NCBI GenBank assembly: GCA_003170475.1
Contig: PMZI01000071.1
Coordinates: forward strand, 1-47,253
Reading direction: 5' to 3'
Source of the DNA: Ignavibacteriota bacterium
GTDB lineage: Bacteria; Bacteroidota; Ignavibacteria; UBA10030
DNA length: 47,253 bases
The notes under the pieces are model-generated. The model made no database searches, was not told the origin of the DNA, and was given only the letters and a program-made list of their open reading frames with translations. How positions within the stretch are numbered: the first letter of the stretch is position 1; every line of letters begins with the position of its first letter. Position numbers and translations under genes: made by a program. Shown in pieces: positions 1-47,253 of the stretch.

Positions 1-354
1 GCTCAGAATCTCATCAGGAACGGCGTCTATGTGGTCAGCGAAGGTGCAAACATGCCGACGACGATCGATGGCGTGAAGTTGTTCCTTGATGCGAAGATCC
101 TCTATGGTCCGGGCAAAGCAGCAAATGCCGGAGGAGTAGCAACGTCCGGGCTGGAAATGTCCCAGAACAGCATGCGGTTGAGCTGGACCCGAGAAGAGGT
201 CGACAATCGCCTGCGGATGATCATGCACAGCATCCACACGAACTGCGTTGAGACGGCGCAGCGGTTCGGAACGCCTGGCAACTATGTCAACGGCGCCAAC
301 ATCGGTGGCTTCCTCAAGGTCGCTGATGCCATGATGGATCAGGGAGTCGTCTAG
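1..354 (+). CDS. gdhA: Glutamate dehydrogenase, C-terminal part (5' end outside window)
   Basis: The frame is open from base 1 to a TAG at 352-354 and gives about 117 residues. It contains SEGANMPTT, AANAGGVATSGLEMSQNS and a final helix ending in NIGGFLKVADAMM, which are hallmarks of the hexameric, roughly 450-residue NADP-type glutamate dehydrogenase family. That enzyme interconverts 2-oxoglutarate plus ammonium and glutamate in the cytoplasm. Only the end of the cofactor-binding domain and the C-terminal helices are present, so the catalytic lysines cannot be checked. A strong intrinsic terminator begins 33 bases after the stop, so this gene ends its own transcript. A second glutamate dehydrogenase of a different branch lies 3.3 kb downstream. 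The family call is secure; cofactor preference is inferred from the branch. Confidence 0.93.
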   Translation, partial: AQNLIRNGVYVVSEGANMPTTIDGVKLFLDAKILYGPGKAANAGGVATSGLEMSQNSMRLSWTREEVDNRLRMIMHSIHTNCVETAQRFGTPGNYVNGANIGGFLKVADAMMDQGVV

Positions 355-386
355 GATTCTCTGAACAGTACGACAATCAGGCTCTT

Positions 387-424
387 GGAGAGACGGGCGG
401 TTCTCCGTCTCTCCGGAGCTTTTT
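387..424 (+). terminator. Intrinsic terminator after gdhA
   Basis: A perfect 10-bp stem (GGAGAGACGG at 387-396, CCGTCTCTCC at 405-414) with an 8-base loop is followed by five T at 420-424. It ends the upstream glutamate dehydrogenase transcript and argues against a start codon inside the T-tract for the next gene. Confidence 0.85.
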
Positions 425-449
425 GTGCGTGATCGCGTGTGGAGTCCGA

Positions 450-3400
450 TTGAAGAATGATTTCGATGAAATAAGAACCACTTCCGACGCACTTTGGGTT
501 GAGCACGGCTACGGCGACAGATTTCAGGGCTTCCAGAATCTGATGCGCCTCAGAATCCGCGATGTCCTGCTTGTCTCAAGTTTGTACGATCTCTATCTCT
601 TCGAAGAAGACGGACGTCTCTACGAACTTATCCGGAATGAATACCAGGGATTTAATCTCAGCCATTCTCCCGAACTGACACGCGTATCGAGTGGCTACGA
701 GGCCATAACGCTGGCGAAGGAGGAGCGGCGGTTCGATCTCATCATTACCACACTCCACATCGACGATATGCATGCCATTGACTTCGCCCGCATGGTGAAG
801 GAAGCCGGCATCAATATCCCGATTGTCCTGTTGACGCACGACAACCGCGAATTGAAGTACCTTCTCATGAATCACGACACGTCGGTTTTTGAGAAAGTCT
901 TCATCTGGCAAGGTGATTTCCGCATCATCATCGCTATCATCAAATCGCTCGAAGACAAGATCAATGTGGAACACGACACGCGGATGGTCGGTATTCAAAC
1001 GATCATTGTCATCGAGGACAGCGTCAAGTATTACTCTTCTTTTCTCCCCAGTATTTACACCGAGATGCTCAAGCAATCCCAGGCGCTGATTTCAGAAGGG
1101 ATCAATCTGACGCACAAGTTTCTCCGGATGCGTGCGCGTCCGAAAATCCTCCTGTGCTCGACGTTCGAGGAGGCGTGGGACTATTACGAGCGGTACAGCG
1201 AATACATGCTGGGCATCATCTCCGATATTGACTTTCCGCGGAACGGTGTACAGGATCCACGTGCGGGCCTTGATTTCGCGCACATGGTGAAGGAACAGCA
1301 ACATGATCTTCCCATCCTTCTTCTCTCGAACAGACCGGAAAATGAAGATCTTGCCTATGCCACCGGCAGCTCGTTTGTGGTGAAGGATTCTCCTGTGCTG
1401 CTCAACGAACTGCGCAAGTTCATGATCCAGTATTTCAGTTTTGGGGATTTCGTATTTCGCACGCCTGCTGGCGTGGAAGTGGGTCGGGCGAACGACCTGA
1501 AGAGCCTCGAGGAGCAACTGGCCATGGTTCCTGAAGAAAGCGTTCGCTACCATGCCGAACGTAATCACTTTTCGAACTGGCTCAAAGCGCGGACAGAATT
1601 CTGGCTCGCACATCAACTCAGGCCTCGGCGTGTCTCAGATTATCCGACCGTGGAAGAACTCCGAAAGGATCTCATCAAATCGCTTCACCACTACAGGAGC
1701 ATCCGTCAGAGAGGCATCATCGCTGATTTCGTGAAGGAAGGCTTCGATCCCGAGTCGAGTTTCGCCCGGATTGGCGGAGGATCTCTTGGCGGCAAAGCGC
1801 GCGGTTTGGGATTTGTCAACACCTTGATCAATGACTACAAGGTAGGTGACAGATTCGACGATGTTCAGATTCACGTCCCTGCTGCCGTTGTGCTGGGAAC
1901 AGATGTGTTCGATGAATTTCTGGATGACAACGACCTTCGCCAGTTTGCCATCCATTGTCCGGATGACACGGAGCTTACGCGTCGATTCCTCGAAGCGAGC
2001 GGATTTCCGGAGGGAGTGCTTGGCGAACTTGCTGCGTTTCTTGATATTATCCGTACACCACTCGCTGTGCGATCCTCGAGCTTGCTCGAAGATTCGCAGT
2101 ATCATCCCTTCGCGGGAGTGTACGAGACGTACATGATTCCGAACAACAATCCGAATCCACTGATCCGGTTGAACGATCTCATCAATGCAATTAAACGTGT
2201 CTACGCATCGACATTCTACCAGAGCGCCAAGGACTACATCAAGGTCACTTCGTACCGCCTGGAAGAGGAAAAGATGGCGGTGATCATCCAGCGTCTCGCC
2301 GGAGCACCTCACGAGAATCGATTTTATCCGGACATCGCCGGAGTGGCAAAGTCCTACAATTTTTACCCGCTTCCTCCTCAGCGATCCTCTGACGGCATGG
2401 TCTCGGCGGCCCTGGGACTTGGAAAGACAGTCGTGGACGGCGGCAACACGGTGCGCTTCTGCCCGAAGTATCCGAACGACCTTATTCAGTTCTATTCGGT
2501 GGAAGAGTCCCTGAATAATTCGCAACGGGAATTCTTCGCACTGCAAATGGATGAGCGATCTGATTTCGGTGCCGAGACTCACGACGTCCTCGTGAAGCGC
2601 TATGGCCTGGATGTGGCGGAAAAGGATGGCACACTCGGCTACGTGGGCTCGACGTATTCTCCTGAAAGTGATGTCATTTCCGATGGACTCGGCAGAACGG
2701 GTTCGCGCGTGGTGACGTTCGGACCGATCCTCCACCACCGGCTCTTTCCGCTTCCCGAGATCCTGGAGTTGCTGCTGGACATGGGAACGTGGGGAATGGG
2801 GACGCCCGTGGAGATTGAATTCGCCGTGACATTGTCTTCGAGGAAGAAGGGATCAAGAGAATTTGCCCTGCTGCAGATGAGGCCCCTGGTTGTCAACCGT
2901 GAGCCCGAAGAACTCAACGTGGAAGAGTTTACACCCGGTCAACTCATCTGTCAGAGCAATCAGGTTCTGGGCAATGGCCTCATCGAAGACATTCGAGATG
3001 TGGTTGTGGTTGATTACCATCTGTTTGATCGATCCCACAGCCGTGAGGTGGCCAAGGAAGTGAGTATGATGAATAGCCAACTCATGCTGGAGCAGAGGCC
3101 CTACCTGCTGATTGGCGTCGGTCGTTGGGGCACGCTTGATCCCTGGCTTGGCATTCCGGTGACGTGGGAACAGATCGCGGGTGCCCGGGCAATCGTCGAG
3201 ACGGGTTTCAAGGAAATGTCCGTCGCTCCCTCCCAGGGCTCGCATTTCTTCCAGAACATCACTTCTTTCATGATCGGCTATTTCACTGTGAATCCAGACA
3301 ACCATCAGGGCTTTCTTGACTGGGAGTGGCTTCTACGCCAGAAGCCATTCCAGCAATTGAGCTACACGAAACTTGTTCGCTTTGACAAGCCCCTTGTCAT

Positions 3401-3461
3401 CAAAATCAACGGTCACCAGAACAAGGGTGTGATATTGAAGCCAGAGGAGGACCATGAGTAA
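450..3461 (+). CDS. Double receiver domain / PPDK-type ATP-grasp protein without phosphohistidine domain
   Basis: About 1003 residues. Residues ~35-175 form a degenerate receiver-like domain: the acidic pair is replaced by serines and the acceptor position in LIITTLH is threonine. Residues ~183-330 form a second receiver with its expected residues: E189/D190, acceptor D259 in SDIDFP, S293, K312. Residues ~440-815 resemble the ATP-binding domain of pyruvate phosphate dikinase/PEP synthase, with GGGSLGGKARGLGF, an AVRSSS-LED stretch near 541 and a closing LLQMRPLVV. The swivelling GGxTCHAAI phosphohistidine domain and PEP/pyruvate barrel are absent; residues ~816-1003 are an unrecognised domain with a GVGRWGTLDPWLG motif. 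The start chosen is TTG 450 with GGAG five bases upstream; the in-frame TTG at 423 sits in the preceding terminator. It overlaps the next gene by 8 bp. Function unknown; a phosphotransfer or signalling role is inference. Confidence 0.85.
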   Translation: MKNDFDEIRTTSDALWVEHGYGDRFQGFQNLMRLRIRDVLLVSSLYDLYLFEEDGRLYELIRNEYQGFNLSHSPELTRVSSGYEAITLAKEERRFDLIITTLHIDDMHAIDFARMVKEAGINIPIVLLTHDNRELKYLLMNHDTSVFEKVFIWQGDFRIIIAIIKSLEDKINVEHDTRMVGIQTIIVIEDSVKYYSSFLPSIYTEMLKQSQALISEGINLTHKFLRMRARPKILLCSTFEEAWDYYERYSEYMLGIISDIDFPRNGVQDPRAGLDFAHMVKEQQHDLPILLLSNRPENEDLAYATGSSFVVKDSPVLLNELRKFMIQYFSFGDFVFRTPAGVEVGRANDLKSLEEQLAMVPEESVRYHAERNHFSNWLKARTEFWLAHQLRPRRVSDYPTVEELRKDLIKSLHHYRSIRQRGIIADFVKEGFDPESSFARIGGGSLGGKARGLGFVNTLINDYKVGDRFDDVQIHVPAAVVLGTDVFDEFLDDNDLRQFAIHCPDDTELTRRFLEASGFPEGVLGELAAFLDIIRTPLAVRSSSLLEDSQYHPFAGVYETYMIPNNNPNPLIRLNDLINAIKRVYASTFYQSAKDYIKVTSYRLEEEKMAVIIQRLAGAPHENRFYPDIAGVAKSYNFYPLPPQRSSDGMVSAALGLGKTVVDGGNTVRFCPKYPNDLIQFYSVEESLNNSQREFFALQMDERSDFGAETHDVLVKRYGLDVAEKDGTLGYVGSTYSPESDVISDGLGRTGSRVVTFGPILHHRLFPLPEILELLLDMGTWGMGTPVEIEFAVTLSSRKKGSREFALLQMRPLVVNREPEELNVEEFTPGQLICQSNQVLGNGLIEDIRDVVVVDYHLFDRSHSREVAKEVSMMNSQLMLEQRPYLLIGVGRWGTLDPWLGIPVTWEQIAGARAIVETGFKEMSVAPSQGSHFFQNITSFMIGYFTVNPDNHQGFLDWEWLLRQKPFQQLSYTKLVRFDKPLVIKINGHQNKGVILKPEEDHE

Positions 3462-3666
3462 GAGCGTCGGTTTGACAGGCCCCAAAACGCTGGAGTCCTG
3501 CCCCCACTGCGGCGCGCAACTCAGCCCGTGGCAGCAAGTTCTTTTGAGCGTCGATCGTGCGCTGATGTGCAGGAATTGCTGGTATCGGATTGTCCTCGAT
3601 GCGCTCGATGACTCCCAAGAAGGAAGGCAGGACGATTCATCTAATCCAAAGGATGTGAAGAAATGA
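3454..3666 (+). CDS. Small zinc-ribbon protein
   Basis: 70 residues with CPHC (C16, C19) and CRNC (C39, C42), a treble-clef or zinc-ribbon arrangement that should bind one zinc ion. The tail is acidic and polar. It starts with ATG inside the end of the upstream gene, preceded by GAGGAGG at 3444-3450, and its stop overlaps the next start as ATGA at 3663. It is thus translationally coupled on both sides, between the receiver/ATP-grasp protein and glutamate dehydrogenase. No enzymatic domain is visible; it may be an adaptor or nucleic-acid-binding ribbon, but nothing in the sequence decides this. Confidence 0.8.
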   Translation: MSKSVGLTGPKTLESCPHCGAQLSPWQQVLLSVDRALMCRNCWYRIVLDALDDSQEGRQDDSSNPKDVKK

Positions 3667-4910
3667 GCTCATACAATTCGTTCGAAGTTGAACAGCAGCA
3701 GGTACTCGAAGCTGCCAAGATTCTGAATCTCGATAAGGCGACATGCGAACTCTTGCTCTGGCCGCAGCGGGAATTCAAGTTCACCATGCCCGTCAAGATG
3801 GATAATGGAGAAGTGAAGATGTTCCACGGCTATCGGATCCAGTACAACTACGCGCGCGGTCCCGCCAAGGGAGGTATCAGATTCCATCCTGATGAGACGG
3901 TCGACACGATTCGAGCGTTGGCGGGATGGATGACATGGAAAACCGCAGTACTCGATCTGCCGCTCGGTGGCGGCAAAGGCGGTGTCGTATGCGATCCAAG
4001 GAACATGTCTGACCGCGAACTCGAAAACATTTCCCGGGCATATGTGCGTGCGGTGGCGCAGTACATCGGCGTGGACAAAGATGTTCCGGCCCCGGATGTG
4101 TACACGAATCCACAGACCATGGCATGGATGATGGATGAATACGAGACCATCCTCAACGTCCACCAACCCGGTGTGATGACCGATAAGCCCATGCAAATCG
4201 GAGGGACGGAGGGTCGTCGCGATGCAACGGCCCGGGGTGGTGTGATCTGTGTCCGCGAAGCATGTAAGGTCCTGGGCGTGGATCCGCACGGAACGTTTGC
4301 CATCCAGGGATTCGGAAACGCTGGTCAGCGGGCCGCGCTGGTGCACCAGGAATTGCTGGGAGGGGGAAAGCTCATCGCCGTGTGCGATTCACGCGGGGGT
4401 ATTCACAATCCTGACGGACTCAATCCAAAAGACCTTGTCATGCACAAACTGAAGACGGGTTCGGTCGTTGGGTTTCCCGGCTCCAATCCCATCGCGCGGG
4501 ATTCTGTCCTGGAACTCGACGTGCAAGTCTTGTACCCTGCAGCGCTCGAGAACTCGATCAACCAGAACAATGTTTCCGCCATTAAAGCGCGCGTCATTTG
4601 TGAACTCGCAAATGGACCCACGACGCCGGACGCAGACATCATCTTACACAAGAAGGGCCTCCACGTGATCCCGGACATCCTTGCAAGCGCAGGGGGTGTG
4701 ACGGTCTCGTACTTTGAGATGGTGCAGGACAAGTATTCGTTCTTCTGGAATGAAAAGGTCGTTCACACGCGTCTGGACGAAAAGATCTCAAAAGCTTATC
4801 ACACTGTTCAAGAAGCGATCAAGGAAAAGAAGGTTCATCCACGCCTCGCGGCAATGGTGGTCGGAGTGGCGAGAGTCGCAGAGGCCTGCAAACTGCGTGG
4901 CTGGGTATAG
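3663..4910 (+). CDS. Glutamate dehydrogenase (Glu/Leu/Phe/Val dehydrogenase family)
   Basis: 415 residues, full length for the archaeal/clostridial-like branch. The N-terminal substrate domain has GPAKGGIRFHP (K69), K93 in TWKTAVLDLP, the catalytic lysine K105 in LGGGKGG, and D145 in DVPAPDVYTN. The Rossmann domain has GFGNAGQ near residue 217. The reaction is oxidative deamination of glutamate or its reverse in the cytoplasm; the family also includes other amino-acid dehydrogenases, but the dimensions and neighbouring gdhA favour glutamate. It is the third gene of a coupled trio (ATGA overlap with the zinc-ribbon gene). Its sequence clearly differs from the gdhA end at the window start, so the cell has two isoenzymes, perhaps one assimilatory and one catabolic (inference). 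Confidence 0.92.
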   Translation: MSSYNSFEVEQQQVLEAAKILNLDKATCELLLWPQREFKFTMPVKMDNGEVKMFHGYRIQYNYARGPAKGGIRFHPDETVDTIRALAGWMTWKTAVLDLPLGGGKGGVVCDPRNMSDRELENISRAYVRAVAQYIGVDKDVPAPDVYTNPQTMAWMMDEYETILNVHQPGVMTDKPMQIGGTEGRRDATARGGVICVREACKVLGVDPHGTFAIQGFGNAGQRAALVHQELLGGGKLIAVCDSRGGIHNPDGLNPKDLVMHKLKTGSVVGFPGSNPIARDSVLELDVQVLYPAALENSINQNNVSAIKARVICELANGPTTPDADIILHKKGLHVIPDILASAGGVTVSYFEMVQDKYSFFWNEKVVHTRLDEKISKAYHTVQEAIKEKKVHPRLAAMVVGVARVAEACKLRGWV

Positions 4911-4943
4911 GATTTGTCATTGCATCATTGACCCATGGTTTGT

Positions 4944-4967
4944 GCAGACGGAGGATTAGTCGTCTGC
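4944..4967 (+). other. Hairpin after the second glutamate dehydrogenase gene
   Basis: GCAGACG (4944-4950) and CGTCTGC (4961-4967) form a 7-bp stem with a 10-base loop. No T-tract follows, so it may stabilise the mRNA 3' end and is not a convincing terminator. Confidence 0.35.
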
Positions 4968-5005
4968 CCATCGTACTCATCACATCTTGAACACCGGAGG
5001 GATCT

Positions 5006-7030
5006 GTGAAACACATTGCCGTTCTCTGCTGCTTGCTGTTCTTTGTTGTGTCGTTGTGTGCGCAGACAAAGCACGCACTGACATTTGACGAATTCATAAG
5101 CCTGGGAAGGGTTACTGATCCACAGGTGTCGCCCGATGGCAAGACCGTAGCTTTTGTGGTGACGGTTCACAACAAGGCTGAGAACAAGACGAACAGCAAT
5201 ATCTATCTTGTCGCGGCTGACGGCGGCCCGACACGGCCATTGACAGCAGCCAAAGGGGCGAACAACACCCCGCGATGGTTGCCTGATGGCAAATCGCTCG
5301 CATTTATCTCAACCCGGAACGGAGAAGCGCAGATTTGGACCGTGCCTGTCATCGGAGGCGATGCGCAGAAAGTGTCATCGATCTCGACGGGAGTCTCTGA
5401 TCTTCAGGTATCACCTGACGGCAAATGGTTCTCGTTCTCCTCGGAAGTCTATCCGGATTGTCCGAACGACGAAAGCAACAAGCAGCGCAGCGAGCAAGTG
5501 GAACAGAGTAAGGTCAAAGCGAAGATCTTTGACAAGCTCCCCTACCGAGTCTGGAATTCCTGGAAAGACGGAAAGCGCACACACCTCTTTGTTCTGCCAA
5601 CAAACGGGGGAGCCTCGAGGGACATGACGCCGGGTGACATGGATTCGCCTCCCATCGATCTCGGTGGCAGCTGGTCGTACGATTGGTCGTCGGACGGAAG
5701 CGAGATTGCGTTCACGAGGAATGCAGATGCTGTGGTGGCACTCAGCACGAACAATGATATCTTTGTTGTTTCTGTAAAAGGAGGAGAACCGAAGAGAATT
5801 ACGGATAACCCGGGAAATGACTCTCAGCCGCTCTATTCACCGGACGGAAAGTTCATCGCGTATCTGCAGATGAAACGCGCTGGCTTCGAGGCTGATGAGA
5901 GACAGCTCATTCTCTATGCGCGCGCGACAGGGAGCCGTCGGAATGTCACTGAACGATTTGATTTCAGCGTGAATGATTTCCTCTGGACGCCCGATTCCAA
6001 ATCAATCTATTTCAACGCCGATGACAAGAGCAACGAATCCCTCTTCCGGATCGACGTTGCGTCCGGAAAGGTGGACGTCGTGATCGACAAGGGATACAAC
6101 CACTCGCTGAGGATTCTCCCGGATGGAAAAGGTCTCATCCTTGTCAAAGAATCTATCAGCCAACCAGCCGAACTCTTTCGTATTGATCAAACCGGAAAGA
6201 TTGTGAAGAGACTTACCTCGACGAATGATGAGAAACTGAGGTCCATCGAGATGAATCCAAAGGAAGAGTTCTGGTTTGAAGGAGCGGCGGGAGCAAAGGT
6301 GCACGGATTCATTGTGAAGCCTGCTGGATTCGATGCCGCGAAAACATATCCCATGATACTCCTGGTTCACGGCGGGCCGCAGGGTCAGTGGGGTGATCAA
6401 TTTCACTATCGCTGGAGCGCGCAGATGTTCACATCTCGCGGATTTATCGCCGTCCTTATCAATCCCCGAGGGAGCACGGGTTATGGCCAGAAGTTTACTG
6501 ATGAGATCAGCGGTGACTGGGGCGGTAAACCGTACGAAGATCTTATGAAGGGAGTTGATTACGTCCTTAAAACCTACTCGTACATAGACGGGAACAGGAT
6601 TGCGGCTGCCGGAGCCTCCTATGGCGGATACATGATCAACTGGATCGCAGGTCACACGACACGGTTCCGCTGTCTTGTTTCTCACGACGGTTCGTTCGAC
6701 ATGAGAAGCATGTATGGTACGACGGAAGAATTGTGGTTCCCGGAATGGGAATTCCGCGGCACCCCGTACCTGAATCCCGAGCTCTACGAGAAATGGTCGC
6801 CTTCGAAGTATGCCGCCAATTTCAAGACGCCGATGCTTGTCGTGCATGGCCAGCTTGACTATCGGCTGGATGTGAGTGAGGGATACCAGCTCTTCACGGC
6901 ATTGCAGCGTCAGGGAGTGAAGTCAAAAATGCTCTACTTTCCCGATGAGGGGCATTTCGTGACCAAGCCAGCGAACGCAGAATTGTGGTACAAGACTGTT
7001 CTGGATTGGATCGAAGAGAACACAAAATAG
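5006..7030 (+). CDS. Secreted S9 family peptidase (dipeptidyl/acylaminoacyl peptidase type)
   Basis: 674 residues. A signal peptide (KHIAVLCCLLFFVVSLCAQ) directs export, so it probably works in the periplasm or at the surface. Residues ~25-410 carry repeated SPDGK-type blades of a TolB/DPP beta-propeller. The C-terminal alpha/beta hydrolase has HGGPQGQWGD for the oxyanion region, nucleophile S538 in GASYGGYM, D618 in HGQLDYR and H650 in DEGHF, a complete Ser-Asp-His triad of the prolyl oligopeptidase clan. The expected activity is removal of dipeptides or cleavage of short oligopeptides. The start is GTG 5006 with GGAGG at 4996-5000. It stands alone, with 95 bases upstream and 205 downstream to the next genes. 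Confidence 0.92.
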   Translation: MKHIAVLCCLLFFVVSLCAQTKHALTFDEFISLGRVTDPQVSPDGKTVAFVVTVHNKAENKTNSNIYLVAADGGPTRPLTAAKGANNTPRWLPDGKSLAFISTRNGEAQIWTVPVIGGDAQKVSSISTGVSDLQVSPDGKWFSFSSEVYPDCPNDESNKQRSEQVEQSKVKAKIFDKLPYRVWNSWKDGKRTHLFVLPTNGGASRDMTPGDMDSPPIDLGGSWSYDWSSDGSEIAFTRNADAVVALSTNNDIFVVSVKGGEPKRITDNPGNDSQPLYSPDGKFIAYLQMKRAGFEADERQLILYARATGSRRNVTERFDFSVNDFLWTPDSKSIYFNADDKSNESLFRIDVASGKVDVVIDKGYNHSLRILPDGKGLILVKESISQPAELFRIDQTGKIVKRLTSTNDEKLRSIEMNPKEEFWFEGAAGAKVHGFIVKPAGFDAAKTYPMILLVHGGPQGQWGDQFHYRWSAQMFTSRGFIAVLINPRGSTGYGQKFTDEISGDWGGKPYEDLMKGVDYVLKTYSYIDGNRIAAAGASYGGYMINWIAGHTTRFRCLVSHDGSFDMRSMYGTTEELWFPEWEFRGTPYLNPELYEKWSPSKYAANFKTPMLVVHGQLDYRLDVSEGYQLFTALQRQGVKSKMLYFPDEGHFVTKPANAELWYKTVLDWIEENTK

Positions 7031-7071
7031 ACGCTCGCTCAATCGTGTCAACAGGCCATTGCGATTTGACC

Positions 7072-7101
7072 CGCGCCGATGGATCAGGCCGATGCGGCGC
7101 G
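7072..7101 (+). other. GC-rich hairpin between S9 peptidase and RDD genes
   Basis: CGCGCCG (7072-7078) pairs with CGGCGCG (7095-7101) across a 16-base loop. There is no T-tract. It could slow 3' exonucleases or act as a factor-dependent stop, but it could also be chance in GC-rich sequence. Confidence 0.3.
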
Positions 7102-7235
7102 TGTTCACAACGAGTGCCCAAATTCACTATTATGCCGAGCCAAGCTCGAAGTTCCAGTTGAGATGAATGAGATGACGTGGCGATTCGGTCGCCCTTTGGT
7201 GCTGTGAGCAGTCTGAAAATCAGAAAGGAGTCTTC

Positions 7236-7745
7236 ATGCAACCACTTCAAGTCCCACCACAAGTTGCTGTTCCGCAACCTCCACCCGTTCGGTTTGCCGG
7301 ATTCTGGCGACGGTTCGTTGCCCACATCATCGATCAGATTATTGTGGGTATCGCAGCATTTGTTGTATTCATCCCCGGACTCGCTTTGTTAGGCGTGGGC
7401 ATCGGAGCTGGAATCATGGAAGAGTCGGAGTCGGCGATCGGATTGATCCTGGCAGCCATCGCCGCGTATCTCGTAGCGATTGTGCTCATCGTTGTTGGCC
7501 AGTGGCTCTACTTTGCTCTTATGGAGTCATCGAGCAAGCAGGCGACGGTGGGCAAAATGGCGCTCGGGATCGTCGTCACTGACCTCAGCGGAAATCGGAT
7601 TTCCTTTGGCCGTGCAACAGGACGCTATTTCGGGAAAATCGTGTCGGGGATGATCTTGTGCATTGGCTACTTCATGGCGGGGTTCACCGAGCGGAAACAG
7701 GCACTGCACGATATCATGTCAAGTTGCCTTGTCGTCCTGAGATAA
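7236..7745 (+). CDS. RDD family membrane protein
   Basis: 169 residues. After a proline-rich cytoplasmic start the protein shows the RDD signature: FAGFWRRFVAHIIDQIIVG (Arg and Asp entering the first membrane segment), a second hydrophobic segment around 60-85, then SSKQATVGKMALGIVVTDLSG and a last helix with GYFMAGFTERKQALHDIM. These are the conserved blocks of the RDD family, small inner-membrane proteins of largely unknown function, some linked to ion or metabolite transport. The start ATG has AAAGGAG at 7224-7230, five bases upstream. It is monocistronic by spacing. Family assignment is firm; function is not known. Confidence 0.88.
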   Translation: MQPLQVPPQVAVPQPPPVRFAGFWRRFVAHIIDQIIVGIAAFVVFIPGLALLGVGIGAGIMEESESAIGLILAAIAAYLVAIVLIVVGQWLYFALMESSSKQATVGKMALGIVVTDLSGNRISFGRATGRYFGKIVSGMILCIGYFMAGFTERKQALHDIMSSCLVVLR

Positions 7746-7961
7746 GAATCGAATCAGTAAGAGAGTAATATTTTCCGTTGATTGTAAGATCTTCAAGACT
7801 GCGCGCAAGCAAACAGCCAGCTGGTCTATTTTCTCGAGAATTTTGGCGATTGTCTCACCGCGCCTTGAGGGCATGCTTCTTGCCCCCTTCCTGCTGTCGA
7901 AGCAATTCTCCGGCGTGATGCGAAACACAGAGCGCATCGGAGGATCCGAAGGAGGCAATGC

Positions 7962-8348
7962 ATGGGCCAGCAGCAGATATTGTTCATCATCGTCGGTGTC
8001 ATCGTCATCGGTATTGCCATCACCGTTGGTATATCGATCGTAAGCGCACAAACCGTGGCAACGAACCGGGACGCCATCATCAACGATCTCAATCACCTTT
8101 CGTCTTATGCGTATCAATATCGCTTGCGGTTGCGCTCCATGGGGGGTGGTCAGGGTGACTATAGTTCGTTCTCGATCCCGCCAAAAATGAGAGTGAATGA
8201 GGACGGCACCTATTCCATCGCGTCAGCCGAGATGAACACCCTCTCTCTGACTGCAGTCTCCTCCGAAAATGAGTCGAACACCATTAGCGTTCTTGTCGGG
8301 AGCGAAGGCAAAATCACGGCGTGGACATTTGGTGGAGATTTCGAATAA
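7962..8348 (+). CDS. Small membrane-anchored pilin-like protein, copy 1
   Basis: 128 residues. It starts MGQQQ and goes at once into a hydrophobic helix (residues 6-30) followed by a polar, sheet-like domain ending in TAWTFGGDFE. The N-terminal helix plus small globular domain resembles type IV pilin-like proteins, but there is no charged leader before the helix and no glutamate at the usual fifth position, so prepilin processing is doubtful. A close paralog lies 456 bases downstream with the same start, the same SMGGGQGDY block and the same GGDF ending. AAGGAGG at 7949-7955 sets the start. Function unknown; a surface or secretion-related role is inference. Confidence 0.75.
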   Translation: MGQQQILFIIVGVIVIGIAITVGISIVSAQTVATNRDAIINDLNHLSSYAYQYRLRLRSMGGGQGDYSSFSIPPKMRVNEDGTYSIASAEMNTLSLTAVSSENESNTISVLVGSEGKITAWTFGGDFE

Positions 8349-8804
8349 GCCTTTGACTCCCAGCATCCATGCAACCGGAAGCATCAGCGTCTGTCTCAGG
8401 TGAGAGCGCTGTTGCCGCCTCCTCATTTTCATCCTCTCGAGTTGCCACATTTCCGAATGATCTAAGTCCTGATTGCCTGATTTGTCTCGCACCAAATCCA
8501 TACGGTGCACTCCGTTTCCACCCCTTTTCGACGCTCCCAGAACCTGTCTTTTCAAATTGATGAACCAAGCAGGCGGCTGAAGAACGAAGGTAATAACGCC
8601 CGAAACTGGGCCAGTGATTTTTTCCGGTTGCGGTAATAATAACCTCCCAAGATAGCGTTCTCATATCCAGAAAGTCCCTTTTTGGGGTATTCCTCCATGC
8701 CGGTTCCGATGCCGGTTAAGGCATATTTTGTGTAGCCTTTCGGACGATAGGATCCCATCTGTATGACTAACCGTGAAGTCCTACCGCGCCCCTGGAGGTA
8801 GTTT
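8349..8804. other. 456-base intergenic region between the two pilin-like paralogs
   Basis: I find no credible gene here. A 68-codon minus-strand frame (8552-8758) lacks a ribosome-binding site and has no recognisable domain. The region holds a short direct repeat of GCCGGTT near 8698-8720 and T-runs at 8614-8620 and 8687-8691, but no clear promoter or terminator. It separates the paralogs enough for each to have its own transcript. Confidence 0.4.
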
Positions 8805-9191
8805 ATGGGTCAGCAACAGCTCTTGCTTGTCATTCTTGGCGTCATCATCGTCGGCATCGCAATTGCCATCGGAATTACTCTTTTCGGCGCACAGAGCATC
8901 GCTTCCAACCGCGATGCCATGATCAATGACCTTAATCATCTCGGTTCGTTTGCCTATCAGTTTCGTGTTCGTCTTCGATCGATGGGTGGAGGGCAGGGTG
9001 ACTACACGACGTTCACCATTCCGACGAAAATGGTATGGAATGAAGATGGAACGTACAGCGTGAACAATCCACAGGTTTCGAGCGTCACTTTACTGGCGGT
9101 TTCGACGGGCAATCCTTCAAATACGATTCAGGTGACTGTGGATAGCGATGGTAAACTCATGAACTGGTCGTATGGAGGTGATTTTCAATAG
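8805..9191 (+). CDS. Small membrane-anchored pilin-like protein, copy 2
   Basis: 128 residues, exactly the length of copy 1. It begins MGQQQLLLVILGVIIVGI and shares the following pattern with copy 1: an AQS(I/V)A(S/T)NRDA block after the helix, INDLNHL, RLRSMGGGQGDY, a W/R-NEDGTYS stretch and the C-terminal SYGGDFQ. The protein should be anchored by one N-terminal helix (residues 6-30). Copies differ mostly in the central sheet region, as expected after an older tandem duplication. GGAGG at 8794-8798 lies six bases before the ATG. Function unknown; see copy 1 for the pilin comparison and its weaknesses. Confidence 0.75.
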   Translation: MGQQQLLLVILGVIIVGIAIAIGITLFGAQSIASNRDAMINDLNHLGSFAYQFRVRLRSMGGGQGDYTTFTIPTKMVWNEDGTYSVNNPQVSSVTLLAVSTGNPSNTIQVTVDSDGKLMNWSYGGDFQ

Positions 9192-9548
9192 ACGGCTGCC
9201 GCGCGGTTTAACGGCTAACGTGTGCCGGATCCCAAATCGTCAAACTTCGCTGATGTGCTTCTTCTCGCCCTCCTCAAACTCACCATCTCCTTTGTTGTTT
9301 AGTTTTTGAGTGCTCCATGCGACGTTTTCGCTGCCTGGATGCTCCATTTTGCACTGCTTCACCTATCTTTCCTTTGCCATTTCTCATTTCGTTCTCTATA
9401 TTGCACTCATTGCAGTGCCAATGTTGCATGCCCAAACGACGGGACTATTGAACACTGATGAGCGGCGATGTGTCAGCCCGGATTTCGGATGTCCACCGGA
9501 ATCCTGTCCATCCCCTGATCTGAAATGCCTTCTTGAATATCCTCCCCG
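9192..9548. other. 357-base region before the M1 peptidase gene
   Basis: No RNA gene or clear promoter is visible. Its only content of note is a doubtful 80-codon frame (9310-9552, listed separately) whose stop overlaps the ATG at 9549. Confidence 0.4.
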
Positions 9549-9552
9549 ATGA
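9310..9552 (+). CDS. Doubtful small secreted Cys-containing ORF
   Basis: 80 codons from GTG 9310 to TGA 9552. The product would have a hydrophobic stretch ending in VPMLHAQ, signal-peptide like, then a short Cys- and Pro-rich tail. The stop overlaps the ATG at 9549 as ATGA, which would allow coupling to the M1 peptidase gene. Against it: no Shine-Dalgarno before the GTG, irregular codon use and no recognisable domain. I list it only because of the overlap and the signal-like segment. Confidence 0.15.
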   Translation: MLHATFSLPGCSILHCFTYLSFAISHFVLYIALIAVPMLHAQTTGLLNTDERRCVSPDFGCPPESCPSPDLKCLLEYPPR

Positions 9553-11576
9553 AAGAATCCACTATGAGACAGAGAACGCGACTCTTTTCGTTTCTTGTCA
9601 TTTGTCTTATCACATTCACGACGCTTGCGCATGGCCAGAGCATCTTTAAAGTGCCTCTGAGTCCAAGAATCGCGAACTATCAGATTTCCGTGGTACTCGA
9701 TCCCTCGCAGAAAACGCTGGGCGGAAAGGAAACGTTGATCTGGCGGAATTCGTCGCCCGACCGGATCACCGAACTCCAATTCCACCTCTATCTCAATGCA
9801 TTCAAGAATTCACGATCCACGTTCATGAAGGAATCCGGCGGGACGAACCGAGGTATCCACATGGATGCAGCAGGATGGGGGTGGACGGACGTGACGTCGA
9901 TTGCGACTGTGGATGGAGAAGACCTTCTGCGCAACAGTGAGTTCATTCATCCTGACGATGACAACGGCGAGGACCAAACAGTTCTTCGCATCCCATTGAC
10001 AAAGCCGCTTTTACCCGGACAGACGATTCAGCTCATGATCGGCTTCAAGGCGAAATTACCACGGGTGTTTGCCCGAACCGGCTATTTCCAGAACTTCTTC
10101 ATGGTGGGACAGTGGTTTCCCAAGATCGGTGTCTACGAAGCAGCTGGCCAGCGCTACGCAACAAAAGGCCAATGGAATTGTCATCAATTCCATGCGAACA
10201 CAGAATTCTACGCTGATTACGGTGTCTATGATGTGGACATGACCGTGCCGAAGGAGTATGTCCTAGGGGCAACGGGCATCCTGGTCAGTTCGAAGGATAA
10301 CGGCGACGGCACGAAAACGGTGACCCATCACGCCGAAGATATTCATGATTTCGCATGGACTGCGTCGCCGAACTACGTCGAGTTCACGCAGCAATGGCGG
10401 GATGTTACAATACGAGTATTGATGCAGCCTCAACGAGTTCATCAGGCCGAGCGGTACTTTGCATCGGCAAAGACTGCCCTGGAGTACTTCGACAAGCATG
10501 TGGGGAAATATCCGTATCCCAATCTGACTATTGTGGACCCAGCGTATGGAGCCAGCGGAGCTGGAGGGATGGAGTACCCGACACTTATCACGGCGGGATC
10601 GCTGTGGGGGGCAGGCACGTGGGTGCGCTTCGCCGAAACGGTCGTGATCCATGAGTTCGGACATCAGTATTGGTATGGTCTTGTGGGGAACAATGAATTC
10701 GAGGAAGCATTCCTTGACGAGGGATTCAATCAATATACAGAGACTCGGATTGTCGATGAGAACTATGGCGCGAAGAACTCGATGCTGAATCTGCCTGGGC
10801 TCACTCTCGGGGATCTCGAGTCAAGCCGGATGTCCTACACTGCGATGCCGAATCCCAAAATTGCCCCGACCGCCACATTCGGCTGGCTTTTCAAGCAGGG
10901 GGGATACGGAGCCCTGACCTATCAAAAGACAGCCTTGTTCATGACCACATTCGACAGGCTTGTCGGTAGGGCGGTGATGGATACGATCATGAAGACGTAT
11001 TTTGAACGATGGAAATTCAAACATCCATGCTGGCGCGATTTTCTCGCTGTGGTGAACGAAATCGTCCCGAAGTACCATGGCAACAAGTTCGGGAAGGACT
11101 TGAATTGGTACTTCGATCAAGTGATGTCGGGAACGGAGACATGCGACTACGAACTCACCTCCATTGAGAACAGCGAGGTGAAGTTCCCCCAGGGGATGTT
11201 CGACCATGACGGCAAGAAGATCTTGTTCGATTCGAAGACGGACAGCACCAAGAGTCTGAAACTCTTTGATTCGAAGGTTGTCGCAAGCAGGTTGGGAGAG
11301 GTCAAATTGCCGACGTCGATTCTTGTGCACTTTGACAATGGACAGGAAGTCCGGGAGCCGTGGGACGGCCAGAGCCGATGGATTGAGTTCAAGTACAGGC
11401 GTCCGGAGAAGATCTCCTGGGCCAAAGTAGATCCGGACACTATCATGGTTATCGACATGAATTTGAATAATAACAGTAAGACAACGGAGCCGGCACGTAC
11501 GCCTTTCTGGAAGTACACGGTGAAGTTCCTCTTCTGGCTGCAAAACCTTTTACAGATCGGCGCAATCGCCGGCTGA
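9549..11576 (+). CDS. Secreted M1 family zinc metallopeptidase
   Basis: 675 residues from ATG 9549; the internal ATG at 9564 gives a cleaner signal peptide (MRQRTRLFSFLVICLIT...AHGQ) and may be the true start. The body has the beta-saddle N-domain of aminopeptidase N-like enzymes, a GAGGMEYP exopeptidase motif near 338, the zinc site HEFGH at 368-372 with the third ligand E391 in FLDEGF, and the following NQYTETR helix. The C-terminal region is shorter than in E. coli PepN, and ends in a hydrophobic stretch near residue 655-675. It should trim peptides from the N terminus in the periplasm or on the surface. The polytopic membrane gene follows 37 bases later, possibly cotranscribed. Confidence 0.9.
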   Translation: MKESTMRQRTRLFSFLVICLITFTTLAHGQSIFKVPLSPRIANYQISVVLDPSQKTLGGKETLIWRNSSPDRITELQFHLYLNAFKNSRSTFMKESGGTNRGIHMDAAGWGWTDVTSIATVDGEDLLRNSEFIHPDDDNGEDQTVLRIPLTKPLLPGQTIQLMIGFKAKLPRVFARTGYFQNFFMVGQWFPKIGVYEAAGQRYATKGQWNCHQFHANTEFYADYGVYDVDMTVPKEYVLGATGILVSSKDNGDGTKTVTHHAEDIHDFAWTASPNYVEFTQQWRDVTIRVLMQPQRVHQAERYFASAKTALEYFDKHVGKYPYPNLTIVDPAYGASGAGGMEYPTLITAGSLWGAGTWVRFAETVVIHEFGHQYWYGLVGNNEFEEAFLDEGFNQYTETRIVDENYGAKNSMLNLPGLTLGDLESSRMSYTAMPNPKIAPTATFGWLFKQGGYGALTYQKTALFMTTFDRLVGRAVMDTIMKTYFERWKFKHPCWRDFLAVVNEIVPKYHGNKFGKDLNWYFDQVMSGTETCDYELTSIENSEVKFPQGMFDHDGKKILFDSKTDSTKSLKLFDSKVVASRLGEVKLPTSILVHFDNGQEVREPWDGQSRWIEFKYRRPEKISWAKVDPDTIMVIDMNLNNNSKTTEPARTPFWKYTVKFLFWLQNLLQIGAIAG

Positions 11577-11613
11577 CCAATCCCTTTGGTCTACTGAAGA
11601 GAAAGTGACTCTC

Positions 11614-12543
11614 ATGAACATACTTCAAGCGTTTTCCGCTGGCTTCCGACGTGCACTATCCGAGTGGAAGATGATTATGATTTTGTACGTGACAAATCTC
11701 CTGATTGCAGTCCCGCTGGCGTTGGCCTTCCGTTCGAGTCTTGAATCCGGATTTGGCCAGTCAATGACCTCGCCGAACTTAATGCAGGGATTGGACCTTT
11801 CGCTCATGCAGGATTTTCTCAATCTGCATCGTGACGGCATCGGGTCAATCATAGGGCAAATTTTCTGGGTGCTGCTTGCCTATATGCTCATCAACACTCT
11901 TCTGGCGGGTGGGATCTTGACCGTCGTTCGCGACAAGAAAGCCAAGTTTGTCGCCTCCTCGTTCTGGGGAGGCTGTGGAACATACTTCTTGAGGTTTCTT
12001 CGCCTCTTCCTGATTTTTGGGATGCTCCTGGTCGTTCTCCTATCGATCCTGGGAGGCGTTTTGGGTGGCATCGTGACCTCCATCTCAGACAATGCATCGT
12101 CCGAACTCACCGAGTATTGGGTTCGGATCGCGTACTTGGTGATTCTCCTCTTGCCTGCGATGATTATCATCATGATAGCCGACTACGCCAAGATTATCGT
12201 TGTAACTCACGACGAACGCTCGATGCTGAAGACGGCGTGGCGATCGACCAAGCTTGTGTTCCGATACTTCTTCAGGACGGTTGGGCTCGAAGTGCTCATG
12301 GTGCTCGTACCGATCGTCCTCTTTGTTATCTATCTTTGGCTGGACTTGTCCATCGGCATGACATCTGGCATGACGATTCTCGTGATGTTTATTCTTCAGC
12401 AGTTGTTCATTGTCTCAAAAGCCTGGACAAAAGTATTCTTCTTCGCCGGTGAGTTGTCATTGTATCACAGTCTACAACCATTCGGGGAGCAGACGGCTGT
12501 ACCGGCGTCCGGCATCCCGAATGCCCAGACAACGGCGATCTGA
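11614..12543 (+). CDS. Polytopic membrane protein of unknown function
   Basis: 309 residues from ATG 11614 (GTG 11605 is an alternative). There are about six hydrophobic segments, near residues 20-40, 85-105, 130-160, 170-195, 220-240 and 245-270 by inspection. Between them are short basic loops, including WRSTKLVFRYFFRTVG. The pattern resembles the DUF4013/GdpP-membrane-domain style of six-helix proteins that includes KxAWR-STKLV repeats, but I cannot name the family with confidence. It lies 37 bases after the M1 peptidase gene and 56 bases before fumarase, with AGGAGAAAATAGGAG belonging to the latter. An inner-membrane location is safe; function is unknown. Confidence 0.75.
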   Translation: MNILQAFSAGFRRALSEWKMIMILYVTNLLIAVPLALAFRSSLESGFGQSMTSPNLMQGLDLSLMQDFLNLHRDGIGSIIGQIFWVLLAYMLINTLLAGGILTVVRDKKAKFVASSFWGGCGTYFLRFLRLFLIFGMLLVVLLSILGGVLGGIVTSISDNASSELTEYWVRIAYLVILLLPAMIIIMIADYAKIIVVTHDERSMLKTAWRSTKLVFRYFFRTVGLEVLMVLVPIVLFVIYLWLDLSIGMTSGMTILVMFILQQLFIVSKAWTKVFFFAGELSLYHSLQPFGEQTAVPASGIPNAQTTAI

Positions 12544-12599
12544 ACTAGACCAAGAGTCATTTATCGAGCGTATACGAGGAGAAAATAGGAGAACCATTC

Positions 12600-14123
12600 A
12601 TGGAGAACTTCAAAGAGAGCATGCTGAATCTCGTCAGCGAAACATCGACGAATCTGCCTGCTGATGTCCGAAGAGCGATCAAGGCCGCTGCCGCGCGGGA
12701 ACTCCACGGGACTCAGTCGGATCTTGCTCTACAGACGGTAGCGATCAATGTGGATATGGCGACAGACGGCTGTGCGCCGATTTGCCAGGACACCGGCATG
12801 CCGACGTTTGAGATCAAAACACCCGTTGGCGTGAACCAGATAGCCATGAAAAAGCAGATCGTCCTTGCCATCGAGGAAGCTACAAAACAGGGCAAGCTGC
12901 GCCCGAATACGGTCGACTCGCTCACGGGCAAGAATAGCGGCAATAATATCGGCGAAGGGGCACCCGTTGTTCATTTCGAGCAGTGGGAAAAGGATGATAT
13001 CGAGGTACGATTACTCCTGAAGGGAGGCGGATGTGAGAACAAGAATATCCAGTACTCTCTCCCCATGGAATTGCCCAATCTCGGAAGGGTCGACAGAAAC
13101 ATTGATGGCGTAAGAAAATGCATCATGCATGCCGTCTGGCAGGCACAAGGTCAGGGATGTAGCATCGGCTCACTCGGCGTTGCCATCGGTGGCGATCGTA
13201 CCACCGGGTACAGCTACGCGAAGCAACAACTGTTTCGTGAACTCGACGACATCAATCCGAATCCTGAGCTCGCAAAGCTCGAAGCGTACGTGATGGAGAA
13301 TGCCAACAAGCTAGGTATTGGGATGATGGGCTTCGGTGGGTTGGCAACTCTCATCGGCTGCAAAATCGGATCCTTTCATCGACTACCGGCGTGCTTTTTC
13401 GTATCGGTTGCGTATAACTGCTGGGCATACCGTCGCCTCGGTGTGATCATCGATCCGGCGACCGGGAACATCAAGCGCTGGTTGTACAAAGGTGACACCC
13501 CGTCCATGAAGATGGCTGAGGCGGAGAAGCTTCCATTAACCGGGAGAGAAATCCGGTTGACGATGCCGCTTTCAGAGGAACAAGTTCGGGCCCTCAAAGT
13601 GGGCGATGTGCTCCTCTTGAATGGCATGATGCACATGGGGCGCGATGTCTTGCATCATCATCTCATGACTCACGATTCTCCTGTCAGCCTTGACGGCGGC
13701 GCCATCTATCATTGTGGACCTGTTGCGTTGAAGAAGGACGGCAAATGGTTCATGAATGCCGCCGGACCAACGACGAGCATTCGCGAAGAGCCCTACCAGG
13801 GTGAAATTATCAAGAAGTTCAAAGTGCGCGCGATCATCGGAAAGGGAGGAATGGGAGCGAAAACCCTTGCAGCGATGAAAGAAGTCGGCGCGGTGTATCT
13901 GAGCGCCATCGGTGGGGCCGCGCAGTACTACACAAAATGCATTGAGGAAGTTGAGGGCGTGGACCTGTTGGAGTTTGGCATCCCGGAAGCCATGTGGCAT
14001 GTTCGAGTCAAGGACTTCCTTTCGATCGTCACCATGGATTCTCACGGCAGTAGTCTCCATGCCGATGTCGAAAAGGCGTCAGCTGCGGAACTCGCCAAGT
14101 ACGCTCAACCCGCTACGCTGTGA
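12600..14123 (+). CDS. fumA: Class I fumarate hydratase (Fe-S)
   Basis: 507 residues, a single-chain class I fumarase with the alpha part (residues ~1-280) and beta part (~290-500) fused, as in E. coli FumA/FumB. It catalyses hydration of fumarate to malate in the TCA cycle. The alpha part has CQDTGMPTFEIKTP (C62), KGGGCENKN (C145) and QGCSIGSLGVAIGGDR (C187), where cysteines of the oxygen-sensitive 4Fe-4S cluster are expected; a further cysteine lies in the CKIGSFHRLP block. The beta part has MHMGRDVLHHH, DGGAIYHCGPV and GKGGMG, typical of the beta domain. ATG 12600 follows a purine-rich AGGAG region. The cytoplasmic location is inferred. The next genes follow closely (17, 12 and 12 bases), so a four-gene transcript is possible. 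Confidence 0.93.
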   Translation: MENFKESMLNLVSETSTNLPADVRRAIKAAAARELHGTQSDLALQTVAINVDMATDGCAPICQDTGMPTFEIKTPVGVNQIAMKKQIVLAIEEATKQGKLRPNTVDSLTGKNSGNNIGEGAPVVHFEQWEKDDIEVRLLLKGGGCENKNIQYSLPMELPNLGRVDRNIDGVRKCIMHAVWQAQGQGCSIGSLGVAIGGDRTTGYSYAKQQLFRELDDINPNPELAKLEAYVMENANKLGIGMMGFGGLATLIGCKIGSFHRLPACFFVSVAYNCWAYRRLGVIIDPATGNIKRWLYKGDTPSMKMAEAEKLPLTGREIRLTMPLSEEQVRALKVGDVLLLNGMMHMGRDVLHHHLMTHDSPVSLDGGAIYHCGPVALKKDGKWFMNAAGPTTSIREEPYQGEIIKKFKVRAIIGKGGMGAKTLAAMKEVGAVYLSAIGGAAQYYTKCIEEVEGVDLLEFGIPEAMWHVRVKDFLSIVTMDSHGSSLHADVEKASAAELAKYAQPATL

Positions 14124-14140
14124 TGGCTGGAGAGTAATTT

Positions 14141-14476
14141 GTGAAGACGATGAAGCAGCTCAGCAGCTATGAGATCATCTGGGGGATGGTGCGACAGATA
14201 CCAAAAGGAAAGGTCGCAACGTACGGCCAGGTTGCTTCGGAATCTGGTTTCCCCGGGCAGGCCCGACTCGTCGGATATGCACTTCACGCGCTGCCACATC
14301 ATGCCGATGTCCCCTGGCAACGGGTCATCAATTCGCAGGGGAGGATCTCGTTTCCACCCGGAAGCGGTGCCAGCAGGCGTCAGCGGCGACTTCTCACCAG
14401 TGAGGGAGTTATCTTTGATGGGGACAAGATTCGCTTGGAGCGTTTTGGTTGGATGATGTCACCCCGGAGAAAGTGA
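14141..14476 (+). CDS. atl: Alkyltransferase-like protein (ATL; MGMT fold, no reactive Cys)
   Basis: 111 residues covering only the DNA-binding domain of O6-alkylguanine-DNA alkyltransferase: IPKGKVATYGQVA with the flipping tyrosine Y28, ARLVGYALHALPHH with the intercalating arginine R42, and PWQRVINSQGRIS. In true alkyltransferases the last block reads PCHRV; here W59 replaces the acceptor cysteine. This defines ATL proteins, which bind alkylated guanine and hand it to nucleotide excision repair without repairing it. GTG 14141 is preceded by GGAGAG at 14129-14134. It lies between fumarase and YbaK in a closely spaced row. Family call is strong; binding activity follows family knowledge. Confidence 0.9.
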   Translation: MKTMKQLSSYEIIWGMVRQIPKGKVATYGQVASESGFPGQARLVGYALHALPHHADVPWQRVINSQGRISFPPGSGASRRQRRLLTSEGVIFDGDKIRLERFGWMMSPRRK

Positions 14477-14488
14477 ATCGGATCCATC

Positions 14489-14983
14489 ATGGAAAAAACC
14501 GAGTATCCGGTCACAACTGCGATTCGGCTCTTGCGTGACAAGAAGGTTGAGTTTAGACCGCATTTGTATGCGTACGAGGAAAACGGTGGAACAGGTCATT
14601 CGGCGAGTGCCCTCGGGGTGTCGGAGCACGAAGTGGTGAAAACGATTGTGATGGCAACGGACGAAGGGATGCCTCTTCTTGTCCTTATGCACGGTGATCG
14701 GGAAATATCGACAAAGCAACTGGCCAGGGTTCTCAACGTAAAACGCGTTGAGCCGTGCGATGAATCAACGGCCACCCGGCATACAGGCTACATCTTCGGA
14801 GGCACAAGCCCTTTTGGTACTCGCCATCCACTGCCAGTCTACGTGGAGCGAAGCATTTTTGATCTGCCCCGTATGTTTATCAATGGTGGAAAGAGGGGGT
14901 TTCTGGTTGAAATCAATCCCGCCGACCTCAAAAGGGTCCTACCAGTGGTCGAAGTCGACGTGGCAACATCGTTCACTTCATGA
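14489..14983 (+). CDS. ybaK: YbaK/EbsC-type aminoacyl-tRNA deacylase
   Basis: 164 residues with the YbaK/ProX fold: TAIRLLRDKKVEFRPHLY, SASALGVSEHEVVKTIVM (with the conserved lysine of VVKT), the central VLMHGDREIS and the C-terminal GGTSPFGTRHPLPVYVE block. E. coli YbaK hydrolyses Cys-tRNA(Pro), correcting prolyl-tRNA synthetase errors. The length fits the family (~155-165). The gene starts 12 bases after the ATL stop and is followed by the MgtC-like gene 12 bases later, so one transcript is likely. Substrate specificity within the family cannot be fixed by eye. Confidence 0.9.
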   Translation: MEKTEYPVTTAIRLLRDKKVEFRPHLYAYEENGGTGHSASALGVSEHEVVKTIVMATDEGMPLLVLMHGDREISTKQLARVLNVKRVEPCDESTATRHTGYIFGGTSPFGTRHPLPVYVERSIFDLPRMFINGGKRGFLVEINPADLKRVLPVVEVDVATSFTS

Positions 14984-14995
14984 GGAAAAGTTACG

Positions 14996-16234
14996 ATGAA
15001 TATCTTTGAATGGACGACAGAGTTGCGCCTTGCGCTCGCGTTAGCGCTGGGCTTTCTGGTCGGATTGGAACGTGAGAGCACGAAGCTGGAGCGCTCCAGC
15101 GTAATTTTCGGAGGGGTACGGACGTATCCCATCATCAGCCTCTTTGGGTTTGGATGTGCATGGCTGCACCATGCCGGAGTTGCGTTCATGCTTCCCGTTG
15201 GTCTCAGTGTCATGGGTGTCCTGGCAGGAATCGCCTACGTGACGAAAACCAGAGCAGGGCACCATGGATTCACCAGCGAAACCTCGGCGTTGCTGACCTT
15301 CATCGTCGGCGCGCTTGCGCTCCTTGCCGATGTGTGGATTGCCATGGCTCTCGCCGTTGTCAATACGGTCTTGCTCTCTGAGAAAACAGAACTTGAAACG
15401 TACGTCGAGCGTTTCAACAAAGCTGAGTTTCTGGCGGTCGTGAAGTTCATTCTCGTCACTGTTATCATTCTCCCCGTACTTCCCAATCAAGACTACACTC
15501 AATTCCATCTCAATCCAACGCATATCTGGCAGGTCGTCATCCTCGTCTCGAGTATCGGATTTGTTGGATACTTGTTGGAGAAACTCTTCGGCGACAAAGT
15601 GGGATTGTGGTTGTCAGGTATTGTGGGAGGAATCGTCTCGAGCACGGCAACGACTGTGGCGGTTGGCCGTATCGCCAACAAAAACCCAGCTCGTGCAGCC
15701 ACAGCTCTTCAAGCGTCGCTGTTGGCGAGCAGCATGATGTATGTTCGCATTCTTGTGCTCGTGCTGATCATTAACTCGGCCTTCCTGCCGGCGTTATGGT
15801 GGAAGTTGACGCTGCTGTTCATTGTCGGAGTGGTGCTTTCCTTCCGGCTCCACGCGGGCAAAGAATCGGGTGACACCACGATCCCGGATTTGCACAACCC
15901 ATTTGAAATCCGTCCGTCGGTGGTGTTTGCCGTGATGTTCGTCGTTTTGATGATCGCAACGAAACTCATTGCGCAACGCCTGGGAAGCGCAGGCCTTCTG
16001 GCTCTCTCTGCTGTGGTTGGTGTCACAGACATCGATCCGTTTATCCTCTCGGTCCTCCATCCCACGGAAACCATGGTGCGCTTTGTTGCCATGGCTGTCA
16101 TCATTGCTATGATGAGCAACACAATCGCCAAAGCGGTGTATTTTGCGATGCTCGTTCCCGGTGCACGAAAAGAAACCTTCATCCGATTCGGCATCTGGGC
16201 GACGCTGCATCTTCCGCTGCTGGTGGTGCGCTAG
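14996..16234 (+). CDS. MgtC/SapB family membrane protein with DUF4010 domain
   Basis: 412 residues, strongly hydrophobic with about 11-12 segments. The N-terminal third matches MgtC/SapB (LALALALGFLVGLERES, GVRTYPIISLFGF, GLSVMGVLAGIAYV, GFTSETSALLTFIVGAL), and residues ~175-400 match DUF4010 (SGIVGGIVSSTATTVAVG, ATALQASLLASSMMYVR, LLALSAVVGVTDIDPFILS). It is an inner-membrane protein; family members are thought to be transport-related, and the MgtC part has been tied to magnesium limitation in pathogens, but no substrate is established. TGAGGAAAAG precedes the ATG. It is the last of the close row starting at fumarase, followed by a 120-base gap. Confidence 0.88.
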   Translation: MNIFEWTTELRLALALALGFLVGLERESTKLERSSVIFGGVRTYPIISLFGFGCAWLHHAGVAFMLPVGLSVMGVLAGIAYVTKTRAGHHGFTSETSALLTFIVGALALLADVWIAMALAVVNTVLLSEKTELETYVERFNKAEFLAVVKFILVTVIILPVLPNQDYTQFHLNPTHIWQVVILVSSIGFVGYLLEKLFGDKVGLWLSGIVGGIVSSTATTVAVGRIANKNPARAATALQASLLASSMMYVRILVLVLIINSAFLPALWWKLTLLFIVGVVLSFRLHAGKESGDTTIPDLHNPFEIRPSVVFAVMFVVLMIATKLIAQRLGSAGLLALSAVVGVTDIDPFILSVLHPTETMVRFVAMAVIIAMMSNTIAKAVYFAMLVPGARKETFIRFGIWATLHLPLLVVR

Positions 16235-16354
16235 CCTGCCGGTTGCAGTTGAACGCGTCGAAAGCGTGGAACTTTCGGCGCGTGAGAATGTTGAATGTGA
16301 ACAACAAGACCCCTGCCTGACTCATTTCATCAACGATCTTCGAAAAGGAAACTA

Positions 16355-17176
16355 ATGGATCTGCGCATATTCCGCCATCTCTGGGGTATCACCGAGCCTT
16401 GGGAGACGCTCTTCCCGAAAATTCGTGCATTAGGATACTTTGGCATAGAACATATCCTGCCGGACCCATCTGAGAGGTCGCGATTCCGGAGCCAGCTCGA
16501 TCTGCACGGGTTCGATTACATCGCTCAGATAGTCACAGTCGGCGATTCGGTCACTGACCACATTGCGAGTTTTGGTCGAACCGTCGAAGATGCGATCACG
16601 ATGAAGCCGAGATTGATCAACTGTCACAGCGGATGTGATTGGTTCTCCGAAGAAGAAGCGCGTCGATTTTTCGGAGAGGCGCTTGAGATTGAGGCGAAGC
16701 TGGGCATATCCGTAGCTCACGAGACACACCGCGGGAGGATATTCTACAACCCCTGGATCACAGAACGCTTGATCAAGCAATTTCCGGAACTCAAACTCAG
16801 TTGCGATTTCAGTCACTGGGTGGTGGTCTCCGAAAGGCTTCTGGAAAAGGAAATGGATATCATTGCACACTGTGCCGAACGGTGCATCCATATTCATGCA
16901 CGGGTCGGATATGAGGAGGGGCCGCAGGTGCCCGATCCCCGTGCTCCTGAATACGAACGGCATGTTCTCGCACACGAGCGATGGTGGAGAATGGTGTGGG
17001 ACGCGCAGGAGCGTCGGGGGATGCTGGAGTCAACGCTGACCCCTGAGTTCGGTGCACCGGATTATCTGCATACTACGCCGTACACGAGGATTCCGGTGGC
17101 CAATCTGTGGGATATCTGCAACTGGCAGGCGGATCGCCAACGTGCGCAATTCATGAGTCGGCAGGAGAAGCACTAA
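16355..17176 (+). CDS. TIM-barrel protein of the xylose isomerase-like (sugar phosphate isomerase/epimerase) superfamily
   Basis: 273 residues. Visible blocks are GYFGIEHILPDP, PRLINCHSGCDWF, LGISVAHETHRGRIFYNP, LKLSCDFSHWVVV and RCIHIHARVGY, the alternating strands of the AP-endonuclease/xylose isomerase TIM barrel with metal-binding Glu, His and Asp candidates (E and H in HETHR, D and H in CDFSHW, H in HIHAR). Enzymes of this fold isomerise or epimerise sugars and related compounds; the substrate here is unknown. AAAAGGA lies just before the ATG. The gene ends in an AT-rich hairpin region shared with the convergent small gene. No sugar-pathway gene is adjacent to give a hint. Confidence 0.85.
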   Translation: MDLRIFRHLWGITEPWETLFPKIRALGYFGIEHILPDPSERSRFRSQLDLHGFDYIAQIVTVGDSVTDHIASFGRTVEDAITMKPRLINCHSGCDWFSEEEARRFFGEALEIEAKLGISVAHETHRGRIFYNPWITERLIKQFPELKLSCDFSHWVVVSERLLEKEMDIIAHCAERCIHIHARVGYEEGPQVPDPRAPEYERHVLAHERWWRMVWDAQERRGMLESTLTPEFGAPDYLHTTPYTRIPVANLWDICNWQADRQRAQFMSRQEKH

Positions 17177-17233
17177 GCAAAAGTTGGTCGAAGGTATTCC
17201 GCTTCTCAGAGCATTGACAGATCATGAAGAAAA

Positions 17234-17266
17234 GAAAAAGCCTCTCAGGAACTCAGATGCTTTTTC
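17234..17266. terminator. Possible bidirectional terminator between convergent genes
   Basis: GAAAAAGC (17234-17241) pairs with GCTTTTTC (17259-17266). The stem is AT-rich and provides a T-tract on both strands. It lies exactly between the end of the TIM-barrel gene (+) and the end of the small minus-strand gene, where such a terminator would be expected. Confidence 0.45.
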
Positions 17267-17290
17267 ATACTTGGTGAAGAGACTACGAAA

Positions 17291-17464
17291 TCAATGGAAG
17301 GAATGCCCACCTCGAACATGGCCGGCGGTTACACGCTGCACGGCTTTCATCTCCCTGTAACCACGCTTCTTGGCTTTGCCTTGGGTCTCAGCATAGCTCA
17401 GCTTTCTGAGTAATGCCTTCGGCTGTTCGGTGTCCAGCTTCAGCGGTACGTGAGTTCGCTTCAT
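17291..17464 (-). CDS. 57-residue basic protein of unknown function (minus strand)
   Basis: 57 codons from ATG at 17464-17462 to TGA at 17293-17291. The product begins MKRTHVPLKLDTEQPKALL and continues with KAKKRGYREMKAV and a His/Gly-rich tail ending GGHSFH; it is strongly basic with no hydrophobic segment. Expression signals are complete on this strand: TTGACA-17-TACCAT promoter, a GGAGGAGGA ribosome-binding site (17471-17479) six bases before the ATG, and an AT-rich hairpin after the stop. I recognise no family; its charge suggests RNA, DNA or ribosome binding (inference). It is shorter than the 60-residue limit often used in gene calling, so it could be missed. Confidence 0.7.
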   Translation of the reverse strand: MKRTHVPLKLDTEQPKALLRKLSYAETQGKAKKRGYREMKAVQRVTAGHVRGGHSFH

Positions 17465-17524
17465 ACAGAGTCCTCCTCCACAGTGATGGTGGGTTTCAAA
17501 GAACGAACGATTTGAACCTGACGA

Positions 17525-17553
17525 ATGGTACGCCGTGCCGAAATCATTGTCAA
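17525..17553 (-). promoter_or_regulatory. Sigma70-type promoter of the small minus-strand gene
   Basis: On the minus strand, TTGACA (17553-17548) and TACCAT (17530-17525) are separated by 17 bases. Transcription would start near 17518, giving a leader of about 53 bases to the ATG at 17464. It diverges from the tRNA-Thr promoter, whose -35 begins 24 bases away. Confidence 0.6.
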
Positions 17554-17576
17554 GAGCGGAGAAGTGAAATTTAATG

Positions 17577-17605
17577 TTGCCACAGTTGTTGATTTTTGCT
17601 ATATT
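17577..17605 (+). promoter_or_regulatory. Promoter of tRNA-Thr
   Basis: TTGCCA (17577-17582) and TATATT (17600-17605) lie 17 bases apart. Predicted start is near 17612, ten bases before the mature tRNA. Confidence 0.65.
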
Positions 17606-17621
17606 TTAAGGTCATTGTTAC

Positions 17622-17693
17622 GCTGAAGTAGCTCAGTGGTAGAGCAGCGGTTTCGTAAACCGCAGGTCGTGGGTTCAACTCCCACCTTCAGCT
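17622..17693 (+). tRNA. tRNA-Thr (anticodon CGT)
   Basis: 72 bases fold into a full cloverleaf: acceptor GCTGAAG/CTTCAGC with discriminator T, D-arm GCTC/GAGC, anticodon arm GCGGT-TTCGTAA-ACCGC with anticodon CGT (reads ACG), and T-arm GTGGG-TTCAACT-CCCAC. CCA is not encoded. Its own promoter lies just upstream. Bases 17656-17694, from the anticodon loop to one base past the discriminator, are duplicated 110 bases downstream in a copy split by a palindrome. Confidence 0.95.
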
Positions 17694-17694
17694 C
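17656..17694 (+). repeat. 39-bp direct repeat, left copy (3' half of tRNA-Thr)
   Basis: This segment runs from the anticodon loop to just past the tRNA 3' end. It recurs without a mismatch as 17766-17786 plus 17835-17852. Duplicated tRNA 3' ends are typical traces of site-specific integration at tRNA genes, where the segment acts as the att core. Confidence 0.8.
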
Positions 17695-17765
17695 TGGTAT
17701 GCAGCAGCAGTTTCGAATGCCGTTTTCAGAGTGACGTTTTGTTCATGCTGGAGAAATTGTCGGGA

Positions 17766-17852
17766 TAAACCGCAGGTCGTGGGTTCCCCGCCCGAACGAC
17801 CGGCGCGGGTCTCACAATCGTTCGGTCGGGCGGGAACTCCCACCTTCAGCTC
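17766..17852 (+). repeat. 39-bp direct repeat, right copy, interrupted by a 48-bp palindrome
   Basis: Bases 17766-17786 and 17835-17852 together reproduce tRNA-Thr bases 17656-17694 exactly. The break lies inside the T-loop sequence. The 5' half of a tRNA is absent before it, so this is a fragment and not a second tRNA gene. Only 71 bases separate the two copies, so any element that once lay between them is gone. Confidence 0.8.
17787..17834. repeat. 48-bp GC-rich palindromic element inside the tRNA 3' fragment
   Basis: CCCGC (17787-17791) plus CCGAACGA (17792-17799) pair with TCGTTCGG (17818-17825) plus GCGGG (17830-17834), leaving a 4-base bulge (17826-17829) and an 18-base loop. The element is far richer in GC than its surroundings and interrupts an otherwise perfect tRNA duplication, so it was inserted after the duplication. 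Size and shape resemble REP-like or other small palindromic repeats. I see no other copy in this window. Confidence 0.7.
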
Positions 17853-17926
17853 AAAAAATCGTCGGACGACACAACCTCCAGCAATGGCGCGAGTCGTCCT
17901 GGTCGGTGAATAAGAGAGTGCCTTAC

Positions 17927-17949
17927 AATCCGCTTCCGGCGGATTTTTT
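17927..17949 (+). terminator. Intrinsic terminator after the tRNA-Thr region
   Basis: AATCCGC (17927-17933) and GCGGATT (17939-17945) form a 7-bp stem with loop TTCCG, followed by TTTT. It lies 20 bases before the ypdA start and probably ends the tRNA transcript. Confidence 0.7.
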
Positions 17950-17968
17950 GTTATCTCACCACAAGCCT

Positions 17969-18928
17969 ATGAATCCAGTCGATATCATCATCATCGGAGC
18001 AGGCCCTGCTGGTCTCGCTTGCGCTCTTGAAGCAAAGAAGCACGGGCTTGATTCGCTGACCATCGACCAGGGCTCAGTCGCCGATGCAATCCGGAGATTT
18101 CCAATCAACATGACATTCTTCTCGACTCCGGAGCTGCTGGCAATCGGCGGCGTACCGTTCCTGAGCTCCGGCTTCCGGCCAACGAGAGTGGAATGCGTGC
18201 GGTACTATCAAATGGTGGCGAAGCATTTTAATCTGCCGATGAAGCAGCAGACTCTCGTAATGGGGCTGCGAAAAGTCACGGATGGATTCGAAGTCAGTAC
18301 GAAGGATGGCACATACCTGGGACGGAATGTGGTCATGGCAACGGGCTATTTCGACACTCCGAATCGGTTTGACGTGCCCGGCTCCGATCTTCCGAAGGTG
18401 CACCGCTATTATTCCGAGCCATACGCCTATGAGGGCAGAAATGTCGTTGTCGTCGGAGGCAAGAATTCTGCAGTCGAAACCGCGCTGGATCTTTTCCGTG
18501 CAGGTGCCAAAGTGACGCTGATTCACCGTGGCAAGAAACTGAGTGAAGGGGTGAAGTACTGGATTCTCCCGGATATCGAGAATAGAATCAAAGCGGGCGA
18601 CGTGCGCGGATTGTTCGAGACAACGGTCAAGAGCATCAAACCCGGCTCGGTAATTGTCGAAGGCCTCCACAACGAGGAACTTCCCAATGATGCCCTCTTC
18701 GTCATGATCGGCTACCGGCCGGAGTTGAATCTCCTGAAGCAGCTTGGCGTGGCGATCGATGATTCCTCGTTGGCCCCTGTTCACGACTCATCAAGCATGC
18801 AGACCAATATCGCTGGGATCTACGTAGCCGGTTCTCTTGCTGCCGGGAAATTCAACAACCGGATTTTTATTGAGAATGGAAGAATGCACGGGGCCATCAT
18901 CGTGGAGTCTGTCCTTCGTTCTCGTTGA
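17969..18928 (+). CDS. ypdA: YpdA family putative bacillithiol disulfide reductase
   Basis: 319 residues. The start begins MNPVDIIIIGAGPAGLACALEA with the FAD-binding GxGxxG; a second dinucleotide motif GGKNSAVETALDLF near residue 165 binds NADPH. The central RRFPINMTFFSTPELLAIGG and the C-terminal NIAGIYVAGSLAAGKFNNRIFIENGR blocks distinguish YpdA from thioredoxin reductase, and no CxxC pair is present. YpdA reduces oxidised bacillithiol, a low-molecular-weight thiol also reported in Chlorobi as the N-methyl form. A GTG at 17906 would extend the frame through the terminator hairpin and is rejected; ATG 17969 matches the family start, though it has no evident Shine-Dalgarno. Confidence 0.88.
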   Translation: MNPVDIIIIGAGPAGLACALEAKKHGLDSLTIDQGSVADAIRRFPINMTFFSTPELLAIGGVPFLSSGFRPTRVECVRYYQMVAKHFNLPMKQQTLVMGLRKVTDGFEVSTKDGTYLGRNVVMATGYFDTPNRFDVPGSDLPKVHRYYSEPYAYEGRNVVVVGGKNSAVETALDLFRAGAKVTLIHRGKKLSEGVKYWILPDIENRIKAGDVRGLFETTVKSIKPGSVIVEGLHNEELPNDALFVMIGYRPELNLLKQLGVAIDDSSLAPVHDSSSMQTNIAGIYVAGSLAAGKFNNRIFIENGRMHGAIIVESVLRSR

Positions 18929-18953
18929 TTTTCGGGGCAAGTTTAGTTACTTT
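18925..18953 (+). promoter_or_regulatory. Possible atpDC promoter
   Basis: TTGATT (18925-18930) lies 17 bases before TACTTT (18948-18953). The -35 is fair, the -10 weak. It sits at the end of ypdA, 50 bases before atpD. Confidence 0.35.
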
Positions 18954-18987
18954 TAAACCAGTTCATTCCAAAAAGCACTTACCCTGA

Positions 18988-20412
<1,425 letters not shown>

Positions 20413-20418
20413 TCTCCC

Positions 20419-20829
20419 ATGGCAGAAAAAGCATTCAAACTTGAAATTGTTACCCCGAAGAGGGTTGTCTTCAGCGGGGAAGTCACGAGCTTCAGTGCCC
20501 CGGGGGTGGTCGGTGGATTTCAGGTGCTGAAGAACCACGCACCGCTCCTGTCGAGCATTGAAGTCGGCGAGGTCAAACTTGTCGATGTTGCCGGGACGGA
20601 AAGCCATTTTGCGACGAGCGGCGGGGTTGTGGAAGTGCACGACAATAAAGTCATGATGCTCGCTGAGACGGCTGAGCGGTCAGACGAGATTGATGTCGTC
20701 CGTGCGCAAGCAGCACGGGATCGCGCCCGAAAGCTTCTGGCGGAGAAGAAATCGGATGTTGATTTCGACCGGGCCCGCATCGCGTTGTTTCGTGCACTCA
20801 ATAGGCTGAAAGTAGCCAACCAATTATGA
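20419..20829 (+). CDS. atpC: ATP synthase F1 subunit epsilon
   Basis: 136 residues. The N-terminal beta-sandwich is evident (FKLEIVTPKRVVFSGEVTSFSAPGVVGGFQVLKNHAPLLSS, GVVEVHDNKVMMLAETAE), followed by the helical C-terminal part (AQAARDRARKLLAEKK...ALNRLKVANQL). Epsilon sits in the central stalk, couples rotation and inhibits ATP hydrolysis. It begins 6 bases after atpD, with the usual short linker, and is closed by an intrinsic terminator 33 bases after the stop. Confidence 0.95.
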   Translation: MAEKAFKLEIVTPKRVVFSGEVTSFSAPGVVGGFQVLKNHAPLLSSIEVGEVKLVDVAGTESHFATSGGVVEVHDNKVMMLAETAERSDEIDVVRAQAARDRARKLLAEKKSDVDFDRARIALFRALNRLKVANQL

Positions 20830-20861
20830 GGTCGTTCTGAAGATTGAAGCGGACTCCCGAA

Positions 20862-20891
20862 AGCCCATCAACGAAACTTGATGGGTTTTTT
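20862..20891 (+). terminator. Intrinsic terminator of atpDC
   Basis: CCCATCAA (20864-20871) pairs with TTGATGGG (20878-20885), extended by a G-T and an A-T pair, then six T. A clear end of the atpDC transcript. Confidence 0.9.
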
Positions 20892-20942
20892 GTTCACAGA
20901 GGAAGTCGCAGTCATGCGAATGACGCTCAGCAAGCCATTTCG

Positions 20943-20971
20943 TTGACATTCAAAGCAGGAAGAGTTATATT
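20943..20971 (+). promoter_or_regulatory. Sigma70-type promoter for alr
   Basis: TTGACA (20943-20948) and TATATT (20966-20971), spacer 17. Start predicted near 20978, a 54-base leader before the GTG of alr. It would drive the whole envelope gene row to 25826. Confidence 0.75.
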
Positions 20972-21031
20972 CAACCGGTTTTTCAGAAGCTCCTTTCACT
21001 CACGACAACCCCACTGGTTGCAAAGAACATC

Positions 21032-22150
21032 GTGCCCAAGCTGACCCGACCGACTGTAGCAGAGATTGATCTGCAGGCGCTCGCCTACAATCTCAGAGGC
21101 ATACGGAAAAAGGTCGGCAGGAGTGTCCGCATCATGGGGGTCGTGAAAGCCAATGCGTACGGGCACGGAATCGTGGAAGTAGCGAAATTCCTCGATCGGC
21201 AGAAGATAGACTATCTCGGCGTTGCGAATGCAGAGGAAGGTGTCGTGCTCCGTGAAGCAGGAGCAACCGTTCCCATCCACGTATTTACGCTCCCTTCCAG
21301 GTTGCAGGCTCCACTCTACGGGATTTACAATCTTGAGGCGACCGTCTCCTCCCAGCAGGAGGCATCATTTCTCAATGCTGACGCGTTGCGGACCGGCAAG
21401 ACAATTTCTATCCATTTGAAAATTGACACCGGGATGAACAGAATCGGTGTTGAGCCGACGGAATTGAAGAAGCTTCTGAAAGCTCTGGCGAAGCTCCGCC
21501 GCTTGGAAATCAAGGGAATTTACACGCACTTTGCGATGGCCGACATCCGTGACAAGTCCTTTTCGAAGCAGCAACTTGTCGAATTCCATCGGGCGCTCGA
21601 CCTGCTCAAGAAGGACGGAGTCTCAGCAGGGCTCGTTCATTGCGCCGGAAGTGCCGGGATACTCGATTTGCCGGAGTCCTATTTTTCCATGGTGCGTCCT
21701 GGCATCATGCTCTACGGGTACTATCCTTCCCGAGAGACCACAGAAAGCGTATCGCTGAAACCCGTGCTTTCGCTGAAGTCCCGGGTCTCCCTGGTGAAGT
21801 GGGTAGAACCCGGAGAAAGTGTGAGCTACGGGAGAAAATACATCGCGAAGGAAAGAACCAGGATTGCAACCTTGCCGCTCGGTTATGCGGACGGTTACAT
21901 GCGAGCTCTGACCGGACGTTCGAGCGTGCTTATCGGAAACAAGAGATTTCCTACGGCTGGAACGATTTGCATGGATCAACTCATGGTCGACGTGGGAGCC
22001 GAAGATGTTCGTGTCGGCGATGAGGCTGTATTGATTGGCCGACAGCTTCGCGAACACATCGGCGCCTGGGATCTTGCAGCAACTCTTGATACTATTCCCT
22101 ACGAAATCTGCACCAATATTTCATCACGTGTTCCACGAATCTATCGGTGA
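21032..22150 (+). CDS. alr: Alanine racemase
   Basis: 372 residues. The PLP lysine is K39 in VVKANAYGHG, the family signature. Further blocks are KIDTGMNRIGV, HCAGSAGIL, MVRPGIMLYGYYP, GESVSYGRKY (containing the candidate catalytic tyrosine of the C-terminal domain) and CMDQLMVDVG. It converts L-alanine to D-alanine for peptidoglycan. GTG 21032 is the start. It is the first gene of a row with spacings of 3, 14, -14, 12 and 22 bases, all envelope-related where recognisable, behind a good promoter. Confidence 0.95.
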   Translation: MPKLTRPTVAEIDLQALAYNLRGIRKKVGRSVRIMGVVKANAYGHGIVEVAKFLDRQKIDYLGVANAEEGVVLREAGATVPIHVFTLPSRLQAPLYGIYNLEATVSSQQEASFLNADALRTGKTISIHLKIDTGMNRIGVEPTELKKLLKALAKLRRLEIKGIYTHFAMADIRDKSFSKQQLVEFHRALDLLKKDGVSAGLVHCAGSAGILDLPESYFSMVRPGIMLYGYYPSRETTESVSLKPVLSLKSRVSLVKWVEPGESVSYGRKYIAKERTRIATLPLGYADGYMRALTGRSSVLIGNKRFPTAGTICMDQLMVDVGAEDVRVGDEAVLIGRQLREHIGAWDLAATLDTIPYEICTNISSRVPRIYR

Positions 22151-22153
22151 CAT

Positions 22154-22828
22154 ATGACACAGACGAATGAACTGGTCCGATCCTTGTTCACGAATTTTCC
22201 AATCGCAGAGCTGAGCTCGGACGAGCAACGCCAGGTATTCGACAGGCTCAAGACCCGGTTCAGCCAGGTGCCTGATGCAGCATCCGAATTGAAAAACCTT
22301 TACAAGGTGAAGGGATTTTCGGACTTCGCTGCTGTGATGATGTGGATTCTCGAGAGGGCTCAGAAGGATCCTCAGTTGGTTGTGACGAGTCCGGAAGATG
22401 AAACGCTCCTTCTTTCGACATTTCGGAGGGCGTTGGGGGAACAGGGCCACACCTCTGCTCCTTCAGGTCGAGGAGGAACGGGAGGGGCTGATGAAAGGGG
22501 TTTCGCTTCTCAGCTCGAGCGGTTTTCGGAGGCTGTTCAGAGTGGAATTGAGGGGCGTGGAGCCCAGTTGGAAAGTCTCTTCAACGACTGTGAAGGAATC
22601 GCTCACGGCACTTCCGATGATGAGTTCAAGGAATTCAGTGCTTTGATGGCCGATTTCCTCAAGTACATCGCGGAAAGTGAACTCCTCGATGACGTTCGTG
22701 TGATTAATATCGTGTCCAATATATCTTCGTCAGTCTCCCAATGGGCGATTTCTCCTACGGCCGCCCGGCATGGACTGATGGAGGAAGCCCTCGGAATGCT
22801 GAGGGATTTCAGAACTCATTTCGAATAA
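22154..22828 (+). CDS. Conserved-looking protein of unknown function in the alr-manC row
   Basis: 224 residues, soluble, mainly helical, no signal peptide. Residues ~1-85 form a compact helical region (LVRSLFTNFPIAELSSDEQRQV..., FSDFAAVMMWILERA), residues ~95-115 a Gly-rich linker, and ~116-224 a second helical part rich in acidic residues. I recognise no family. It starts 3 bases after the alr stop and ends 14 bases before manC, so it is very probably cotranslated with them. A role in envelope precursor supply is only suggested by position. Confidence 0.75.
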   Translation: MTQTNELVRSLFTNFPIAELSSDEQRQVFDRLKTRFSQVPDAASELKNLYKVKGFSDFAAVMMWILERAQKDPQLVVTSPEDETLLLSTFRRALGEQGHTSAPSGRGGTGGADERGFASQLERFSEAVQSGIEGRGAQLESLFNDCEGIAHGTSDDEFKEFSALMADFLKYIAESELLDDVRVINIVSNISSSVSQWAISPTAARHGLMEEALGMLRDFRTHFE

Positions 22829-22842
22829 TTCCCTGAGAAGAT

Positions 22843-23931
22843 ATGTCGCAAACATTTGCTGTCATCATGGCTGGTGGTGTCGGGACGCGGTTCTGGCCGA
22901 AAAGTCGCGGCCGTTCTCCCAAGCAGTTCCTCGAGATTCTTGATCAGGGAACGATGATCGAGAATACAATCGAGAGGGTCAGTCCGCTTGTCCAAAAGGA
23001 AGACGTTTTCGTAGTTACGAATCAACTGCAGACGGAAATGTTGCAGAAACTCGTGCCGTGGATTTCCTCCGATCACGTTCTTGCGGAACCTCTTGGCCGT
23101 AACACGGCTGCGTGCATCGGACTTGCCGCCTTATGGATAGAGCGCATCAATCCTGAAGGATTGATGGTGGTATCCCCTGCAGATCATATCGTGAAGAATC
23201 CGGAAGAATTTGTGAGAATTCTTCGCCTGGCGCTTCACGTCGCTCAGGAAAAAGATGCTCTGGTCACTGTCGGTATCAAACCAACGCATCCTGAAACCGG
23301 GTATGGATATATTCAGAACGAGGAAGAGGAAATCGATCGGAACGAGTACCGGTCGGAGGGGGTCTATCGGGTGAAAACGTTTGCCGAGAAGCCGAACCTC
23401 GAGACAGCAGAACGCTTTCTTTCAAGCGGAGACTTCCTGTGGAACAGCGGCATCTTTGTATGGAAGGCACGCGTCATTCTTCGGGAAATTGAACTCCACC
23501 TACCAGATCTGTATGAACAATTGAGAGATGTGGCCAAGACAATCGGCACTTCAGCCTACGAGCAAACGTTGGAACACGCGTATAGGATCATCCGTAGCAT
23601 CTCGATCGACTACGGAATCATGGAGAAGGCCGGGAACGTCTTTGTTGTCAAGGGTGATTTCGGTTGGAGCGATGTCGGCTCATGGGATGAGGTCGTCCGA
23701 CTTACCCCCAAGGATGCCGACGGCAACTCGTTGAAGGGGCGCGTCTTCGCCTTCGACTCGAAGAACAACTATATCGATGCGGGCAACAAAGTCGTTGCTG
23801 TACTTGGCATCGAGGACCTGGTTGTGATCAGCACGGATGATGCTCTCCTCATCTGCAAAAAGGGAAAATCGCAGGAAGTCAAGGATGTCGTCGACTTCAT
23901 ACGACGGAAACAAATGAATGACTATTTGTAA
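22843..23931 (+). CDS. manC: Mannose-1-phosphate guanylyltransferase
   Basis: 362 residues, with the nucleotidyltransferase start VIMAGGVGTRFWPKSR, PKQFLEIL, GRNTAACIGLAALWI, SPADHIV, FAEKPNLETAERFL, LWNSGIFVWKA, SIDYGIMEKA and GDFGWSDVGSW. These blocks define the GDP-mannose pyrophosphorylase family, which makes GDP-mannose from GTP and mannose 1-phosphate. The isomerase domain of longer ManC proteins is absent, so this is the monofunctional form. GDP-mannose feeds surface glycans, in keeping with alr and rlpA nearby. The 3' end overlaps rlpA by 14 bases. Confidence 0.94.
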   Translation: MSQTFAVIMAGGVGTRFWPKSRGRSPKQFLEILDQGTMIENTIERVSPLVQKEDVFVVTNQLQTEMLQKLVPWISSDHVLAEPLGRNTAACIGLAALWIERINPEGLMVVSPADHIVKNPEEFVRILRLALHVAQEKDALVTVGIKPTHPETGYGYIQNEEEEIDRNEYRSEGVYRVKTFAEKPNLETAERFLSSGDFLWNSGIFVWKARVILREIELHLPDLYEQLRDVAKTIGTSAYEQTLEHAYRIIRSISIDYGIMEKAGNVFVVKGDFGWSDVGSWDEVVRLTPKDADGNSLKGRVFAFDSKNNYIDAGNKVVAVLGIEDLVVISTDDALLICKKGKSQEVKDVVDFIRRKQMNDYL

Positions 23932-24415
23932 CAAGTGTGTGTTTGGAGTCCTCGAGGGATGTCTCGCGGCGTTTGTCCTCGTCGGTTGTGCGACGTCGCC
24001 GCGGTTCGCCACGCGAGGCACACCAGCCTCCCCGAAAGGGGAAGCCGGTGGCGAAACGACGAAGCCTGCCGAATCCAACCAACCCCGAAACCCCAGCGGC
24101 AAGATCCTCCTGACTCTTGAAGGCGTTGCTTCCTACTACGCCGACGAATTTCATGGCAAACAGACCTCCAACGGTGAAATCTACGACATGAATGATCTCA
24201 CCGCGGCTCACCGGACATTTCCCTTCGGCACCAAAGTTCGCATCACCAATCTCGAGAACGGGAGGACCGTTGTCGTTCGGGTGAATGATCGCGGCCCCTT
24301 TCATGAAGGGAGGATCATTGATCTCTCCCTCGGGGCCGCAAAAGAACTTGATCTGGTCAAGACGGGAACGGCTCGTGTGAGAATCGAGGTGCTTGAATGG
24401 GGAAATGGAACATAG
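23918..24415 (+). CDS. rlpA: RlpA-like lipoprotein (septal-ring type)
   Basis: 165 residues. A lipobox LVGC (C24) marks it as a lipoprotein. Residues ~30-65 are a low-complexity linker, and ~66-160 are the double-psi beta-barrel domain: GVASYYADEFHGKQTSNGEIYDM, LTAAHRTFPFGTKVRITN, VVVRVNDRGPF, RIIDLSLGAAKEL. In RlpA this domain cleaves denuded glycan strands of peptidoglycan. No SPOR domain follows, unlike E. coli RlpA. The start overlaps the end of manC by 14 bases. The DNA for the linker (24020-24051) has a hairpin with a GAAA loop. Confidence 0.88.
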   Translation: MTICNKCVFGVLEGCLAAFVLVGCATSPRFATRGTPASPKGEAGGETTKPAESNQPRNPSGKILLTLEGVASYYADEFHGKQTSNGEIYDMNDLTAAHRTFPFGTKVRITNLENGRTVVVRVNDRGPFHEGRIIDLSLGAAKELDLVKTGTARVRIEVLEWGNGT

Positions 24416-24427
24416 CCTGATGCCGGA

Positions 24428-24646
24428 ATGAAAATCACAGTCCATGTCAAACCCAATGCCCGCCAAGAGGCCGTCACGGTTCGCGAAGACGGTGTGTACG
24501 TAGTGCAGGTCTCGGTCCCTCCGATCGAGGGAAGGGCGAACGAGAGGCTTGTCGAGGTCCTCTCCAAGCATTTTCGTCGACCGAAAAGAGCCATACAGAT
24601 TCTCAAGGGAACACGCGGCAGGCACAAAATCGTTGAAATCCAGTAG
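24428..24646 (+). CDS. DUF167 (YggU-type) protein
   Basis: 72 residues: ITVHVKPNARQEAV, YVVQVSVPPIEGRANERLVEVL and a tail with KGTRGRHKIVEI. These match the small alpha/beta DUF167 family, of unknown biochemical role. The length is normal for the shorter members. It lies 12 bases after rlpA and 22 bases before the glycosidase gene, in the same row. Confidence 0.88.
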   Translation: MKITVHVKPNARQEAVTVREDGVYVVQVSVPPIEGRANERLVEVLSKHFRRPKRAIQILKGTRGRHKIVEIQ

Positions 24647-24668
24647 AGAAGCCTATCAAGGGATACCT

Positions 24669-25826
24669 ATGAAACATGATCTGACACTCTTCTTCCTCCT
24701 GACATTGTTCTCGGCCATCTCGTTGTTCGCCAGCGCGCCGGATTCAGTGGCAACATCAGCGGTGGAACCAGGGGTGATACACATGACCATCCGAAAAGAT
24801 GGTCCGTTCGCGATCGATGTGCTTATTGTTGACTTGCAAGCGAAGAACCTGAGAGTGGAGACGTATCGACCCGTAGGATTGGTGAAAACCACAGAACAGG
24901 CCAAAAGGAATGATCGCCAGGATCATAGCGTTGTTGCTGCGATCAATGCGGATTTCTTCAGCTTCACGAGCGGCTGGCCCGTCAATAATCAGATTATGAA
25001 CGGTCAGTTCGTTTTTGCGGAGTCGACGCAACGATCTCATCTGGCCATCGATGCCGATGGCAAGCCGTTTATGGACAAGTTCAGCCTCTCAGCATGGGTC
25101 AGACCGAAGAAAGGAAAGGCCTATCCGATTGACGCGGTCAATGACATCCATCGGACGAACTCCATTGTGCTTCACACTTCATTTTCTGATACGGCAACGA
25201 ACTTCTCCGGTCAGGGTATGATCTTCCAACTGAGCCTCGCGGGTTCGACATGGTCGATCGGCGACACACTCAAGATGGCAGTGATCCGCAGCGGAGTGCC
25301 AGACCTGATGCATATCGCCAAAGATCAAGCTGTTCTCTGGATCGGCAATGGCCCCGATGTCTCGCGTGCACAAGCTGAGCTGCAAGTTGGTGACACCGTG
25401 CTCGTCTTTCTGGGTACTGAGCCGCTTGTGCGACATATACGAACAATGGTCGGAGGAGTTGGCAGGATTCTCGCGAATGGCAAAGCTATTTCCGACAGCA
25501 CGAATGTTCTGGAGAAAACGAACTTCACATTCTTGAAAGCACGTCATCCCCGGACGTTTGTCGGTTTCGACAGGGATTCAACGAAGCTCTTTTTGTGCGT
25601 TGTGGATGGGCGCCAGGAAAGAAGTCTTGGCATGAACTTCCAGGAGATGGCTGATTTCCTCCTTTCCATTGGAGTATGGAATGCCGTCAACCTTGATGGA
25701 GGTGGATCAACGACCATGGTGATTCACGACAAGATCGTCAATTCCCCATCTGACAAGACTGGAGAACGTCCTGTGGCTAACACTCTTCAGGTTATCGGTC
25801 TTAACACCGGACCGGTGGCCAAATGA
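24669..25826 (+). CDS. Exported phosphodiester glycosidase (NAGPA domain) protein
   Basis: 385 residues from ATG 24669, which gives a standard signal peptide (KHDLTLFFLLTLFSAISLFASA). The body has VVAAINADFFSFTSGWPVN, a central region, ARHPRTFVGFD, LFLCVVDGRQ and NLDGGGSTTMV, matching the bacterial phosphodiester glycosidase/NAGPA domain related to the human enzyme that removes GlcNAc from phosphodiesters. Some bacterial members act on cell-wall teichoic or related polymers; the substrate here is unknown. An upstream in-frame start at 24549 would overlap the preceding gene and lacks a signal peptide, so it is rejected. A long stem-loop terminator follows at 26054. Confidence 0.85.
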   Translation: MKHDLTLFFLLTLFSAISLFASAPDSVATSAVEPGVIHMTIRKDGPFAIDVLIVDLQAKNLRVETYRPVGLVKTTEQAKRNDRQDHSVVAAINADFFSFTSGWPVNNQIMNGQFVFAESTQRSHLAIDADGKPFMDKFSLSAWVRPKKGKAYPIDAVNDIHRTNSIVLHTSFSDTATNFSGQGMIFQLSLAGSTWSIGDTLKMAVIRSGVPDLMHIAKDQAVLWIGNGPDVSRAQAELQVGDTVLVFLGTEPLVRHIRTMVGGVGRILANGKAISDSTNVLEKTNFTFLKARHPRTFVGFDRDSTKLFLCVVDGRQERSLGMNFQEMADFLLSIGVWNAVNLDGGGSTTMVIHDKIVNSPSDKTGERPVANTLQVIGLNTGPVAK

Positions 25827-26053
25827 GACTGACGTTCCGGCAGGCATTCAGGCAGTTTTGGCAATCAGCAGCATGTTGAACGATGTTGTCATCGACGCAA
25901 CGAGGCCTCGCTGATCGTGTCAGTCAGATCCTCACGACGGCTCTTGAGTGGACGAAGAGGGAGGAATGAATGGGCTTCGGTCCGTCAGGTGATTGAGCCT
26001 CAGACTGGGTTTCATGCGCAGAGGTAGTTCCGAGAATTGGATGCATCTCTCAG

Positions 26054-26094
26054 ATGCCCTGAAATTCATCGAATTTCAGGGCATTCTGTATTTT
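26054..26094 (+). terminator. Long perfect stem-loop after the glycosidase gene
   Basis: ATGCCCTGAAATTC (26054-26067) and its exact complement (26071-26084) form a 14-bp stem with a 3-base loop, followed by TCTGTATTTT. It is the first plausible stop for the alr-to-glycosidase transcript. The 227 bases between the gene and this hairpin contain nothing I can recognise. Confidence 0.7.
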
Positions 26095-26108
26095 GGAATC
26101 TTGGCGAC

Positions 26109-26137
26109 TTGATTTTGACAATGGAAGGAATTATATT
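26109..26137 (+). promoter_or_regulatory. Promoter of the lytic transglycosylase gene
   Basis: TTGATT (26109-26114) and TATATT (26132-26137), spacer 17. Transcription should start near 26144, producing a leader of about 175 bases. Confidence 0.7.
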
Positions 26138-26143
26138 AAACAG

Positions 26144-26318
26144 GTAACCATTTTGACTACAGCGTCCTAAGGTTGAGGACTGAGAGAATATACTCATTCG
26201 GTACCTGAACCTGTTGATATCAAGATAGTTGTCACGGGGGAGTACCGATTGTCAACCTCTCAGGGAAAGAGGATGGCGATCGTAGAGATTCAAAAACAAG
26301 AACAAACCAGGGGGAAGA
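26144..26318 (+). promoter_or_regulatory. Structured 5' leader of the lytic transglycosylase mRNA
   Basis: The leader can form several competing pairings. GTCCT/AGGAC (26164-26168/26176-26180) is a local hairpin. TCGGTAC/GTACCGA (26198-26204/26242-26248) closes a central stem holding GAACCTG. CCTCT/AGAGG (26256-26260/26268-26272) is a 3' hairpin. Alternatives are GGTTGA/TCAACC (26171-26176/26252-26257) and CTGAGAG/CTCTCAG (26180-26186/26257-26263). CTGAGA following a small hairpin, then GAACCTG, recalls thiamine-pyrophosphate riboswitches, but the GCGTAGGGA part is missing and no thiamine gene follows. I call it a candidate regulatory RNA of unknown type. Confidence 0.4.
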
Positions 26319-27059
26319 TTGAGATCATTTTCGCTCAATAATGGCAATGCTTTTTTGCTGTTTTTTGCTCTGATTTTCGTTGTCTTCTGTCAAGTCGGCT
26401 GCTTCAGACCCGAGTCATCTTTGGCAGGCAGACCCGACGACCACGATGCATTTCTCTCGAAGTCCGCTCCCACAGCTGTCAACCTGGATCATCGAACCGA
26501 TTGGTCTCTTCAACGCTATGGTGAGATTGTCAAGAAGTACTCAAACAAGTACGACCTTGACTGGCGCCTGGTCATGGCTGTCATGAGGCACGAATCGCGG
26601 TTCAGTGCAGATGCAGTAAGCTACCGGGGTGCGTTCGGACTGATGCAAATTATGCCTGCGACGCAGGTCGAATTGGCCGGAAAACTTGGCGTAGATGAGA
26701 CTGAAAGTCCCTCAAACAACATCAAAGCCGGGATTTATCACCTCCAACAGCTTTACCGTGCGATAGGTGGCACGGATGAGGAAAACCATATCAGGCTTAC
26801 TCTCGCAGCCTATAACGCCGGCCTGAACCGAGTTCTCGATGCACAGGACGTTGCCCTGTATCTGGGCTACAATCCTCAGAATTGGCAATCTGTGAAATCA
26901 ATGCTTCCGCTCCTTACGAAACGATATCAAAACCTCCATAGGAACATCTGGCAAACGGGCAAACCCAGAGCTGGATACTTTACAGACTGGAATCAGACCC
27001 AACTCTATGTTGAGTCGATCATGAAGTTCTACAGCCAGTATCAAGTTGCGCTTCAGTAG
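26319..27059 (+). CDS. Lytic transglycosylase lipoprotein (SLT domain)
   Basis: 246 residues. TTG 26319 is the start, set by AGGGGG four bases upstream. The hydrophobic N terminus ends in a lipobox VGC (C28), so it is a lipoprotein. The SLT domain covers ~75-230: catalytic E92 in MRHESRF, YRGAFGLMQIMPAT, the N-IKAGIYHLQQLY block and LTLAAYNAG. This is the MltC/Slt70-like goose-lysozyme fold, which cleaves peptidoglycan to 1,6-anhydromuropeptides. No amino-acid-binding or LysM domain is present. It is monocistronic: own promoter, structured leader and terminator at 27093. Confidence 0.92.
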   Translation: MRSFSLNNGNAFLLFFALIFVVFCQVGCFRPESSLAGRPDDHDAFLSKSAPTAVNLDHRTDWSLQRYGEIVKKYSNKYDLDWRLVMAVMRHESRFSADAVSYRGAFGLMQIMPATQVELAGKLGVDETESPSNNIKAGIYHLQQLYRAIGGTDEENHIRLTLAAYNAGLNRVLDAQDVALYLGYNPQNWQSVKSMLPLLTKRYQNLHRNIWQTGKPRAGYFTDWNQTQLYVESIMKFYSQYQVALQ

Positions 27060-27092
27060 CCTGCTTCCATCGTTCAGTCACCTTTTGTCATT

Positions 27093-27134
27093 GACCTGAC
27101 AGATCTTCAGGAATTGAAGTCTGTCGGGTCTTTT
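27093..27134 (+). terminator. Intrinsic terminator of the lytic transglycosylase gene
   Basis: GACCTGACAGA (27093-27103) pairs with TCTGTCGGGTC (27120-27130), 11 bp with one G-T pair, followed by TTTT and a further T-run. Confidence 0.75.
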
Positions 27135-27190
27135 CGCTTTGGGGGGTTCCCAACCTTGAATCTCCTGCGTCAAAACCACAAGCATCTCGT

Positions 27191-27219
27191 TTGATAGTCG
27201 AGTCTGAATTGAATATATT
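27191..27219 (+). promoter_or_regulatory. Promoter immediately before the DipZ-like gene
   Basis: TTGATA (27191-27196) and TATATT (27214-27219), spacer 17. The -10 ends 9 bases before the ATG at 27228, so the mRNA would have almost no leader. Confidence 0.65.
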
Positions 27220-27227
27220 GCCGCCAC

Positions 27228-28250
27228 ATGATAAGCTTTGAAAGAGGAAATATTCGAGCTGCCGAGCTCTTCGGCGACTTCTGGTTCAATTCAGAGCCAA
27301 TCACCTTGAGAGACATCAGGGGAAAGGTGGCACTGCTGGAATTCTGGGACTATTCCAACGCGGAATGCCTCAGGACTCAGCCATACCTCAAGGAGTGGTG
27401 CTCCAGGTACAATGAATTCGATCTGGTAGTCATCGGGGTGCACACTCCACAGTTCAAGTTCGGCAGAAACCCTGAGAACGTCGAGACTGCTCTTCGCAGG
27501 CTCGAGATAGATTATCCGGTGGTAATGGATAACAACGCCATTATTTGGACGGCCTACTCCAACCGGATGTGGCCGACGAGGTTCCTTGTTGACAAGGACG
27601 GCTTCCTGCGCTTCTCCCATCAGGGCGAGGGAGGGTACGACCAATTCGAGCGGGCTCTCCAGTCTCTGCTGGTCGAAGTCGGTTATCATGGATTGCTTCC
27701 TGATCTTTTGCCTCCCATTCGCTTAACGGATACTCCGGGTACGGTTTGCTTTCGACCGACCGGTGAAGTGCAACTCGGTTACTTGAGGGGGACGTTGGGA
27801 AACTCAGAAGGCTATTCTCCGGAATCGACTCTCTTGTATGATGACGAAGGATTCCATCTCGACGGCCGCATGTACCTCAAAGGAAAATGGTACAACGAAA
27901 GGGAAGGGATGCGTTTCGATGGGGAGATCGGTGAGGAAGGCCATGCGACTCTGACGTACGAGGCCGTGGAAGTGAATTCGGTCATGGGTGTCGATGAGCA
28001 CAAGGCGGGCATCGTGTTTGCTCTCCAGGACAGGAAGCCTCTGACGAAGGCGAATGCGGGGACCGATATCAGGTTTGATGGTGACGGACAGAGTTATGTT
28101 CTGGTCGACAGTCCGCGACTGTTCAACATTATCTGTGATGCGGAATTCGGACAGCATGCACTTTCGCTGAAGACAGACTCCCCAGGTCTCGAGATCTATT
28201 CAATGAGCTTTGTCACGGGCGTGATACCCGAGCTGCTGCCAACGAACTAG
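27228..28250 (+). CDS. DipZ/TlpA-like thioredoxin-fold protein with N-x-x-C active site
   Basis: 340 residues, no signal peptide or membrane helix. Residues ~10-150 match the thioredoxin-like domain of DipZ proteins: VALLEFWDYSNAECLRTQPYL, LVVIGVHTPQFKF, YPVVMDNNAIIWTAYSNRMWPTRFLVD. Residues ~165-335 match the beta-rich C-terminal DipZ domain (VQLGYLRG, LDGRMYLKGKW, VDSPRLFNI, the closing YSMSF). In DipZ the active site is C-x-x-C; here it is N44-A-E-C47, so the nucleophilic cysteine is lost and only the resolving one remains. It lacks the CcdA membrane part of full DipZ. Disulfide exchange is therefore doubtful; binding or peroxidase-like use of C47 is possible. Translation appears leaderless. 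Confidence 0.82.
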   Translation: MISFERGNIRAAELFGDFWFNSEPITLRDIRGKVALLEFWDYSNAECLRTQPYLKEWCSRYNEFDLVVIGVHTPQFKFGRNPENVETALRRLEIDYPVVMDNNAIIWTAYSNRMWPTRFLVDKDGFLRFSHQGEGGYDQFERALQSLLVEVGYHGLLPDLLPPIRLTDTPGTVCFRPTGEVQLGYLRGTLGNSEGYSPESTLLYDDEGFHLDGRMYLKGKWYNEREGMRFDGEIGEEGHATLTYEAVEVNSVMGVDEHKAGIVFALQDRKPLTKANAGTDIRFDGDGQSYVLVDSPRLFNIICDAEFGQHALSLKTDSPGLEIYSMSFVTGVIPELLPTN

Positions 28251-28377
28251 CGATCAGGCAACCATCATTTGATAACTCTCTTCGATGGATGTTAGTGAAT
28301 TACGCTTCAACTGTTTCGGTCTTAGCGGTCATTCATGTGGTAGAGTGCTTACGCCTTTCCGATGACTGAGGTTACGA

Positions 28378-28486
28378 TGTCATCTTCGATGACAAATCTA
28401 TCGCCCGGCTCGGCGAGTCTTATTGCGAGCGGGAAATTTTGCGACGACCCCAACCCAGCAACATCAAGGTTGGGGTCTCGTGTTTT
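28378..28486 (+). terminator. Structured region ending in an intrinsic terminator, upstream of the secreted-protein gene
   Basis: Three hairpins follow each other: TGTCATC/GATGACA (28378-28394, loop TTC), CCCG-CTC/GAGCGGG with a bulged G (28404-28433), and a perfect 10-bp stem GACCCCAACC/GGTTGGGGTC (28446-28455/28468-28477) followed by CTCGTGTTTTT. The last is a good terminator. It may end the DipZ-like transcript 200 bases late, or attenuate the gene that starts 37 bases further on. Confidence 0.65.
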
Positions 28487-28522
28487 TGGCATCGGTCGTT
28501 CTTGAGTCGAACGGAGGAAACT

Positions 28523-29122
28523 ATGAAAACACTCACAGCTCTTCTTGTTCTCCTTCTGGTCCTCTTTCTTCCTCAAACCCTCCTTGCCCAGAAGGGGTCG
28601 GAAAACCTCCTGAAAAACGGGGACTTTGAGAAGTTCACAGGAGACAATCCGGACAATTGGGATGCGAATAACATCCCGGGGACGCTTACTGTTGTCTCTG
28701 CATGGAGGACAGGCACCGCCGGTCTGCGGGCTGTCAAGATAGAAGTTAAAGACTTCTTTGGTTCCGTGATTACTGGCTACGCCTGTCAGAAGAACGTTGA
28801 GACGGGTGGCAGGGATCTGCAGCTCACCGGATCGTTTGCCGTTCAGTCTGTCGGGAAGGATCAGGGCGTGATGGTCTTTTGCTTCCAGAATGCAGCAGGG
28901 AGCACCATTGGCTCACAGGAAGAGTATCTGGACGACACGAAGGGGAAGTTTGTCCAGTTCTCAAAGGAAATTAAAGCACCCGCTGGCTCGGCGGTCCTTC
29001 AGTTTCGACTTACGATGCTCCCTAACAAAGGGAGCGAGAAAGCGCATCCCGGATCATTTCTACTGTGTGATGATCTGAAGCTCACAGGCATCGCGATAAA
29101 GGAGAAGCCGCTGGTTCAGTAG
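28523..29122 (+). CDS. Secreted protein with a carbohydrate-binding-like beta-sandwich
   Basis: 199 residues from ATG 28523, with GGAGG five bases upstream and a signal peptide (KTLTALLVLLLVLFLPQTLLAQ). An upstream in-frame start at 28439 would run through the terminator and is rejected. The mature part begins with ENLLKNGDFEKFTGDNPDNW, a phrase typical of CBM4/9- and galactose-binding-like domains, followed by alternating strands to a final LCDDLKLTG strand. Such domains bind sugars, but no catalytic domain is attached. It could be a surface glycan-binding protein or a structural outer-membrane-associated protein. Function not known. Confidence 0.75.
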   Translation: MKTLTALLVLLLVLFLPQTLLAQKGSENLLKNGDFEKFTGDNPDNWDANNIPGTLTVVSAWRTGTAGLRAVKIEVKDFFGSVITGYACQKNVETGGRDLQLTGSFAVQSVGKDQGVMVFCFQNAAGSTIGSQEEYLDDTKGKFVQFSKEIKAPAGSAVLQFRLTMLPNKGSEKAHPGSFLLCDDLKLTGIAIKEKPLVQ

Positions 29123-29338
29123 CTGAGACAGGTTGGCCGTCTAACGATCCTACGGTGACCTTACGGCATTCGATGCCAGAACTCATCCTGCCACCGGATC
29201 ATCCTGGCTGTTCCACACTCACCTCCCTCCACAGAATAGTACTCTTTCTGCATCTCACCGGAAGTTGATTCCACCTTGTATATAGGCCGATTTTTGGATA
29301 CTTTTCAAAATCAGGAAGCAAAACGGCGGGAACTCTTC

Positions 29339-30370
29339 ATGAAATGCATACGCATCCACGAACACGGCGGCGTCGAAAAGCTGGTGGAGGAGACCATTCC
29401 CACTCCTACAATCGGGTCGGCAGATGTCCTGGTACAGGTGAAGGCGACTTCCATCAACCACCTTGATCTCTGGGTCCGTCAAGGGCTGCCCGGTGTTACC
29501 TTTCCGTTGCCTCTTATACCGGGAGTGGACGCGGCCGGCGTTGTTGCGGAAGTGGGTGACACTGTCCATCATGTCAAAACCGGAGATCGCGTTGTGGTTG
29601 CGCAGGGGATATCCTGCGGTCACTGCAAGCATTGCCTGGATGGTAACGACAATCTCTGCAAGGAGTACAGGCTGATCGGCGAACATCGCGATGGAGCAGA
29701 TGCAGATTTCATTGCCGTGCCGGCTCGCAACATACAGAGGCTTCCGCAGAGTGTATCGTTCGAGGCGGCTGCTGCCTCGGCTCTGGTATTCCTCACCGCG
29801 TGGCAGATGCTGGTCGACAAAGCGCGTGTGAAACAGACTGAGGATGTGCTCGTGATCGGGGCGAGCAGCGGCGTTGGTTCCGCCGGAATTCAGATCGCCA
29901 AAATGCTGGGGGCAAGAGTTTTCGCGACGACAAGCTCCGAGGAGAAGGCTGCCAAAGCACAGGAACTTGGAGCAGATGTGGTCATCAACCACAAAACCGA
30001 GAATGTGCTCGAGAGGATACGAATGCTTACGGACAGAAAGGGGGTCGAAGTTGTTTTCGATCATGTCGGTGCAAGCATCTGGGAACAAAACATCAAAATG
30101 CTCGCAAAAGGGGGAAGGCTGGTGACATGCGGTGCGACATCAGGATATGATGCTAGGACTGACCTCCGTTATGTCTTCTACAAGCAACTGCAGATACTGG
30201 GATCGACGATGGGGCGCAAGGGAGATCTCATCACGATCATGAATCTCATCGGTCAGGGCAAGCTCAAACCTGTCATCGATCGGGTGTTGCTCCTTTCCGA
30301 AGTACGCCTGGCTCATCAAATTGTTGAAGAGGGAAGACACTTTGGAAAAATTGTCTTGGTGCCTTCGTGA
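29339..30370 (+). CDS. Zinc-type MDR alcohol dehydrogenase / quinone oxidoreductase-like protein
   Basis: 343 residues from ATG 29339. The GroES-like N-domain has HLDLWVRQGLPG, GVDAAGVVAEVG, GDRVVV, and the structural zinc site CGHCKHCLDGNDNLC. The Rossmann domain has VLVIGASSGVGSAGIQIAKMLGA and a TSSEEKAAKAQELGAD cofactor loop; GVEVVFDHVG and GGRLVTCGATSG follow. The usual catalytic-zinc cysteine position after the first strand is asparagine-like (ATSINHLD), as in quinone-reductase-type members. The substrate is unknown. The start at 29276 in the same frame has no ribosome-binding site; ATG 29339 matches the family. It ends 28 bases before metH. Confidence 0.85.
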   Translation: MKCIRIHEHGGVEKLVEETIPTPTIGSADVLVQVKATSINHLDLWVRQGLPGVTFPLPLIPGVDAAGVVAEVGDTVHHVKTGDRVVVAQGISCGHCKHCLDGNDNLCKEYRLIGEHRDGADADFIAVPARNIQRLPQSVSFEAAAASALVFLTAWQMLVDKARVKQTEDVLVIGASSGVGSAGIQIAKMLGARVFATTSSEEKAAKAQELGADVVINHKTENVLERIRMLTDRKGVEVVFDHVGASIWEQNIKMLAKGGRLVTCGATSGYDARTDLRYVFYKQLQILGSTMGRKGDLITIMNLIGQGKLKPVIDRVLLLSEVRLAHQIVEEGRHFGKIVLVPS

Positions 30371-30398
30371 CTCATTGGGTGACATTGAACAACACACG

Positions 30399-33300
30399 AT
30401 GAAAAGTTTTCTCGACATATTGAATGAGAAGGTCATTGTCTTCGATGGCGCCACGGGCACACACCTGCAGGGCCAAAACCTGACACCCGACGATTTTGGC
30501 GGCGAACGGTACAATGGGTGCAACGAGTACCTTGTTATCACCAAACCCTCGGCCGTCGAAAACGTCCATCAGGATTATCTTGACGCGGGCTGCGATGTCA
30601 TCGAAACAAATTCGTTCGGCGCAACATCCATCGTCCTTTCCGAGTACGATCTCGCACATCAGTCCTATGATTTGAATCTCAAAGCTGCTCAAATTGCCAG
30701 GAAGGTGGCGGCCGATTTTTCTCTGAGAGGACACCCCCGGTTCGTTTCGGGTTCGATGGGACCGACGACCAAACTTCCGTCGTTGGGCCATATCACTTTC
30801 AAAGAGATGTCCCAGTCCTATCGTGTTCAGGCTCAGGGATTGCTGGAGGGAGGTGTCGATCTTCTCAGTTTGGAGACGTGTCAGGATCTTCTCCAGATCA
30901 AAGCCGCGCTCTATGGGATTTTCGACTATTTCCGCGATGCCCGCAAGCGCGTTCCCGTTGTTGTTTCTGTGACGATCGAATCCATGGGTACCATGCTACT
31001 TGGAACGGAGATCTCGGCGGCGCTGACGGCCATCGAGCCATTCGACGTCGATATCATTGGTATGAACTGTGCGACGGGTCCGAAAGAAATGTCGGATCAT
31101 GTACGAGCTCTTTCGACAAGCTCGCCGAAACCAATCATCGTCATGCCGAATGCGGGCTTGCCCGAAAACATCGGGGGAAAAGCCCACTATCATTTGTCCC
31201 CGCACGAACTTGTTCAGTATCTTTCTCACTTTGTCAAGGACTTTGGCGTTCAGGTCGTAGGGGGGTGTTGCGGCACAACAAAGGAGCACATCCGGCAGCT
31301 GGCGTCCGCGGTCGGACATCTTACGCCATCTGCACGCTCAATCGATTTTGTTCCGGGAGCGTCGAGCTTGTATCAGGCGGCTCCGTTCCAGACAGTTCCG
31401 CCTCCCGTCCTGATTGGTGAACGGACAAATGCGAACGGAAGCAAGATGTTCCGGGAACTCTTGCTGAAAGAGGACTGGGAAGGCATGGTCGCGATGGGGC
31501 GCGATCAGGTGCGTGAACAGGCACATATGCTTGATGTTTGCGTTGCGTACGCTGGCCGTTCCGAGGCAGCGGATATGCGTGAGCTCGTCGCACGCTTCAA
31601 TACTCAGGTCTCCATTCCCCTCGTCATCGATTCAACCGAAGCCCCTGTGCTGGAAGAAGCTTTGCAACGGATTGCCGGGAAGGCGGTGGTCAACTCCATC
31701 AACCTGGAAGATGGAGAAGAGCGCCTCGGCAAAGTTGTTGAACTCTGCAAACGCTACGGCGCGGCTGTTATTGCCTTGACCATTGATGAACGAGGGATGG
31801 CGAAAACCGCGACTGAAAAGCTCGCGATCGCGAAACGAATTTATGATCTGGCTGTCCGAAAATATGGGCTGAGGGCGCATGATTTGATTTTTGACATGTT
31901 GACCTTCACGCTCGGATCCGGAGAAGAGGAATTCCGAAAATCTGCTTTGGAGACGCTCGAGGCAATTCGGCTCGTCAAGAACGAATTGCCTGGTGTTCAC
32001 ACAAGTCTTGGTGTCAGCAACGTCTCGTTCGGCCTCAACCCTCAACTGAGACATGCTCTCAACAGCGTTTTCCTGCACCACGCGGTGGAAGCCGGGCTGG
32101 ACATGGCCATTGTTCACGCGTCGAAGATCATGCCGCTCTTTAAACTCGACGAGCGTGCGCGTGTGTTGTGTCGTCAACTTATTTTTGACGAGCGACGGTT
32201 TGAGGGGTATGACGACGAGCGCAAATGCGTCTACGATCCACTCACGGAATTGCTTTCCCATTTTGCTGGACAGAAAGCTGAGACGAAGGCCAAGACCTCA
32301 GATGCGGACGCGGCGATCGAACTGCGTCTCAAGAACCGTATTATCGATGGGAACAAGGTCGGACTTCAAGTGGACTTGCAGGAAGGGCTGAAGAAGTTTC
32401 CGGCGCTTGAAATCATCAACACAATTCTCCTCGATGGAATGAAGGTTGTCGGCGAGTTGTTCGGCTCAGGTCAGATGCAGCTGCCGTTCGTGCTGCAGTC
32501 TGCTGAGGTGATGAAGTCTGCCGTCTCCATTCTGGAACCCTTCTTGGAGAAGAAAGATAATTCACAAAAAGGAACCCTGGTCATCGCTACCGTCAAAGGC
32601 GATGTCCATGATATAGGAAAGAATCTCGTCGACATCATACTCACAAACAACGGATACAAGGTCGTCAACCTGGGCATCCGGTGTCCCATCGAGACCATCC
32701 TTCACGCGGCGGGTGAACACAAGGCAGATGCTATCGGTATGAGCGGGTTGCTGGTGAAGTCGACGATGGTTATGAAGGAAAACCTTGAGGTCATGAATGA
32801 ACGCAGCCTGAAGATCCCGGTGATTCTGGGGGGCGCGGCGCTGACGAGAAGGTATGTCGACAATGATCTCCGTCCGGTCTACCATGGGAGTGTCTACTAC
32901 GCAAATGATGCATTCGATGGACTACGTTTTATGGAAGCCATTGCCGGGGGGGTGGCAGAGCCATCACACGTTCGGAAAGAGAAACCTGTCGTCGACTCAG
33001 AATCTTTGACGGGAACAGAGGCGAAAATCGCGCTTGCATTGGCTTACGACGGATCGGAGACTCGTTCGAAAACAGAGGCCTCCGTGCCTCCATCCAAGAT
33101 TCGATCGGCCCAGGGAATTCCCCAGCCCCCGTTTTGGGGCTCGCACGTCGTTCATGATATTCCGCTTGAAGAAGTCTTTGCGTACATCAACGAAGCGGCT
33201 CTCATTCGGGGACAGTGGCGGGTGGTGCGGGGAACAATGGATGATCAGGAATATCGAAAAGTCCTCGAGGACCAGGTCTACCCGGACTACGCGGAGCTGA

Positions 33301-33938
33301 AGGTAAAGGCGATGCGAGAGAATCTCCTCGTCCCGCAGATTGTGTATGGGTTCTTCCCATGCCAGTCGGATGGGGACGACTTGGTTGTGTACCAGACGCC
33401 AAGTGGCGTTGGGGAAGTCAATCCGAATGACCTGAAGGAATGGCAACGATTCACTTTTCCGCGGCAGTTGAAGGACAGAAACCTCTGTATTGCCGATTAC
33501 TTTTCTCCGGTGCAGTCCGGCATCGTCGATGTTCTCTCGTGTCACGTTGTGACGGTGGGGGAGAGAGCATCCGAGTACGCTCAGAAGCTTTATGCCGCAA
33601 ACAGTTACAAAGACTACTTGTACTTTCACGGATTGGGTGTTGAAACCGCCGAAGCGTTGGCCGAATTCTGGCACAAGCGCATTCGGCAGGATCTGGGGAT
33701 CGCGGGCAAGGACGTTCAGGACATCAAGAGGCTGTTCAGCCAGGGATACCAGGGTGCGAGATACAGCTTTGGCTATCCTGCCTGCCCCCGGCTCGAGGAT
33801 CAGGTGAAGCTCTTCGATATGTTGAAGCCGGATCGAATCGGTGTTTACCTGACGGAAGAATTCCAGATGGAGCCCGAGCAGTCAACCTCAGCGATCATCG
33901 TCCATCATCCGGATGCGCGATATTTTACTGTCACGTAG
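30399..33938 (+). CDS. metH: Cobalamin-dependent methionine synthase
   Basis: 1179 residues from ATG 30399, with all four modules. Homocysteine domain (~1-320): VFDGATGTHLQ, ETNSFGAT, NCATGP and VVGGCCGTT give the zinc cysteines. Methyltetrahydrofolate domain (~340-600): IGERTNANGS, DVCVAY. Cobalamin domain (~640-880): DVHDIGKN with H737 as the lower cobalt ligand and GMSGLLVKS. Activation domain (~960-1179): GFFPCQSDGDD, RFTFPRQ and YSFGYPACPRLEDQ. It makes methionine from homocysteine using methylcobalamin and 5-methyltetrahydrofolate. The reading frame is open upstream to 30321 inside the previous gene. There is no room for a cobalamin riboswitch before it. Confidence 0.96.
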   Translation: MKSFLDILNEKVIVFDGATGTHLQGQNLTPDDFGGERYNGCNEYLVITKPSAVENVHQDYLDAGCDVIETNSFGATSIVLSEYDLAHQSYDLNLKAAQIARKVAADFSLRGHPRFVSGSMGPTTKLPSLGHITFKEMSQSYRVQAQGLLEGGVDLLSLETCQDLLQIKAALYGIFDYFRDARKRVPVVVSVTIESMGTMLLGTEISAALTAIEPFDVDIIGMNCATGPKEMSDHVRALSTSSPKPIIVMPNAGLPENIGGKAHYHLSPHELVQYLSHFVKDFGVQVVGGCCGTTKEHIRQLASAVGHLTPSARSIDFVPGASSLYQAAPFQTVPPPVLIGERTNANGSKMFRELLLKEDWEGMVAMGRDQVREQAHMLDVCVAYAGRSEAADMRELVARFNTQVSIPLVIDSTEAPVLEEALQRIAGKAVVNSINLEDGEERLGKVVELCKRYGAAVIALTIDERGMAKTATEKLAIAKRIYDLAVRKYGLRAHDLIFDMLTFTLGSGEEEFRKSALETLEAIRLVKNELPGVHTSLGVSNVSFGLNPQLRHALNSVFLHHAVEAGLDMAIVHASKIMPLFKLDERARVLCRQLIFDERRFEGYDDERKCVYDPLTELLSHFAGQKAETKAKTSDADAAIELRLKNRIIDGNKVGLQVDLQEGLKKFPALEIINTILLDGMKVVGELFGSGQMQLPFVLQSAEVMKSAVSILEPFLEKKDNSQKGTLVIATVKGDVHDIGKNLVDIILTNNGYKVVNLGIRCPIETILHAAGEHKADAIGMSGLLVKSTMVMKENLEVMNERSLKIPVILGGAALTRRYVDNDLRPVYHGSVYYANDAFDGLRFMEAIAGGVAEPSHVRKEKPVVDSESLTGTEAKIALALAYDGSETRSKTEASVPPSKIRSAQGIPQPPFWGSHVVHDIPLEEVFAYINEAALIRGQWRVVRGTMDDQEYRKVLEDQVYPDYAELKVKAMRENLLVPQIVYGFFPCQSDGDDLVVYQTPSGVGEVNPNDLKEWQRFTFPRQLKDRNLCIADYFSPVQSGIVDVLSCHVVTVGERASEYAQKLYAANSYKDYLYFHGLGVETAEALAEFWHKRIRQDLGIAGKDVQDIKRLFSQGYQGARYSFGYPACPRLEDQVKLFDMLKPDRIGVYLTEEFQMEPEQSTSAIIVHHPDARYFTVT

Positions 33939-33958
33939 AGAGCCGTTTGACAAGTGTC

Positions 33959-34041
33959 GCCACGAAGTCGCGGAGACACCTGGGTGTGTGAGAAAATGAT
34001 TCTTTCCCTTCATTCTCTTCGTGCCTTGGAGCCTTTGTGGC
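33959..34041. repeat. Imperfect inverted repeat of the GCCAC-AAG-CAC type
   Basis: The left arm GCCAC-GAAG-TCGCGGAG-ACAC (33959-33979) and the right arm 34021-34041, read on the other strand as GCCAC-AAAG-GCTCCAAG-GCAC, agree at about 14 of 21 positions. Between them is a 41-base centre. I know similar GCCACnAAGnCnCnAAGnCAC elements as common intergenic repeats in many bacterial genomes and metagenomes. It fills most of the gap between metH and gpmA. Confidence 0.5.
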
Positions 34042-34127
34042 TCACAAGGGAGTTTCGTCAACGATTTTGGAATCGAAAACGTTTACCATCAACTCACCGA
34101 CAACTATCCATAATTGAAGATACGACC

Positions 34128-34763
34128 ATGCCTAATCTCATTTTACTTCGCCACGGCGAATCGCAATGGAATCTTGAAAACCGCTTCACGGGTTGGACCG
34201 ATGTTGAACTTTCGTCAAAGGGAGTGCAGGAAGCCCACGAGGCAGGGGAGAAGCTCAAAGCCTACAAGTTCGACAAAGCCTATACCTCCGTTCTCAAACG
34301 GGCGATCGATACCCTGAACATCGTCCTCAAGATTTCGGGCCAGCAAGGCATCCCCATTGAATATGACAAGGCGCTGAACGAGCGTCACTACGGAGCTCTG
34401 CAGGGATTGAACAAAGCAGAGACGGCAAAGAAATACGGTGACGAGCAGGTGAAGCTGTGGCGTAGAAGCTACGACGTTCCTCCACCGAAGGAAGTGACTG
34501 AACTGAATCCCATGGGAATCAGTGAGAGCCTCAAGGACACCGCTGCACGGACCCTTCCGTATTTCGAGGCAAAGATCCTGCCTGACATTAGGGCAGGCAA
34601 GAACATATTGGTTGCCGCTCACGGGAACAGTTTGCGTTCGATTGTCATGAAACTGGACTCTTTGACGAGAGAACAAGTCATCGAACTAAATATTCCGACA
34701 GGAGTGCCTCTGCTGTATGTGTACGACAAGGACGGGAATGTCCGAGAGCACAAGTATCTCTGA
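34128..34763 (+). CDS. gpmA: 2,3-bisphosphoglycerate-dependent phosphoglycerate mutase (short form)
   Basis: 211 residues from ATG 34128. LILLRHGESQWNLENRFTGW carries the phosphohistidine (H9) of the RHGE motif; LNERHYGALQGLNK has the second signature, and AHGNSLR the second active-site histidine. This is glycolytic interconversion of 3- and 2-phosphoglycerate. The length is near the short dPGM form (~206-211) and lacks the 40-residue insertion of the E. coli enzyme (250). The in-frame GTG/ATG candidates from 33954 lie in the repeat region and are rejected. A terminator follows at 34786. Confidence 0.93.
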   Translation: MPNLILLRHGESQWNLENRFTGWTDVELSSKGVQEAHEAGEKLKAYKFDKAYTSVLKRAIDTLNIVLKISGQQGIPIEYDKALNERHYGALQGLNKAETAKKYGDEQVKLWRRSYDVPPPKEVTELNPMGISESLKDTAARTLPYFEAKILPDIRAGKNILVAAHGNSLRSIVMKLDSLTREQVIELNIPTGVPLLYVYDKDGNVREHKYL

Positions 34764-34785
34764 TCCTTGCTTCACGTTTGAGTCC

Positions 34786-34820
34786 GGCACGGTTTCGGAT
34801 TGAGGCCGTGCCATTTTTTT
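34786..34820 (+). terminator. Intrinsic terminator of gpmA
   Basis: GGCACGG (34786-34792) pairs with CCGTGCC (34806-34812), then A and seven T. Confidence 0.85.
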
Positions 34821-34945
34821 GAAAATCTCACATTGAATTTTTGAATTCGAATTTCGTCTTGATTATTCGACCAAATCCGTGTTCTCTTTTTTGACAAGGA
34901 TGAGTGTCGAAGAACCCGAAAGTGATAAAATATCGGCCAAATGGC

Positions 34946-34974
34946 TTGTTTTTTATCCCTCTTCTTGCTATACT
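34946..34974 (+). promoter_or_regulatory. Promoter immediately before the DUF309 gene
   Basis: TTGTTT (34946-34951) and TATACT (34969-34974), spacer 17. The -10 ends 9 bases before ATG 34983, the same distance as at the DipZ-like gene. The upstream in-frame ATG at 34941 overlaps this promoter. Confidence 0.6.
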
Positions 34975-34982
34975 CGCACGGA

Positions 34983-35375
34983 ATGGATGAGCGATTAGAC
35001 CTGGGAATCCGGGAGTTCAACGAGGGGAGATACTTTGAGGCGCATGACATCCTTGAGGATTTCTGGCAGGGCTATCGCGAACCAGACCGTGTTCTTCTGC
35101 AGGCTTTGATCCACTCCGCCGTGGGCTTCTATCATCTCGATAATGGAAACCTCAAAGGGTGCCGAAGCCAGCTGGTGAAGGCCTGCGCAAAAATGGGTGC
35201 CTACTTGCCTGAGTATTGGGGTCTTGATTTGGCCCCCTTGCATGCGTCGATGCGGAAGCAGATTGATGTCATCGATGTGCACTGGCAAACCAAGGCAAAG
35301 AGTCTTGAACTATCAGTTAGACCAAGAATCCAGCGAAGTCACCGTATCGCTGAGGGTTATTCGTCAATTTCTTAA
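34983..35375 (+). CDS. DUF309 family protein
   Basis: 130 residues from ATG 34983. The diagnostic block is GIREFNEGRYFEAHDILEDFWQGY, followed by LLQALIHSAVGFYHLDNGNLKG, a two-helix TPR-like arrangement typical of DUF309. Members are small helical bundles of unknown function, with conserved His/Glu/Asp that could bind a metal. An ATG at 34941 would add 14 residues, but a good promoter overlaps it, so the mRNA likely starts at or just before 34983. The tail is Arg/Ser-rich. Ferredoxin follows 17 bases later. Confidence 0.82.
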   Translation: MDERLDLGIREFNEGRYFEAHDILEDFWQGYREPDRVLLQALIHSAVGFYHLDNGNLKGCRSQLVKACAKMGAYLPEYWGLDLAPLHASMRKQIDVIDVHWQTKAKSLELSVRPRIQRSHRIAEGYSSIS

Positions 35376-35392
35376 CGAGAGGAGATATTTGA

Positions 35393-35731
35393 ATGGCGAC
35401 CTTTATCACTGAAGAATGTATCAATTGCGGAGCTTGCGAACCGGAATGTCCCAACACCGCTATTTATGCAGGTGGAGTGCAGTGGGAATTCCAGGGAGCA
35501 ACGCATGATGCAATCTCGAACGATTTCTACTATATCGTGCCGGAGAAGTGCACAGAATGTGTTGGACATTTTGAAAAGGAACAATGTGCCGCGGTCTGTC
35601 CGGTGGATTGCTGTATCCCCGATCCGAATCGGCCGGAAACTGAAGACGTTCTCTACGCCCGCGCGAAGCAGCTCCATCCTGATCGTGCGTTCGCAGAACT
35701 CAGTGCAGCGACATCACGCTTCCGTAAGTAA
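35393..35731 (+). CDS. 2[4Fe-4S] ferredoxin, YfhL family
   Basis: 112 residues. Two cluster motifs: C9, C12, C15, C19 in CINCGACEPECP, and C53, C56, C65, C69 in CTECVGHFEKEQCAAVCP, with the eight-residue insertion between the second and third cysteines typical of Alvin/YfhL-type ferredoxins. The extra C73 or C74 (DCC) is nearby. The C-terminal extension ~80-112 is helical. It is a small cytoplasmic electron carrier of low redox potential. GGAG precedes the ATG. Redox partners are not evident, though a Rieske protein and QueG follow. Confidence 0.92.
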   Translation: MATFITEECINCGACEPECPNTAIYAGGVQWEFQGATHDAISNDFYYIVPEKCTECVGHFEKEQCAAVCPVDCCIPDPNRPETEDVLYARAKQLHPDRAFAELSAATSRFRK

Positions 35732-35754
35732 GGCTTTCGTGTTTCAGAAAAAGA

Positions 35755-35815
35755 GGTCGGTGTCCAACCATCTTATACGCGTGTCGATGGTCTGTGACAA
35801 CCGGCCTTCTTTATT
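35755..35815 (+). terminator. Terminator-like hairpin after the ferredoxin gene
   Basis: GGTCGGT (35755-35761) pairs with ACCGGCC (35800-35806) with one G-T pair, and ACCATC pairs with GATGGT inside it; TTCTTTATTTT follows. It lies between the ferredoxin and the metallo-hydrolase, whose start is 35848. Confidence 0.45.
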
Positions 35816-35847
35816 TTGGTCCCGACGCATTTCGAAGGAGAGGGCTG

Positions 35848-36690
35848 ATGAGAATTGGTGCGTATGAGGTCATCTCACTTGAGACAGGGCGCTTCTCGCT
35901 TGATGGTGGAGCGATGTTCGGAGTTGTGCCATGGGTATTTTGGAGCAAACTGATTCCGCCTGACGCGAGACAGCGCATTGCGCTGGCCGCCCGCTGCTGG
36001 CTCATCCGCGGCAACGGGAAGAATATTCTTGTTGATACCGGTAACGGGACGAAGTGGAACGAGAAGCTGAAAGACATCTACAATCTCGACACCTCGTCTG
36101 GAAACCTTCTCTCCTCGCTCACCCGGGCGGGTCTCAGGCCTGAGGAAATCACTCACGTCATTCTTACTCACCTTCACTTCGATCACACCGGCGGTTCGAC
36201 GACTCTTCTGAACGGCGAACTTGTTCCGACGTTTCCGAACGCCAGATACTATGTTCAAAAGAAACACTGGGAATTGTCTGAAAAGCCGACGGAAAAGGAT
36301 CGGGGGAGCTTCATGCGCGACGATTTCGTGCCGTTGATGAATCATGGCGTCTTGGAGCTTGTGGATGGAGAGGGTGAGCTCTTTCCCGGGATCGATTTGC
36401 TCGTGACGAACGGACACACCACAGCCCAACAGTTGCCGAGGATCACCGACGGAACAACGACCATCCTTTTTTGCTGCGACCTTCTCCCGACAACGGCACA
36501 TCTTCCGTGGCCGTACGTGATGGGATATGATGTCCGGCCGCTGGTGACTCTGGAAGAGAAAAAGAAAATTGTGACTCGCGCGTTTGAGGATCGTTGGGTT
36601 CTCTTCCTCCAGCACGATCCGATCGCCGAAGCAATTACCCTGAAGCCGAGCGACAAGGGATTCACCGTTGACCAACGCATCACATTTTGA
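35848..36690 (+). CDS. Metallo-beta-lactamase fold hydrolase
   Basis: 280 residues from ATG 35848 (AAGGAG seven bases upstream; an earlier in-frame start at 35794 lies in the terminator-like hairpin). The zinc motif THLHFDHTGG gives H108, H110, D112 and H113; NGHTTAQQ carries the next histidine and CCDLLPT the bridging aspartate, then a C-terminal H in LQHDPIAEA. This is the quorum-quenching lactonase/MBL hydrolase branch. The substrate is not known; lactones, phosphonates and similar are possible. It has no signal peptide. The Rieske gene follows 21 bases later. Confidence 0.88.
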   Translation: MRIGAYEVISLETGRFSLDGGAMFGVVPWVFWSKLIPPDARQRIALAARCWLIRGNGKNILVDTGNGTKWNEKLKDIYNLDTSSGNLLSSLTRAGLRPEEITHVILTHLHFDHTGGSTTLLNGELVPTFPNARYYVQKKHWELSEKPTEKDRGSFMRDDFVPLMNHGVLELVDGEGELFPGIDLLVTNGHTTAQQLPRITDGTTTILFCCDLLPTTAHLPWPYVMGYDVRPLVTLEEKKKIVTRAFEDRWVLFLQHDPIAEAITLKPSDKGFTVDQRITF

Positions 36691-36711
36691 CTGAACGTAT
36701 GTGGGGGTGTC

Positions 36712-37047
36712 ATGATTCGATACGTGAAGGCTGCTGAGTTGACAGAGTGTTCGAGCGGCCGCCCAAAGCGTGTCATTGTCGAAGACACGGAGGTGGCGCT
36801 GTTCTTCATCAAGGGCCAATTTTACGCGGTGCAGAATGAATGCCCTCATCAGCACTTTTCGAGCATGCACGAAGGAATCGTGAACGGCTTGGAGGTCACC
36901 TGCCCAATGCATGGGTGGACATTTGATCTGACAACCGGCCAAGCCACGGTCGGAGGCGGACGGTTGAAACACTATGCCGTGAAGGTGGTTGGGAATGATG
37001 TCCTCATCGAGGCCCCCAATCCTGATCCCGACTGGGCTTTGAAATGA
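36712..37047 (+). CDS. Rieske [2Fe-2S] ferredoxin
   Basis: 111 residues. CPHQH (C44, H46) and CPMHGWTFDL (C64, H67) are the Rieske ligands, in the small soluble form found with oxygenases and as a free carrier. VRYVKAAEL at the start and LKHYAVKVVGNDVLIE at the end complete the fold. GGGGGTG precedes the ATG. The stop overlaps the start of queG as ATGA at 37044, so the two are coupled; whether it supplies electrons to QueG or the MBL enzyme is unknown. Confidence 0.92.
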   Translation: MIRYVKAAELTECSSGRPKRVIVEDTEVALFFIKGQFYAVQNECPHQHFSSMHEGIVNGLEVTCPMHGWTFDLTTGQATVGGGRLKHYAVKVVGNDVLIEAPNPDPDWALK

Positions 37048-37991
37048 AATCTCCACACACACTCACGGGATTTGTCAGAGACAAAGCGAGAGAATTAGGC
37101 TTCTCTATGGTCGGAATTGCACGCGCCGATCTCTTGACCGAAGAAGGTGCCAGATTGAATGAATGGCTCGCTCGGGGGTATCATGGGACGATGGCATGGA
37201 TGCAGAAGGATCCTGAAAAGCGTGTTGATGTTCGTCGAATCGTGCCGGGGGCAAAATCGGTCATTTCTCTCGCGATGAACTACTACACTCCCGTCGGTCA
37301 TACTAGTGCCGATGGGACAGGGAAGATCTCGCGGTATGCCTGGGGCGACGATTATCACGTCATCATGACACCGCGAATCCATTCGCTGGTTGACTGCATC
37401 AAATCAGAGCTGCCGGATGTCCGTTCGGCGGCCTATGCCGATACAGGGCCGGTGATGGATAAGGCCTGGGCGGTTCGCGCCGGGATTGGTTGGCTTGGGA
37501 AGCACACCAATGTTATCACGAAAGAGTACGGGTCGTGGTTATTTCTGGGTGAGATCATCCTCGACGCGGAGCTGGAATACGACGAGGCAATAACCGATTT
37601 TTGCGGATCGTGTACTGCCTGCATCGATGCGTGCCCCACGGACGCAATCGTTGAACCGTATGTTCTGGATTCGACGAAATGCATTTCGTATCTTACGATA
37701 GAAGGTCGCGGGGACATTCCAGAGACGGTCAAACCGAAGCTGGAGAATTGGGTCTATGGCTGTGATATCTGTCAGGATGTGTGTCCATGGAATCGGTTCC
37801 AGAAGCCTACGGACGAGCTTGCCTTCCGGCCTCGTCAGGAGAACGCCGATCCTGGTCTTCACTCGCTGACCACGATAACAGAAGAAGAATTCACCCGTCG
37901 GTTTCGGCGCAGTCCGGTCAAGAGGACGAAGCGACGGGGTCTCGTGCGAAATGCCGCCGCAGTACTTGAAGGAAAAAAGAAAAGGGCTTGA
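37044..37991 (+). CDS. queG: Epoxyqueuosine reductase
   Basis: 315 residues. The cobalamin-binding N-part has GYHGTMAWM, KSVISLAMNYY, SRYAWGDDYHVIM and AWAVRAGIGWLGKHTNVI; two 4Fe-4S clusters follow, in CGSCTACIDACP and GCDICQDVCPWN with an additional cysteine in KCISYLTIE. QueG reduces epoxyqueuosine to queuosine in certain tRNAs, the last step of the modification. The C-terminal helical domain is shortened relative to the E. coli protein (379 aa). Overlap with the Rieske gene suggests cotranscription. Confidence 0.93.
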   Translation: MKSPHTLTGFVRDKARELGFSMVGIARADLLTEEGARLNEWLARGYHGTMAWMQKDPEKRVDVRRIVPGAKSVISLAMNYYTPVGHTSADGTGKISRYAWGDDYHVIMTPRIHSLVDCIKSELPDVRSAAYADTGPVMDKAWAVRAGIGWLGKHTNVITKEYGSWLFLGEIILDAELEYDEAITDFCGSCTACIDACPTDAIVEPYVLDSTKCISYLTIEGRGDIPETVKPKLENWVYGCDICQDVCPWNRFQKPTDELAFRPRQENADPGLHSLTTITEEEFTRRFRRSPVKRTKRRGLVRNAAAVLEGKKKRA

Positions 37992-38034
37992 CTGCGTCAT
38001 GTTTGCTTAGATCAATCAACGAAGAAGACTACAA

Positions 38035-38982
38035 ATGCCAGACACACATCACCACAAAGTTGTCGTTATCGGCTCGGGCCCTGCGGGGCTTACAGCAGCG
38101 CTCTATACGGCTCGGGCGAACCTCTGCCCCATAGTGTTTGAAGGACTCCAGCCTGGTGGGCAACTGACAATCACGACCGAAGTTGAGAATTATCCGGGCT
38201 TCCCCAAAGGAATTATGGGTCCCGAGCTCATGGACTTGTTCCGGGAACAGGCCCACAAATTTGGCGCTCAGTCGGTCTACCAGGAAGTTACTTCCGTCGA
38301 TCTTTCGAGTCGCCCGTTCAAGATTGTCTCCGAGGGCACAACGTATTTGGGAGACACGGTTATCGTGTCGACCGGGGCGTCTGCGAAACTCATCGGGATC
38401 CCATCAGAAGCAGAATACATGGGGTACGGCGTTTCAGCCTGTGCAACGTGCGACGGGTTCTTCTTCAAGAATCAACACGTTATGGTCATTGGTGGTGGTG
38501 ACACTGCCATGGAAGAAGCAACCTACCTTACGAAATTCGCGTCGAAGGTCACTGTCGTGCACCGTCGAAATGAACTCCGCGCTTCGAAGGTCATGCAGGA
38601 ACGCGCATTTGAGAATCCGAAAATTGAGTTCGTGTGGGACTCCGCAGTAGAGGAGGTGTTGGGAAGAAATGAAGGCGGGAAGAAGACCTTTACGGGTGTA
38701 AGATTAAAAAATCTCAAAACCGGCGCCTCGACAGATTTCAACTGCGATGGGCTCTTCCTTGCGATTGGTCATCACCCAAACACGAAACTGTTCAAGGGCG
38801 TCCTGGATATGGATGCCGTTGGATATCTCGTTACGAAACCGAGAAGCACAGAGACAAATGTCGCCGGAGTGTTCGCGGCCGGCGATGTCGCTGATCCAAC
38901 CTACCGTCAAGCGGTGAGCGCTGCGGGGAGCGGCTGCATGGCGGCGATCGACGCCGAGCGATTCCTCGTGCATCACGGTTAG
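38035..38982 (+). CDS. trxB: Thioredoxin reductase
   Basis: 315 residues, a typical low-molecular-weight form. GSGPAGLTAALYTARA binds FAD, the redox pair is C136-A-T-C139 in ACATCDG, GGGDTAMEEATYL binds NADPH, and HRRNELRAS its phosphate. GVFAAGDVADPTYRQAV closes the FAD site. It passes electrons from NADPH to thioredoxin. The intergenic distance to queG is 43 bases; a terminator follows. Confidence 0.96.
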   Translation: MPDTHHHKVVVIGSGPAGLTAALYTARANLCPIVFEGLQPGGQLTITTEVENYPGFPKGIMGPELMDLFREQAHKFGAQSVYQEVTSVDLSSRPFKIVSEGTTYLGDTVIVSTGASAKLIGIPSEAEYMGYGVSACATCDGFFFKNQHVMVIGGGDTAMEEATYLTKFASKVTVVHRRNELRASKVMQERAFENPKIEFVWDSAVEEVLGRNEGGKKTFTGVRLKNLKTGASTDFNCDGLFLAIGHHPNTKLFKGVLDMDAVGYLVTKPRSTETNVAGVFAAGDVADPTYRQAVSAAGSGCMAAIDAERFLVHHG

Positions 38983-39017
38983 TTCAGAGTTATCTCTGTT
39001 ACTTGTTGGAACGGTCT

Positions 39018-39062
39018 AAGCCAGCTCGACTTGACACATGTCCGGGCTGGCCTTCTTTTTTT
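39018..39062 (+). terminator. Intrinsic terminator of trxB
   Basis: GCCAGC (39020-39025) pairs with GCTGGC (39046-39051), flanked by AAG/CTT, with inner GAC/GTC pairs, then a run of T from 39056. Confidence 0.75.
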
Positions 39063-39145
39063 AGAAGGCTTCGGTCGGAGTGATGCTTGGAAAACACCGA
39101 TTTAGCGGCTCGTTCCTGATGCCCTACTTCACAGGAAATTCTTAT

Positions 39146-39174
39146 TTGACTTTGAAACCGTCTCTTCGTATAAT
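39146..39174 (+). promoter_or_regulatory. Sigma70-type promoter for sppA
   Basis: TTGACT (39146-39151) and a consensus TATAAT (39169-39174), spacer 17. Start near 39181, leader about 76 bases. It is the best match to the consensus seen in the window. Confidence 0.85.
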
Positions 39175-39256
39175 TACATGCAATTCAATAACTTATGCGA
39201 TCTGAGGCTCCGCCTCAAAGACCGTTCTTCACAGTGGTAATCGTGGCTGGTGGCGA

Positions 39257-40159
39257 ATGTCAAATACTGCTAAGTGGATCCTCGGGATTGTAGCGTTCTT
39301 CCTTCTGCTGGGCTGCTTGTTGGTCATATCCGTTGTCTCCATGGTCTTTAGCGATCCCGATGACGAAAGCGTCGGTACATCAGGTGATCGATTGGCTGTG
39401 GTGGAACTGGTTGAACCCATTGTCGACTCGCAGGACATCGTTCGCCAGTTCAAAAAGTACCGCGAAAACAAAGCGATTAAGGCTCTTGTATTCAGGGTGG
39501 ATTCGCCGGGTGGAGGAGTGTCAGCGAGCCAGGAAATCTACGAAGAAGTCAGGAAAACGCGCCAATCGGGTAAGCCCGTCGTTGTCTCGATGGGTTCTGT
39601 CGCTGCGAGTGGAGGATACTACGTGTCCTGCGGGGCGACGAAGATCATTGCCAATCCCGGGACGCTCACCGGAAGCATCGGTGTCATTTTTCAATTCCTG
39701 CACTTCAGTGAATTGATGAACAAGATCGGCATCGATGCGTCAACGTTCAAAACGGGAAAATTTAAGGATATTGGTTCGCCGTTCCGCAAGACGACAGATG
39801 AGGAAAAGAAGTTCTTCGAGCAACTTCTGGGTGATGTGTACGACCAGTTTGTTACGGTAGTGGCAACGGAACGTCATCTGGATCGCAAGAAGGTGCTTGC
39901 ATACGCCGATGGACGGGTATTCACAGGCAGACAGGCTCTGGAATATGGATTTGTGGATAGCCTGGGAACATACGAAGACGCCATTTCCATCGCAGCTAAA
40001 TTGGCCGGAATCCACGGAAAACCAAAAGTGGTGAAAGAGCACAAAGTAAGGCCTTTGTTGGAAAGGCTCATGGGGCAGTCGGTGTCAGAACTGACCTCGA
40101 TCAAAAACGAACTTTTCAGCCAACCGGTTCTCCAATACAAGTTTACATCACCGTACTAA
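39257..40159 (+). CDS. sppA: Signal peptide peptidase SppA (short, 36K type)
   Basis: 300 residues. One N-terminal membrane helix (residues ~7-30) anchors the S49 protease. FRVDSPGGGVSASQEI is the substrate-binding signature, S118 in SVAASGGYYV is the nucleophile and K170 in KTGKFKDIGSP the candidate general base. ADGRVFTGRQALEYGFVD closes the domain. It degrades signal peptides left in the membrane. It is single-domain, unlike E. coli SppA with two. HU follows 18 bases after the stop. Confidence 0.93.
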   Translation: MSNTAKWILGIVAFFLLLGCLLVISVVSMVFSDPDDESVGTSGDRLAVVELVEPIVDSQDIVRQFKKYRENKAIKALVFRVDSPGGGVSASQEIYEEVRKTRQSGKPVVVSMGSVAASGGYYVSCGATKIIANPGTLTGSIGVIFQFLHFSELMNKIGIDASTFKTGKFKDIGSPFRKTTDEEKKFFEQLLGDVYDQFVTVVATERHLDRKKVLAYADGRVFTGRQALEYGFVDSLGTYEDAISIAAKLAGIHGKPKVVKEHKVRPLLERLMGQSVSELTSIKNELFSQPVLQYKFTSPY

Positions 40160-40177
40160 CATCTCACAGGAGGTACC

Positions 40178-40480
40178 TTGACAAAAGCTGATATCGTTGA
40201 TGTCATTGCAGCGGCCACCGGGCTCACAAAAGTGGAAACCGAGGCAGTGGTGGATGGTTTCATCTCCACCGTCATCGATGCGATGAAGGGTGGAAAGAAC
40301 ATCGAGATACGTGGGTTCGGCAGTTTCAAGGTGAAGAAGCGGAAGGGTCGGATGGCGCGGAATCCGCGGACAGGCGAGCAGGTGAAGGTCGAAGAACATT
40401 TTGTCCCGATCTTCAAAGTCTCGAAGGATCTGAAGCATGTTGTTGACGAGAACCTGAAGAAGACGATGGGGCCGTCATAA
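40178..40480 (+). CDS. HU/IHF family DNA-binding protein
   Basis: 100 residues. TKADIVDVIAAATGLTKVE gives the helical dimer part, and GFGSFKVKKRKGRMARNPRTGEQVKV the DNA-gripping arm with the intercalating proline in RNPRTGE. The tail is slightly longer than 90-residue HU. It bends and packs DNA. The start is TTG 40178, with AGGAGG four bases upstream, a strong site compensating for a weak start codon. The next gene begins 2 bases after its stop, so both are made from one transcript. Confidence 0.95.
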   Translation: MTKADIVDVIAAATGLTKVETEAVVDGFISTVIDAMKGGKNIEIRGFGSFKVKKRKGRMARNPRTGEQVKVEEHFVPIFKVSKDLKHVVDENLKKTMGPS

Positions 40481-40482
40481 CG

Positions 40483-41370
40483 ATGAAGCCAAGATTTCAG
40501 TGTGCCGAGTGTCAGAATGAGATTCCTTGGGGTGTTCACGCGTGTCCCAGTTGTGGAAAGTCCGTCGAATGGCCCGAACATGAGACGCCCGAGAACTCGG
40601 GAGGCGGAGCTTCAGCCGGGTTGATGTGTCCGACATGCGGTTCCGAAAATGCTGCTGATGCTGGTTTCTGCGGTTCTTGTGGGACGAAGCTGAAGGTGCA
40701 AGAGAAGATCCTCTCGGGAAAGCCGCAATCCGGACAGGCAAGTCTTGCTCCGAAGCGCGGAAAAGCACGCTTTGAGAAAAAGAACATAGAATCACCCGGT
40801 CCTATGTTTTCATGGAAAATCATCTTTGGTTTTCTCGGCATATTGCTCATCCTCGTTGTTGCTCTGGAGTTTTTCCCCTCTCGTGATCAACAAGTCACAC
40901 AGCCGGTATCGGCCTCTTCCCAGGCACCTGCCGCCAATATTCAACTAATCAACCAGATCAATGATCTGGAGAAGCGGGTTGCCTCAGATCCGAATGATAC
41001 CCAATCCCTTCTGACCCTTGCAAATGTCTGTCAGGATGGAAAATTCTTTGACAAAGCCATCGTGCAGTACCGGAAGTACCTCGAGAAGAGTCCTCGGGAT
41101 GCGAACGCCAGGGTTGACCTGGGAATATGCTATTATGAGACATCGAGCCTGACTGAGGCGAGGAAAGAAATGGAGATTGCTTTGAGATATGATTCGAAGC
41201 ATATCGCCGCACATTTCAATCTGGGGATCGTGAGCCTTCGGTCTGGGAACCTCAAAGAAGCCAATGAATGGTTTAAGAAAACGATAGCGCTTGCACCCAA
41301 CAGTGAGATGGGGAAGCAGGCGAAGCAAATCCTTGAGCAACATTCTAGTCCACTTCTTCAAAATAAATAA
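40483..41370 (+). CDS. Double zinc-ribbon, single-helix, TPR membrane protein
   Basis: 295 residues. Zinc ribbon 1 has C7, C10, C21, C24 and ribbon 2 has C49, C52, C63, C66, both cytoplasmic by the positive-inside rule. A basic stretch (KRGKARFEKK) precedes one membrane helix at ~111-131, then an Ala/Gln linker and three TPR repeats (~145-285) that would lie in the periplasm: DPNDTQSLLTLANVCQ, DANARVDLGICYYE and HIAAHFNLGIVSLRSG. The architecture suggests a scaffold sensing or holding partners across the membrane. It is 2 bases after HU and 11 bases before the COX24-like gene. Function not known. Confidence 0.85.
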   Translation: MKPRFQCAECQNEIPWGVHACPSCGKSVEWPEHETPENSGGGASAGLMCPTCGSENAADAGFCGSCGTKLKVQEKILSGKPQSGQASLAPKRGKARFEKKNIESPGPMFSWKIIFGFLGILLILVVALEFFPSRDQQVTQPVSASSQAPAANIQLINQINDLEKRVASDPNDTQSLLTLANVCQDGKFFDKAIVQYRKYLEKSPRDANARVDLGICYYETSSLTEARKEMEIALRYDSKHIAAHFNLGIVSLRSGNLKEANEWFKKTIALAPNSEMGKQAKQILEQHSSPLLQNK

Positions 41371-41381
41371 AGGAGGACGCA

Positions 41382-41477
41382 ATGCCGAGTGGTAAGAAGC
41401 GTAAACGCCATAAAATGGCCACCCACAAACGCAAAAAGCGTTTGCGGAAGCAGCGTCATAAAAAGAAAAACCGGTAA
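41382..41477 (+). CDS. 31-residue AURKAIP1/COX24 domain basic protein
   Basis: 31 codons from ATG 41382 to TAA 41477, with AGGAGG at 41371-41376 five bases upstream. The product begins MPSGKKRKRHKMATHKRKKR and is almost wholly Lys, Arg and His. It matches the small AURKAIP1/COX24 domain proteins of Bacteroidota and Chlorobiota, related to mitochondrial small-subunit protein mS38, and is therefore probably ribosome-associated. It is far below common length cut-offs. A good terminator follows. This is one of the best taxonomic hints in the window. Confidence 0.88.
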   Translation: MPSGKKRKRHKMATHKRKKRLRKQRHKKKNR

Positions 41478-41522
41478 ACTCGACGTTTGGAGTTGAAATG
41501 TGCCGCTGTGTCGATGTCTCCA

Positions 41523-41555
41523 GCCCTGTTGAGAAGCAACAACAGGGCGGTTTTA
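41523..41555 (+). terminator. Intrinsic terminator after the COX24-like gene
   Basis: GCCCTGTTG (41523-41531) pairs with CAACAGGGC (41540-41548), loop 8 bases, then GG and TTTT. It ends the sppA-HU-TPR-COX24 row. Confidence 0.85.
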
Positions 41556-41853
41556 TCTTGAGGGGTGCTGTCCATTCGGTCAAGACGATGCATTGTCAGA
41601 GAGTCCCAAAACGACCCTAGAGTAGTCTTCACGTGAAGACCTCTAACCGATTGTCGAATCTGATTCTGTCAAAACTCTCCCCTTCCGGTGGGGAGCCCCT
41701 CTGCAGACGCCTTCTGATGAAAGCGTGCAGGGAAGATTTGTTGCCAGAAATGGCTCGCCGTTGGCCGCGATTTTCTTGTTTCTTTACCTCTTATTTTCTA
41801 CTTTCATCTGCATTCGAGTACTTCGTTGGTTTGAATTCTTAATGGAGGATGGT
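41556..41853. other. 298-base intergenic region before ytxH
   Basis: No credible gene. It holds a small hairpin CTCCCC/GGGGAG (41677-41682/41690-41695) and a possible promoter (41776-41804). The open frame running into the ytxH-like gene from 41725 has no ribosome-binding site before its start, so the sequence is treated as non-coding. Confidence 0.45.
41776..41804 (+). promoter_or_regulatory. Possible promoter for the ytxH-like gene
   Basis: TTGTTT (41776-41781) and TACTTT (41799-41804), spacer 17. The -10 is weak but identical to that before atpD. Confidence 0.35.
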
Positions 41854-42177
41854 ATGGCAGACGACAACAATGATGGCATGGCGAAAGGTCTCATCGTTGG
41901 TTTTATTGCTGGGAGTGTCGTTGGTGCAGTGATGGCACTGCTCTATGCACCGAAAAGCGGCAAGGAACTCCGGCGTGATATTAAGGAGAAGACCGGCGAA
42001 TTGGTAGAAAAGGGAGAAGATTACATTGCGAAAGCTCGCACGAAGGCTACTGAAATCGTGAACGAGGCAAAAAAAAAATCTGACACCCTGATTTCGGATG
42101 CAAAGAAACAAGCGATCGGCCTGATGGGTGACGCAGAGCGAATACTCACGGACGCCCGCACCAAGCAGGGTGGTTAG
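41854..42177 (+). CDS. YtxH domain protein
   Basis: 107 residues from ATG 41854, with GGAGG five bases upstream. GLIVGFIAGSVVGAVMALLYAPKSGKELR is the YtxH hallmark: one glycine-zipper-like membrane helix (~12-32) followed by the APKSGKELR turn, then a long charged helix (EKGEDYIAKARTKATEIV..., ending DARTKQGG) likely to be a coiled coil. YtxH proteins are stress-associated in Gram-positives; function in this phylum is unclear. The DUF948-type protein follows 81 bases later, the common partner of YtxH. Confidence 0.88.
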   Translation: MADDNNDGMAKGLIVGFIAGSVVGAVMALLYAPKSGKELRRDIKEKTGELVEKGEDYIAKARTKATEIVNEAKKKSDTLISDAKKQAIGLMGDAERILTDARTKQGG

Positions 42178-42258
42178 CGATCGCGTTGGTGCAAACAGAT
42201 CCCTGCCATCCCAGGATTGATGAAACTCTGTACTTAGATTGACCGAGAGGAACTTGCC

Positions 42259-42630
42259 GTGGAAACTGTTCTTCAATTTGTTCAGCTGATCGCGTTGCTC
42301 AGTCTGACAGCGTTGAGCATCTACTTAATTGTTATCCTGTCCGGATTGAGGCGCGACGTATCGGAATTTGTCCAACGGGCAAAGCCGGTGCTTGAGAATC
42401 TTGCGTTCATCACTGAGAAACTGAAATCAACGGCTCAGAAGATTGACGATCATGTGGACATTGTCAAGAGTTCGCTGAATTCGTTGAAGAACGTGGCAGA
42501 CAATGTGCTCGTGCTCGAAGAGCGCGTACAACAACGACTCGAAGAACCCATTCTTCAGGTCGCCTCGATTATCGGAGCCATCGTGAGCAGTGTCGGGGTG
42601 TTCTTTGACCGGTTTCGACCCCGTGGCTGA
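42259..42630 (+). CDS. DUF948-like membrane-anchored coiled-coil protein
   Basis: 123 residues from GTG 42259 (GAGAGG eight bases upstream). One N-terminal membrane helix (~5-28), then an amphipathic helix with heptad-like repeats (VSEFVQRAKPVLENLAFITEKLKSTAQKIDDHVDIVKSSL), and a second hydrophobic stretch near 100-115. The pattern is that of YtxG/DUF948 proteins, which often lie beside YtxH. The role is unknown, and the DUF assignment is by pattern and context. Confidence 0.7.
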   Translation: METVLQFVQLIALLSLTALSIYLIVILSGLRRDVSEFVQRAKPVLENLAFITEKLKSTAQKIDDHVDIVKSSLNSLKNVADNVLVLEERVQQRLEEPILQVASIIGAIVSSVGVFFDRFRPRG

Positions 42631-42692
42631 TGAGCTTCACCTCGAGTTGTCCTCTCTGATCCTACTCTCAACTTTGAAAATGAGGAGATACC

Positions 42693-44801
42693 GTGGCTAC
42701 CGCGTCTCAAAAAGAATATCCGACTGACAAGATCCGCAACATTGCATTCATAGGGCATGGCGGTTCCGGCAAGACGACCTTGTCGGAAGCTATGCTCTTC
42801 ACCTCTGGTGCATCGACGAGATTCGGACGGGTGGAAGAGGGAAGTTCCATCTCCGATTACCATCCGGATGAGATCGAGCGCAAGATTTCGATCAATGCTT
42901 CACTGTTGCATTGCGACTGGGACGGGACGAAGTTCAATATTCTCGACACGCCGGGATACTCCGATTTCACTGGAGAAGTAATTTCCTCGCTGAGAGTTGT
43001 CGATATCGCCGTTGTTGTGCTGAAAGCTGTTGAAGGCACGGAAGTCGGAACGGAGATCGTCTGGAACTACACGAAGTTGTATCAAACCCCGACCGTCATC
43101 GTTGTCAACAAACTCGACAACGAAAACGCGGAGTTTGACCACGCCGTTGCATCGGCCAAGAGCCGCTTTGGAAACGACGTAACGCTTATTCAGTTCCCGG
43201 CCAACCAGGGACTGACGTTCGATTCCGTTGTCGATGTCCTGAAGATGAAACTGTATAAATTCAACCGAGATGGAAGCGGAAAATTTACTGAGCTTGACAT
43301 ACCGGCTGATCTCAAGGAAAAAGCCGAGGCATTGCACGAAGAACTGATCGAGAAAATCGCAGAGACCGATGAATCGCTGATGAATAAGTTTTTCGAGGAC
43401 GGCACGCTTCACGATGCGGACTTGCTCAAGGGCTTGAAGTTCGCGCTGAACACCAGGAAGATTTTCCCTGTTTTTTGCACGTCCGCAAGCATGAATATTG
43501 GCCTCGGTTCCATCCTGAGCTTCCTGTCCCAGTATGGTCCGTCGCCTCTCGACCGCGGACCGGTTCCGGCAATGGATATTCAGAAGAACCTGCCAATCCA
43601 GGTCGCACCCGATGCCTCGGGTCAACCGTCGCTCTTTGCATTCAAGACTGTGTCTGAGCAACATGTCGGCGAGCTCTCCTTCTTCCGAGTCCTCTCGGGA
43701 ACTGTAATACCGGGGATCGATCTCACGAACCAGTCCAATGGCAAGGCTGAACGGCTCGGTCAAATTTTTGTCATGAACGGCAAGGAACGCAAGGATGTCG
43801 CACGACTTCTTGCCGGTGATATTGGAGCCGTTGTGAAGTTGAAAGACACGCATACCAACAATACGCTCTCGAGCAAAGCATTTCCGGTCACCTATCCGAC
43901 GATCACCTTTCCGGATCCGGTCATTCGAATGGCCATTGCCCCGAAGGCGAAAGGCGACGAAGACAAGATCGCGACCGGGCTCCACACACTTCATGAAGAA
44001 GACCCAACGTTTATCATTCAGGTTGATGGAGAACTGAGCCAAACGGTCATCGCGGGGCAGGGTGAACTTCATTTGCTCATCGTGACGAAAAGGCTCAAGG
44101 AAAAATACGGCGTTGAAGTCGATCTCGCAGAACCGAAGATTCCGTACAAGGAAGCAATCAAGGGAACAGTCCCTTCGGTTGAGTACAAGCACAAGAAGCA
44201 GACAGGTGGCCGCGGTCAATTTGGACACGTCTATCTGAAGATCGAGCCCCTGCCGCGCGGCACCGGCTTTGAATTCGTCGACGAGGTGGTCGGCGGTGTC
44301 GTCCCCGGGCGTTTCATACCTGCGGTTGAGAAGGGTGTTATCGAGACGATGGCGCGAGGAGTTGTTGCCGGATATCAGGTCGTGGACGTTCGCGTGACGA
44401 TCCATGACGGGTCCTACCATTCAGTAGATTCGGACGAGCATTCGTTCAAGATTGCCGGTGCGATGGCATTCAAAAAGGGAATTATGGAAGCAAGGCCGAT
44501 GCTCCTGGAGCCCATCAACGAAATCGAGGTGATCGTCCCGGATGAATACATGGGCGATGTGATGGGTGACATTTCCGGTCGACGCGGGAAAATCGCCGGT
44601 ATGGAATCCGAAGGTCACTTCCAGAAAATTAAAGCTCTTGTGCCGATGTCGGAGATTCATAAATATTCTACGATTCTCCGGTCCATGACACAAGGCCGCG
44701 GAGTCTATCGCACAAAGTTCTCCCATTACGAGGAATTGCCGAGAGAGCTTGCGGAGAAGGTGATCGCCGCGAAGGAAAAAGCGAAAGAAGATGAAGAGTA
44801 G
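42693..44801 (+). CDS. fusA: Elongation factor G paralog (EF-G2-like translation GTPase)
   Basis: 702 residues. G1 is GHGGSGKTT (21-29), in place of the usual GHIDAGKTT of the main EF-G; G3 is DTPGYSDF (D85); G4 is NKLD (N139). Domains II-V follow: RVLSGTVIPG, IAGQGELHL, TGGRGQFGHVYLKIEP, and DVRVTIHDGSYHSVDSDEHSFKIAG, ending with ISGRRGKIAGMESEGHF. This is the second EF-G type common in Chlorobi and other phyla, possibly acting in ribosome recycling or back-translocation; its exact role is not established. GTG 42693 is preceded by GAGGAG. A terminator follows. The main EF-G is not in the window. Confidence 0.9.
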   Translation: MATASQKEYPTDKIRNIAFIGHGGSGKTTLSEAMLFTSGASTRFGRVEEGSSISDYHPDEIERKISINASLLHCDWDGTKFNILDTPGYSDFTGEVISSLRVVDIAVVVLKAVEGTEVGTEIVWNYTKLYQTPTVIVVNKLDNENAEFDHAVASAKSRFGNDVTLIQFPANQGLTFDSVVDVLKMKLYKFNRDGSGKFTELDIPADLKEKAEALHEELIEKIAETDESLMNKFFEDGTLHDADLLKGLKFALNTRKIFPVFCTSASMNIGLGSILSFLSQYGPSPLDRGPVPAMDIQKNLPIQVAPDASGQPSLFAFKTVSEQHVGELSFFRVLSGTVIPGIDLTNQSNGKAERLGQIFVMNGKERKDVARLLAGDIGAVVKLKDTHTNNTLSSKAFPVTYPTITFPDPVIRMAIAPKAKGDEDKIATGLHTLHEEDPTFIIQVDGELSQTVIAGQGELHLLIVTKRLKEKYGVEVDLAEPKIPYKEAIKGTVPSVEYKHKKQTGGRGQFGHVYLKIEPLPRGTGFEFVDEVVGGVVPGRFIPAVEKGVIETMARGVVAGYQVVDVRVTIHDGSYHSVDSDEHSFKIAGAMAFKKGIMEARPMLLEPINEIEVIVPDEYMGDVMGDISGRRGKIAGMESEGHFQKIKALVPMSEIHKYSTILRSMTQGRGVYRTKFSHYEELPRELAEKVIAAKEKAKEDEE

Positions 44802-44826
44802 TCTTCCTGTGAACGAACATCACTCT

Positions 44827-44853
44827 GGCCCGCGTCATGCGGGCCGAATTTTT
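44827..44853 (+). terminator. Intrinsic terminator of the EF-G-like gene
   Basis: GGCCCGC (44827-44833) pairs with GCGGGCC (44839-44845), 5-base loop, then GAA and five T. It lies 12 bases before the next start codon. Confidence 0.85.
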
Positions 44854-44864
44854 ACAAGCACCCT

Positions 44865-46187
44865 ATGAATGCGCTTGAAAAGAAAATAGCTCAGAAGAAG
44901 GCCCGGATCGGAGTCATTGGACTTGGCTATGTCGGACTGCCGCTGGCTGTCGAATTTGCATCGAAGGGATTCGAGACGCTCGGCATCGAAGTCGACGCGA
45001 AAAAAGTCAAGGCGATTAATTCCGGTCATAACTACATTGCGGATGTCGATGACAAGGTCTTCGCGAAGGTCACAAAAAGCGGGATGTTGAAGGCCGCTGC
45101 GGACTACAGCGATATCCCAAAGCTCGACGTCATTTACATCTGTGTCCCGACTCCGTTCACTCCGAACAAGGAACCGGATATCTCTTACATCGTGGCATCA
45201 GTGAAAGAGATAGCGCCACGGCTGAGGAAGGGTCACCTCGTTATTCTGAAGAGCACGACCTTTCCGAGCACAACAGAACGGTATGTGCAGCCCATCCTCG
45301 AAGAGTCGAACTTGAAAACGGGAAAGGACTACTACCTGGCGTTTTCTCCGGAACGGATCGACCCGGGGAACAAGAAGTGGACGACGGCGAATACACCTGT
45401 CGTCGTGGGAGGCGTGACCACGGAATGCACAAGGCTCGCGTGTCTCGTGACGGCGCAAATTACTCCGAAGGTTGTACCGGTCTCGAGTCCGAAAGTCGCT
45501 GAACTGGAGAAATTGCTGGAGAATATTTTCCGGAGCGTGAATATCGCTTTGGTGAATGAACTCGCCCAGCTTTGCGATCGCATGGGGGGCGTGAACGTTT
45601 GGGAGGTCGTGGAGGCAGCATCGACGAAGCCATTCGGCTTCATGCCGTTCTATCCGGGACCGGGGATCGGGGGGCATTGCATCCTCATCGATCCGTACTA
45701 CCTCTCCTGGCTGGCCCGACAATATGACTTCCAGACGAACTTCATTACCCTCGCGGCCGAGACCAACGAAAACATGCCGTTCTATGTAAAGAACATGGTC
45801 ATGCGTGAGATCAGCATGCTGCCGATAACATTTCCCGAGGCGAACATCCTGATCTTGGGGGTCGCATTCAAGCGGGATGTCGATGACATTCGCCATTCAC
45901 CCGCGCTGAAAGTGATGGAATTGCTACACAACGACGGTGCGAAGAAGATTGCCTACAACGATCCTTTCGTTCCGGTAGTCGAAATCGATGGAGAAAAGTT
46001 CACATCTGTTGAGGTGAGCAAGAAGGCGTTGCAGGATGCAGACTGCGTCCTCATCACGACGGATCACTCCTCATATGACTATGACTTCATCGTAAAGAAT
46101 GCAAAGCGCGTGATCGATGCCCGCAACGCCACCAAGAATGTGAAAGCGGGAAGAAGCAAGATTGTTCTCCTTGGTGACGGCAAATAA
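44865..46187 (+). CDS. wbpA: Nucleotide sugar dehydrogenase (UDP-GlcNAc/ManNAc 6-dehydrogenase type)
   Basis: 440 residues. IGVIGLGYVGLPLAVEFA is the NAD site, CVPTPF and SPERIDPGN follow, the dimer helix contains ENIFRSVNIALVNELAQL, and C272 in GIGGHCILIDPYYL is the catalytic cysteine. The C-terminal domain has ILGVAFKRDVDDIRHSPAL. It oxidises the 6-hydroxyl of a UDP-sugar to a uronate in two NAD steps. Length and the GGHC-IDPYYL block fit WbpA/TviB more than UDP-glucose dehydrogenase, but the substrate is not decided by sequence. It probably serves surface polysaccharide synthesis. Confidence 0.9.
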   Translation: MNALEKKIAQKKARIGVIGLGYVGLPLAVEFASKGFETLGIEVDAKKVKAINSGHNYIADVDDKVFAKVTKSGMLKAAADYSDIPKLDVIYICVPTPFTPNKEPDISYIVASVKEIAPRLRKGHLVILKSTTFPSTTERYVQPILEESNLKTGKDYYLAFSPERIDPGNKKWTTANTPVVVGGVTTECTRLACLVTAQITPKVVPVSSPKVAELEKLLENIFRSVNIALVNELAQLCDRMGGVNVWEVVEAASTKPFGFMPFYPGPGIGGHCILIDPYYLSWLARQYDFQTNFITLAAETNENMPFYVKNMVMREISMLPITFPEANILILGVAFKRDVDDIRHSPALKVMELLHNDGAKKIAYNDPFVPVVEIDGEKFTSVEVSKKALQDADCVLITTDHSSYDYDFIVKNAKRVIDARNATKNVKAGRSKIVLLGDGK

Positions 46188-46205
46188 CCTAAGCGAGGAT
46201 ATCCC

Positions 46206-46694
46206 TTGAAACGATTGTTTGCTCCATGGCGATCTGCGTACATCGCAAGTTTTCGGGACACCTCAAAAAACAAACCGTGTCTCTTTTGCCGGATCGCAAA
46301 AGAACGGCGTGACGAGAAGAACTTCGTTGTCTGGCGCGGAAAGCACTGCTTCCTCGTCATGAATTTGTTTCCCTACAACAGCGGTCATTTGATGGTGGTT
46401 CCGTACAAGCACACCGCTAGACTCGGGTCGCTGTCGGATGAAGTCGCCGTCGAGGTGATGCAGGCGACCGTGATGGGAATGCGCGCTCTCGACAAGGTGA
46501 GTGGACCGCATGGATTCAATCTCGGTGCGAATTTAGGACGAATCGCCGGAGCCGGCATCGACAAGCATATTCATTTTCACATTGTACCCCGATGGAACGG
46601 TGACACCAACTTCATGCCTGTTCTCGCTGACGCGAAACTCATTTCCGAAGACCTCAAGAAAACCTGGGCGAGACTGAAGAAGGCTGTGAAGTAG
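46206..46694 (+). CDS. HIT family protein (Ap4A phosphorylase-like)
   Basis: 162 residues from TTG 46206. The start KRLFAPWRSAYI and CLFC (C25, C28) are typical of the mycobacterial/Chlorobi Ap4A-phosphorylase-like HIT branch; RGKHCFLVMNLFPYNSGHLMVVP and the histidine triad H121-I-H123-F-H125-IVPRW complete the fold. Such enzymes cleave or phosphorolyse dinucleoside polyphosphates or AMP-conjugates. GAGG lies just upstream. It follows the dehydrogenase by 18 bases, probably on one transcript. Zinc binding by the cysteine pair is family knowledge and not certain here. Confidence 0.92.
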   Translation: MKRLFAPWRSAYIASFRDTSKNKPCLFCRIAKERRDEKNFVVWRGKHCFLVMNLFPYNSGHLMVVPYKHTARLGSLSDEVAVEVMQATVMGMRALDKVSGPHGFNLGANLGRIAGAGIDKHIHFHIVPRWNGDTNFMPVLADAKLISEDLKKTWARLKKAVK

Positions 46695-46953
46695 TAGAAC
46701 AAAGCATCACTCGTCAATCTGTCCCTCAGCAAACTCGTTTTCATCTACCTCTTCTTCCACTCTCGATATTCAAGACCTGACAGACCATTGCATCAGCATT
46801 ATCCAGTAAGTCCGTCCATCGCGCCTGCTGAAATTTCAGGACAGAGGGAGCGAACGTCTTTGGGATGGGTCTGGTGTGACAACAATGGGGTGGGACCGAA
46901 TTGCTTCCCACTTGGGTAGGAGCTGTTCAGGCAGATGCATGCCGAAGAAGGTG

Positions 46954-47253
46954 CTAGATGACGATCCTCAACCCAGCCGCGACGGAGACTGTCTGAGGAA
47001 TCTTCCTTGAAAAGAGCATTCCAATGTTTTCGGTCGCAACGTCCAAGCAGACAGCGTGAAAATCCAATGCGAATCCCGCCGCCCATCGAACGCCATCCCT
47101 GCCTCCCATCGAAAGCCCGGTTCTGAGAGGAAGAAAAGAAATCCCACGATACTCCATCCCCAGCGAAAAGCGGGGCTGTGTGACATTGCCCATCGACGAG
47201 TTCAGGCCTTGAGTATAATCAAATGCCAGGAGCATCTTCCTCGGCAGGAAAGT
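46954..47253 (-). CDS. Outer-membrane beta-barrel-like protein, C-terminal part (continues past right edge)
   Basis: The minus-strand frame is open from base 47253 to TGA at 46954-46956, 99 residues. It consists of alternating polar and apolar stretches, such as QPRFSLGMEYRGISFLPLRTG, GVRWAAGFALDFHAVCLDVA and a closing SVAAGLRIVI, the pattern of transmembrane beta-strands. It resembles the C termini of PorV/DUF5723-like conserved outer-membrane proteins of FCB bacteria, though the exact family is uncertain. The gene is convergent with the HIT gene; the 259 bases between show no obvious terminator. Confidence 0.7.
   Translation of the reverse strand, partial: TFLPRKMLLAFDYTQGLNSSMGNVTQPRFSLGMEYRGISFLPLRTGLSMGGRDGVRWAAGFALDFHAVCLDVATENIGMLFSRKIPQTVSVAAGLRIVI

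Follow-up and report, generated by a model that had tools for sequence, protein, structure and literature searches.

A partial tRNA-Thr copy split by a hairpin in an Ignavibacteriota genome, a possible remnant of a GIY-YIG nuclease cassette seated at tRNA genes

The tRNA-Thr(CGT) gene on a contig of an Ignavibacteriota bacterium (the source genome; the whole 47,253-nucleotide stretch analysed is called the window) is followed by a displaced partial copy of itself, which may be either an ORF-less remnant or a non-autonomous version of a nuclease cassette that sits at tRNA genes and spreads in a homing-like way, a reading given a probability of about 0.47. In its full form, such a cassette would pair a small GIY-YIG gene with a displaced, incomplete tRNA copy whose loops often hold hairpins, and would lie against an intact tRNA gene that remains whole through duplication of the tRNA end.

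Table 1. Features of the tRNA-Thr(CGT) locus in the window
Feature	Position	Strand	Basis
Intact tRNA-Thr(CGT) gene	17622..17694	+	ARAGORN; Rfam RF00005, 75.6 bits
158-bp insertion between direct repeats of 18 bp (tRNA nt 56–73)	17677..17834, equivalently 17695–17852	+	Alignment to empty site
Decayed 5′ portion of the copy, matching roughly tRNA nt 16–34 (D-loop to anticodon)	17695..17715	+	Shuffle-tested local alignment
Anticodon-loop insert of the copy, 50 nt, with CGGGA at its right end	17716..17765	+	Spliced alignment
Copy of tRNA nt 35–55	17766..17786	+	Perfect, 21 nt
48-bp imperfect palindrome between C56 and A57, in the T-loop of the copy	17787..17834	+	Sequence comparison
Copy of tRNA nt 56–73	17835..17852	+	Perfect, 18 nt

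The 3′ part of the tRNA gene (17656–17694, 39 nt) recurs downstream in two perfect parts of 21 and 18 nt with 48 bp between them (Table 1), which bears out the initial annotation in describing a 39-bp direct repeat whose second copy is split by a palindrome exactly in the T-loop, at what we take to be the bond between C56 and A57 in canonical tRNA numbering. The palindrome has 16-nt arms that are 88% complementary, with 16 nt between the arms, and is the only one of the type CCCGCC..GGCGGG in the window. The same annotation placed 71 bases between the copies, and this holds for the distance from the tRNA end to 17766, but the start of the spacer itself resembles tRNA nt 16–38 (local score 30, a value reached by 4 of 2000 simple shuffles, the best scoring 33), with tRNA-Thr(CGT) as its best match among the 43 tRNAs of the source genome. 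The copy thus appears to extend further 5′, to near the D-loop, with a second insert of 50 nt in the anticodon loop; the decayed 5′ piece is weaker in the spliced alignment, which starts there at nt 22. This second insert hardly resembles a hairpin (best stem 4 bp), and its border, CGGGA followed by TAA, is also read in L234 and L241. The intact tRNA-Thr and its copy are identical except for the inserts. No integrase was found in the 10 ORFs scanned with Pfam between 11.6 and 22.8 kb (eight match families and two are without any family), in agreement with what had been noted from the sequence initially, and the locus itself holds no nuclease ORF. The 71-bp spacer has no other match in the source genome at E ≤ 0.001 and is absent from the empty site of the congeneric genome G003, so that it is regarded as foreign. 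A protein with an aminoacyl-tRNA editing domain (PF04073) is encoded at 14489–14983, ∼2.6 kb upstream of the tRNA-Thr gene.

Comparison of the locus among relatives, as had been suggested at the outset, places the insertion on an otherwise empty site in two genomes of the same genus. In G003 (L229), window positions 17235–17694 and 17835–19000 align to 925–1385 and 1368–2532, and because these adjoining alignments overlap by 18 bp, the window holds 158 bp extra; in G005 (L230), the site was also read from the sequence as empty. A chance origin was rejected in view of the empty sites together with the perfect 39-bp repeat. The tRNA-Thr(CGT) gene adjoins a YpdA-like oxidoreductase gene in 13 of the 21 loci examined, and the same tRNA carries three units of 84 bp, whose T-loop hairpin differs from that of the window, in G015 (L234) and other hairpin-bearing copies in G017 and G019, all read by eye. 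Taken with the empty sites, these varied hairpin-bearing copies make recurrent, independent acquisition at tRNA-Thr(CGT) likely, as judged by sequence comparison, and no copy without a hairpin was seen at the Thr locus within the genus of the window. In L241 (G041), an older split tRNA-Thr appears, by reading, to enclose a complete tRNA-Thr between TCCCGATG and CATCGGGA. G003 also has the empty site at Ser(cga), where the copy looks like a tandem duplication taking in downstream DNA, and, with less clean borders, at His.

Partial copies of this kind are common beside tRNA genes of the genus. In the source genome, a partial copy on the same strand lies within 700 bp of 14 of the 43 tRNAs, compared with 10 of 258 controls against the flanks of other tRNAs and 0 of 43 in antisense, and similar proportions were obtained in the congeneric genomes G002 (13/43) and G003 (13/40). 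Of the isoacceptors with copies, the source genome has five in common with G002 and seven with G003, which points to turnover. With a spliced aligner that permits one long insert and a copy threshold of score ≥28, copies were detected in 41 of 252 real flanks and in 2 of 252 control flanks across the three genomes; 17 of the 41 copies lie upstream and 24 downstream of the tRNA. An internal insert is present in 17 of the 41 and none is shown in the remaining 24, so that the proposal that most copies carry a hairpin fails, with other ends only mildly stem-enriched. Among the copies without an internal insert, 18 of the 28 broken ends fall in or at the D-, anticodon- and T-loops (two at C56), and the stems beside the 26 scorable ends average 5.19 bp vs. 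4.38 bp (reached in 3 of 1000 permutations; 4/26 ends individually). More complex arrangements also occur; for example, L009 (1925–2510 on contig C16) holds the 5′ part of tRNA-Arg(CCT) in three tandem units of ∼196 bp and in a fourth, decayed one, each unit lying upstream of the tRNA and carrying at the D-loop edge a hairpin with the arms of the window palindrome and other loops. Similarly, a tRNA-Arg copy in G008 (L066/L380) has inserts in the D-, anticodon- and T-loops at once, beside two intact tRNA-Arg genes.

The inserts favour particular positions in the tRNA. In the three-genome set, 9 of 20 inserts are in the T-loop, 3 in the D-loop or at its edge, 2 in the anticodon loop and 6 elsewhere, and 8 of the 9 T-loop inserts lie exactly 18 nt from the tRNA end, i.e., between C56 and R57. 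A second set, from GIY-YIG loci, comprises 30 inserts (34 listed minus four double counts in L379 and L380), with 24 in loops or at loop edges and 12 at the C56–R57 bond. Combined, and with one locus (L376) common to both sets, 49 inserts were counted, 19 of them at C56–R57, 37 in the D-, anticodon- and T-loops or at their edges and 12 not in loops, where these loops make up 21 of the 73 nt in tRNA-Thr. Insert sequences differ between loci and are hairpin-prone as a set, the stems averaging 6.25 bp vs. 3.92 bp in length-matched segments (0/1000 permutations), with 20 of 48 inserts individually exceeding 95% of their own controls; several consist, by eye, of two tandem mini-hairpins. Scans for GGTTC abutting CCCGCC presuppose the insert site and were left out of these position counts; they returned 97 stretches, which resolve into 80 loci with 87 matches, of which 17 pass a tRNA-neighbour test, 7 fall below it with a tRNA within 400 bp and 63 are without a tRNA within 1.5 kb. 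The 17 tRNA-neighbour matches come from Ignavibacteria (4), Bacteroidetes (4), Bacteroidales (2), Flavobacteriales (1), Chitinophagaceae (1) and Nomurabacteria (1), and the remaining four are in three records labelled only “bacterium”.

A gene for a small GIY-YIG nuclease (PF01541; 13 matches in the source genome) is associated with the tRNA copies. Across the source genome, G002 and G003, a GIY-YIG ORF lies within 700 bp of 8 of the 40 tRNAs with a copy vs. 0 of the 86 without (Fisher p = 6e-5), always on the tRNA strand, and the other 32 copy loci are without such an ORF. In three of six ORFs (source Arg(ACG), source Gln and G002 Asp), the stop codon falls within the displaced tRNA piece or its hairpin or directly adjoins one of them, and the G002 Asp protein tail is read from both of these. 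The Arg(ACG) nuclease as a query has matches in 30 of 33 relatives and in 150 of 296 genomes of the phylum, the source genome included. Its best-match loci (n = 53), which were chosen for their similarity to a tRNA-linked query, read in 900-nt flanks without a control of their own and do not form a census, contain a tRNA in 44 cases and a copy at spliced score ≥28 in 41; a raw copy match was obtained in 43, at least one of which (L387) is mere likeness between intact tRNAs. Tandem arrays of the whole arrangement exist, for example in G324 (a single contig), where three 306-bp units behind tRNA-Ser(TGA) (L424) each consist of a GIY-YIG ORF, tRNA nt 49–70, an 18-nt insert and nt 71–88. The same genome (G324:C1, 120132–122156) also has five GIY-YIG matches with a 450-bp period and equal or nearly equal scores. 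One nuclease group is under purifying selection, with dN/dS of 0.19–0.37 among the orthologues of the source genome, G004 and G005. The nuclease of the source Arg(TCG) cassette weakly matches UPF0213 (1ywl, E 9.7e-5) and SLX1 (6seh, E 0.0023), and a group I intron endonuclease model gives sub-cutoff matches in two of four nucleases; these likenesses would fit a structure-aware nuclease without proving one.

If the window locus derives from such a cassette, the nuclease would cut tRNA-gene DNA at hairpin loops, above all at the C56–R57 bond, and would probably do so on single-stranded or extruded DNA, a state that is assumed because intact tRNAs keep the site (GGTTC followed by RA), which an ordinary homing nuclease acting on double strands would cleave in its own host. 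Repair with a cassette-bearing copy as the template would then insert the cassette and duplicate the tRNA end, and hairpins captured at the cut loops may disable the displaced copy and block both re-cutting and easy deletion. The nuclease gene would afterwards often be lost, which would lead to forms like that in the window. The G003 tRNA-Gln locus, where the first bases of the source cassette are kept (likeness for ∼23 nt past the tRNA) and the ORF is absent, suggests a step of decay toward such ORF-less forms. A resistant tRNA variant in carriers was considered and set aside, the intact tRNA and the copy being the same at Thr apart from inserts. Counting against the cassette reading are the lack of an ORF at the window locus, the ORF-less state of most copies, the site kept in intact tRNAs, the many copies without an insert, the 12 of 49 inserts outside loops, the share of just 20 in 48 inserts that stand out individually as hairpin-prone, the poorly hairpin-like anticodon-loop insert of the window and the Ser(cga) copy with its downstream DNA.

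Hairpins like that of the window also occur away from tRNA genes. A genome-wide count, which the first examination of the locus had put forward as a check, gave 119 CCCGCC..GGCGGG palindromes in the source genome vs. eight for the reversed pattern; the palindrome is therefore recurrent, and the same type recurs across genera. On contig C58 (L225, 455–11555), there are nine sites vs. 0.01 expected, mostly ∼1.0–1.3 kb apart, which, like those on contig C29, we take to be attC-like on the basis of the integron attC motif. At least one of the C58 sites carries, and at least one lacks, a 47-nt hairpin with the arms of the window palindrome and a different loop at the same point (between ccactg and cggtttgcc), and two more attC-like sites with a 47-nt hairpin were found on C29 (L224). 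Paralogous sites with and without the hairpin indicate that it is gained or lost as a unit. Other attC-like sites hold chains of mini-hairpins (tcccgaaggga...). A proposal that all such palindromes sit in hairpin loops was rejected, as most of 45 other places inspected by eye do not, a number that includes some nested doubles and one attC-like site (L261).

The 3′ ends of tRNA genes are classic att sites, and the locus was initially explained as an emptied or decayed att site used by a small palindromic element, which would make it the relic of a tyrosine-recombinase att site entered later by an unrelated palindromic repeat. The 18 bp of tRNA 3′ end repeated directly around the insertion agree with this, and the later entry of a palindrome is compatible with the genome-wide occurrence of such palindromes, the 24 of 41 copies without an internal insert and the gain or loss of hairpins at attC-like sites. 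The integrase-made att site itself could not be upheld, however, since the scan of the ORFs flanking the window locus returned no integrase, copies occur upstream of the tRNA as well (17 of 41) and the gene that marks the copies encodes a GIY-YIG nuclease (8/40 vs. 0/86); moreover, one bond holds 19 of 49 inserts, which argues that insertion is not haphazard. The initial explanation is thus borne out in part, and an att relic is rather unlikely. Movement of hairpins into the loops of folded DNA by a RAYT/IS200-type single-strand transposase, with the GIY-YIG genes as passengers, could account for the same-arm hairpins in the tRNA copy and in both empty and filled attC-like sites, and Y1_Tnp matches occur in 36 of 41 genomes, with two matches, on contigs C42 and C20, in the source genome. 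REP transposases are described as acting on single-strand hairpins (PMC8266576). One of the two source Y1 genes, a Y1/RAYT-like gene at L304 1041–1478 on contig C42, has, however, REP-like palindromes of its own on its flanks, e.g., GTTTGCCCCGCCCTTAAGGGCGGGGCAAAC, which differ from the tRNA hairpin, and a RAYT as the mover of the window hairpin was down-weighted for this reason. Most of the 45 other palindrome places lying, by eye, outside hairpins also speaks against a RAYT, which would in addition leave the tRNA duplication and the nuclease link unexplained, and such an origin is considered doubtful.

Replication template switching at tRNA cruciforms could produce partial duplications and palindromes with nothing mobile involved, and it would suit the downstream DNA taken into the Ser(cga) duplication, the differences in insert sequence between loci and the existence of tandem arrays. 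It accords poorly with the same palindrome type across genera, with the nuclease association and with the foreign spacer, which has neither a counterpart in G003 nor a second match in the source genome at the E-value given above, and is held to be improbable. A functional structured RNA downstream of the tRNA is a very remote prospect; the RNA and DNA folds are indeed hairpins, but their z-scores are just −1.38 and −1.94, respectively, Rfam gives no match at gathering score besides the tRNA, and the empty sites in same-genus genomes disfavour it. A tRNA intron was rejected as a candidate because an intact tRNA lies alongside and the insert is absent in congeners.

A wider interpretation, offered tentatively and with odds clearly below even, is that the cassettes are phylum-wide selfish elements in tRNA genes that may need neither an integrase nor a transposase. 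They may combine a GIY-YIG nuclease specific for structure or strand with a duplication of the tRNA end, through which the host tRNA survives, and with a hairpin that acts as a lock in one loop (T, D or anticodon) of the displaced copy. Since hairpins with the same arms also enter integron attC-like sites, the hairpins would in this interpretation be independently mobile. Within the phylum, small stand-alone GIY-YIG genes are widespread, as seen from the 150 of 296 genomes matching one query, and their tie to tRNA genes and to one T-loop bond gives a concrete candidate substrate and cut site. The arrangement suggests a way of parasitising essential genes without destroying them and may offer a natural system for how hairpins enter hairpin loops.

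These small tRNA-seated elements, often with a nuclease gene, are apparently undescribed as a family; no description of the tRNA cassettes was found in the literature searched by title and abstract, with partial coverage. They resemble several known systems in part. Islands integrated at tRNA genes by tyrosine recombinases likewise leave a direct repeat of the tRNA 3′ end and an intact tRNA, whereas the loci described here have no integrase nearby, consist of units ranging from tens of bp to a few hundred (L234, 84 bp; L424, 306 bp), carry hairpins in the displaced copies and include upstream 5′ copies. REP/RAYT repeats (PMC8266576) are similar in their dispersed GC-rich hairpins with imperfect arms and in the presence of Y1 genes in the genome, and are set apart by the other REP at the one source Y1 gene examined and by the precise insertion in the loops of tRNA copies. 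The weak matches of the source Arg(TCG) nuclease connect it to UPF0213 and SLX1 GIY-YIG proteins, unlike which the cassette nucleases are linked to tRNA copies and are known here from sequence. The Ssn site-specific single-strand GIY-YIG nucleases are also small GIY-YIG proteins tied to a repeated DNA site. Phage T4 carries free-standing GIY-YIG homing endonuclease genes of the Seg type, for example SegB in its tRNA region. Like these, the cassettes bring a small stand-alone GIY-YIG gene to tRNA genes, are present or absent between relatives and have no integrase seen beside them; in contrast to the Seg genes, they are chromosomal, go with partial tRNA copies whose inserts fall at precise bonds within loops, form tandem units and include a copy without an ORF in the window, and their homing is putative.
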